The position numbers were made by a program, and so were the translations under genes. Below are positions 1-40,804 of a stretch of DNA of 40,804 bases, in pieces. Each line of letters starts with the position of its first letter. Position 1 is the first letter of the stretch. The stretch lies in contig DSAP01000166.1 of the NCBI GenBank assembly GCA_011046415.1, positions 1 through 40,804 of the forward strand, read 5' to 3'. The notes beneath the pieces are model-generated. The model was not told the origin of the DNA. It did not search any database and saw nothing but the letters and a program-made list of their open reading frames with translations. This DNA comes from a bacterium. Its GTDB lineage: Bacteria > Zhuqueibacterota > QNDG01 > JABMRT01.

Positions 1-130
1 AAGGCATCAACCTCTGCCGTCTGACCGAAATGGAATTCAGGCCTCCTGTTTCCTTGGAGTGATTGGTTGAGATGAATCCGATTGGGAGCGTGTCTTTCTC
101 ATGGTATTTACAGAAGACACGAGTTTTTTC

Positions 131-159
131 TTGATTTTAATGCCCGGCCTGAATACATT
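131..159 (+). promoter_or_regulatory. putative sigma70-type promoter upstream of the first CsgG-like gene
   Basis: TTGATT (131-136), 17-nt spacer, TACATT (154-159). Confidence 0.45.
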
Positions 160-195
160 GTCGATTAGATATGATAATATGTGCCGGAGGAAGAG

Positions 196-1050
196 ATGAA
201 CCGTCGATACCGTCTGGTCTTTAATGCCGTCATCCTGTTTTTGGTTTTCACGGTTTCCGTTTTTTCTCAAGGAAAAATCACCATCGCCGTTCTCGATTTT
301 GAGGCCAAAAACATCACGCAGCAAAGTGCCGAGGCGGTCACGGACATCTTGCGCACCGAACTGTTCAATACAGGCGCATTCAGGGTCGTCGAGCGGCAGA
401 GGATACAGAGAATCCTCGAGGAACAAAAATTCCAGATGTCCGGTCTGACCGATCCGGATCAAGCCGCCGAAATCGGACGTCTCCTCAATGTCGAAAAAAT
501 TATGGTCGGATCCGTCACCCGGCTGGGTTCGACCTTTATCATCAACACCCGGATCGTCGAGGTACAGACCGGACTGGTCGAATTGGCCGAGGCGGCCGAA
601 TGCCGCGGCGGTGAAGAACAGCTCCCCCGCGCCATCACCGAGCTGGCGCTCAAAATCTTCTATAAGGTCGGCCTCGAGGGCGCGATCATCCGCGTCGACG
701 GGGAAGAAATCTACATCGATCTCGGGAATGCCGACGGCGTCAAACTGGGACAGTATCTTGATGTGATCCGGAAAGGGGATGTGATCACCGACCTCGAAGG
801 ACGCATCATCGGAACCAGGCAGGAGACCATCGGGCACGCCCTGATCACGAAAGTGCAGGACCGGTTTTCCGTAGCCGCCGTGCATACCCGGAAAGAAGCG
901 TTCCGGAAGGGAGACTTGGTGCGTCCTTCCGAATCCGATCCGCCCCCGAAACCGGTGGAACGGCCGGCCAGGCGGACCGAAGAACCCGCCCCGAAACCGG
1001 CGGAGAAGGACACCGAGACAAAAAAGGTGGATGTGCCGATCCTGTTCTGA
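196..1050 (+). CDS. CsgG/TolB-N-like periplasmic protein with FlgT-C-like C-terminal domain
   Basis: Signal peptide MNRRYRLVFNAVILFLVFTVSVFSQ, then ITIAVLDFEAKN...DILRTELFNTGAFRVVERQRIQRILEEQ...IGRLLNVEKIMVGSVTR, typical of the CsgG/TolB-N fold. The C-terminal part has GAIIRVDGEEIYIDLGNADGVKLGQYLDVIRKG...F..GDLVR. GGAGGA lies upstream of ATG 196; the tracked ORF starts at GTG 181. Confidence 0.8.
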   Translation: MNRRYRLVFNAVILFLVFTVSVFSQGKITIAVLDFEAKNITQQSAEAVTDILRTELFNTGAFRVVERQRIQRILEEQKFQMSGLTDPDQAAEIGRLLNVEKIMVGSVTRLGSTFIINTRIVEVQTGLVELAEAAECRGGEEQLPRAITELALKIFYKVGLEGAIIRVDGEEIYIDLGNADGVKLGQYLDVIRKGDVITDLEGRIIGTRQETIGHALITKVQDRFSVAAVHTRKEAFRKGDLVRPSESDPPPKPVERPARRTEEPAPKPAEKDTETKKVDVPILF

Positions 1051-1151
1051 TGACCGACGAGGGAAGGACGACCGGACACGACGTAAAGTATGCGGCGGGG
1101 ATCACAGAATCAACAGTCTCATTATCCTATACCGTGGCGCCGGATCGAAAC

Positions 1152-1961
1152 ATGACTGCGCGACTCTATCAAACCCTGATTGTCTTATTTCTTATATCGG
1201 CTGTCGGCTTCCGGAAAACGGCGGGAGCCTCGTTCTATCCCGGCCTGAATTACGGAAACGCACGGCTCGGCATGCAGGGAATCGGGCTGGCGCAACCGCC
1301 GGACGATGCGGTAACCGGTCACCTGTTCGGCCCCTCCGCCCTGCTCGAGGCCGGCCGATGGACGGCCTCGGTTTCCGGTTATTTCGGCGGATATTCCTTC
1401 GGGTTCGCGGAATATAAGGGCTTTGTGAAGGGCGAAGACGGCCGCGTCCTGACCGATATGTGGGGAGACGCGTTTGTCTTTCTCAGGCAGAATCTGAAGA
1501 GTCCGGGAAGATGGATCCATGCGGAGGGGCGTCTGGCCTATCGCCTTCACCCCCTCTTTTCCCTGACCGCGAACGGGATCTACCGGCGGTACACGCGCCC
1601 CGAACAGCCGGTCACCGCCGCATTGTATACCGTCGATCCGGCGAACTACGCGTGGTACGGCGAGGCGGAAATTGAAACCGTCCTCCCTGCGTACAAGAAC
1701 GAAGGGGCCTTTGCGGGCGGCGGCGGGACCTTCGAGATCGCCGTATTCGGATCCCCTGTTTCGCTCGACGGATCCGCCGCCCTCCTCGCGCCGCTCGACC
1801 GGGACCAGGATCTCAGAACGGTGTGGGACGCCGGTGTATCCTGGAATTCACCGGGAGGGTTCGTCCTGCGTATCGGATACCGGGACGAACGAAATGCCCA
1901 TGATCCGGCGCGGGAACGGATCCGGGGATTTGGGCTGGCGTTACAATACAACGTATTGTAG
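1152..1961 (+). CDS. predicted outer-membrane beta-barrel/exported protein
   Basis: Hydrophobic N-terminus MTARLYQTLIVLFLISAVGF, then alternating aromatic/Gly pattern (FYPGLNYGNARLGMQGIGLAQPPDD; GFGLALQYNVL* C-terminus). An alternative start at ATG 1050 overlaps the preceding stop (TGATG). Confidence 0.65.
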   Translation: MTARLYQTLIVLFLISAVGFRKTAGASFYPGLNYGNARLGMQGIGLAQPPDDAVTGHLFGPSALLEAGRWTASVSGYFGGYSFGFAEYKGFVKGEDGRVLTDMWGDAFVFLRQNLKSPGRWIHAEGRLAYRLHPLFSLTANGIYRRYTRPEQPVTAALYTVDPANYAWYGEAEIETVLPAYKNEGAFAGGGGTFEIAVFGSPVSLDGSAALLAPLDRDQDLRTVWDAGVSWNSPGGFVLRIGYRDERNAHDPARERIRGFGLALQYNVL

Positions 1962-2023
1962 TCGGTGAAACAAATTGCGGACGCGCCACGCGTTCAACCA
2001 TCCACACAACCAAGGAGGAACCC

Positions 2024-2758
2024 ATGAAGGCAAGAGGAATCGTGATCGCACTGTGCATTTTCTGCCTGGCATCCGGATACGCATTCGCCCAGTCGGGTAC
2101 GGTATTCAGCGTCGGCGTCAGTTACTGGCGTGCTGCCCTCGAATTTGAATTCGAAGAGGAGGATGAATTTGACGTGGATTGGTCCATCAAACCGGCCAAT
2201 TTATTAGGCCCCTACGCCAACGTACGGCTGGGCAACCTCGTGCTCGGCGGATCGATGTTCACCGGAACATTCGTCGTCGACTTCGGGGATCTGTTCGATA
2301 TATGGGATACGAAATATGATCTCAAAATAAAACGGACGGATCTGAATTTCTCGGCGGGGTATTCGCTCTCACGCAACCTGACGCTTTTCGGCGCATATAA
2401 AGATATGACTTACAAATTTGAAGAATCGTTAACATACGAAGATTACTGGACCGGTTACGAGACGACCGAAAAAGACGAATGGGAAGAAAAAGGTTCCTTC
2501 GTCGGCGGCGGTCTGTCCCTGGTCTTTCCGTTCCCGGGTTCGTCTCTGTTTGCTTATGGTTCGGCGGCCTATCTGTCCGCACAGAAAGAGGACTGGTCCA
2601 ATATCACCACCCTCACGGTCGGGCTGGGAATGGCCCTCCAACCCAATCTCTCCGCGATGGTGGGATACCGGGTCGATTCATCGAGCAATGATGATGAGGA
2701 AGGGATCACCGAGAAAATCAAGGGAATCACGGCCACCCTGGCCTATACGTTCCGGTAA
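2024..2758 (+). CDS. outer-membrane beta-barrel protein
   Basis: AAGGAGG RBS, signal peptide MKARGIVIALCIFCLASGYAFAQ, amphipathic strands, terminal aromatic residue (TATLAYTFR*). Confidence 0.75.
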   Translation: MKARGIVIALCIFCLASGYAFAQSGTVFSVGVSYWRAALEFEFEEEDEFDVDWSIKPANLLGPYANVRLGNLVLGGSMFTGTFVVDFGDLFDIWDTKYDLKIKRTDLNFSAGYSLSRNLTLFGAYKDMTYKFEESLTYEDYWTGYETTEKDEWEEKGSFVGGGLSLVFPFPGSSLFAYGSAAYLSAQKEDWSNITTLTVGLGMALQPNLSAMVGYRVDSSSNDDEEGITEKIKGITATLAYTFR

Positions 2759-2784
2759 TATGTCGGACCGATATGCATCTTGAA

Positions 2785-2820
2785 CCGCCGTCCCCGTCCG
2801 CTTCCGGACGGGGACGGCGG
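2785..2820. repeat. perfect 16-bp inverted repeat with 4-nt loop (hairpin; possible transcription stop without U-tract)
   Basis: CCGCCGTCCCCGTCCG-cttc-CGGACGGGGACGGCGG, 27 nt after the stop at 2758. Confidence 0.85.
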
Positions 2821-2833
2821 CCAAAGATTTGTC

Positions 2834-2861
2834 TTGACTTTTTCAAAATAAGGCTTAATTT
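2834..2861 (+). promoter_or_regulatory. putative sigma70-type promoter for tRNA-Gly and possibly the downstream genes
   Basis: TTGACT (2834-2839), 16-nt spacer, TAATTT (2856-2861). Confidence 0.55.
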
Positions 2862-2890
2862 GATCCAGAGAAAATCCGGAAAAACGACAG

Positions 2891-2963
2891 GCGAATGTAG
2901 CTCAGTTGGTAGAGCGCCAGCTTCCCAAGCTGGATGTCGCGGGTTCGAATCCCGTCATTCGCT
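2891..2963 (+). tRNA. tRNA-Gly (anticodon CCC)
   Basis: Acceptor GCGAATG/CATTCGC, anticodon stem CCAGC/GCTGG around loop TTCCCAA, GGTTCGAATCC T-arm. Confidence 0.95.
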
Positions 2964-3020
2964 CTTTTTATTGGATGTACGGATTCCAAACTCAACCCAT
3001 TCCTAAGGAGGAGGACAACC

Positions 3021-3932
3021 ATGTTTGGAAATCACAGGGAAATAGGAGCGGTGTGTCTGATGGTTCTGCTTCTTCCTGTCCTCGTATTCGGCCAGGGATA
3101 TGTGCAGCAGATGGGCACGGGCGGCAATGTGGATTGGACCCATCAGGTCATCCGGGCCACGGGTATCGGCGCACCGAATCCGACCGCCCCGCTGGCCGCG
3201 CAGCGCGCCGGGGCCATCAAGGCCGCGGAATCCGACGCCATGCGCAACCTGATCGCCACGGTCAAGGGCGTCAACCTGACCTCCGAGACCATCGTCGAGA
3301 ACGCGATGCTCGCGAGCGATGTCATCACCACCCGGGTGGCCGGAGTGATTCGGGGGTTTCGCAAAGTCGACACCCGTTATCTGTCGACCGGCGATGTCGA
3401 GGTCGAAATCGAAGTCCCGATGACAGGCATCCTGCTCGATGCGCTGTTGCCGGCGACCTTCGGCGGGGGCATGCTGATGACCGGCGCGGTCTGCCCGACC
3501 TGCGGGCAGCCCTGGCCGGCAGGCAGGCCGATGCCGGCGGACATGCAGGCCGCGCATTCGGGTGATTATACCGCCGCCGCGCCGTCCGGCGGAGCCTATA
3601 CGGGGCTGATCGTCGATGCCCGGGGGCTGGGTCTGCGTCCGGCCATGGCGCCGAAGGTGCTCGACGAACAGGGTGAGGAAATCTACGGTTCCCGCTTCGT
3701 GAGCCGCGAATATGCGGTGGATATCGGCATGGCCGGTTATGACAAAGACATCAATCGCGCCCGGTCGAACGAACGCGTCACGGCCAACCCCCTGATCGTC
3801 AAGGGCCTCAAGGCATCTGGTCCGAACAGAACGGACGTGGTGATTGCGGCCGGCGAAGCGGCGCGTATCCATGCCGCGGCCGCGGACATGAACTTCCTGC
3901 AGCGATGCAAGGTGATGTTCGTCCTAGACTGA
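3021..3932 (+). CDS. LPP20-family-like exported protein
   Basis: AAGGAGGAGG RBS. Signal-like N-terminus ...VLVFGQ. LPP20-like core QRAGAIKAAESDAMRNLIATVKGVNLTSETIVENAMLASDVITTRVAGVIRGFRKVDTRYLSTGDVEVEIEVPM. Confidence 0.75.
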   Translation: MFGNHREIGAVCLMVLLLPVLVFGQGYVQQMGTGGNVDWTHQVIRATGIGAPNPTAPLAAQRAGAIKAAESDAMRNLIATVKGVNLTSETIVENAMLASDVITTRVAGVIRGFRKVDTRYLSTGDVEVEIEVPMTGILLDALLPATFGGGMLMTGAVCPTCGQPWPAGRPMPADMQAAHSGDYTAAAPSGGAYTGLIVDARGLGLRPAMAPKVLDEQGEEIYGSRFVSREYAVDIGMAGYDKDINRARSNERVTANPLIVKGLKASGPNRTDVVIAAGEAARIHAAAADMNFLQRCKVMFVLD

Positions 3933-3982
3933 GCATATTCAGGGCTCCGATGACACGAACTTTTCCAGGAAAGAGGTGCCTT

Positions 3983-5137
3983 ATGCGAAGACAGACGCTG
4001 TTGTTGATCCTCTCCGGCGTAATCGCCGGACTCATCCTGTCCGGCTGCGGCCCGAAACCCATCGCCAGGGAATCGATTCTGGACACGCCGGAGAATCATT
4101 ATAACCAGGGGCTCCGGGCGCTCGACCGCGGACAACTCGAACAGGCCGCGCAAAATTTCAACCGCGCCACGGCCCTGAATCCCAATTATCCCGGCGGATA
4201 TGTCGGGATGGGGCTGGTGCTCGCGGAGCAAAAACAGTTCAGGCAGGCGCTCGAATCGGTGGACAAAGGTCTGGGCAAGGATAAAAATTTCGTGGACGGC
4301 TACATCGCAAAGGGCCGGATCCTGGTCAAACAGCGCAGGGGGGACAACTGGCTCAAGGACGCGCTGAAAGAATATGAACGGGCCCTGAAAATCAATCCGA
4401 ATTCAGACGCGGCCATGTATCATACGGGAATGGCGTACAAGGGGGCTTTCGAATTCCGTAACGCCGAAAACGCCTTCAGCCGTGTGATCGAGCAGAAAGG
4501 CGACTACGCCAAACCAGCCAACGCCGAATGGGAGCTGGTCCAGAAAATCATCCGGGCGGCCCCCGGAACCAAAATCGGGGCACAGATCGCCCTCATTCCC
4601 CAGATCGACCGGGCCGACCTGGCCGTCCTCTTCATCGAAGAACTCAAGCTCAACGAGGTGATGGCCCAGAAACAGAAGAAAACCTATGACACGGGATTCC
4701 GCGCACCGGACGACCCGACCGCGATGCAGACCACGACCCGGACGCAGATGGCCACGGCGACCGACATCGGGGACCACTGGGCTAAAAACTGGATCGAAGA
4801 CATCCTGAAACTCGGGGTGATCGATCCGTTCCCGGACCGCACCTTCCGTCCGAACGAAAAGATCACCCGTGCAAATTACGCCATGTTCCTTCAGAACATC
4901 CTGCTCGCGGTCACGGGCGATGACGCCCTGGCGACCCGATATATCGGCACGCCGTCGCGTTTTCCGGATGTCAATGCGAGCCATTTTGCCTACAACGCCA
5001 TCTGTCTGGCGGTCGACCGGGGGATTATGAAAGCCGGCACCCTGGACGGCGCCTTCGGCATGGCCGATCCGGTCTCCGGCGCGGACGCGCTTCTGATTAT
5101 CCGGGAACTCCAGAACCATCTCAGGATGACGTTCTGA
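3983..5137 (+). CDS. lipoprotein with TPR repeats and C-terminal SLH domains
   Basis: Lipobox-like MRRQTLLLILSGVIAGLILSGCG; TPR motifs (NHYNQGLRALDRGQLEQAAQNFNRATALNPNYPGGYVGMGLVLAE); two SLH-like repeats (IGDHWAKNWIEDILKLGVIDPFPDRTFRPNEKITRANYAMFL; FPDVNASHFAYNAICLAVDRGIM). Confidence 0.88.
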   Translation: MRRQTLLLILSGVIAGLILSGCGPKPIARESILDTPENHYNQGLRALDRGQLEQAAQNFNRATALNPNYPGGYVGMGLVLAEQKQFRQALESVDKGLGKDKNFVDGYIAKGRILVKQRRGDNWLKDALKEYERALKINPNSDAAMYHTGMAYKGAFEFRNAENAFSRVIEQKGDYAKPANAEWELVQKIIRAAPGTKIGAQIALIPQIDRADLAVLFIEELKLNEVMAQKQKKTYDTGFRAPDDPTAMQTTTRTQMATATDIGDHWAKNWIEDILKLGVIDPFPDRTFRPNEKITRANYAMFLQNILLAVTGDDALATRYIGTPSRFPDVNASHFAYNAICLAVDRGIMKAGTLDGAFGMADPVSGADALLIIRELQNHLRMTF

Positions 5138-5153
5138 ACTCCGGGAGGCGATT

Positions 5154-6335
5154 GTGAAAAAAATGATCCGTTATGGAATCCCGCTGCTGGCGGGATTCCT
5201 TTTCCTGTTTTCCGGCCACGCGCAGACCGACGAGACCCGTGAGGTAATCTCGAGCGGCGTCGGCTCTATCATCGGCGGCGATGTGGCGCATGCGCGTGAC
5301 AACGCGATCGAAGACGCCCTGCGCAGGGGCATCGAGCAGGTGCTCGGCACCCTGGTCGAGTCGGAGACGCTGGTCGAAAATTTCCAGCTGATCGAAGACA
5401 ACATCATGACCCGGACGCGCGGGTATGTCCAGAGATACGAGGTGGTCAATGAGAGCCGCCGAAGCGCCGAACTCTATGAGGTCGCGGTCCGTGCCGTACT
5501 CAAGATCTCCGACATCCAGGACGATCTCGAAGGCATCGCCACTCTGATGCGCCGTAAAAACACGCCGCGCCTGATGGTGATGATCGAGGAGAAAAACATC
5601 GGCGAGACCCCCGGGTTTCACTACGTTGAAACCGAAATGAATACCGCGGAAACGGCGCTGATGAATTACTTCATGGCCAAGGGATTCCGGTTCATCGACC
5701 GGGCCACGGTGCAGCGGTATCTCGACCAGCAAAAGGCCTCGGCCATCCTGCAGGGCGACGCCGCACTGGCCTCCGCGCTCGGAAAACAGGTCGGAGCCGA
5801 GATGGTCCTGACCGGCAGGGCGATCGCCAAGGCCACCGAAACCGAGGCGTTCGGCGCGCGGATCCGTTCGCAGCAGGCCACCGTGCAGGTCAGGGCCATC
5901 CGCACCGATACGGGCGATATCATCGCCACCTCGAGCGGACAGGGTGCGCACCCGCACATCGACGATGTGCAGGGCGGCGTGCTGGCCATCCAGAAGGCCT
6001 GTGACAAGCTGGCCGGACCGCTCATGACCCAGATCCTGAATCACTGGCAGGCCGACGTCTCGGGCGGCGGCACGATCGTGCTGAATGTCCAGAACGTGGC
6101 CGATTACATGCAGCTCAACCGGTTCAACAACAGCCTGAGATATTATGTCAGGGGTCTGCAATCCGTAACCCAGCGCAGTTTTTCGGACGGCTTCGCGGTG
6201 CTCGAGGTGGTGATGCGGGGCAGCGCGGACGACCTGGCCCAGCGGCTCTCCGGCAGGGACATGGAAGGTATCCGGATCCGCGTCACCGGCATGACCCAAA
6301 ACAGCGTGACCGTGCAGCTGGTGCCTGAAAACTGA
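5154..6335 (+). CDS. FlgT-N/LPP20-like exported protein
   Basis: Signal peptide ...GFLFLFSGHAQ; ARDNAIEDALRRGIEQVLGTLVESETLVENFQLIEDNIMTRTRGYVQRYEVVNESRRSAELYEVAVRAVLKI resembles FlgT_N; CsgG/TolB-like middle (GKQVGAEMVLTGRAIAKA). Confidence 0.75.
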   Translation: MKKMIRYGIPLLAGFLFLFSGHAQTDETREVISSGVGSIIGGDVAHARDNAIEDALRRGIEQVLGTLVESETLVENFQLIEDNIMTRTRGYVQRYEVVNESRRSAELYEVAVRAVLKISDIQDDLEGIATLMRRKNTPRLMVMIEEKNIGETPGFHYVETEMNTAETALMNYFMAKGFRFIDRATVQRYLDQQKASAILQGDAALASALGKQVGAEMVLTGRAIAKATETEAFGARIRSQQATVQVRAIRTDTGDIIATSSGQGAHPHIDDVQGGVLAIQKACDKLAGPLMTQILNHWQADVSGGGTIVLNVQNVADYMQLNRFNNSLRYYVRGLQSVTQRSFSDGFAVLEVVMRGSADDLAQRLSGRDMEGIRIRVTGMTQNSVTVQLVPEN

Positions 6336-6469
6336 TCCGTCAGGATCGATCGCTCGCCGCGGGACGGTTTCCGCGCGGACGGATCGTCGGCAACCGGTAA
6401 CGATCATAAATATCAAGACGCGAATGAATCGGACACGGCGTCCGTATTCGATGAGCAAGGAGGCGTACC

Positions 6470-7375
6470 ATGAAAACAAAATTCAGCAAGGGAATCCTGT
6501 TTTTTCTCGTGATGATCCTGTCTGCTTCGGCGTTCGGGCAACTGAAAAAACGCGTCGCGGTCTTCGTGTTTGAAGACAAGACCGATCGCAGCTGGCGCTG
6601 GTGGGACGGCAAGACCCCGGGAGACGGCATGGCGGACATGCTGACCACCGAACTGGTGAAATCGGGGAAATACAGCGTGATGGAACGCCAGGAAATCGCG
6701 AGGATCATGGAAGAACAGAATCTCGGGGTGACCGGCCGGGTCACCGAACAGAGCGCCGCGAAAATCGGCCAGCTGCTCGGCGTCGAACTGGCGGTGATGG
6801 GTGCGGTGACCGAATTCGGACACGCCAAGAGCGACAAGGGCGGACGGGTCAGGGGGTTCGGCCTGGGCGTCAGCAGCCAGAAGGCCACGGTCGCCGTGGA
6901 CGTCCGCTTTGTCAATACGAGCACCGGTGAGATCATCGCCGCCGAGAATATCCGGCAAGAAGAATCCTCCAGCGGGCTCTCTGTGAGCACGCCCCAGGTC
7001 GACTTCAGAAACCGGAATGATTTCGACAACTCACTCGTCGGCAAGGCTACGCGCGCCTGCATCGAGGAGATCGTCGGTCTCGTCGAGAAACAGATGGCCG
7101 TCCTTCCGTGGGAAGGCAAGGTGATTCAGGTCAGCGGCGCAAACATTTTCATAAAGCCGGGGGCGGATTCCGGCGTCAAGGTGGGAGACACCTTCGTCGT
7201 CTACTCCAAAGGCGAGGAACTGATCGATCCCGATACGGGCATTTCACTCGGGAGCGAAGAGACCCGGATCGGTACCATCGAGGTCACAGCCATGATCTCC
7301 GGCGGCCAGGCCGCCAGGGCGACGGCCAAATCCGGGAGCGGTTTCAAGCAGGGAGATTTAATCCGGCTCCGGTAG
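6470..7375 (+). CDS. CsgG-family-like protein with FlgT-C-like C-terminal domain
   Basis: AAGGAGG RBS; signal peptide ...LSASAFGQ; KRVAVFVFEDKTDRSWRWWDGKTPGDGMADMLTTELVKSGKYSVMERQEIARIMEEQ...IGQLLGVELAVMGAVTEF; C-terminal GKVIQVSGANIFIKPGADSGVKVGDTFVVYSKG...GDLIRLR. Confidence 0.85.
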   Translation: MKTKFSKGILFFLVMILSASAFGQLKKRVAVFVFEDKTDRSWRWWDGKTPGDGMADMLTTELVKSGKYSVMERQEIARIMEEQNLGVTGRVTEQSAAKIGQLLGVELAVMGAVTEFGHAKSDKGGRVRGFGLGVSSQKATVAVDVRFVNTSTGEIIAAENIRQEESSSGLSVSTPQVDFRNRNDFDNSLVGKATRACIEEIVGLVEKQMAVLPWEGKVIQVSGANIFIKPGADSGVKVGDTFVVYSKGEELIDPDTGISLGSEETRIGTIEVTAMISGGQAARATAKSGSGFKQGDLIRLR

Positions 7376-7525
7376 TCTCCGGCGGGACACGGCCGGAAAA
7401 ACTTTCAGGCGGCCGGAAACGGTTGAGACCGGCCTTTTCCGTCCGCCTCTTTATCCATCACCGGCCAGGTGACGCATACCCGGGGGGGGCTCTGAATAAG
7501 CCGGTTTCGGATCGGGGATGACGAG

Positions 7526-7553
7526 GAGGGCGGCGTGATGCCCTCCTTTTTTT
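7526..7553 (+). terminator. intrinsic terminator
   Basis: GAGGGC-ggcgtgat-GCCCTC followed by CTTTTTTT. Confidence 0.8.
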
Positions 7554-7567
7554 GTGGATGAGTTCGA

Positions 7568-8776
7568 ATGGATATTCAGCAAAGACCTCCAAGGATTCTG
7601 GCCTCGGCCGCAGTCGCGGTGATGCTCGGCGTTTTTTTCTGGTCGGCCCGGAGCGTGCTGTCACCGCTTGTGGTCGGGGGAATCGTCCTTTTTTTTCTCT
7701 TCGGATTGTGGGAGAATCCTCTGGCAAGACGGCTATCTGGGGTCATCGTCATCGTCATGGCCGTCTGGATTTTCCTGATAGCCCAATCCGTTTTCATGCC
7801 GCTGATTTTCGCATTTGTCCTCGCCTATCTCTTCAATCCACTCGTGGACAAGCTGACCGGTTTGAAGATTCCCCGTATCGCGGGCGTGGTCCTGGTCCTC
7901 TTGCTCGCGCTGGGTTCGGTCGTTCTGATCGGGGCGATTCTCATTCCCAGTATGGTTTCGGAGATCCAGGATCTGCTCAGACGCAGTGAAAACATGCCGG
8001 AACGTTTCATGGAACTCGTCGAAACCACCCTGCCCAGGGTGCTCAGGGTTTTGAGGATCGATCCGGCGACCCTGAAGGAAAGGGTCGCCGATCAGATGCC
8101 GACAAGCATCGATCAGGTGTTTTCGGGCATTCAAAAAGGGGTGTCGGGCGCGGGAAACTTTTTGGGACAACTTCTGAATCTGATCCTCGTCCCGGTCATG
8201 ACCTTTTATCTTCTCAAGGATTTCAGCCGGCTCGAATCCTGGTTCATGGGCCTGATCCCCCGGCAGCAGCGCGGCGTGGCGGTCTTTTATCTCTGGCGGT
8301 TCAACCGCATCCTAGGCGGATATCTGCGCGCCCAGGCGATCGTCTGCGTGTTCGTGGGGATTTCGACGGGGCTCGGGCTGGCCCTGTTCGGTATCCAGTT
8401 CGCCGTACTGATCGGCGTCGTGACCGGCCTGCTGAACATCGTCCCGTTTGTGGGCTTTTATACGAGTCTGGTGCTCGTCATCCTCATCGGATTGATCAGT
8501 CCCGATCCGGTTACGACCGTATTAAAAATCACCGGCGTGTTCCTGGTCGTCCAGACCATCGAGTCGTATGTGGTCTCCCCGAAAATCGTGGGCGACCGGG
8601 TCGGCCTGCATCCGGTGGCCGTCATCTTCTCCATCCTGATCTTTTCCCGGTTCTTCGGGTTCTGGGGGCTCCTGATCGGGGTGCCGACCGCGGCCGTCAT
8701 CAAGTTTTTTATCGATGAATGGAAGCGCCGCCAGAAACGGCGGGAATTGCTCGAGGCCGCGCGTCATGGGACTTGA
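7568..8776 (+). CDS. AI-2E family transporter (PerM/YdiK-like)
   Basis: Multiple TM helices; FAFVLAYLFNPLVDKL, GLLNIVPFVGFY, YVVSPKIVGDRVGLHPVAVIFSILIF...FGFWGLLIGVPTAAVIKFF. Confidence 0.88.
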   Translation: MDIQQRPPRILASAAVAVMLGVFFWSARSVLSPLVVGGIVLFFLFGLWENPLARRLSGVIVIVMAVWIFLIAQSVFMPLIFAFVLAYLFNPLVDKLTGLKIPRIAGVVLVLLLALGSVVLIGAILIPSMVSEIQDLLRRSENMPERFMELVETTLPRVLRVLRIDPATLKERVADQMPTSIDQVFSGIQKGVSGAGNFLGQLLNLILVPVMTFYLLKDFSRLESWFMGLIPRQQRGVAVFYLWRFNRILGGYLRAQAIVCVFVGISTGLGLALFGIQFAVLIGVVTGLLNIVPFVGFYTSLVLVILIGLISPDPVTTVLKITGVFLVVQTIESYVVSPKIVGDRVGLHPVAVIFSILIFSRFFGFWGLLIGVPTAAVIKFFIDEWKRRQKRRELLEAARHGT

Positions 8777-10040
8777 GATAGAAGCCGTGGACGCGGGCAG
8801 CCTCGCGGAGCGCGCCGGCCTGCGTGCCGGTGACCGGGTCATGCGGGTCAACGGCCATGCCGTCCGCGATGTCATCGACTTTCAGTACCACGCCGCGGAT
8901 GAGGCGGTGCGGATCGGCTATGAACGGGACGGAACCGCCCGTTCCGTCGAAATCATTCGCGACCCCCGGATTCCGCTGGGAATCGAAGTGGAGCCCATGC
9001 GCTGCACGATCTGCGGCAACCGCTGCGTGTTCTGCTTCGTCGATCAGAATCCGCCCGGATTGCGCAAAACGCTGTACGTCAGGGACGAGGATTACCGCCT
9101 CTCCTTCCTGCACGGCAATTACGTGACCCTCACACGGGTGGGCGGGGCGGAACTCCGGCGCATCGTCTCGCTGCGGTTGTCGCCGCTTTATCTTTCCATC
9201 CATGCGACGGAATACCCCGTCCGCAAACGTCTGCTCGGCCTCGGCTCGGACGACCGTCTGCTCGAGAAGATGCGATTCCTCGCGGATCACGGCATCGAGA
9301 TGCACGGTCAGATCGTGCTCTGCCCGGGCCTCAACGACGGGGCCGTCCTGGAAAGGACGCTCCGCGATCTCGCGGCCTTTCATCCCGCGCTGCAGAGCGT
9401 GGCCGTCGTACCCGTCGGCCTGACGCGTCATCGGGAGGGTCTCCCGGTGCTGCGCCCCGCGGATGCGGATGCGGCGCGCGATATCCTGGCAGCCCTTGCG
9501 GATTTTCAGGCTTCCTGTCTGGGCAGGCTGGGCACCCGTTTCGTTTACGGTGCGGATGAATGGTATGTACTGTCCGGCGCGCCGCTTCCCGATCCGGACG
9601 CGTACGAGGGATATCCGCAGATCGAAAACGGCGTGGGACTGGTCCGCTCGTTCCTGGAAGACCTGATCCGCAAGGCGGAAACGTTTCCCGGGGAGATCGC
9701 GGACACCCTTCCGTCCCTCTGGGTCGTGGGCCAATCCGCGGCCCACGTGCTCGGGGCGGAGGCGCTCCCCGTTTTCCGCAGGATCCGGAATCTCGACCTC
9801 CGGATCAAGGCCGTACCGAACCGGTTTTTCGGTGCGTCCGTGACCGTGACCGGCCTCTTGTCCGGCCGGGACGTCCTGCACGCGCTGCAGGACGAGGCAG
9901 GACCGTACCGCGTGCTGATCCCGCCGGTCTGCCTGAATCCGGACGGTCTCTTCCTGGACGATCTCACCCCCGGGGACCTTTCCCGCGAACTGAACCGGCC
10001 CGTGCGCGTGCTCGCCGGTTTCGAGGATTTCTATGGATAA
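8766..10040 (+). CDS. DUF512 radical-SAM-like protein with N-terminal PDZ-like domain
   Basis: PDZ-like AGLRAGDRVMRVNGHAV; CTICGNRCVFCFVDQNPPGLRKTLYVRDEDYRLSFLHGNYVTLT; overlaps the upstream CDS by 11 nt. Confidence 0.88.
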   Translation: MGLEIEAVDAGSLAERAGLRAGDRVMRVNGHAVRDVIDFQYHAADEAVRIGYERDGTARSVEIIRDPRIPLGIEVEPMRCTICGNRCVFCFVDQNPPGLRKTLYVRDEDYRLSFLHGNYVTLTRVGGAELRRIVSLRLSPLYLSIHATEYPVRKRLLGLGSDDRLLEKMRFLADHGIEMHGQIVLCPGLNDGAVLERTLRDLAAFHPALQSVAVVPVGLTRHREGLPVLRPADADAARDILAALADFQASCLGRLGTRFVYGADEWYVLSGAPLPDPDAYEGYPQIENGVGLVRSFLEDLIRKAETFPGEIADTLPSLWVVGQSAAHVLGAEALPVFRRIRNLDLRIKAVPNRFFGASVTVTGLLSGRDVLHALQDEAGPYRVLIPPVCLNPDGLFLDDLTPGDLSRELNRPVRVLAGFEDFYG

Positions 10041-11352
10041 ACCCATCGTCGCGATCGTCGGCCGGCCCAATGTCGGCAAATCGACGCTGTTCAACCGGAT
10101 CATCGGCCGCAAGGAGGCCATCGTGGACGACCAGCCCGGCGTCACCCGCGATCGCAAGTATGCGGACGCGGAGTGGCAGCAGGCGTTCTTCACGCTCATC
10201 GACACGGGCGGCTACATCCCGCGCACCGGGGATGTGATCGAGACAGGCGTCACCGCGCAGGTCCGGTACGCCATGGACGAGGCCGACCTGATCCTCTATG
10301 TGGTGGACGCCACCACGGACATCACCGATGTGGACGGCGATGTGGCCGAACTGCTGCGCAAGGGAGGGAAACACTGCATCCTCGTGGCGAACAAGGCCGA
10401 TAACCCGGCCCGCGAACTGGATGCGGCCCGGTTCTACCGGCTCGGCCTGGGAGAGGTCATGCCCGTTTCCGCGATCGGGGGGCGCGGCATCGGCGATCTC
10501 CTCTCGGCCGTCACGGCGCATCTGGCGGACCTGGACTTTGCGCCATCCGCCCCCCCCCTGGATGACGCGGTGCGGATCGCCGTCGTGGGGCGGCCCAACG
10601 CGGGCAAATCGACCTACATCAACACGGTACTCGGCGAGGAGCGGTTGCTGGTGACCGAGACACCGGGCACGACCCGCGACGCGGTGGATGTCCGGTTCAG
10701 GACGCGCGGGCGCGATGTCCTGTTCATCGACACGGCCGGCCTCCGCCGCCGCAAGCGGGTCAGCGAGGATGTGGAATTCTACAGCACGCTCCGCACGCGG
10801 AGGGCCATCGCGGGCTGCGACGTGGCGTGCGTATTCGTGGATGTGACCGAAGGCCCGACCCAGCAGGACATGCATGTGCTGAACGAGGTCATCGAAAGGC
10901 GGAAAGGCATCGTGGTCGTCGTCAATAAATGGGATGTGATCGCAGACGATCCGCATCAGGTCTGGCTCTACCGCCAGAACCTGGATCAAAAAATGCAGGG
11001 GCTGGACTACGTGCCCGTGCTCGAGATCTCCTGCAAATCCGGCCTCCGGGTGAAGCGCGTGCTCCGCATGGCGCTGGACGTGGCGGCGGAGCGGGAAAAG
11101 CGTATTCCTTCTCCGGATCTGAACCGGCTCATCGAGGCATTTCACAGGCACTATCAGCCTCCCGCGGTCCGGGGGAAACGGATCCGGGTGATGTACGGTG
11201 CTCAGATCGGGGTCAAGCCGCCGCTCTTCTCGTTCTTCCTGAATTACCCGGAACTGCTCAAGCCGGAATACAAACGGTATATGGAGAACCGGCTCCGCCG
11301 GGAGTTCGGATTCAGGGGCGTGCCCGTTTCGATGCTGTTCAGGAAAAAATAA
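10033..11352 (+). CDS. der: ribosome biogenesis GTPase Der (EngA)
   Basis: Tandem G domains: GRPNVGKSTLFN...DTGGY and GRPNAGKSTYIN...DTAGLRRRKRV; C-terminal KH-like domain; overlaps the upstream CDS by 8 nt. Confidence 0.97.
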   Translation: MDKPIVAIVGRPNVGKSTLFNRIIGRKEAIVDDQPGVTRDRKYADAEWQQAFFTLIDTGGYIPRTGDVIETGVTAQVRYAMDEADLILYVVDATTDITDVDGDVAELLRKGGKHCILVANKADNPARELDAARFYRLGLGEVMPVSAIGGRGIGDLLSAVTAHLADLDFAPSAPPLDDAVRIAVVGRPNAGKSTYINTVLGEERLLVTETPGTTRDAVDVRFRTRGRDVLFIDTAGLRRRKRVSEDVEFYSTLRTRRAIAGCDVACVFVDVTEGPTQQDMHVLNEVIERRKGIVVVVNKWDVIADDPHQVWLYRQNLDQKMQGLDYVPVLEISCKSGLRVKRVLRMALDVAAEREKRIPSPDLNRLIEAFHRHYQPPAVRGKRIRVMYGAQIGVKPPLFSFFLNYPELLKPEYKRYMENRLRREFGFRGVPVSMLFRKK

Positions 11353-11369
11353 AAAAGAGGAAGCGGATT

Positions 11370-13445
11370 GTGTTATCGGGATTTTCCGTGAGGCGATGGA
11401 TACTCGTGGTGCTGGCCGGTTTTACCGCCCCGGGATTCTCCGGCGACCGGATCCGGGAGGATCTGAACTCCGGCCGGATTTCTCAGGCGGATGCCGTGTA
11501 TTATGAGGCGCTCCGGCTGGTTTCTCCGGACGATCTTCCCGGACGGTATGCCCGGTCCGATCCGCCCGTGATCAAGAGCGGCACGCCGGCCGCCTTCGGT
11601 GTCCGTCAGGCCTGGTCCCGGTTGACCGCCGTACAGCGGGATCGGCTCCGCCCTGTCGCGACGCGTCCCCGGCTTCCGTTTTCTTATGTCAGCCCCGACG
11701 GCCTCTTCCGGGTTCATTATGACACCAGCGGAGTCCATGCCGTGCTTATCGAAGACCTGAACGGATCCGGTGTGCCCGATTATATCGAACGCGCGGCGGA
11801 ATATCTCGACCTGGCCTATGACGTCCAGATCCGGCAAATGGGATTCCGTGTCCCGCCCGCCGACCCCGTGGACGGTCCGGAATGGGACGCCTACATCGAG
11901 AACCTGCCGGGCACCTATGGATGGACGACGCCGGACGTCAAGGTCAGTGTCTCGCCGGACCGGTATACCGCGTACATGCGGTTCGACAACGACTACAATC
12001 ATACCTATTCGAAAGGGCTCGACGGCCTGCGCGTGACCACGGCCCATGAGTTCTTCCACGTCGTCCAGTTCGGCTACGTGGCGCGCGACGAATCCGGAAC
12101 CGGCGATTTGGATGACCGGTTCCTCATGGAGGCCTCCGCCACCTGGATGGAAGATGTCGTGCACGGCGATGTAAACGATTACCTGAATTATCTTCCCCAT
12201 TTTTTCAGCCGGAACAACGTCCGGTTCGATCATGTGGACGGCATCCGGGAATACGGTTTGTCGATCTGGTTCCATTTCCTGGAAAAGCGATATCCGGGCA
12301 TGCCGTTCATCCGGCTGATCTGGGAGACCCTCGTCACCTTTCCGGCGCTGCGGGCGCTGGACGAGGTGCTCACGGATTTCGGATCGTCTTTCGGTCGGCA
12401 GCTCGCCTTGTTTTACGGATGGAACCGGATGACCGGATCGCGGGCCGACACGATCCGGTTTTACCCGGAGGGCCATCTGTATCCGGAAATCCGGACGGAC
12501 GGCGCCTTCACCTTTACGAAAGACACGATGCTGACCGAATGGGTGCGGCCCACTGCGGCGCGCTATTACGAATTCAGGGAGGCCGACGGCTACAATCACA
12601 CGCTCATCCCGGTCAACACCGGATCGCCGGCCATGCTGAGCGGCGAGTGCAACGTCCCGCTCCTCATCCGCGATACCCATACGGCCTATACCGAAATCAG
12701 CCCGGGCCGCCATACGGGATTGCTGTCGGAGGACGATGTCGTCTGGGAGCTGACGGCCGTTGTCCGGGACCCGGACGGATCCGACCGGATGATCCGGGTG
12801 CCTACCACTCTGGACGCCCCCCTCGGTTCCATCTCCGGCATCGTCTGGCACGACGTCGACCGCAACGGATTGTTCGACGAAGAAATGGAAACTGGGATCC
12901 GGGACGTGCGGCTGTCTCTGACCGAAGCCGGGGAAGACGGGATTTTCGGATCTGAAGACGACGTCCTCTTCCCCGCGGCCGTGACACAGGCCGGCGGACG
13001 CTTCCGCTTTCCCGGACTCGAGCCGGGCGTGTACCGCGTCGAATTGAGCGACGCCACCCTGCCGGACGGTTTCGTGTCCACGACGGGCGACCCGGCCCGG
13101 ACGGTCATCCTGTCGGAAAACACGGATGTGACGTCTTTGCGTTTCGGTTTCGCGCCCCTCGACTGGCTGCCTGCGGCCTTCCCCCAGCCGTTTCATCCCG
13201 CGCTGCACGGGGAAATGAAGATCCCGTTCACCCTTCAGGAAGCCGGGACCGTACGGCTCGCGCTCTACACCTTGTCCGGTTACCGGCTGCTGGAAGAGAC
13301 CGCGCATTTCAGTGGCGGGCTCCATTTCTTCCGCTGGTCGGGGCTGGACAGCCGGGACCATCCGGTTCCGGCCGGCGTGTATCTGTATGTGCTGGAGGCC
13401 GATTCGCGGGTGCTGAGGCGGGAGAAAATCGCCGTCGTCCGATAA
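11370..13445 (+). CDS. secreted putative zinc metalloprotease (MXAN_6640-like) with SdrD-B-like domain and FlgD/T9SS-like C-terminus
   Basis: HExxH in TTAHEFFHVVQFGY with downstream FLMEASATWMED; SISGIVWHDVDRNGLFDEEMETGIRDVRLSL (SdrD-B-like); C-terminal FPQPFHPAL...AGTVRLALYTLSGYRLLEE...WSGLDSRDHPVPAGVYLYVLEA. Start is GTG 11370 after an AAGAGGAAG RBS. Confidence 0.85.
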   Translation: MLSGFSVRRWILVVLAGFTAPGFSGDRIREDLNSGRISQADAVYYEALRLVSPDDLPGRYARSDPPVIKSGTPAAFGVRQAWSRLTAVQRDRLRPVATRPRLPFSYVSPDGLFRVHYDTSGVHAVLIEDLNGSGVPDYIERAAEYLDLAYDVQIRQMGFRVPPADPVDGPEWDAYIENLPGTYGWTTPDVKVSVSPDRYTAYMRFDNDYNHTYSKGLDGLRVTTAHEFFHVVQFGYVARDESGTGDLDDRFLMEASATWMEDVVHGDVNDYLNYLPHFFSRNNVRFDHVDGIREYGLSIWFHFLEKRYPGMPFIRLIWETLVTFPALRALDEVLTDFGSSFGRQLALFYGWNRMTGSRADTIRFYPEGHLYPEIRTDGAFTFTKDTMLTEWVRPTAARYYEFREADGYNHTLIPVNTGSPAMLSGECNVPLLIRDTHTAYTEISPGRHTGLLSEDDVVWELTAVVRDPDGSDRMIRVPTTLDAPLGSISGIVWHDVDRNGLFDEEMETGIRDVRLSLTEAGEDGIFGSEDDVLFPAAVTQAGGRFRFPGLEPGVYRVELSDATLPDGFVSTTGDPARTVILSENTDVTSLRFGFAPLDWLPAAFPQPFHPALHGEMKIPFTLQEAGTVRLALYTLSGYRLLEETAHFSGGLHFFRWSGLDSRDHPVPAGVYLYVLEADSRVLRREKIAVVR

Positions 13446-13451
13446 AAAGGC

Positions 13452-13480
13452 TTGCTTTTCAGGACGGAGTATATTAATTT
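13452..13480 (+). promoter_or_regulatory. putative tRNA-Ala promoter
   Basis: TTGCTT (13452-13457), 17-nt spacer, TAATTT (13475-13480). Confidence 0.5.
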
Positions 13481-13494
13481 AATGCGCGTTTTTT

Positions 13495-13567
13495 GGGGCT
13501 GTAGCTCAGCTGGGAGAGCGTTTGACTGGCAGTCAAAAGGTCGTCGGTTCGATCCCGATCAGCTCCA
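13495..13567 (+). tRNA. tRNA-Ala (anticodon GGC)
   Basis: Acceptor GGGGCTG/CAGCTCC, anticodon stem TTTGA/TCAAA with loop CTGGCAG, T-arm CGGTTCGATCCCG. Confidence 0.95.
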
Positions 13568-13705
13568 CCGATTCTGAATTGCCTGTTTCACATGATTTTG
13601 CCGGATTCCGGGATCGTGTAGTGCAGGCTTTTTTTGCAGACTAGTTGAAGTTTATGATGACACTTGCCCTTTTCAAAGAATTAATTGAACCAAAAAACGC
13701 GCCTC

Positions 13706-13747
13706 TGAAAAATAGAAATTTTATGGCTCGCCGTTTGGCTTTTCTAT
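13706..13747 (-). terminator. putative intrinsic terminator after the TRAP permease gene
   Basis: Minus strand ATAGAAA...TTTCTAT stem with inner GCC/GGC pairing, followed by TTTTTC. Confidence 0.45.
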
Positions 13748-13751
13748 GTCG

Positions 13752-15974
13752 TTAATCAGGAGAACAACGTTTAACCTGGAACCGCCCCGCCGCCCGCACC
13801 TTCTGAAACCCGAACAAGCCCAGAAAAATCAGCAACCCCACGGCCTGCATGACGAACCGGCCAAAGGGCATATACACCTCGAAGGCTCCCGGCCGGAACA
13901 TGGTGGCGCAGGCCAGGATCAAAATCAACCGTTCCAGCCAGGAACACCGCACCACCAGATAACCTTGCAGGGCCGAGGCAAAGGAAAACATGGCCGCCAG
14001 GCCGGTGACAAAAATCCAGCCGATCTTGAAGGGGTCGTCGATCCAGATGATCCGGCCGGTTTCGGTAATCCCGGAAATCATCAGAAGTTCATTGTTAAAC
14101 AAAAAAATAAAGGGCAGAATGGCCGTGCGCAGGTCATAGGTAAACCCCTGGATGCCGGTCTTGATGGGATCGGAACGGGCAATCGCCGATGCGGCATAGG
14201 CCGCCAGGCCCACGGGCGGGGTGTCGTCGGCCAAAATCCCGAAATAAAATACGAAGAGATGGGCCGCGACCAAGGGAAAAACGAGTCCGGCATCCGCGCC
14301 CAGTTGAATGATCACCGGAGCCGTAAGGGTGGCCATGATGATGTAGTTGGCCGTGGTGGGCATACCCATGCCCAGGATCAGACTGGTCATGGCCGTAAAG
14401 AGCAGCATGAGGACCATGTTACCCATGGAAATGGTGTCGATCAGCGTAATAAAACGGCCCACGAGTCCCGTGATGGTCACCACGCCCACGATGATGCCGG
14501 CCGTGGCCGTGGCGATCCCCACCGAAATCATGTTTCGGGCTCCGGCCAGAAGGCCGTTCCAGACATCCATCAGGCCCTGCCGGCAGGCCTGCCACATAAA
14601 CGCCTTCAGATCCAAGTTCGGGGCCAGTGTCTTGGCCCGGCGATGAACCCCCAGGCTGAGGTAAGCGATAATGGGACGTTGAACCCCCATGATCACCATC
14701 AAGGACTCGATCGCCAGCAGGGCCGATGTGACCGGGGAGCGGCGCAGGACCACCAGATAAAACAAAAGCACCCCCAGGGGAATCAGAAAATGCATGCCCC
14801 GCAGGAAGGTTTTTAACAGGGACGGCAGTTCGGCCCGGGGACTGGCTTTTAACCCCAGTTTGAGGGCCTCCAGATGCACCACATAAAACAGGGCCAGGTA
14901 GGAAATGATGGCCGGTAACAGGGCCGCCCGCACGACTTCCATGTAAGGCATGCCGATGATTTCAGCCATTATGAAGGCCGCGGCCCCCATAATGGGCGGC
15001 ATGAGCTGACCGTTGGTGGAAACGGCCACTTCCACGGCCGCGGCCTTGTATGCCGGCAGGCCCACTTTTTTCATCAGGGGAATGGTGAAGGTGCCGGTGG
15101 TGACGGTGTTGGCGATGGAAGAACCGGATACCAGCCCGGTCAAACCCGAAGCCACTACCGCGGCTTTGGCCGGCCCGCCGCGAAAGGTACCCAGTCCGGC
15201 AAAGGCCACATCAATGAAATATTTTCCGCCACCGGCCTTGTCCAGCAACGCGCCAAAGAGGACGAAAAGAAAGACGAAATCAACGGACACCCCTAGGGGA
15301 ATGCCGAAGACGCCCGTGGTGGAGAGATACATGTCACTGATCACAAAGTCCATGGGCACCCCCCGGTGCCGCAAGACCTCCGGCAAATGGGGACCGGCGA
15401 AAACATAGGCCAGAAAGATGATGGCCAGGATACTCAAGGCCGGTCCCAAGGCCCGGCGTGCCGCCTCCAGCAGCAGCACCAGAAGAATGATGCCCATCCA
15501 GACGTCGAGGACGTTGGGCAGTCCCTGACGGTAGATTAGGGCCTTGTAATCCCACCAGATATAAAGGGCCGCGGACGCGGCTAAAATCGCCATGACAATG
15601 TCATAAAACGGAATGCGGGTACGGATGGATTTTCGGGTGAAACGAGGCAGAATCTTGCGGATCCAGTCCGCCCGGATGGGGGGGCGGCGCTGTTTGTAGG
15701 CCGGATAGGCCAGGAAACAAAGACAGATGGCAAAGGCCAGGTGCCAGGCCCGGGCAATGTGGGAATTGATGGGCCTGTAGGCGATGCTGATCTGAAAGAT
15801 CGACCAGGCCAGGCAGAGGAGGGTCAATATCCAGGAGGCAATCCGACTCCTGGGTGCCCTGGCCCCGGCCTCCACCAAGGCCACGATGTCTTCGGCGTCC
15901 TGTCTTGGCCTGGTTTTGAGCGCTTCCTCCGGTAACGCGACTGGGGCGTCCGGTGCGGCGGGATGTTCGGCCAT
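13752..15974 (-). CDS. TRAP transporter permease, fused 4TM/12TM (DctQM-type)
   Basis: 740 aa, many TM helices; GMGMPTTANYIIMATLTAPVI, FYFGILADDTPPVGLAAYAASAIARSDP, NGQLMPPIMGAAAFIMAE. Confidence 0.93.
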   Translation of the reverse strand: MAEHPAAPDAPVALPEEALKTRPRQDAEDIVALVEAGARAPRSRIASWILTLLCLAWSIFQISIAYRPINSHIARAWHLAFAICLCFLAYPAYKQRRPPIRADWIRKILPRFTRKSIRTRIPFYDIVMAILAASAALYIWWDYKALIYRQGLPNVLDVWMGIILLVLLLEAARRALGPALSILAIIFLAYVFAGPHLPEVLRHRGVPMDFVISDMYLSTTGVFGIPLGVSVDFVFLFVLFGALLDKAGGGKYFIDVAFAGLGTFRGGPAKAAVVASGLTGLVSGSSIANTVTTGTFTIPLMKKVGLPAYKAAAVEVAVSTNGQLMPPIMGAAAFIMAEIIGMPYMEVVRAALLPAIISYLALFYVVHLEALKLGLKASPRAELPSLLKTFLRGMHFLIPLGVLLFYLVVLRRSPVTSALLAIESLMVIMGVQRPIIAYLSLGVHRRAKTLAPNLDLKAFMWQACRQGLMDVWNGLLAGARNMISVGIATATAGIIVGVVTITGLVGRFITLIDTISMGNMVLMLLFTAMTSLILGMGMPTTANYIIMATLTAPVIIQLGADAGLVFPLVAAHLFVFYFGILADDTPPVGLAAYAASAIARSDPIKTGIQGFTYDLRTAILPFIFLFNNELLMISGITETGRIIWIDDPFKIGWIFVTGLAAMFSFASALQGYLVVRCSWLERLILILACATMFRPGAFEVYMPFGRFVMQAVGLLIFLGLFGFQKVRAAGRFQVKRCSPD

Positions 15975-16044
15975 CGGTGGCTTCCTATATTTGGTTATGG
16001 ATCCTGTTTTGCGACAGGCTCTTGAGGGGAGGCCGCCATACCGG

Positions 16045-17010
16045 CTACATCCAGCCTTTTTCCTGATAATACGTGATGGCCCCGGGATGAAAAGGCGCAG
16101 AAAGTCCTTTCAGCATTTCCTGGGGATCGAGGTTTTTAAAGGCCGCATGGGAGGCTTTGAGCTCGGCCAGGTTGTCGAAAACCGTTTTGACCAGATCATA
16201 TACCACGGCATCGGCTACGGATTCGTTGGTGACCACGGTGGCGGTGACGGCATAGGTTTCGATATCCTGGTTCACGCCTTTGTAAGTCCCGGCCGGAATT
16301 TTGGTCATGATGTAATAGGGATGCTTATCCACAAATTGTTGAATCCCTTTGGAATTGATGGGTACGATGACCAGATCAACGGATTGGGCCGGTTCTTCGA
16401 TGGCGGCGCTGGGATTGCCCACGGTAAAGAAGAAGGCGTCGATTTTACGGTCCACCAGAGCCCGGGAGGCTTCAGCCTGTTGCAGGCCTTCGGCCCGGAT
16501 ATCCTTGTTTGGATCGATGCCGTAAATCCGCAGCACATCCTCGGCATTGCCGCGCTGGCCCGAACCGGGATTACCGATATTGATGCGTTTGCCCTTCATA
16601 TCTTCAACCTTGCGGATGCCCGTATCCTTGCGGGTCACCAGCAGAACGGTTTCCGGATGCATGCTGAACACACTGCGCAGGGTTTTCAGGGGTTTTCCTT
16701 CCCAATCGGCGGTCCCGTAAAAGCCCTGCCAGTTACGATCCGACTGGGCCACGCCGAAATCGAAGGCCTGACGTTCGATGGCGTTGATACTGAACACCGA
16801 ACCACCGGTTGGCCGGCCGATGTAGTTGTATTTCTGGCCCAGGTGCTTGTTCATGATGTTGCTGATTTGCAAAGCGACCTGGTAATAGACGCCCGTGATG
16901 GACGCGCCTCCAAAAAGAATGTCCTGCTTGGCTGCCGCCGGTCGGACCGTCAAGGTCAGAGACAGGGCCAGCACCGTTGTCAACGGGATGAATCTTCTTC
17001 TGCACAACAT
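16045..17010 (-). CDS. TAXI-family TRAP transporter solute-binding protein
   Basis: Signal peptide; FGGASITGVYYQVALQISNIMNKHL; GRPTGGSVFSINAIERQAFDFGVAQSD; GKRINIGNPGSGQRGNAEDVL. Confidence 0.93.
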   Translation of the reverse strand: MLCRRRFIPLTTVLALSLTLTVRPAAAKQDILFGGASITGVYYQVALQISNIMNKHLGQKYNYIGRPTGGSVFSINAIERQAFDFGVAQSDRNWQGFYGTADWEGKPLKTLRSVFSMHPETVLLVTRKDTGIRKVEDMKGKRINIGNPGSGQRGNAEDVLRIYGIDPNKDIRAEGLQQAEASRALVDRKIDAFFFTVGNPSAAIEEPAQSVDLVIVPINSKGIQQFVDKHPYYIMTKIPAGTYKGVNQDIETYAVTATVVTNESVADAVVYDLVKTVFDNLAELKASHAAFKNLDPQEMLKGLSAPFHPGAITYYQEKGWM

Positions 17011-17399
17011 CAGAACACCTCAGCATGGTTTGATTTATATTCGATGTAATCATTGGGATAACCATGAAATCAATACAACCGTTAACGACAAACCCTTTCT
17101 CACGAACTGTCGTGTTGATTATTTGAACTCGGGTTTTCATCTTGACATCTGGCAGTTAATAATAATCGGAATCAAGATATTTCCAGAGCAGCCATTTTTC
17201 ATGAGTGTTTTCATACCTGGAAATTCCGAATACGGGCTGTCGGATCCCGGTCCGGATAAATACGTCTCTAAAATCTCGTCGAGGATATCGCGTAAAATAC
17301 TTCACGGCTAAGCGGTTTTCACCCTCTACACATCCAGGAAGCCGAACCAGGCCGTCCGTACCGCCGGATGAAGAATTTGAATGCTATATCATCGGATTT

Positions 17400-17428
17400 A
17401 TAATATAAAACAACGGAACCAATGTCAA
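17400..17428 (-). promoter_or_regulatory. sigma70-type promoter pointing toward the TAXI/TRAP genes
   Basis: Minus strand TTGACA, 17-nt spacer, TATTAT. Confidence 0.6.
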
Positions 17429-17548
17429 GTATAAAAACGATGTAAGATTTATTTCCCGGAAAGTCTGAATGGGAGATCTTTTCAAAACAACTTGATACCT
17501 CCAGAATCACCAGATATACGGATCAGTAAAATTAACAAAAAAGAGTTC

Positions 17549-17584
17549 CGTCCCGGACCTAGGCATGGTCTTTGGTCCGGGACG
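17549..17584 (-). terminator. intrinsic terminator for the SH3-like (pseudo)gene
   Basis: 11-bp perfect stem CGTCCCGGACC/GGTCCGGGACG; on the minus strand followed by gaactcTTTTTTG. Confidence 0.7.
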
Positions 17585-17593
17585 ATCTGAGTA

Positions 17594-17784
17594 CTACTTT
17601 TTCACCTCCCTCACATACGTATCCGCCGCCCAGCCTTCCGTGTTCTCGAGAATCCCGAGTTCCGCGGGCCTTCCAGGAGCACGGCCGCGCGTTCGCCCTG
17701 GGGGCTGCGCCGCAGGTTGAGCGATTCGGTCGCGACGACCGCCCGTGAGAGGTCCGGATTCTTTTCGAAAGAAATCGGTTTCAT
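17594..17784 (-). pseudogene. small bacterial SH3-domain protein, apparently frameshifted
   Basis: GGGAGGC RBS and ATG give MKPISFEKNPDLSRAVVATESLNLRRSPQGERAAVLLEG. After a frame change near 17669-17672, ELGILENTEGWAADTYVREVKK* completes an SH3b-like motif. A terminator follows. Confidence 0.6.
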
Positions 17785-17983
17785 GCCTCCCGTTCCCCTC
17801 CCTGCCCTGAAATAAATTAAAAACAGTTTATAATTAGGAGCCGTTCGTGCTAAGCTGCTTTTCAACCATAATGTCTACCGAAGATCCATAAATATTTACT
17901 TTCATGTGTTCTTTCAGATTCTATTTCTGCAAACGAAATAATTCACCCTCGTATCCGGATTTCCGACCCATTCAAAAATTTCC

Positions 17984-18012
17984 TTGAAGTCGGGACGATT
18001 TCGATGTACATT
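17984..18012 (+). promoter_or_regulatory. putative promoter for glycyl-tRNA synthetase
   Basis: TTGAAG, 17-nt spacer, TACATT. Confidence 0.4.
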
Positions 18013-18071
18013 GTTAATCGTTTTACGTAAATGGAGTTATCGAATCTGAAACGTCCCAAGGAGGGTTCAGG

Positions 18072-19586
18072 GTGTCCAACATCACCATGGAAAAAATAGT
18101 CTCCCTGTGCAAACGGAGGGGATTCATCTTTCAGTCGAGCGAAATCTACGGCGGCCTCAAGGCCAGTTATGATTACGGACCACTCGGCGTGGAGCTGAAA
18201 CGGAACATCAAGGACGCCTGGTGGCGCGACATGGTGCATGGTCGCGAGGACATCGTGGGCCTCGACTGTTCGATCATCATGCATCCGGATGTCTGGAAGG
18301 CCTCGGGCCATCTGGCCGGATTCAGCGACCCCCTCGTGGACTGCAGGAACTGCAAGGAACGGTTCCGGGCGGACAAGGCGCCCGGGGCCGAGCCGGGCGC
18401 GACCGTCACCTATGCGGAGGGCGGGAAGTCCGGCGGCAAGAAATTGTCCGGAACCGTGGACCCACGCGGATACGTCTGTCCCGTGTGCGGCTCCCCGGAC
18501 CTCTCACCCGAGCGCCAGTTCAACCTCATGTTCCGGACTTCCCTGGGGCCGGTAGACCCCCTGCAGCAGATCGCGGATGCGGCCGGGGAACTGGCCGCGC
18601 TGGACTCCAAATCCCGCATGGCGCGGCTGGCCGAAATCGTGGGCCAGTCGGCCGTATATCTCCGCCCGGAGACGGCCCAGGGCATGTTCGTCAATTTCCG
18701 GAATGTCCTCGACAGCTCGCGCCTCAAGCCCCCGTTCGGCATCGCCCAGGTCGGCAAGAGCTACCGCAACGAAATCACCACCTCGAATCTGACCTTCCGT
18801 ACCTGCGAATTCGAACAGATGGAGATGGAGTTCTTCTGCAAGCCGGGAACGGACGAAGAATGGTTTGCCTACTGGCGGGATACGCGGCTGGAATGGTATA
18901 TCCGTCTCGGCATTCATCGCGACCGGCTCCGCCTCCGGGATCATGAACCCTCGGAACTGGCCCATTACGCCAAGGCTTGCTCGGATGTGGAGTATTTCTT
19001 CCCCTTCGAAAACGTCGTCGGCACGGGCGAATGGGGCGAACTCGAGGGCATCGCAAACCGCACGGACTACGACCTGAAGAAACATTCCGAATACTCCGGA
19101 AAGGAGCTGGAATATTTCGATCCCGACACCCAGGAGCATTACACACCCTATGTGATCGAACCGGCGGCGGGCGCCGACCGGGCCGCGCTCGCGTTTCTCT
19201 GCGACGCATATGACGAAGAAACCGTGATCACGCCGAAAGGCCAAGAGGAGACGCGGACCGTGCTCCGCTTTCACCCCCGCATCGCGCCGATCAAAGCGGC
19301 CGTGTTCCCCCTGGTTAAACGGGACGGGATGCCCGAAAAAGCCCGTGCGATCATCGGAACTCTCCTGAAGGAGGGGATCAACTGTTTTTACGACCAGTCC
19401 GGCGCGGTCGGCCGCCGCTACCGCCGTATGGACGAGGCCGGAACGCCGTTCTGCATCACGGTCGATTCCCAGACCCTGACGGACGACACGGTCACGATAC
19501 GCGATCGGGACACGATGGCCCAGGAGCGGGTTCCCGCCGGCGGACTCGGAGAAATCCTCAAACAGCGGATCTGGGGTGAAAAATAA
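18072..19586 (+). CDS. glyQS: glycyl-tRNA synthetase, single-chain (homodimeric) type
   Basis: MEKIVSLCKRRGFIFQSSEIYGGLKASYDYGPLGVELKRNIK; YLRPETAQGMFVNFRNV; SYRNEITTSNLTFRTCEFEQMEMEFF; start GTG 18072 or ATG 18087. Confidence 0.96.
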   Translation: MSNITMEKIVSLCKRRGFIFQSSEIYGGLKASYDYGPLGVELKRNIKDAWWRDMVHGREDIVGLDCSIIMHPDVWKASGHLAGFSDPLVDCRNCKERFRADKAPGAEPGATVTYAEGGKSGGKKLSGTVDPRGYVCPVCGSPDLSPERQFNLMFRTSLGPVDPLQQIADAAGELAALDSKSRMARLAEIVGQSAVYLRPETAQGMFVNFRNVLDSSRLKPPFGIAQVGKSYRNEITTSNLTFRTCEFEQMEMEFFCKPGTDEEWFAYWRDTRLEWYIRLGIHRDRLRLRDHEPSELAHYAKACSDVEYFFPFENVVGTGEWGELEGIANRTDYDLKKHSEYSGKELEYFDPDTQEHYTPYVIEPAAGADRAALAFLCDAYDEETVITPKGQEETRTVLRFHPRIAPIKAAVFPLVKRDGMPEKARAIIGTLLKEGINCFYDQSGAVGRRYRRMDEAGTPFCITVDSQTLTDDTVTIRDRDTMAQERVPAGGLGEILKQRIWGEK

Positions 19587-19607
19587 TCCCCGAAAGAGGG
19601 ATATGTC

Positions 19608-19636
19608 TTGACAAACTGTCCCGAAAATTGTAAACT
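19608..19636 (+). promoter_or_regulatory. sigma70-type promoter for ssb
   Basis: TTGACA, 17-nt spacer, TAAACT. Confidence 0.7.
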
Positions 19637-19781
19637 ATAACGTCTTTGCAATGCGCTCTCAGCGGCTTTCGGAACCATGGAAAGGCGCGTGGTCAGAGAA
19701 AAGGGTTCTCGCGCCACCTCCCGGACGGGACGGCACCCCAAAGGCATCGTCTATCAATCTCATGGTCAAAAGGAGGTTCGT

Positions 19782-20201
19782 ATGGCAAGAGGACGCGGAA
19801 CCGTCAACAAAGTTACTTTGATCGGCCGGCTGGGTGCCGATCCGCAATTGAAGTATACACCTTCAGGGCGGGCCACCGTGAACTTCAACCTTGCGACCAA
19901 CGCATCCTGGAAAGACCAGGACGGCAACACACAGGAGAGAACCGACTGGCACCGGATCGTGGCCTGGAGCAAGCTGGCCGAGGTCATGGGGGAATGGCTG
20001 AAAAAGGGCAGCCTGGTCTATCTGGAAGGACGCCTGCAGACCCGGACATACGACGACGACAAGGGCGTGAAACGGTATATCACCGAAGTGGTCGCCTCCG
20101 ACATGGAGATGCTCGGCGGTAAGGGACAGGGCGATGCTTCGGATTCGGCCGCCCCTGCCGACATCCCCGAAGGGGAGCCCGAGGACGATCTGCCGTTTTA
20201 A
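19782..20201 (+). CDS. ssb: single-stranded DNA-binding protein
   Basis: [49 protein letters not shown]...[12 protein letters not shown], acidic tail EPEDDLPF. Confidence 0.97.
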
Positions 20202-20210
20202 CATCGAGAC

Positions 20211-20246
20211 AGAAAAGGATCCGGTCCGCATCCCGGATCCTTTTCT
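20211..20246 (+). terminator. intrinsic terminator after ssb
   Basis: 14-bp perfect stem AGAAAAGGATCCGG/CCGGATCCTTTTCT with T-rich 3' arm. Confidence 0.8.
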
Positions 20247-20258
20247 CTTGGTTACCCC

Positions 20259-20657
20259 ATGGACAGCGACAGAGATCTCTTCGAAATAGCGAAACGGGCG
20301 CTCGGGAATGCTTACGCCCCCTACTCCCGGTTCCGTGTCGGCGCGGCCGTCCTGACTCGGGAAGGAAACGTGTATTCAGGCTGCAATGTGGAGAACAGCT
20401 CCTACGGGCTGACCGTGTGCGCCGAACGAAACGCCGTATTCAAGGCGATTTCAGAGGGTGCCCGGGCATTCGATACCCTGGCGCTGGTCTCGGAATCTTC
20501 GCATCCCGTCTCTCCCTGCGGGGCCTGCCTGCAGGTCCTTTCGGAATTCACTCCCGCGCTGCGCATCCTGCTGTGCACGCCGGACGGAATTCGTCGAACA
20601 ACGACACTGTCGGAGCTGCTTCCGGATGCCTTCGGGCCGGACGACCTCCCACGATAA
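20259..20657 (+). CDS. cdd: cytidine deaminase
   Basis: NAYAPYSRFRVGAAVLT; GCNVENSSYGLTVCAERNAVFKA; PCGACLQVLSEF. Confidence 0.95.
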   Translation: MDSDRDLFEIAKRALGNAYAPYSRFRVGAAVLTREGNVYSGCNVENSSYGLTVCAERNAVFKAISEGARAFDTLALVSESSHPVSPCGACLQVLSEFTPALRILLCTPDGIRRTTTLSELLPDAFGPDDLPR

Positions 20658-20683
20658 CCGCAACAGAAACGGTGTGAAACGAA

Positions 20684-22039
20684 ATGACCCCCCCCCTGCC
20701 CTCTTTCGATGCGTTCGTCGAAAAAATGCTGATTCACAACAAACTCATCGGAGAAACCCAGCTGAAACAGGCCCGGACGTTCCTGGATCAGAACTCCGGC
20801 CAGACGCTGCTCGATGTCCTGACCCGGGCCGGCATCGTGAAGGAGCGCCACGCGGAGATCATCCGGCGCCGGTATCAGGAACTGCAGTCCGGGGGAACCA
20901 ACCAAACCGCATCCGTCGCACCGGAGCCGCCCCCTTCCGGCGCCCCGTCCGCGAAGCCGGACGGCCAGGCGGCCCGGACGCTGCCCGATTATCTGGCCGC
21001 GAGCCGCAAACTGGGCGCATCCGATCTCCACATCATCCCCAATCTGCCGCCCGTCATCCGGCTGCACGGCCGGCTGAAACGTCTCCAGGACCGAAAGCTT
21101 TCCGCGGAAGAGACGGAGGCGCTGCTGTTCGGCGTGCTGTCTCCGGAGGCGCGGGACCGGCTCCATCACAATCAGGCGCTGGACACCTGCCTCGAGATTC
21201 CGGGCCAGGGGCGCTACAGGAGCTGCTTCATCCGGCAGACCACCGGCTGGGACGGCGCGTTCCGGATCATCCGCACCGAAGTGCCGACCCTGAAATCGCT
21301 GGGCCTGCCGGAAAGCGTCCAGCGGCTCACCGAATACAACCAGGGACTGGTCCTCGTGACCGGACCGGCGGGGGCGGGCAAATCCACGACGCTGGCCGCC
21401 ATGGTCGAGCTGGTCAATCAGACCCGGAACGAGCACATCATCACGCTCGAAGATCCGATCGAATATGTCTTCACGCCCGTCAAATCGCATATCAGCCAGC
21501 GCGCCGTCGCGTCTCACACGCTGAGTTTCGCCGCGGCCCTGCGCGCGGCCCTGCGTGAGGATCCGGACGTCATCCTGATCGGCGAACTCCGTGACCGGGA
21601 CACCGCATCTCTGGCCATCACGGCCGCCGAAACCGGCCATCTGGTATTCGCCACGCTGCATACGAACAGCGCTTCCCAGACCATCATGCGGCTCATGGAT
21701 TTTTTCCCGCCCGACCAGCAGGGACAGATCCGGGCCATGGTCAGCGAATCGATCCGCGGCATCGTCTGCCAGCGTCTGATCCCGGCGAAATCCGGGGACG
21801 GCCGGGTATTGGCGCTCGAGATCATGTTCAACAATTCGGCCATCGCGAACCTCATCCGGGAAGACAAGTTGTTCCAGATTCCCAACATGATCCGCATCAA
21901 CCGCAGGGACGGCATGCAATTGCTCGAGGAATCCATCCAGGAACTGCTACGGGCCGGCCGGATCGATCCGACGGAGGCCCATCATGCGATCGTGGAACAG
22001 ATGCTGTTCCAGGATCAGGGCGAAAACAAGGGGCGCTGA
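20684..22039 (+). CDS. PilT-type type IV pilus ATPase with additional N-terminal domain
   Basis: Walker A GPAGAGKSTT; DPIEYVFT...SHISQRAVASHTLSFAAALRAALREDPDVILIGELRD; ~80-aa N-terminal extension plus linker. Confidence 0.9.
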   Translation: MTPPLPSFDAFVEKMLIHNKLIGETQLKQARTFLDQNSGQTLLDVLTRAGIVKERHAEIIRRRYQELQSGGTNQTASVAPEPPPSGAPSAKPDGQAARTLPDYLAASRKLGASDLHIIPNLPPVIRLHGRLKRLQDRKLSAEETEALLFGVLSPEARDRLHHNQALDTCLEIPGQGRYRSCFIRQTTGWDGAFRIIRTEVPTLKSLGLPESVQRLTEYNQGLVLVTGPAGAGKSTTLAAMVELVNQTRNEHIITLEDPIEYVFTPVKSHISQRAVASHTLSFAAALRAALREDPDVILIGELRDRDTASLAITAAETGHLVFATLHTNSASQTIMRLMDFFPPDQQGQIRAMVSESIRGIVCQRLIPAKSGDGRVLALEIMFNNSAIANLIREDKLFQIPNMIRINRRDGMQLLEESIQELLRAGRIDPTEAHHAIVEQMLFQDQGENKGR

Positions 22040-22048
22040 GGAAAACAT

Positions 22049-23119
22049 ATGGCGAAAATCGACAGCCTGTTCGACGTCCTGCTTGCACAAGAGGGCTCCG
22101 ATCTGCATCTGCTCGAGGGAGAGCGGCCCAAGATCCGCGTCCACGGGTGGCTGAAGCCCATCGAAAAGGAACCGGCGCTGACACGCGAAACCCTCCAGGG
22201 TTATCTGGAGGAAATCTGCGAGCCGGACCGTTGGGCACGTTTCCTCGAAACCATGGACCTCGATTTCGCCTACGAGAAGGATGCCCGGTTCCGGTTCCGT
22301 TCCAATTACTATTTTCATCTGAAGGGCATGGGAGCGGTTTTCCGGACCATCCCGACCGAGATCCAGACGATGGAGACGCTGAATCTTCCCCCCGTCCTGA
22401 AAACATTCGCACAGTTGCGCTCCGGCCTGGTGCTCGTGACCGGACCCACCGGTTCGGGAAAATCCACGACTCTGGCCGGACTGATCGATTATATCAATCA
22501 GACCGATTCCCGCTATATCCTGACGATCGAAGAGCCCATCGAATTCGTCCATCAGAACAGGAAGAGTCATTTCTGCCAGCGGGAGGTCGGCGTGGATACG
22601 CCCTCCTTCGCGGCCGCCCTGCGCGACGCCTCACGCCAGGATACGGACGTCATCCTCGTGGGCGAGATGCGCGATTACGAGACCATCGCGCTCGCCATTT
22701 CCGCGGCGGCCATGGGCACGCTGGTCTTCGGGACGCTGCACACCAATTCGGCGAGCAAGGCCATCGACCGGATCATCGATGTGTTCCCGGCCGAGGAACA
22801 GAACAAGGCCCGCACCATGCTGTCCGATTCATTGCGCGGCGTCTGTGCGCAGCTTCTGTTGAAACGCAAGGGCGGCGCGGGACGGATCGCGGCGAATGAA
22901 ATCCTCCTGGCGACCCAGGGGTTGTCCAAGAGCATCCGCGAGGGCAATCTCTCCAACATCCGCAACATCATCCAGGCCGGCAAGTCCAACGGCATGCAGC
23001 TCATGGACGACGTGATCGAGAAATATCTCGCCGAACGGATCATCGACGGCGAGGAGGCCTATTTCAAGGCCCAGGACAAGAAGCGTTTCATCCAGTACGC
23101 GCCGAAGGGACTGGCGTAG
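22049..23119 (+). CDS. pilT: PilT/PilU-type twitching ATPase
   Basis: GPTGSGKSTTLAGLIDYIN; EEPIEFVHQNRKSHFCQREVGVDTPSFAAALRDASRQDTDVILVGEMRDYET. Confidence 0.93.
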   Translation: MAKIDSLFDVLLAQEGSDLHLLEGERPKIRVHGWLKPIEKEPALTRETLQGYLEEICEPDRWARFLETMDLDFAYEKDARFRFRSNYYFHLKGMGAVFRTIPTEIQTMETLNLPPVLKTFAQLRSGLVLVTGPTGSGKSTTLAGLIDYINQTDSRYILTIEEPIEFVHQNRKSHFCQREVGVDTPSFAAALRDASRQDTDVILVGEMRDYETIALAISAAAMGTLVFGTLHTNSASKAIDRIIDVFPAEEQNKARTMLSDSLRGVCAQLLLKRKGGAGRIAANEILLATQGLSKSIREGNLSNIRNIIQAGKSNGMQLMDDVIEKYLAERIIDGEEAYFKAQDKKRFIQYAPKGLA

Positions 23120-23150
23120 GCCGCGGTTTCCTCATCATAAGGACAAGACA

Positions 23151-23996
23151 TTGAGACCGGACATCTGGCAAAAGGTTCAGGATACGGCGGAATGGCTTCA
23201 AAGCCGGATCCGGAACCGCGAACCGCGCATCGGCCTGGTGCTCGGCTCGGGCCTCGGCGCCCTGGCCGACCGGCTTTCGGACCCCGTGGTCATCCCGACC
23301 TCCGAAATCCCGCTCTGGCCGGTCTCGACCGTCTCCGGCCACCGCGGCCGGATCGTGTCGGGCGGCCTGGACGGTGTGCCGGTGCTCGTCCAGCAGGGAC
23401 GCGTCCATTATTATGAAGGGTACGGGATGGACGAGGTGGTCTTCGCCGTGCGCGTCTTCGCGGGACTCGGCATCCGGAGCCTGATCATCACGAATGCATC
23501 CGGCGCCCTGAATCCCGATTTCTCCCCCGGCGACCTGATGCTCATCACCGATCATCTCAACGCGATGGGCGTCAATCCCCTCGTCGGGCCGAACGACGAC
23601 CGCTTCGGCCCCCGGTTCCCGGACATGTCCGCGCCGTACGACCCGGAGTATCTGCGAATTGCCGGGGCGGCGGCCGAAGCGGAGAAAATCCGGGTGCGGA
23701 ACGGCGTGCTCGTGGCGGTGACGGGCCCCAGCTACGAAACCGCCGCGGAAGTCCGCATGCTACGCCTGTTGGGCGGCGACGCCGTCTGCATGTCCACCGT
23801 GCCCGAAGTCATCGCCGCGGTTCATCTGGGCCTCCGCGTCCTCGGCGTCTCGTGTATCACCAATCTGTCCACAGGCCTTTCCGACACCAGGCTCCATCAC
23901 GCGGAGGTCGAAGAGGGCGCGCGCCGGGTGGCGGAGGATTTCCACCGCCTGATACGGCGCGTCGTGAAGGCCATTCATCCCGGCCGGCCGGGATGA
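23151..23996 (+). CDS. purine-nucleoside phosphorylase (PNP-I family)
   Basis: TTG start; RIGLVLGSGLGALADRL; NASGALNPDFSPGDLMLITDHLN; VAVTGPSYETAAEVRMLRLLGGDAVCMSTVPEVIAAVHLGL. Confidence 0.95.
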   Translation: MRPDIWQKVQDTAEWLQSRIRNREPRIGLVLGSGLGALADRLSDPVVIPTSEIPLWPVSTVSGHRGRIVSGGLDGVPVLVQQGRVHYYEGYGMDEVVFAVRVFAGLGIRSLIITNASGALNPDFSPGDLMLITDHLNAMGVNPLVGPNDDRFGPRFPDMSAPYDPEYLRIAGAAAEAEKIRVRNGVLVAVTGPSYETAAEVRMLRLLGGDAVCMSTVPEVIAAVHLGLRVLGVSCITNLSTGLSDTRLHHAEVEEGARRVAEDFHRLIRRVVKAIHPGRPG

Positions 23997-24592
23997 AGCC
24001 CTGGGACTGGAAGGCCGGCTGGTATCCGTCTGTCCGGCGCCTCCCGCTGATCGGCGCCATTCTGAATTCGGAGATCCGGTCCCTGAAGACGCTTCTGGCG
24101 GAATCCGGCGTGCAGGCGAATCGGATCCTGGACGTCGGCGCCGGCGCGGGGGATTCGTGGGCGTTCTTTTCCGGAAGCGCCTCCGGCGTCGGCGTGGATT
24201 TGTCCTTCGGGATGCTGAAAAGGGCGCGGTCGCGTTTCCCCAAACTGGACCTGGTCTCCGCCCGGGGGGACGCCCTGCCGTTCCGGGATGGATGTTTTCC
24301 CTTTCTCTCCCTCGTCGGCGTGGCGGAGTATGTCCGGGACAAGAAAAAGCTGCTCGGGGAATGCGGCCGCGTGCTCGCGCCGGCCGGCCATCTGCTCGTC
24401 ACGGTCCCCGCGGCCGGACCGTTCACGGTGATGCGGAATCTGCTGGGCAGCCGGATTCATCCGGTCGAAAAAAGGGAATGGGAGGCGCGGCTCGCGAAGG
24501 ACGGGTGGCACATGCGGGGTTTCCGCGAAACATGGCTCCAACGGCAATATTTGCTCCGGAAAAACAACCCGCAGGAGAGTTTTCCGCCATGA
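23993..24592 (+). CDS. class I SAM-dependent methyltransferase
   Basis: ATG overlaps the PNP stop; ILDVGAGAGDSWAFF..GVDLSFGMLKRARSRFPKLDLVSARGDALPFRDGCF. Confidence 0.85.
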   Translation: MKPWDWKAGWYPSVRRLPLIGAILNSEIRSLKTLLAESGVQANRILDVGAGAGDSWAFFSGSASGVGVDLSFGMLKRARSRFPKLDLVSARGDALPFRDGCFPFLSLVGVAEYVRDKKKLLGECGRVLAPAGHLLVTVPAAGPFTVMRNLLGSRIHPVEKREWEARLAKDGWHMRGFRETWLQRQYLLRKNNPQESFPP

Positions 24593-26220
24593 AAAGAAGA
24601 ATCCTTCCTTGTATGATCCTGCTCACGGCAATGCAGATCCTTGTGGCGCAGCCCCTTTCCGACCGCCAGATCCATTACCGCCCCGGAGACTGGATCAGCT
24701 TTCCGGTGACGCGTTTCATCACCGCCATCGCCCTCGATCACGAGACCGTGTATTTCGGGTCCGGTGAAGGCATCCTGAGATACCGGTATTACGAGAGCCG
24801 CTGGGATGCGCCCCTGACGGTCAGCGACGGGATCGAAGGGCATGCTGTCGGCGCGCTGGCCTGGGATCCCGCCTCCGGATACCTCTGGGCCGCCACGGAC
24901 CGCGCGCTCAATTACCGCGTCCCCGCCTCGGACCGCTGGCATCAAATCCTGAACGCCGTGCCGCTGTGCGGAGAGATCCGTGACCTGGGCGTCGGCGTCC
25001 GGCACCTGTGGATACGGGGAACGCAGGGCCTCTTCCGGATGGAACGCGGGGACGTCCTGATCCGGGAGGCGACCCCGGATGAGGCCGAGGATGACCGGGC
25101 GGACTGGGGCGACCGGCCGTACCGGGACACGCCGGAAAACCCCCTTCTCCTCTTTCCGGAAGGCGGCATGCTGTTCTTTCCGGAAGGATACCTGCAGGAC
25201 ACCCGCCTCCGGAAATATCCGTTGTCGCGGATTCTGCCGGATGATTTCAGCAATCTCTGGATCGGCACACGGGGACTCGGCGCGGCCCGCGCGGAATTAC
25301 TCACCAGGACCCTGACCCTGATACCCCACGGACCGTTCATGCCCGACGTGCGTGCCATGGCCTGGGACGGCGGCGGGATGTGGATCGGCGGCGTCGCATC
25401 CCGGGAACGCGAAGGCGGCATCACCTGGTGGGACATGGAATCCGGCGACTGGGTTTACTTCGAGGCCCCGTTCAACGCCGATCTCCGCAGCCATGATGTC
25501 GCCGCCATCGCCGCGGGAGACGGGGCCGTCTGGTTCGGGACGCGGCAGGGGCTCTCCCGGTATGACAAACAAAAAAACGCCTGGCGGACCTGGACCGTCG
25601 GGGACGGACTCTGGTCGGACGCGGTGACTACCCTGGCGCTGTCGGAAAAAACGCTCTGGGTCGGCACGTCGCTGGGGATCAACGAGATCGCGCTTCCCGG
25701 GCTGACGATGCGCCGGGTGCGCGAGAAACCCCTCGTCCACCGGCGCATCCATTTCATGGAGCCGGACGGGGACGATGTCTGGGCCGGGACGGACGAGGGC
25801 ATTTACCGGTACATGTCCCGGGAGAAACGGTGGGAGTACGTGCCCGGTTACGAGGGCATGCTCGTCCGAAACGTGACGGCGCTTTCCGTGACCGATTCCG
25901 ACATCTGGTTCGGCACGGACGACGGGGTCGCGGTCCTCGACCGGAAGACCGGCCGTTGGGAGGGCTACCCCATGGATCTGTTTTTCGACGGGGATGTCTT
26001 CAACGTCCTTCTCGCGGATGCGGAAAATGTCTGGGCGGGAACGAACCGGGGTGTCCTGAAATTCAAACGCGCGGAGAACCGCTGGAGGCGCTTTACGGTC
26101 GCGGACGGACTCTTGGACGACGCGGTCCGGTGGATTCTGTTGGAACAGAATCATGTCTGGTTCGGCACGGCGCGCGGCCTCACACGGTTTTACTGGAATG
26201 CGCCGTACCGGACGGATTGA
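24589..26220 (+). CDS. exported beta-propeller protein (two-component-regulator-propeller-like repeats)
   Basis: Signal-like MKRRILPCMILLTAMQILVAQ; repeated blades VYFGSGEGILRYRY, LWIGTRGLGAAR, VWFGTRQGLSRYDKQKNAW, LWVGTSLGINEI, VWAGTDEGIYRYMSREKRW, IWFGTDDGVAVLDRKTGRW, VWFGTARGLTRF. Confidence 0.88.
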   Translation: MKRRILPCMILLTAMQILVAQPLSDRQIHYRPGDWISFPVTRFITAIALDHETVYFGSGEGILRYRYYESRWDAPLTVSDGIEGHAVGALAWDPASGYLWAATDRALNYRVPASDRWHQILNAVPLCGEIRDLGVGVRHLWIRGTQGLFRMERGDVLIREATPDEAEDDRADWGDRPYRDTPENPLLLFPEGGMLFFPEGYLQDTRLRKYPLSRILPDDFSNLWIGTRGLGAARAELLTRTLTLIPHGPFMPDVRAMAWDGGGMWIGGVASREREGGITWWDMESGDWVYFEAPFNADLRSHDVAAIAAGDGAVWFGTRQGLSRYDKQKNAWRTWTVGDGLWSDAVTTLALSEKTLWVGTSLGINEIALPGLTMRRVREKPLVHRRIHFMEPDGDDVWAGTDEGIYRYMSREKRWEYVPGYEGMLVRNVTALSVTDSDIWFGTDDGVAVLDRKTGRWEGYPMDLFFDGDVFNVLLADAENVWAGTNRGVLKFKRAENRWRRFTVADGLLDDAVRWILLEQNHVWFGTARGLTRFYWNAPYRTD

Positions 26221-26239
26221 ATCGGTTCCTGCGCGCCGA

Positions 26240-26389
26240 TCAGCCGTTCACACGGCGGTTCTTGCCCTTTCCGGGACGAATCGGCTGAAACGCGGCCAGC
26301 CGGATATGCAGGGCCTCGCCCACGCGGGCGATCGACAAAGACACAAGGAACATGACGATAAAAAAGAAAGACAGCAACACCGCCAGCAT
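26240..26389 (-). CDS. small membrane protein (49 aa), not in the supplied ORF track
   Basis: GAGGAG RBS then ATG: MLAVLLSFFFIVMFLVSLSIARVGEALHIRLAAFQPIRPGKGKNRRVNG*. Confidence 0.45.
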   Translation of the reverse strand: MLAVLLSFFFIVMFLVSLSIARVGEALHIRLAAFQPIRPGKGKNRRVNG

Positions 26390-26573
26390 GATTTTGCTCC
26401 TCTTTACGGCTCCGGCACGAAAAGCTTCAATTTTTATGCCAGATCAAACGCGCCGCGGTCCGCAACCCGGCGGCAATCATAAATTGCGCCTCACCGGAAA
26501 GACGCATGAAGCGGAAACGGTCCGGGACGGCGGCGGATCCCCGGACCGGAACATCCCCATCCGGAAGAAACGA

Positions 26574-27917
26574 TCAGGCCGATCCCGGCAGATCCTTCCG
26601 GCTGGCGACCGCCCCGTAATAGGCGATCACGGCGAAACAGACCAGGGGCATCCAGTAAGAGGCCCGGATGCTTCCCGTCAAATCCGACACCGCGCCCTGG
26701 AGCTGGGTGAGCACGGCCCCGCCCAAAATAGCCATGATGAGGCCGGACCCGCCGAGCTTGGTGTCTTCGCCCAGCCCCCGGCACGCCAGCCCGAAAATGG
26801 TGGGAAACATCAGGGACATGCATCCCGAAACGGCGACCAGGGCGTACACGCCGGCACGCCCCCCCGCGTGGATGACAACCAGCGTGAGCACGATCGCCGC
26901 GGCCGAAAGCAGGGCCAGCAGATTGCCCGGCGTGATATGGCGCATCAGCCAGGTGCAGACGAACCGCGAGAGGGTAAAGAGGATCAGCGCCGCCATGTAA
27001 TAGGTCGCGGCCAGGTCTTCCGGGGTTTTTCCGGCCGGAAGGTCCATCCGCTCCAGCCCCAGCTCCTGCATGACATACCGGATGGTAAACGACCAGACGC
27101 CGATCTGGGCGCCGACATAGAAGAACTGGGCGGCCACGCCCCACAGGTAATGCCGGTTCCGGATCAGCCGCCCGAATGTCGGCCCGATATCGAGCGGACC
27201 GCCCGCATCGGCCGTTTTGGGCATGTTTTTGTTGACGGCGATGAGAACCCAGGTCAGGGTCAGGATCAGTCCGACCGTCACATAGGTCATGGTCACGGCG
27301 TTCAGCTCGCCGGCCTGCACGGATTGAAGCGCCTCCGGCGTCATGGCGGCGCGCTCCTCCGCGCCTGACCGGTCGAGATGCGACAGGATGAACAGCTTGC
27401 TCACCATCACGCCCGCGATCGATCCGATGGGATTGAAGGACTGGGCCAAATTGAGCCGGCGCGTGGCCGTTTCCTCCGGACCCATGGCGAGGATGTAGGG
27501 ATTGGCGGCCGTTTCGAGGATCGAGAGTCCGCCGAACAGGATCCAGATCGCGGCCAGGTAATATCCGTATCCGGCCGTCAGCATCGCCGGATAGAAGAGC
27601 ATGCATCCGGCCGCGTAGAGGCCCAGCCCCAGGAGTACGCCGGATTTGTAGGAAAATTTCTTGATGTAGAGGGCGGCGGGAATCGCCAGCAGGCCGTATC
27701 CCGCGCCGTAGCACACGACCTGAATCAGGGCGGTTCGGGAATCGGACATGCTCATGATTCGCTTGAACGCCGCGAGCAGGGTGTCGGTCATGTTGTTGGC
27801 CAGCCCCCACCAGGCGAACAGGCTGGTGAGCAGGATGAAAGGCCACAGGATGCGACGCGGGACGAGTGGAATTCCGTCAGGCGTTCGGGTTGCGGCGGGA
27901 GGCGGTGAGGTTTTCAT
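26574..27917 (-). CDS. fucP: sugar MFS transporter, FucP-like
   Basis: LLTSLFAWWGLANNMTDTLLAAFKRIM; ALIQVVCYGAGYGLLAIPAALYIKKFSYKSGVLLGLGLYAAG; ETAANPYILAMGPEETATRRLNLAQSFNPIGSIAG. Confidence 0.9.
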   Translation of the reverse strand: MKTSPPPAATRTPDGIPLVPRRILWPFILLTSLFAWWGLANNMTDTLLAAFKRIMSMSDSRTALIQVVCYGAGYGLLAIPAALYIKKFSYKSGVLLGLGLYAAGCMLFYPAMLTAGYGYYLAAIWILFGGLSILETAANPYILAMGPEETATRRLNLAQSFNPIGSIAGVMVSKLFILSHLDRSGAEERAAMTPEALQSVQAGELNAVTMTYVTVGLILTLTWVLIAVNKNMPKTADAGGPLDIGPTFGRLIRNRHYLWGVAAQFFYVGAQIGVWSFTIRYVMQELGLERMDLPAGKTPEDLAATYYMAALILFTLSRFVCTWLMRHITPGNLLALLSAAAIVLTLVVIHAGGRAGVYALVAVSGCMSLMFPTIFGLACRGLGEDTKLGGSGLIMAILGGAVLTQLQGAVSDLTGSIRASYWMPLVCFAVIAYYGAVASRKDLPGSA

Positions 27918-27957
27918 CGAAGAGTCCCTTTCTGCTCATGAATGATTTGGATGAGAT

Positions 27958-27963
27958 ATTATA
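27958..27963 (-). promoter_or_regulatory. consensus -10 element upstream of fucP-like gene (weak -35)
   Basis: TATAAT on minus strand; -35 candidate GTGCTT at 17-nt spacing. Confidence 0.4.
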
Positions 27964-28178
27964 CCATTTTTTGACAGGAAAAGCACGGGGTTTTTGCGAT
28001 TTGTGATGGATCTCCGCCCGGTCGTTTCGTACATCCAGGGGCGGCGGGACCGAGGGGAAACGTCCGGAGACGGAATGCCGGGTCCCTCCTCCGGCCCCCT
28101 CCTTCCCCTTCGGGGATCGGACCGGCGGACAGGATGGATACGGAACTCCGCAAACCGGCGCGGAAAAGGAGGATGTCG

Positions 28179-29213
28179 ATGCCTGGGACGGTGAAAATCG
28201 GCCTCATCGGGGCCGGCATGATCGGCGACGTGCTGATCGGCGCGGTGCGCAGGGACGGACGCGCGGATGTCACGCACATCGCGGCCCGCACGGAACAAAC
28301 ACTCCGGGACAAGCTGCGGAAATTCGGGATCCCATGCGGCACCACGGATTACCGGGAGCTCCTGCGCGATCCGGCGCTCGACGCGGTCATCATCGCCTCT
28401 CCCCCGTTCACCCATCTCAAGATGACACGGGACGCGCTCGGGGCAGGCAAACATGTCCTGCTCGAAAAACCCATGGCGATCCGCCACGGGGACCTGGAAA
28501 CGTTTTTGGAAACGGCCGCCCGGCATCCGGATCTGACCGTGCTGGACTGTTCCTGCCGCCACACCCGGCTGACCCCCCGATTCCGCATGATCCGGGATAT
28601 CGTCGATTCCGGCGCGCTGGGGGAGATCTATCATATTCATCACCGCGCGTTGACGCGCGGCACGTTCATCGAATACAATCCGGCGGGCGCCTGGGCGCAC
28701 CGAAGGGAGCTGGCGGGCGGCGGCCCCTTCCTGGATCTGGGCGTGTACGACCTGGCCTTCCATCTCGGCCTGATGGACGACAGGCCACGGCTCCGGTCCG
28801 TCCGGTCGTTCACACGCGGCGGGCTGAAGCACTTTCCCGATCCGGCCTTCGAATCGGACATCGAGGAACACGGCGCGGCCTGGATGGAATTCGACACCGG
28901 GCTGACCTGGTATTATGAGCGGGGCGCCGGCTTACCCTGCGAGGCCCCGAACCGGACTCACTTGCACGGCACCCGGGGATCTCTCCGCTTCGGTTACAAC
29001 AGCTGGGATCCGCCGGAGCTGGAATTCTTCCACATGGAAAACGGAAAAGAAATCCTGGAAACGCGGATCATGCCGTCGCAGGGCGGGGAAGAGGACAACC
29101 TCGAGCTGATCCGGCATTTTCTGGATGTGATCCTCGACGGGGCGGAACCCCGGATGCCCGTGGAACTCGCGGCCAGGCATCTCGACATCCTGTTCCGGAT
29201 TTTGTCCGGCTGA
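28179..29213 (+). CDS. Gfo/Idh/MocA family oxidoreductase
   Basis: VKIGLIGAGMIGDVLIGAV; DAVIIASPPFTHLKMTRDALGAGKHVLLEKPMAI; RBS AAAGGAGG. Confidence 0.93.
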   Translation: MPGTVKIGLIGAGMIGDVLIGAVRRDGRADVTHIAARTEQTLRDKLRKFGIPCGTTDYRELLRDPALDAVIIASPPFTHLKMTRDALGAGKHVLLEKPMAIRHGDLETFLETAARHPDLTVLDCSCRHTRLTPRFRMIRDIVDSGALGEIYHIHHRALTRGTFIEYNPAGAWAHRRELAGGGPFLDLGVYDLAFHLGLMDDRPRLRSVRSFTRGGLKHFPDPAFESDIEEHGAAWMEFDTGLTWYYERGAGLPCEAPNRTHLHGTRGSLRFGYNSWDPPELEFFHMENGKEILETRIMPSQGGEEDNLELIRHFLDVILDGAEPRMPVELAARHLDILFRILSG

Positions 29214-29361
29214 GGTGGCGGATGCGCGGATTTCCCGTCCGGGATTTTCACACCGCGGAGATCCGGAATCAGCCGGCCCGGAACGGCCGGGGAAGAAACC
29301 GGATTCTCCGGTCCTGGTTTGCCCGGACAGATTATTATGGACGATGGAAAACCCTTCCCGA

Positions 29362-30483
29362 TCAGGAAAACCGGCGCGCCAGCCAACTCATCTCCTGATA
29401 CACCGCACCCTCCGGACAGGACTCGTTACAGCACATGCAGTTGATGCAGAGGTCATAGTCGGTGACGGGCAATCCGTCTTTCATCTCGATCGCCCGGACA
29501 GGACAGGCCCTGGCGCAGACCCCGCAGCCCGTGCATCTGGAAACATCGGTCCGGGGCTTGACCCACAGGAACCGCCCGGCCCAGCGTACCAGCCCCCGGG
29601 GCACCCAGCGGAGCAAATGGGTGGGCGGTAAAACGAAATCGGACAGGGCTACCGATTCGATTCCGGGACCCCCAATGCGGATCCGGTCCAAGTCGGATTC
29701 GCCGACCCCCCGTTCCCCGGCGATCCGGGTGGTATGCACCTCTCCCGGTTTGTATCCCATGATCCGGTTCGCCACAGCGTCGAGTGCGATGCCGTCGGCG
29801 CTCGCGAGAATGAGCCCCACCCTTCGCGATGAACCCGTAGAGGGTCCGTTTCCTTCCATGGCAAATACCGCGTCCATCACGGTCAGCACAGGCCGGATAC
29901 AGGTGTAAATATCCACCAGGACGCGGCTGAAATCTTCGGGTTTGGGATAAAGCTTATGATACCGCGCCTTCTGAAACCCGGGGAGGCATCCATACAGATT
30001 TTTCACGGCGCCGGTGTACAGGGTCAGTCCGTGCGTCTTCATCTTGGGCAGGTTGATGACCACGTCCGCCTCGAGAACATGCCTGGCCAGGTGATATTCG
30101 GATCCGTCGATCATCCGGGCGATCGTGCCTCCCGCCTCGAAATTGAGGAGCGGAACACCGGTTCGTTCGGCCACTGCACGATATCCCGTGGCCTCCCAGT
30201 ACCGCGCGAGTCCGCGGAAAACGGCGGACGGGCTGTCTCCGACCCGGACCTCCCCTCCGGCTTGCTGCGCCTCCCGGATCACCGCCTCGAGCACCGCCGG
30301 ATGCGTGGTCACGGCCCTGTCTGGACTCTTTGCCGAAAGCATGTTGGGCTTGATGAGGACCTTTTGTCCACTTCGGATGTAGGCCCCGATACCGCCCAGC
30401 GATGAAAGTGTTGCGTGCACCGCATCCGTGACCCGGGCGTAATCATAATCATCGCATTTTCGGATGGCGACTTGGGACGTCAT
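29362..30483 (-). CDS. DUF362 domain protein with 2x[4Fe-4S] ferredoxin C-terminus
   Basis: KVLIKPNMLSAKSPDRAVTTHPAVLEAVI; DVVINLPKMKTHGLTLYTGAVKNLYG; CTGCGVCARACPVRAI...CINCMCCNESCPEGAV. Confidence 0.93.
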   Translation of the reverse strand: MTSQVAIRKCDDYDYARVTDAVHATLSSLGGIGAYIRSGQKVLIKPNMLSAKSPDRAVTTHPAVLEAVIREAQQAGGEVRVGDSPSAVFRGLARYWEATGYRAVAERTGVPLLNFEAGGTIARMIDGSEYHLARHVLEADVVINLPKMKTHGLTLYTGAVKNLYGCLPGFQKARYHKLYPKPEDFSRVLVDIYTCIRPVLTVMDAVFAMEGNGPSTGSSRRVGLILASADGIALDAVANRIMGYKPGEVHTTRIAGERGVGESDLDRIRIGGPGIESVALSDFVLPPTHLLRWVPRGLVRWAGRFLWVKPRTDVSRCTGCGVCARACPVRAIEMKDGLPVTDYDLCINCMCCNESCPEGAVYQEMSWLARRFS

Positions 30484-30486
30484 CTA

Positions 30487-31578
30487 TCATACCCTGACAA
30501 ACTTCATGCCGGACAATTGCTTGACGAACCCCTTAATTTCGAGGCCGAGCAGCGCGGTCAGAGATTCGGAGGGGGAGAGAGCGCATGCCTGGACCAGGGC
30601 ATCGATATGCACGGGCTGAACGGACAGATGATCCCAGAGCCGCCGTTCGGTTTCATTCAGGGTCTCGAGAGGCGGGGTCGTCTCCGCCCCGGCACCCGTT
30701 TTCCCTTTCCACTGCGGAAACTCCTGAAGGATGTCCCCGATCGTTTCAACCAGTTTCGCGCCCTGCTTGATCAGCCGATGCGGTCCCTTGCTCTGCATGC
30801 TGTGGATGGAGCCGGGAACCGCGAAGACCTCCCGGTTCTGTTCCAGGGCCAGATAACCGGTGATCAGCGCGCCGCTCTTCTGGCCCGCCTCGACGATGAC
30901 GGTTCCGAGGCTCAACCCGCTGATGATCCGGTTGCGTTTGGGGAAATTGGGTCCGGACGGCTCCGTACCCAGCGGAAAATCGGAGAGAACCGTCCCGTTC
31001 TCGATGATGGATTCATACAGGCCGCGGTTTTCAGGTGGATAAATCACATCCACCCCGGATCCGACGACAGCGAGGGTGGTCCCGCCTGATTTGAGAGCTC
31101 CCCGGTGTGCGGCCGTATCGATACCCCGGGCCATCCCGCTGACGACGGGGATGTCGTGGCCGGCGAGCTGCCGGGCCAGGGACTCGGCGATGCGTCTGCC
31201 GTAAGATGTGGGATTTCGGGTACCCACGACGGCGATCCTCCCTGAGCCGGGCAGCTCCCAATTGCCTTTCACATAGAGCAGCACGGGAGGATCGTGAATC
31301 CGTTTCAAAAGCGGGGGATATGCGTCATCCCAGAAAGAAATCAGCCGGACGTTTTCCTGTCCGGCCAGACGGAGCTGTTTCTCCGCGAAACCGGGATCGG
31401 CGTGCCGGCGGATGTTCTCCGCGGTGACATCGTCGATTCCCTCGACACGGCGGAGGACTTGTAGAGAGGCGCGAAGGACCGCGTCCGCAGAGCCCAAGAC
31501 GTGGATCAGATTCCGGATGCGTTTCGGCCCGACACCCGGCACGGAGATGAGGGTAAGCAGGGAAAACACGTCATCCAT
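30487..31578 (-). CDS. dprA: DNA processing protein DprA
   Basis: VPGVGPKRIRNLI; IAVVGTRNPTSYGRRIAESLARQLAGHDIPVVSGMARGIDTAAHRGAL; FPKRNRIISGLSLGTVIVEAGQKSGALITGYLALEQNREVFAVPG. Confidence 0.96.
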   Translation of the reverse strand: MDDVFSLLTLISVPGVGPKRIRNLIHVLGSADAVLRASLQVLRRVEGIDDVTAENIRRHADPGFAEKQLRLAGQENVRLISFWDDAYPPLLKRIHDPPVLLYVKGNWELPGSGRIAVVGTRNPTSYGRRIAESLARQLAGHDIPVVSGMARGIDTAAHRGALKSGGTTLAVVGSGVDVIYPPENRGLYESIIENGTVLSDFPLGTEPSGPNFPKRNRIISGLSLGTVIVEAGQKSGALITGYLALEQNREVFAVPGSIHSMQSKGPHRLIKQGAKLVETIGDILQEFPQWKGKTGAGAETTPPLETLNETERRLWDHLSVQPVHIDALVQACALSPSESLTALLGLEIKGFVKQLSGMKFVRV

Positions 31579-32563
31579 CCCGCGACCTCCGGGTTTCGTC
31601 GGACAACCTCGCGACCAGCCGGTCAAGCCCGTATCCGGTCAGGCTCGATATGGGAATGCAGTCGATCCCGCCGAGGGAGTCAGGCAGCTTTTGAATCTGT
31701 TCTTGGGTGAGAATATCCGTCTTGGTCAGGACGACAAATCCGGATTTCCGGAGGAGGGATGCGTCGAATTGTGCCAGTTCATTGCGGAGCACGCCCAGGA
31801 CTTTATCGGGATCCTCCGCATCTGCCTCGATCAGGAAAATGAGGATCCGCGTGCGCGCGATGTGCCTGAGAAACCGGTCTCCGAGCCCTTTGCCCGCATG
31901 CGCCCCCTCGATCAATCCCGGAATATCCGCCGCCACGATGCTCCGGTAGCCCGGGAGGCGCACGAAGCCGAGATTCGGCGTCAGTGTGGTGAACGGATAC
32001 CCGGAGATCTTGGGACGCGCAGCCGAGATACGGGAAAGCAGGGTGGATTTTCCCGCATTCGGCAACCCGACCAGCCCGACATCGGCCAGAAGTTTCAATT
32101 CGAGATGAAGCGAGTGGGACTCCCCGGGCTGCCCCGCCTCGGCCCTGTCGGGCGTCTGATGCGTCGCCGTGGCAAAACGTGCGTTTCCTTTCCCGCCCGC
32201 TCCGCCGCGCGCCACAATGATTTCCTGGTCTGGTTCCGTCAGATCCCCCAGAAGCTTTCCCGTGTCCCGGTCCCGGATCAGGGTCCCGGCCGGAACGCCG
32301 ATATGAATGGATGCCCCCGAGCGTCCTGTTTTTTTTCCTCCCGCTCCATGTTTTCCGTCGCCGGCACGGTATTTCCTCCGGCGTCCGATTTCGAAAAGGG
32401 TAGACAGATTGGGGTTGACCCGCATCAGGACATCACCGCCATTCCCTCCATCTCCGCCGTCGGGTCCGCCTCTGGGTACAAATTTTTCACGGCGGTAACT
32501 CACGCAACCGTTACCGCCCCGCCCAGCCTGTACGGTAATCCCGATTTCGTCGACAAAGCCCAT
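31571..32563 (-). CDS. obgE: GTPase ObgE/CgtA
   Basis: MGFVDEIGITVQAGRGGNGCVSYRREKFVPRGGPDGGDGGNGGDV; DVGLVGLPNAGKSTLLSRISAARPKISGYPFTTLTPNLG. Confidence 0.97.
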   Translation of the reverse strand: MGFVDEIGITVQAGRGGNGCVSYRREKFVPRGGPDGGDGGNGGDVLMRVNPNLSTLFEIGRRRKYRAGDGKHGAGGKKTGRSGASIHIGVPAGTLIRDRDTGKLLGDLTEPDQEIIVARGGAGGKGNARFATATHQTPDRAEAGQPGESHSLHLELKLLADVGLVGLPNAGKSTLLSRISAARPKISGYPFTTLTPNLGFVRLPGYRSIVAADIPGLIEGAHAGKGLGDRFLRHIARTRILIFLIEADAEDPDKVLGVLRNELAQFDASLLRKSGFVVLTKTDILTQEQIQKLPDSLGGIDCIPISSLTGYGLDRLVARLSDETRRSRDG

Positions 32564-32577
32564 GGCAATATCCTGGC

Positions 32578-32606
32578 ACAAAAAAAGGCAGTGACAACAC
32601 ACCGCC
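32578..32606 (-). terminator. intrinsic terminator between tonB-like gene and obgE
   Basis: Minus strand GGCGGTG-tgttgt-CACTGCC followed by TTTTTTT. Confidence 0.75.
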
Positions 32607-32639
32607 TTTTCTGCGCAAACTTTTTTTAAATGCCTGCGA

Positions 32640-33278
32640 TTATCGTAACCTGAAATCGACCGGTACGGCGATCCAGACCTTCACAGCCCGATCGCGCTGT
32701 TTGGCCGGTTTCCACTTTACCGCCTTGATGGCTTCGATGGCCGCTTCGTCACATCCGTTCGGTCCAAGCGACTGGATAACCCGTGTTCGCTGTACGATTC
32801 CCTCCTCATCGACCTGCGCATAGATCAGAACACGTCCTTCGACGCCGGCTTTTCGGGCGATTTCAGGATAAACCAGTCTCCGCTGAATCGCGGCAAATCC
32901 GCCGATGGGTTCGGGGGGTTCATCATAAGGCACGAAAACGATGGCATCGTCATCATCGGGAGGTGGCGGGGGCGGGGGCGCCTCATCCGAAATGTCGAAC
33001 TGGGTGAAATCGATCGTCTCGTCATCCGGCAGGCTTTCGTCTTCAGAGGCAATGGGAATCGTGGGCCGCGAGGGCGCCTGCTCCTGCCTCTGCTGTTGTG
33101 TCAACGGCACCTCTTCGACCCGGATAATATCATAACGTACGTCCTCGAAAGCGCCTCTTACGCCGACCTTCTTAAAAGCCTGCAACAAGACAATATGAAG
33201 GGCCAGGGAGATGACAAGACCGAGTTCGATGAGTTTCTTATATTGAAGTTTTAACGTTTTGGTGGGTGTGTCTCTCAT
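32640..33278 (-). CDS. TonB family energy transducer
   Basis: Single N-terminal TM helix, acidic/Pro-rich linker (EAPPPPPPPDDDD), C-terminal GRVLIYAQVDEEGIVQRTRVIQSLGPNGCDEAAIEAIKAVKWKPAKQRDRAVKVWIAVPVDFRL. Confidence 0.93.
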   Translation of the reverse strand: MRDTPTKTLKLQYKKLIELGLVISLALHIVLLQAFKKVGVRGAFEDVRYDIIRVEEVPLTQQQRQEQAPSRPTIPIASEDESLPDDETIDFTQFDISDEAPPPPPPPDDDDAIVFVPYDEPPEPIGGFAAIQRRLVYPEIARKAGVEGRVLIYAQVDEEGIVQRTRVIQSLGPNGCDEAAIEAIKAVKWKPAKQRDRAVKVWIAVPVDFRLR

Positions 33279-33291
33279 CCTGAATCACCTC

Positions 33292-33699
33292 TTAATCGCC
33301 ATACTTTGCGGCATAATTGACTCTCAGGGCATCCACATCACGTAGCTGTTCCTGAATATCGGAAACAACCCCCATATTTAACCTTTGATCGAATTTCAAG
33401 GAGACGATGAGTCGGGGGTTGTCAACGCGTTTCTGGTACATGATTTTTGAGATATCTCTCACCCGGACGAGTTTGTCGTCGATTGAAATCTCTTCCCGGC
33501 TCCTTGCCCAGATACTGGATACATTCTTTTTCGATTCAAGTTTCTCGATTTTTTGGGCCGTGGGCAACTCCAGGGGAAGCCCCGATGATTGCCGCAATAC
33601 CGTGGAAACCATAAAAAACAGAAGCAACATGAAAACGATATCCGGCAGGGAGGCGGTCGGAATCTCGCTTTTTGCACTTGATTTTTTCTTAAATTCCAT
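33292..33699 (-). CDS. ExbD/TolR family protein
   Basis: PTASLPDIVFMLLLFFMVSTVL...LPTAQKIEKL. Confidence 0.92.
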   Translation of the reverse strand: MEFKKKSSAKSEIPTASLPDIVFMLLLFFMVSTVLRQSSGLPLELPTAQKIEKLESKKNVSSIWARSREEISIDDKLVRVRDISKIMYQKRVDNPRLIVSLKFDQRLNMGVVSDIQEQLRDVDALRVNYAAKYGD

Positions 33700-33720
33700 C
33701 GACTCTTCTCCTGAGGTCTG

Positions 33721-34125
33721 TCATTCAGGCTCGGCAAGGGATATGCGCGGCTGTCCTGCGAACGCCATCTGCACACGATCCAGGACGCTCATAAAATGTT
33801 GATAGGATGTCTCCCGGTCTGTTTTGATCGACACGATCAGTCTGTCATTCTGGGCCAGCCGCAGACGAATCACTTCACGAATATCCTGAATCCGGATTTC
33901 TTCCCCATCCAGTGCCACTTCGCCCGCCGCATTGATCAAGACCTCGGCGATATTGTGTCTTGGAATCGGCCTGACATCGCCTCTCGGAGGCAGGGTCAGC
34001 TGCAACCCCTTGTCCATATCCAGACTCGTGGTCACCAGAAAGAATGTGAGGAGAAGAAACGCGATGTCAGCCAGCGACGCCGTGGGAATCTCGACCTCGC
34101 GGCTTCGCTTTTTATCGAGCAACAT
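33721..34125 (-). CDS. ExbD/TolR family protein
   Basis: EIPTASLADIAFLLLTFFLVTTSLDMDKGLQLTLPP. Confidence 0.93.
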   Translation of the reverse strand: MLLDKKRSREVEIPTASLADIAFLLLTFFLVTTSLDMDKGLQLTLPPRGDVRPIPRHNIAEVLINAAGEVALDGEEIRIQDIREVIRLRLAQNDRLIVSIKTDRETSYQHFMSVLDRVQMAFAGQPRISLAEPE

Positions 34126-34146
34126 GATGATAGACTCCTGTCCTGA

Positions 34147-34758
34147 TTATTTTTCGCCCCGTGCGACCAGGTGGTCGATCAGCTCCGCGGAAGACTCTTC
34201 CATATCGATCACGAGCGCGTCAATCCGTGAAATAAAATAATTATGGAAAAGCTGAAGAATGATGGCGACGACCAGACCGAAAAGTGTCGTCAGCAGGGCG
34301 ATCGAAATGCCGCCGGCCACGATGGAGGGCGAAATATCATTGGCCTTCTTGATGTCGTCGAAAGCGATGATCATGCCCCGGACGGTCCCGGTAAAGCCAA
34401 GCATCGGAGCGATTGAGATGAATGTGGAGAGCCAGATGAGCCCGCGCTCCAGAAATGCCATCTCGATCGAACCGGCGTTGGCGACAGCCTTTTCCACGGC
34501 CTCGAGACCCTTGTTCGCGCGGCGAAGCCCTGAGTCAAAAATGGATGCAACCGGGCCTTTGGTCTTCTGGCAGACCTTCAGGGCATCTTCGGTGCCGCCC
34601 TTGTCGAGTGCTGCGGTTACTTCTGCGAGAAATCTGCGGGTATTGACACTCGCACGGGTTAAAGAAATGAAACGTTCGATACTGATTGCGATCCCGAGAA
34701 TCAGACAAATCAGAATCGGCCACATGAATTCACCGCCCTGAACAAAATACTCAACCAT
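34147..34758 (-). CDS. MotA/TolQ/ExbB proton channel family protein
   Basis: LIWLSTFISIAPMLGFTGTVRGMIIAFDDIKKANDISPSIVAGGISIALLTTLFGLVVAI. Confidence 0.95.
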   Translation of the reverse strand: MVEYFVQGGEFMWPILICLILGIAISIERFISLTRASVNTRRFLAEVTAALDKGGTEDALKVCQKTKGPVASIFDSGLRRANKGLEAVEKAVANAGSIEMAFLERGLIWLSTFISIAPMLGFTGTVRGMIIAFDDIKKANDISPSIVAGGISIALLTTLFGLVVAIILQLFHNYFISRIDALVIDMEESSAELIDHLVARGEK

Positions 34759-34830
34759 TTGTTTTGACCCTCCATGCAAAGGAATAATAAGTGTCTTGCT
34801 TCAGACGAAACCTCTCAGAAATACCGTGAC

Positions 34831-34859
34831 AGTATAAAGAATTTGGATGTAAATGTCAA
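34831..34859 (-). promoter_or_regulatory. near-consensus sigma70-type promoter for TolQ-ExbD-ExbD-TonB operon
   Basis: Minus strand TTGACA, 17-nt spacer, TATACT. Confidence 0.8.
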
Positions 34860-34951
34860 CCATTTTTTACTCTTACCCGATGGAGTACACAGGACCCATC
34901 CGCGATGATGTGTACGAAGAAAAAACCGGGATTCGGCTTCAATCTCGCCTC

Positions 34952-35827
34952 TTACAGGCTGAATACCGCGGTAAGACTGTGGGCATCTCCCAGGCCGGAA
35001 CGGAAAGGTATGAACCCGTAAGAAATCCGGATTTTTTCCAGATCGAAACCGATGCCCGCCGTCAGGCCGCGCGTCTCATGCCCGGATTGATATCCGGCAC
35101 GCAGGGCGATCCGGCCGAACCCGACCCACTCCAGTCCGGTATGGACACCGGGGTCGCCCCCCCGGATCCGAACGCACTCCACCGCCGCCTCCCACCGTCC
35201 TCCCGGACCGGCGGTCCGGTATCCCGCTCCAACACGGATCGTCAGGGGCAGCTGAACGGCGTCCTGACGGAGCTTCCCCGTCTTCCCGATATGCTGGACC
35301 GCGGCGCCGATGCGAAGACCGGAGAGGCCGGGAGACCAGACCATCCCCAGATCGCCTCCGATCCCGGTGGCCTCGTCGATATAAATTTTTTCGTAATAAC
35401 CGTTCAGCCGGACGCCGAAGGAGAATGCCGGGGACACCCGCCTGGCGTAAGCGATCCCGAACACCGCATCATTCGCCGAGAACGTGCCGACCGGCTGTTC
35501 GGAAGGCACGATGCGGTGTTCGATGCCGCCGACATGGGAATAGTGAAGCGACAGCCCGAATCCGGAACGCGAAAAAGCGAATGCGCCGGCCTGCACCTCC
35601 TGTATCCAGCGGTTGACGGTCAGGGCCGCTTCCGGAGAAGGCGACACCGCCAGCAAGGCGGGATTCCAGTACATCGCGGAAGCGCCCGTGGAGGACGCCG
35701 CGCCGGTGAATCCCATGGCCGCGCCCCGGGCGTCAAGCCCGGCCTGAAGCAGGGTAAACCCGGCGGCACACAGGGAAGGGAGGGCCAGAACGAACAGCGG
35801 CGGCAGAATTTTTCGAAAACGATTCAT
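34952..35827 (-). CDS. PorV/PorQ-like outer-membrane protein
   Basis: GFTLLQAGLDARGAAMGFTGAASSTGASAMYWNPALLAVS; signal peptide MNRFRKILPPLFVLALPSLCAA. Confidence 0.8.
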   Translation of the reverse strand: MNRFRKILPPLFVLALPSLCAAGFTLLQAGLDARGAAMGFTGAASSTGASAMYWNPALLAVSPSPEAALTVNRWIQEVQAGAFAFSRSGFGLSLHYSHVGGIEHRIVPSEQPVGTFSANDAVFGIAYARRVSPAFSFGVRLNGYYEKIYIDEATGIGGDLGMVWSPGLSGLRIGAAVQHIGKTGKLRQDAVQLPLTIRVGAGYRTAGPGGRWEAAVECVRIRGGDPGVHTGLEWVGFGRIALRAGYQSGHETRGLTAGIGFDLEKIRISYGFIPFRSGLGDAHSLTAVFSL

Positions 35828-35841
35828 CGAAACCTTCTTTG

Positions 35842-36831
35842 TTAAAAACGAAAAGACCAGGAAAAGACATGGTTGCCGCGCGGCGCGACCGGATCCGATA
35901 CGTAGGCATAGTCGATCTGCAACCGCCTGCCGTGCCACTCCCGCCCGTAACCGGCGCCGGCCGAGAGGTTTTCTTCATGCATTCCACCACGCAAAAAAAC
36001 TCCGGGAAGGCATTCCCATTCACAGCCGCCGCGGAAAACCGCAGGCCGGGATTCGGTCTGCCGGACATTCAGGTTCAGGATGAGTCCCGTAACGGGATTC
36101 CAGGCCAGACCCAGTGTCCATGTCCGGGGAAACGGATCGACCCGCTTGGGGGCCTGCTCGTACATTTTCTGTGAATCCCAGGTGTTTTTGGAACGCAGAT
36201 CCTGAAGGACGGCGCCGATGGAAACGGAAGGAAAGGGACGGATCATCAGCCCCGCATCGAAACCGACACCGGTCGAGGCCATCGCACCGCCGTCATCCAG
36301 GAGGCCGGGCATACGGCTGTAGAGCACCCGGGTGCTGAATCCGATTCCCAGAATCGGGGCGGGACGGATCGCAAAGGAAAAATGGAAGGCATGTTCATCC
36401 ATTGACAGCATGCCCGTATGCGCGCCATCGAAATCGCGGCCGTCGATCCGATCCACGCCCGCGGAGAGCCAGCCGAGGGCGAAACCCGCACTGAACGGCG
36501 GTCGTGCCGTACCGGTTTCCGATGTGACGGCGCGCCCCCCCAGCGATTGCGCATACCCGATGTGATGGAGTTTGCGGTCGAGCGCCATCGAAGAAAGGCT
36601 GATGGTCGCGTGCCGCCCGTCCAGGAAAACGGACCCGGCCGGATTGTACGTGACCGCGTCGGCATCGCCCGTGAGCGCGGCGCCCCCCCCGCCCATGCCC
36701 TGATAGCGCGCCCCGACACCCACGCGGAGGAAAGCGCCTGCGGCGCCGCCGCGTCCGACCTCATCGGCATGGACGGACAGGGAAAGACACAACAGGACGG
36801 AAAGAACCCCGATTTTTTTCACATCTTTCAT
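35842..36831 (-). CDS. PorV/PorQ-like outer-membrane protein
   Basis: GAAGAFLRVGVGARYQGMGGGGAALTGDADAVTYNPAGSVFLDGRHATISLSSM; signal peptide; aromatic C-terminus SWSFRF. Confidence 0.83.
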   Translation of the reverse strand: MKDVKKIGVLSVLLCLSLSVHADEVGRGGAAGAFLRVGVGARYQGMGGGGAALTGDADAVTYNPAGSVFLDGRHATISLSSMALDRKLHHIGYAQSLGGRAVTSETGTARPPFSAGFALGWLSAGVDRIDGRDFDGAHTGMLSMDEHAFHFSFAIRPAPILGIGFSTRVLYSRMPGLLDDGGAMASTGVGFDAGLMIRPFPSVSIGAVLQDLRSKNTWDSQKMYEQAPKRVDPFPRTWTLGLAWNPVTGLILNLNVRQTESRPAVFRGGCEWECLPGVFLRGGMHEENLSAGAGYGREWHGRRLQIDYAYVSDPVAPRGNHVFSWSFRF

Positions 36832-36966
36832 CGGACCAACACCATCCCTCGTAAGAGCATACCCGTCACCAACCGTCTCCTGCTTTTTTCGATTTCCGCC
36901 ATCCGTGTCTGCGGGTCAGCCGCCCGTCTTGCTCAGGACCGGACGGTATCCTGAGGCGAAATCCGT

Positions 36967-38427
36967 TCAATTCACAACCATGACTTTACCCCATAGCGGA
37001 GGGCGTCCGGGGATGTCGATCCGGTAAAAATAGACCCCGTTGGCCACCATGTCTCCGAGATCGTTTCTCCCGTTCCAAGCCTCGGCATGATCACCGGGAG
37101 GACGGAACGCCTGTTCGATCAGGCTGCGAACCCGTTTCATCCCGAAATCATAGATGCGCACGGTCACGGCCGCGTCCCGGACAAGCCGGTACTGGAACCG
37201 CACGTGGCCGTCATCTCCCGCGCGGTTGTGCCGCAGCGGAGAGAATGGGTTGGGAAAGGCATAGGTTGCCGGAGTCCCGTCTTCGCCCGGGGACATGTAG
37301 GCCTGAAATATGCGCCATTCAAATCCGTCCGGAGAATAGGCCAGCCCGTCGGATGTGCCGACCCAGAGTCCGGATTCGCCGTCCGCCGCCGCCGTATGAA
37401 CGCCCGTGGCGTAAAGACGCCTGCCGGTCGCAGCGGCCCGGTATTCGGGGAACACGGCCCATGTCGCGCCTGCGTCGATGGATTTATAGAGTCCCTCATC
37501 CGTGGCCGCGTACACGATGGAATCGTCGACGGCAAAATTATGCGCGAAGACGCCCGGGAGCACGACCCGCCAGGTGAGCCCGCCGTCTTCGGTCACCGAC
37601 ACGGCGCGGTACTCGCTCTCCCCGAGCGCGTTGACCGTCGCGGCCCACAGGAGGTCTCGCGATGCGGTTTTTTGGGATTTCAGCGCCACCACGAAATTTC
37701 CGGAGATGCCGTGCGGCTGATTCTGATGGGTGAAGGTGGTCCAGTTCTCCCCTTCGTCCGTGGATTTGTGAATGCCCCCGGCCGTGCCGACCCAGACCGT
37801 CTGACCGTCATAATGAACGGAAAAAGCCCGGTGGCTCAGATGATCCAGCGCCGCGAACGGCAGGCCGTCCACCGTGACCACCTCCCAGGCGGCATCCGGA
37901 TCCTCGACGGCGGATCGTCTCAGTCCGCCTCCGAAACTGGCGATCCAGACATGATCCCGCGAGATGGCGATATCATAGGTCAGGTTCTGGACATGGGTGG
38001 TCGTGGGTTTGTACCGCGTCTCATCCCGGCTGTCCCTGGGCTGCGGCATCCAGCGCCAGGTCTGTCCGCGATCCGTGGATACGGACAGCCCGCCCCCCGC
38101 GGGGAGATTTCCTGCATCCCGAATGAGCGTGTCAAACGCGGTCGCCACCCAGATCAGCGCGCCGCGCTTGGCGACCGCGCTCACCCCGCCCTTGCCGAAT
38201 CCGTCCTCGCGGGAGTAATGAAGCCATGTGTCTCCCTTGTCCGCGGTATAGGAGAGTCCGCTGCCGGATCCGACCCAGACCGTGTCTCCGGAGACGAAAA
38301 GATCATTGATGCCGTTGCTGTTGAGCCGGGCGGAGATTTCGGAAAGGACCGCGTGGGTCCGGGCGTGAAGAGCCGCCGGCCCCCGGATTATTAATAGAAA
38401 GGCGATAAAGAGAATGCTCCGTTTCAC
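36967..38427 (-). CDS. exported beta-propeller (sialidase/BNR-like) protein with FlgD/T9SS-like C-terminal domain
   Basis: Repeats VWVGSGSGLSYTADKGDTWLHYS, VWVGTAGGIHKSTDEGENWTTF, VYAATDEGLYKSIDAGATWAVF; C-terminal FPNPFSPL...AAVTVRIYDFGMKRVRSL...WNGRNDLGDMVANGVYFYRIDI. Confidence 0.87.
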   Translation of the reverse strand: MKRSILFIAFLLIIRGPAALHARTHAVLSEISARLNSNGINDLFVSGDTVWVGSGSGLSYTADKGDTWLHYSREDGFGKGGVSAVAKRGALIWVATAFDTLIRDAGNLPAGGGLSVSTDRGQTWRWMPQPRDSRDETRYKPTTTHVQNLTYDIAISRDHVWIASFGGGLRRSAVEDPDAAWEVVTVDGLPFAALDHLSHRAFSVHYDGQTVWVGTAGGIHKSTDEGENWTTFTHQNQPHGISGNFVVALKSQKTASRDLLWAATVNALGESEYRAVSVTEDGGLTWRVVLPGVFAHNFAVDDSIVYAATDEGLYKSIDAGATWAVFPEYRAAATGRRLYATGVHTAAADGESGLWVGTSDGLAYSPDGFEWRIFQAYMSPGEDGTPATYAFPNPFSPLRHNRAGDDGHVRFQYRLVRDAAVTVRIYDFGMKRVRSLIEQAFRPPGDHAEAWNGRNDLGDMVANGVYFYRIDIPGRPPLWGKVMVVN

Positions 38428-38431
38428 CGGT

Positions 38432-39586
38432 TTACTCCGTCACTTCCATTTCATGGCGGATCACCTCGCTCGTCAGGCTTCCGCGGTCCTCGGCGTAAAA
38501 ATCGAAACGATAAATTCCGAGCGCATTTTGCGGACCGATCCCGATCATCAGGGAATAGATGCCGTCTCCGGCTTCCGCATCACCCTGGGTTCCGTCGTCG
38601 GTCATGAGGAACGGATTGCCCTGTGACGCGGATCCGTCCGGCCTGAATGTGTTGAAATAGACCCGCAGGATGTCGTCGGGCCCCTGGGGATCGATTGCCT
38701 CGACCGTGAGCAGGATCGGTTCTCCGGCGTTCCGGGAGATCCGGTCCGGCGCTTGCAGTTTGGAAAGCACGGGCGGATCGTTCCGCCGGATCACCGCCGT
38801 CACGCCGACGAAAGGACGGCTTTCGAGTCCGCGGCGGTCCCTGGCCTGGAACCGGAACGTATAGTCTCCGGAACTCAGGAAAACGGGACGCAAATCCCGG
38901 CGGACGGCGAACCGGCCGTCTCCGGCCGTGGAATCTCCGTCTTCACCCTGGTCGTTCAATTGCAGCCGGCAGGATGGTGCGGGAGAATACGGCGGATAGA
39001 CATCACACCAGACCGAATCCACTTCCCCGGGATCCTGGGGGTCGAACACGGTGATTTCAAAATACGCGTTTTCCAGTTCTTCCAGGTCCGGAAGCACCGG
39101 GAAAACAGGATGAGACAGCCGGGGAGGATCATTCGGCGCGCCCGCCGCCACGACGGTGGAATCCGCGGCGGGATCGCTCTCATGTCCCGACCTGTCGACG
39201 GCGATGACACGGATCGCGAAGCGTCCCGTCCGTCCCGAAAAGACGGCGGGGAAAAGCAGGCCGTAAAACAGGCCGTCTCCGGCGATGATGTCTCCGTTCT
39301 TTCCGTCGTCCGCCATTTCCGCTTCATGACGGACCTGTCCTGATGCGTCGAGGACGGAAAACCGGACGGCGGCGATATCCGAGAGTCCCTGCGGATCTTG
39401 GACCCTCACCCGGACGGCTGAAGGCGATGGCGATCCGATCCGGATCGTATCCGGCACGGAAAGCCCGGAGAGATAGGGATGCACCGCATCCTCGGATACG
39501 GGATTTTGGACCTCACAGCCCGAAAAAACCAGCACGACAATAAAAGAAACAGCTGCAAGTAAAATAAGATATGATTTATGCATCAT
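38432..39586 (-). CDS. lipoprotein with Ig/cadherin-like repeats (choice-of-anchor-X-like)
   Basis: Lipobox MMHKSYLILLAAVSFIVVLVFSGC; repeated VRVRVQDPQGLSDIAAVRF...DDGKNGDIIAGDGLFYG, DPQDPGEVDSVWCDV...DDSTAGDGRFAV-like, DPQGPDDILRVYF...DDGTQGDAEAGDGIYSL. Confidence 0.83.
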   Translation of the reverse strand: MMHKSYLILLAAVSFIVVLVFSGCEVQNPVSEDAVHPYLSGLSVPDTIRIGSPSPSAVRVRVQDPQGLSDIAAVRFSVLDASGQVRHEAEMADDGKNGDIIAGDGLFYGLLFPAVFSGRTGRFAIRVIAVDRSGHESDPAADSTVVAAGAPNDPPRLSHPVFPVLPDLEELENAYFEITVFDPQDPGEVDSVWCDVYPPYSPAPSCRLQLNDQGEDGDSTAGDGRFAVRRDLRPVFLSSGDYTFRFQARDRRGLESRPFVGVTAVIRRNDPPVLSKLQAPDRISRNAGEPILLTVEAIDPQGPDDILRVYFNTFRPDGSASQGNPFLMTDDGTQGDAEAGDGIYSLMIGIGPQNALGIYRFDFYAEDRGSLTSEVIRHEMEVTE

Positions 39587-39597
39587 GGGTTGAATCC

Positions 39598-39662
39598 AAA
39601 AAAAAATCCGAACACCGCAAGGGAAAAGACACCTCTTGCCGAAAGGCATTCCTCGGTTCGGA
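39598..39662 (-). terminator. intrinsic-terminator-like branched hairpin with T9 tract
   Basis: Outer stem TCCGAAC...GTTCGGA, inner GCC-TTTC-GGC and CAAG/CTTG pairings, T9 on minus strand. Confidence 0.65.
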
Positions 39663-39755
39663 TCATCTCGGGCCTCTAACAACATCCGTTTACTGGACAT
39701 CACAAAACTTCACATTCTCAAGATGCGCTCAGAGGCCTCCGTTTCGAATCAAAAT
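39598..39755 (-). ncRNA. candidate structured leader or small RNA between pdxJ and the lipoprotein gene
   Basis: Starts just after a consensus promoter. 7-bp stem GGCCTCT/AGAGGCC (39731-39737 with 39671-39677), then TCCGAAC/GTTCGGA stem (39656-39662 with 39607-39613) followed by nine U residues (39598-39606). Confidence 0.5.
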
Positions 39756-39761
39756 CAATCC

Positions 39762-39790
39762 AAATTAATAAAACCGGCCCGATTTGTCAA
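39762..39790 (-). promoter_or_regulatory. sigma70-type promoter downstream of pdxJ
   Basis: Minus strand TTGACA, 17-nt spacer, TAATTT. Confidence 0.7.
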
Positions 39791-39798
39791 GTCCTTTA

Positions 39799-40512
39799 TC
39801 AATGCACGAGTGCGGCCAGATCCCGTACCGCCGCTTCCATGCCGATCCAGAGCGCCCGGCCGAACACGGTGCGTCCCGCGCAGACCTCGCCGATCCTTAC
39901 GTTGGACAGGATGGAAGGGATGTTCTGATATGTCACTCCGTTGATCACCGAAGCGGAAAGACCCATCTTTTCCGCGGCCAGAGAAACGCCGGACAGGTTC
40001 TCGAGCAGGTCGTCCCTGTCGGCGGCTTTTTTAAGGGATTCGAGCCGGCCCAGATGAAGCATCACGCCGTCCGCGCCGAGCCGGGCGGCGGCCTTGATCT
40101 GCGGGATCATGGGCTCCACCAGGAGGCTGACCCTAATCTCCTGCGCCCTGAAATCCCGGACGAGTTTTTCGATCGGCCCGGCCTGGCCCAGGGCGTCGAG
40201 GCCGCCGCCCGGCGTGGCGCCCGGCTTCTTGGCGGGAACGAGAACAACCTGGTTCGGAGAATATCCCATCGCTTTGGAGGCCAGGCTGTCCAGGGCGGGC
40301 ACGAAGAGGACAAAGTCCGTCCGGATCATCTCCCGGACGATCCGGATGTCCCGGTCCGAAAACGGACCGGCCTCGTCCGGGAGCGTGCAGGCGATGCCGT
40401 CGGCCCCGCCGATTTCCGCGAGGAGCGCCGCCCTCACGGGATCGACCTCCCTCGCCTTCGCCGCCTCGCGGAACTCGGCGACGGGTCCCAGATGGATGAC
40501 CAGTCGGGCCAT
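39799..40512 (-). CDS. pdxJ: pyridoxine 5'-phosphate synthase
   Basis: MARLVIHLGPVAEFREAAKAREVDPVRAALLAEIGGADGIACTLPDEAGPFSDRDIRIVREMI; LGADGVMLHLG; AVINGVTYQNIPSILSNVRIGEVCAGRTVFGRALWIGMEAAVRDLAALV. Confidence 0.88.
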   Translation of the reverse strand: MARLVIHLGPVAEFREAAKAREVDPVRAALLAEIGGADGIACTLPDEAGPFSDRDIRIVREMIRTDFVLFVPALDSLASKAMGYSPNQVVLVPAKKPGATPGGGLDALGQAGPIEKLVRDFRAQEIRVSLLVEPMIPQIKAAARLGADGVMLHLGRLESLKKAADRDDLLENLSGVSLAAEKMGLSASVINGVTYQNIPSILSNVRIGEVCAGRTVFGRALWIGMEAAVRDLAALVH

Positions 40513-40703
40513 GATTCACCTCCAAGGGTTGGATGCTGTCGTTCTTCTGTCGATCAGCATGGATGCTGACATTGTTTAGTCAAGGAATCCGTGGTTCGGG
40601 AAAACATGCACAGGATTGAACATTCCCGGCACAATATCACGCCGTAAAAAAAATGGAAACAATCAAATCCGGCATGGTTAAGTATTTGCGAAAAAGGGAC
40701 TGA

Positions 40704-40804
40704 TCATGAGGCCTCAATCTCCTTCAGGGTTTTGCCTTCTTGGTTCTTCCATGCGATAAGGCCATTTGCATGACCGCCATGGACTACAGATGCAGCCGCA
40801 CTGG
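40704..40804 (-). CDS. C-terminal fragment of a DUF4357-like protein, truncated by the window edge
   Basis: Minus-strand frame reads ...SAAASVVHGGHANGLIAWKNQEGKTLKEIEAS*, close to the DUF4357 pattern (S.SAAA.VV.G..ANG...WK...GKTL.E). Confidence 0.6.
   Translation of the reverse strand, partial: SAAASVVHGGHANGLIAWKNQEGKTLKEIEAS

Follow-up and report, generated by a model that had tools for sequence, protein, structure and literature searches.

FlgO, FlgP and FlgT, which belong to the H-ring and basal disk, are treated as additions to the flagellum. CsgG also forms rings and, in the curli system, uses a lipid anchor; PelC, a ring of the CsgG fold, works in polysaccharide export. In Vibrio, FlgT is encoded close to FlgO and FlgP (PMC3948606; PMC6375700). 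FlgP and FlgT form rings, a property tied to a beta-hairpin insert that follows the SHS2 helix (PMC12222027). A role in the envelope has been proposed for Tp0624 of Treponema pallidum (PMC5104382), and SLH proteins serve as outer-membrane tethers in the OmpM phyla (PMC10628300).

The window analysed here, a 40,804-nt stretch of bacterial DNA (contig DSAP01000166.1), carries seven co-directional open reading frames with signal-peptide-like N-termini, all of which a sequence-only reading had recognised and had taken together as one candidate envelope complex. They are arranged around a tRNA gene as follows.

181-1050, + strand: gene A, exported protein with a CsgG fold and a FlgT_C-like domain, a unit separate from D-E-F-G
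1152-1961 (start at 1050 or 1152), + strand: gene B, putative outer-membrane barrel outside the conserved set
2024-2758, + strand: gene C, putative outer-membrane barrel with weak matches to OMP models
2891-2964, + strand: tRNA-Gly (CCC), called by ARAGORN, upstream boundary of D-E-F-G
3021-3932, + strand: gene D, exported protein with an LPP20/FlgP-type SHS2 domain and a Tp0624-type second domain
about 3983-5137, + strand: gene E, lipoprotein with TPR repeats and SLH repeats (Pfam)
5154-6335, + strand: gene F, exported protein with FlgT_N (SHS2), a CsgG/FlgT_M-like domain and its own C-terminal domain
6470-7375, + strand: gene G, protein with a full-length CsgG domain and a FlgT_C/TsaP-like C-terminal domain

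The conserved unit consists of the four genes D-E-F-G (3021-7375) and is thus narrower than the span of 181-7375 first proposed. The tRNA-Gly parts it from the poorly conserved A-B-C (181-2758) and adjoins D in 12 of the 14 distinct KSB1 genomes scanned; D itself starts at the ATG at 3021 and not at 2934, which falls within the tRNA. A seven-gene complex was therefore rejected, and the proposal of an undescribed envelope complex without flagella is supported for the D-E-F-G core, but unsupported in its inclusion of both barrels and of the first CsgG-like protein (A). Gene A matches CsgG (2e-17) and FlgT_C (9e-7) in Pfam and has homologs in only a few relatives, lying upstream in loci L038 and L046 and grouped with the genes in L148, L172 and L173. 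Homologs of C occur near the operon in some genomes of the same order (L038, L040, L043 and L046). Gene B has no Pfam match, and no homolog was found at the loci examined, judging from L038 and L046, where A directly adjoins C. It is plausible that B and C are outer-membrane barrels. No cargo or barrel gene is conserved upstream of the operon, where the neighbours differ by lineage; miaA/mutL, a sigma factor and others were named among them by eye from the sequence.

Across relatives, D-E-F-G is syntenic at 22 of 40 loci, with median gaps of 30-45 nt, and this order is found throughout candidate division KSB1 (Zhuqueibacterota) and in Calditrichota. Zixibacteria and Edwardsbacteria have D-F-G, and further phyla have neighbourhoods of the D/E/F(/G) type; a lack of conserved synteny, which would have spoken against the set, was thus not seen. 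F and G co-occur (p=1e-6). Several lineages have D and G only, or G alone, and the four proteins are hence not strictly obligate partners; in Bacteroidota (Marinifilum, Flexithrix, Saprospiraceae), G is present without recognisable D, E or F nearby. The trees of D and F broadly follow the lineages and give no clear sign that the operon has moved horizontally inside the phylum. A literature search, with preprints and most subscription journals outside its coverage, found no paper describing this gene set.

The CsgG, FlgT_C, LPP20, TPR and SLH domains named by the sequence-only reading were recovered with Pfam HMMs. The folds did not prove to be unrelated: HMM searches, together with structural or profile comparisons, match F to FlgT, D to Tp0624 and FlgP, and G to CsgG. 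In D, the SHS2 domain (about residues 40-133) and the second domain (about 187-303) are joined in many members by a region with a CPxC motif, and LPP20 is detected in 34 of 37 members. The PDB profile matches of D are to FlgP (8z5n, 1e-5) and, for the second domain (D2), to Tp0624 (5jir, 1.6e-17). Its AF2 model (pLDDT 83.6) aligns with Tp0624 in Foldseek over 288 columns (E 1e-14, TM 0.63-0.64 by query length). The FlgP-like insert is kept in both length and sequence, and D ends after the second domain, with no OmpA match in Pfam. E has the lipobox LSGC, a similar motif being present in 21 of 27 members, and carries two SLH repeats over the cut-off and a possible degenerate third; it is the sole SLH gene found in the genome.

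FlgT_N is found in 30 of 42 members of the F family; the window's own F, taken alone, scores below threshold for it, and the assignment comes from the family and from the structural match to FlgT. The best Foldseek matches of the F model (pLDDT 84.1) are FlgT in the Vibrio LPHT ring (8z5n_0, 4e-10) and FlgT 3w1e (1.7e-9), and part of F is structurally similar to PelC. In the AF2 monomer models of D and F, the insert after the SHS2 helix is helical or of low confidence, and ring formation by these two proteins is for this reason still only predicted. G matches Pfam CsgG (PF03783) at 1.7e-39 over positions 4-208 of 210, and its profile matches are to CsgG (4uv2, 1.4e-10) and TsaP (3jc8, 4.5e-9); FlgT_C is found in 14 of 21 members, none of which has a lipobox-like motif. 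The hairpin segments of G are retained in length, and the CsgG alignment runs through the first with few gaps; the second is polar.

No flagellar or curli operon lies in the window, as already noted in the sequence-only reading, and in the genome FlgI, flagellin and CsgF are absent; FlgI and flagellin are also missing from most of its order. Among 82 genomes, FlgI is present in 26 of 66 with G and in 5 of 16 without (p=0.77), and the relation of F to FlgI is, if anything, inverse (p=0.04, confounded by clade). Constant adjacency to flagellar operons was looked for and not seen: where relatives are flagellated, the operon is on a different contig from FlgI, nearly all LPP20 matches are D, and presence of the operon is independent of flagella. 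A flagellar accessory akin to the H-ring or basal disk, kept where flagella were lost or missed, would account for the likeness of F to FlgT and of D to FlgP, whose genes adjoin FlgO in Vibrio. However, searching 99 relatives for FlgI and flagellin has largely refuted this explanation, which was rejected and which we regard as very unlikely; conservation of the operon in many families without flagella also argues against a relic. It is still less credible, to the point of being negligible, that D, E, F and G are functionally unrelated exported proteins adjacent by chance: the existence of genomes with D and G only, or G only, speaks for it, but the gene order is the same in several phyla and F co-occurs with G.

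The two other explanations concern what the envelope proteins do. G could be a CsgG-type pore for a specific surface protein or polymer, gated and anchored by D, E and F; its coverage of the entire CsgG profile, hairpins included, fits such a channel, as does the resemblance of part of F to PelC, the CsgG-fold ring of polysaccharide export. A curli system was rejected on the search for CsgF, the one curli companion covered, which is absent from this genome. The rarity of CsgF (2 of 99 relatives), the lack of a conserved upstream cargo gene among neighbours that vary between lineages, and the missing lipobox of G make a dedicated secretion channel unlikely. Slightly less probable is an outer-membrane stabiliser without a pore, whether as rings or patches tying the membrane to peptidoglycan or as an LpoA/LpoB-like regulator of cell-wall synthesis. 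Such a role would suit a TPR lipoprotein bearing SLH repeats, SLH proteins being outer-membrane tethers in the OmpM phyla (PMC10628300), and a second domain of D held in common with Tp0624, for which an envelope role is proposed (PMC5104382). Yet four OmpA-domain proteins exceed the cut-off in the genome, so that tethering by the operon would be redundant, and the weak similarity of G to LpoB, another point in its favour, lies below the cut-off and is explained by the shared fold.

As it is conserved across several phyla and is carried by bacteria lacking flagella and curli, D-E-F-G probably encodes an undescribed outer-membrane ring anchored to the cell wall; in its full form, a flagellum-independent periplasmic and outer-membrane ring fixed to the cell wall by the SLH lipoprotein, we consider this, the best of the readings, about evenly balanced between right and wrong. 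D, F and G would be exported without a lipid anchor. G, of the CsgG type and with its hairpin segments retained, would form the outer-membrane ring and may open a channel. Around this ring or beneath it, F and D, by analogy with FlgT and FlgP of the Vibrio H-ring, would build or support rings in the periplasm. E would sit with its lipid in the outer membrane, its TPRs holding the ring proteins and its SLH repeats gripping peptidoglycan or its polymer. The missing lipid anchor and the polar second hairpin segment of G count against this reading, as do the helical or low-confidence insert in the models of D and F and the lineages with D and G only or G alone. Physical interaction among the four is suggested by gene order, and the assembly could act as an export channel, with a pore and a cargo, or as a structural collar.

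A broader and more tentative proposal sees D-E-F-G, built on a D-F-G core, as an undescribed nanomachine of the outer membrane, widespread and employing FlgP, FlgT and CsgG ring modules outside flagella and curli; it may be close to the non-flagellar stock from which the FlgOPT rings were drawn. An operon shared across phyla by non-flagellated bacteria, in which these modules are joined by a CsgG-type protein and a lipoprotein expected to bind the cell wall, is a candidate for a non-flagellar function and source of FlgO/FlgP/FlgT-type rings. Tp0624-type domains gain from it a setting in which their role can be tested, and it suggests that phyla with hardly any cultured members have an outer-membrane machine.

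The closest described systems compare with this set as follows. The D1-D2 tandem of Tp0624 has the fold of D, and D2 matches also by sequence, but Tp0624 has an OmpA-like third domain that D lacks, and its description includes no partner set like E-F-G (PMC5104382). As in OmpM-type tethers, the SLH repeats of E are on an outer-membrane-bound protein and are expected to bind the cell wall; OmpM, however, is a beta-barrel, whereas E is a TPR lipoprotein encoded alongside ring-type proteins. G aligns with the full domain of the curli channel CsgG, hairpin segments included, but lacks a lipobox and has an extra FlgT_C-like domain and other operon partners. Its C-terminal domain matches that of TsaP, the secretin-associated protein of type IV pili, which has a LysM; G shows no LysM match, and its remainder is CsgG. 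The Leptospira lipoprotein LipL46 gives a weak NCBIfam match over most of F (1.3e-11), at 44 of 400 bits and far under the family cut-off, and the window's F lacks a lipobox. Of the Vibrio H-ring proteins, FlgP has its counterpart in the FlgP/LPP20-type domain on D; FlgO itself is not recognised, its matches being sub-threshold throughout (0.044 for gene A, 0.0075 for one F member). The FlgT of Vibrio combines N, M and C domains in a single polypeptide; here, as the sequence-only reading had suggested, the modules are divided, with FlgT_N and the CsgG/FlgT_M-type domain on F, where an own domain takes the place of FlgT_C, and the FlgT_C-type domain beside CsgG on G and also on A. The set further differs from the H-ring in the C-terminal domains of D and F, in its additional TPR-SLH lipoprotein and in the lack of a flagellum.

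The window is the complete contig (C14) of a metagenome-assembled genome (3.11 Mb, 92% complete), whose closest named relatives carry the label candidate division KSB1. NCBI lists these as Candidatus Zhuqueibacterota, which we take to be the same group. The seven co-directional exported ORFs claimed at 181-7375 by the sequence-only reading are seen when the window is read for ORFs, and a tRNA gene splits the region into A-B-C (181-2758) and D-E-F-G (3021-7375):

181-1050, + strand: gene A
1152-1961, + strand: gene B
2024-2758, + strand: gene C
2891-2964: tRNA-Gly(CCC), found with ARAGORN
3021-3932, + strand: gene D, starting at ATG 3021
3983-5137, + strand: gene E
5154-6335, + strand: gene F
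6470-7375, + strand: gene G

An ORF call beginning at 2934 falls within the tRNA and is therefore spurious. The stop of gene A overlaps a possible start of gene B (TGATG, 1048-1052), hinting at translational coupling; the real start of B may instead be 1152.

Among 40 regions from relatives, 22 contain D-E-F-G in that order, 6 contain D-G, 9 contain G without D, E or F, and 3 hold partial sets, some incomplete sets being cut by contig ends. Neighbouring operon genes are separated by median gaps of 30-45 nt, and in 4 of the 22 regions a second G-like gene stands behind the operon. Genes for an AI-2E transporter, a DUF512 radical SAM protein and the Der GTPase often lie downstream. No conserved genes were found upstream in the relatives' loci compared; homologues of A and C occur in a few relatives only, and in two relatives A is directly followed by C, with no B between. 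Since the order D-E-F-G is kept and the upstream genes vary, the conserved unit is D-E-F-G, so that the proposed seven-gene set stands for these four genes and not for A and C. Of 14 distinct KSB1 genomes scanned, 12 have the tRNA-Gly(CCC) immediately 5' of D, and the tRNA and D may be co-transcribed or share a promoter. In some KSB1 families (loci L047, L049, L052, L055, L068 and L108), G is followed by a second CsgG-type protein, ~30% identical.

A search with the G family through 84,980 species, each represented by a single genome, gave 80 loci. KSB1 and Calditrichota have D-E-F-G, Zixibacteria and Edwardsbacteria have D-F-G but lack E, and Bacteroidota such as Marinifilum and Flexithrix have G without the other three. 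The Bacteroidota orthologs (47-56% identity, without D, E or F; Marinifilum, Flexithrix and Saprospiraceae, loci L092-L095, L120, L124, L142 and L155) provide a cultured setting for studying G by itself. Among 388 genomes, 130 have a member of the F family; ~76 of these genomes lie outside the phylum, and ~28 of those carry it at near full length. D, E or G adjoins F in 14 of 20 regions outside the phylum; the 14 include D-E-F-G in further phyla, with E again combining TPR and SLH. One of the 20, L191, appears to come from the same Calditrichota genome as L156. The Edwardsbacteria-like loci L147, L148, L172 and L173 encode, ahead of D, proteins that bear a GARARGMGGAF motif and resemble PorV/UPF0164-type barrels; at three of the four, a larger protein containing a G-like domain also precedes D.

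In the window genome, FlgI and flagellin were searched for and neither was found. Across 82 genomes of the phylum, FlgI is present in 26 G-positive genomes and absent from 40, against 5 and 11 G-negative ones (Fisher p=0.77). With kinship ignored, F and G co-occur (G in 48 of 49 F-positive genomes, p=1e-6) and F is if anything rarer in flagellated genomes (p=0.04). LPP20 matches in the phylum are almost all D itself, not genes adjoining FlgI. The curli marker CsgF is absent from the window genome and found in 2 of 99 relatives. G-positive genomes without F are mostly flagellated (12/18 vs 14/48, p=0.01), a clade-confounded comparison. Elsewhere in the window, large secreted proteins (10929-13445 and 36967-39703) carry C-terminal SdrD_B, FlgD_ig or choice-of-anchor domains, which suggest a C-terminal sorting system, possibly T9SS-like, and a tandem pair of T2SSE-family ATPases (20684-23119) likely represents type IV pilus motors.

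Profile searches place an LPP20 domain in 34 of 37 D members. In D, the N-terminal part is similar to FlgP as solved in ring structures (8z5n, 1e-5) and the C-terminal part to Tp0624 (1.6e-17); the AF2 model (pLDDT 83.6) matches Tp0624 over almost its whole length (TM 0.63-0.64, E 1e-14). In the Tp0624 paper, domains 1-2 are said to function as a pair whose role is not known, and domain 2 is presented as a new fold (PMC5104382). E consists of a lipobox, TPRs and two SLH repeats, preceded by a segment (IDRADLAVLF) that by eye looks like a degenerate third repeat; it is the sole SLH protein found in the window genome, where four OmpA-domain proteins lie above the cut-off. F has FlgT_N in 30 of 42 members and a CsgG-fold middle domain. 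G matches CsgG over positions 4-208 of 210 (1.7e-39), its alignment to E. coli CsgG running through the first membrane hairpin, and 14 of 21 members have a FlgT_C-like tail that also matches TsaP. The lipobox is absent from all D and G members and missing in 40 of 42 F members.

CsgG is an oligomeric outer-membrane pore. In the proposed assembly, G would make a ring at the outer membrane and F and D would add ring layers in the periplasm, with E coupling the structure to peptidoglycan; the whole may export something, or act as a collar or brace. SLH proteins can tether the outer membrane to the cell wall (PMC10628300). The SHS2 fold is common to FlgP and FlgT, both of which build rings associated with the outer membrane, and an insert that follows the SHS2 helix has been linked to ring formation (PMC12222027). 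This FlgP-type insert is conserved in D when aligned to FlgP, but monomer models show no hairpin there, so that ring formation is a proposal.

No paper describing the D-E-F-G gene set was found in the literature searched: the kinds of parts are known, and what was not found described is their combination, spread and independence from flagella. The best structural match of F is FlgT, also in the form solved as part of the ring complex of Vibrio (4e-10). Over whole chains, however, the TM score reaches only 0.25-0.38, which means that the domains are arranged differently relative to one another, and whereas FlgT carries FlgT_C at its C terminus, F ends in another domain.
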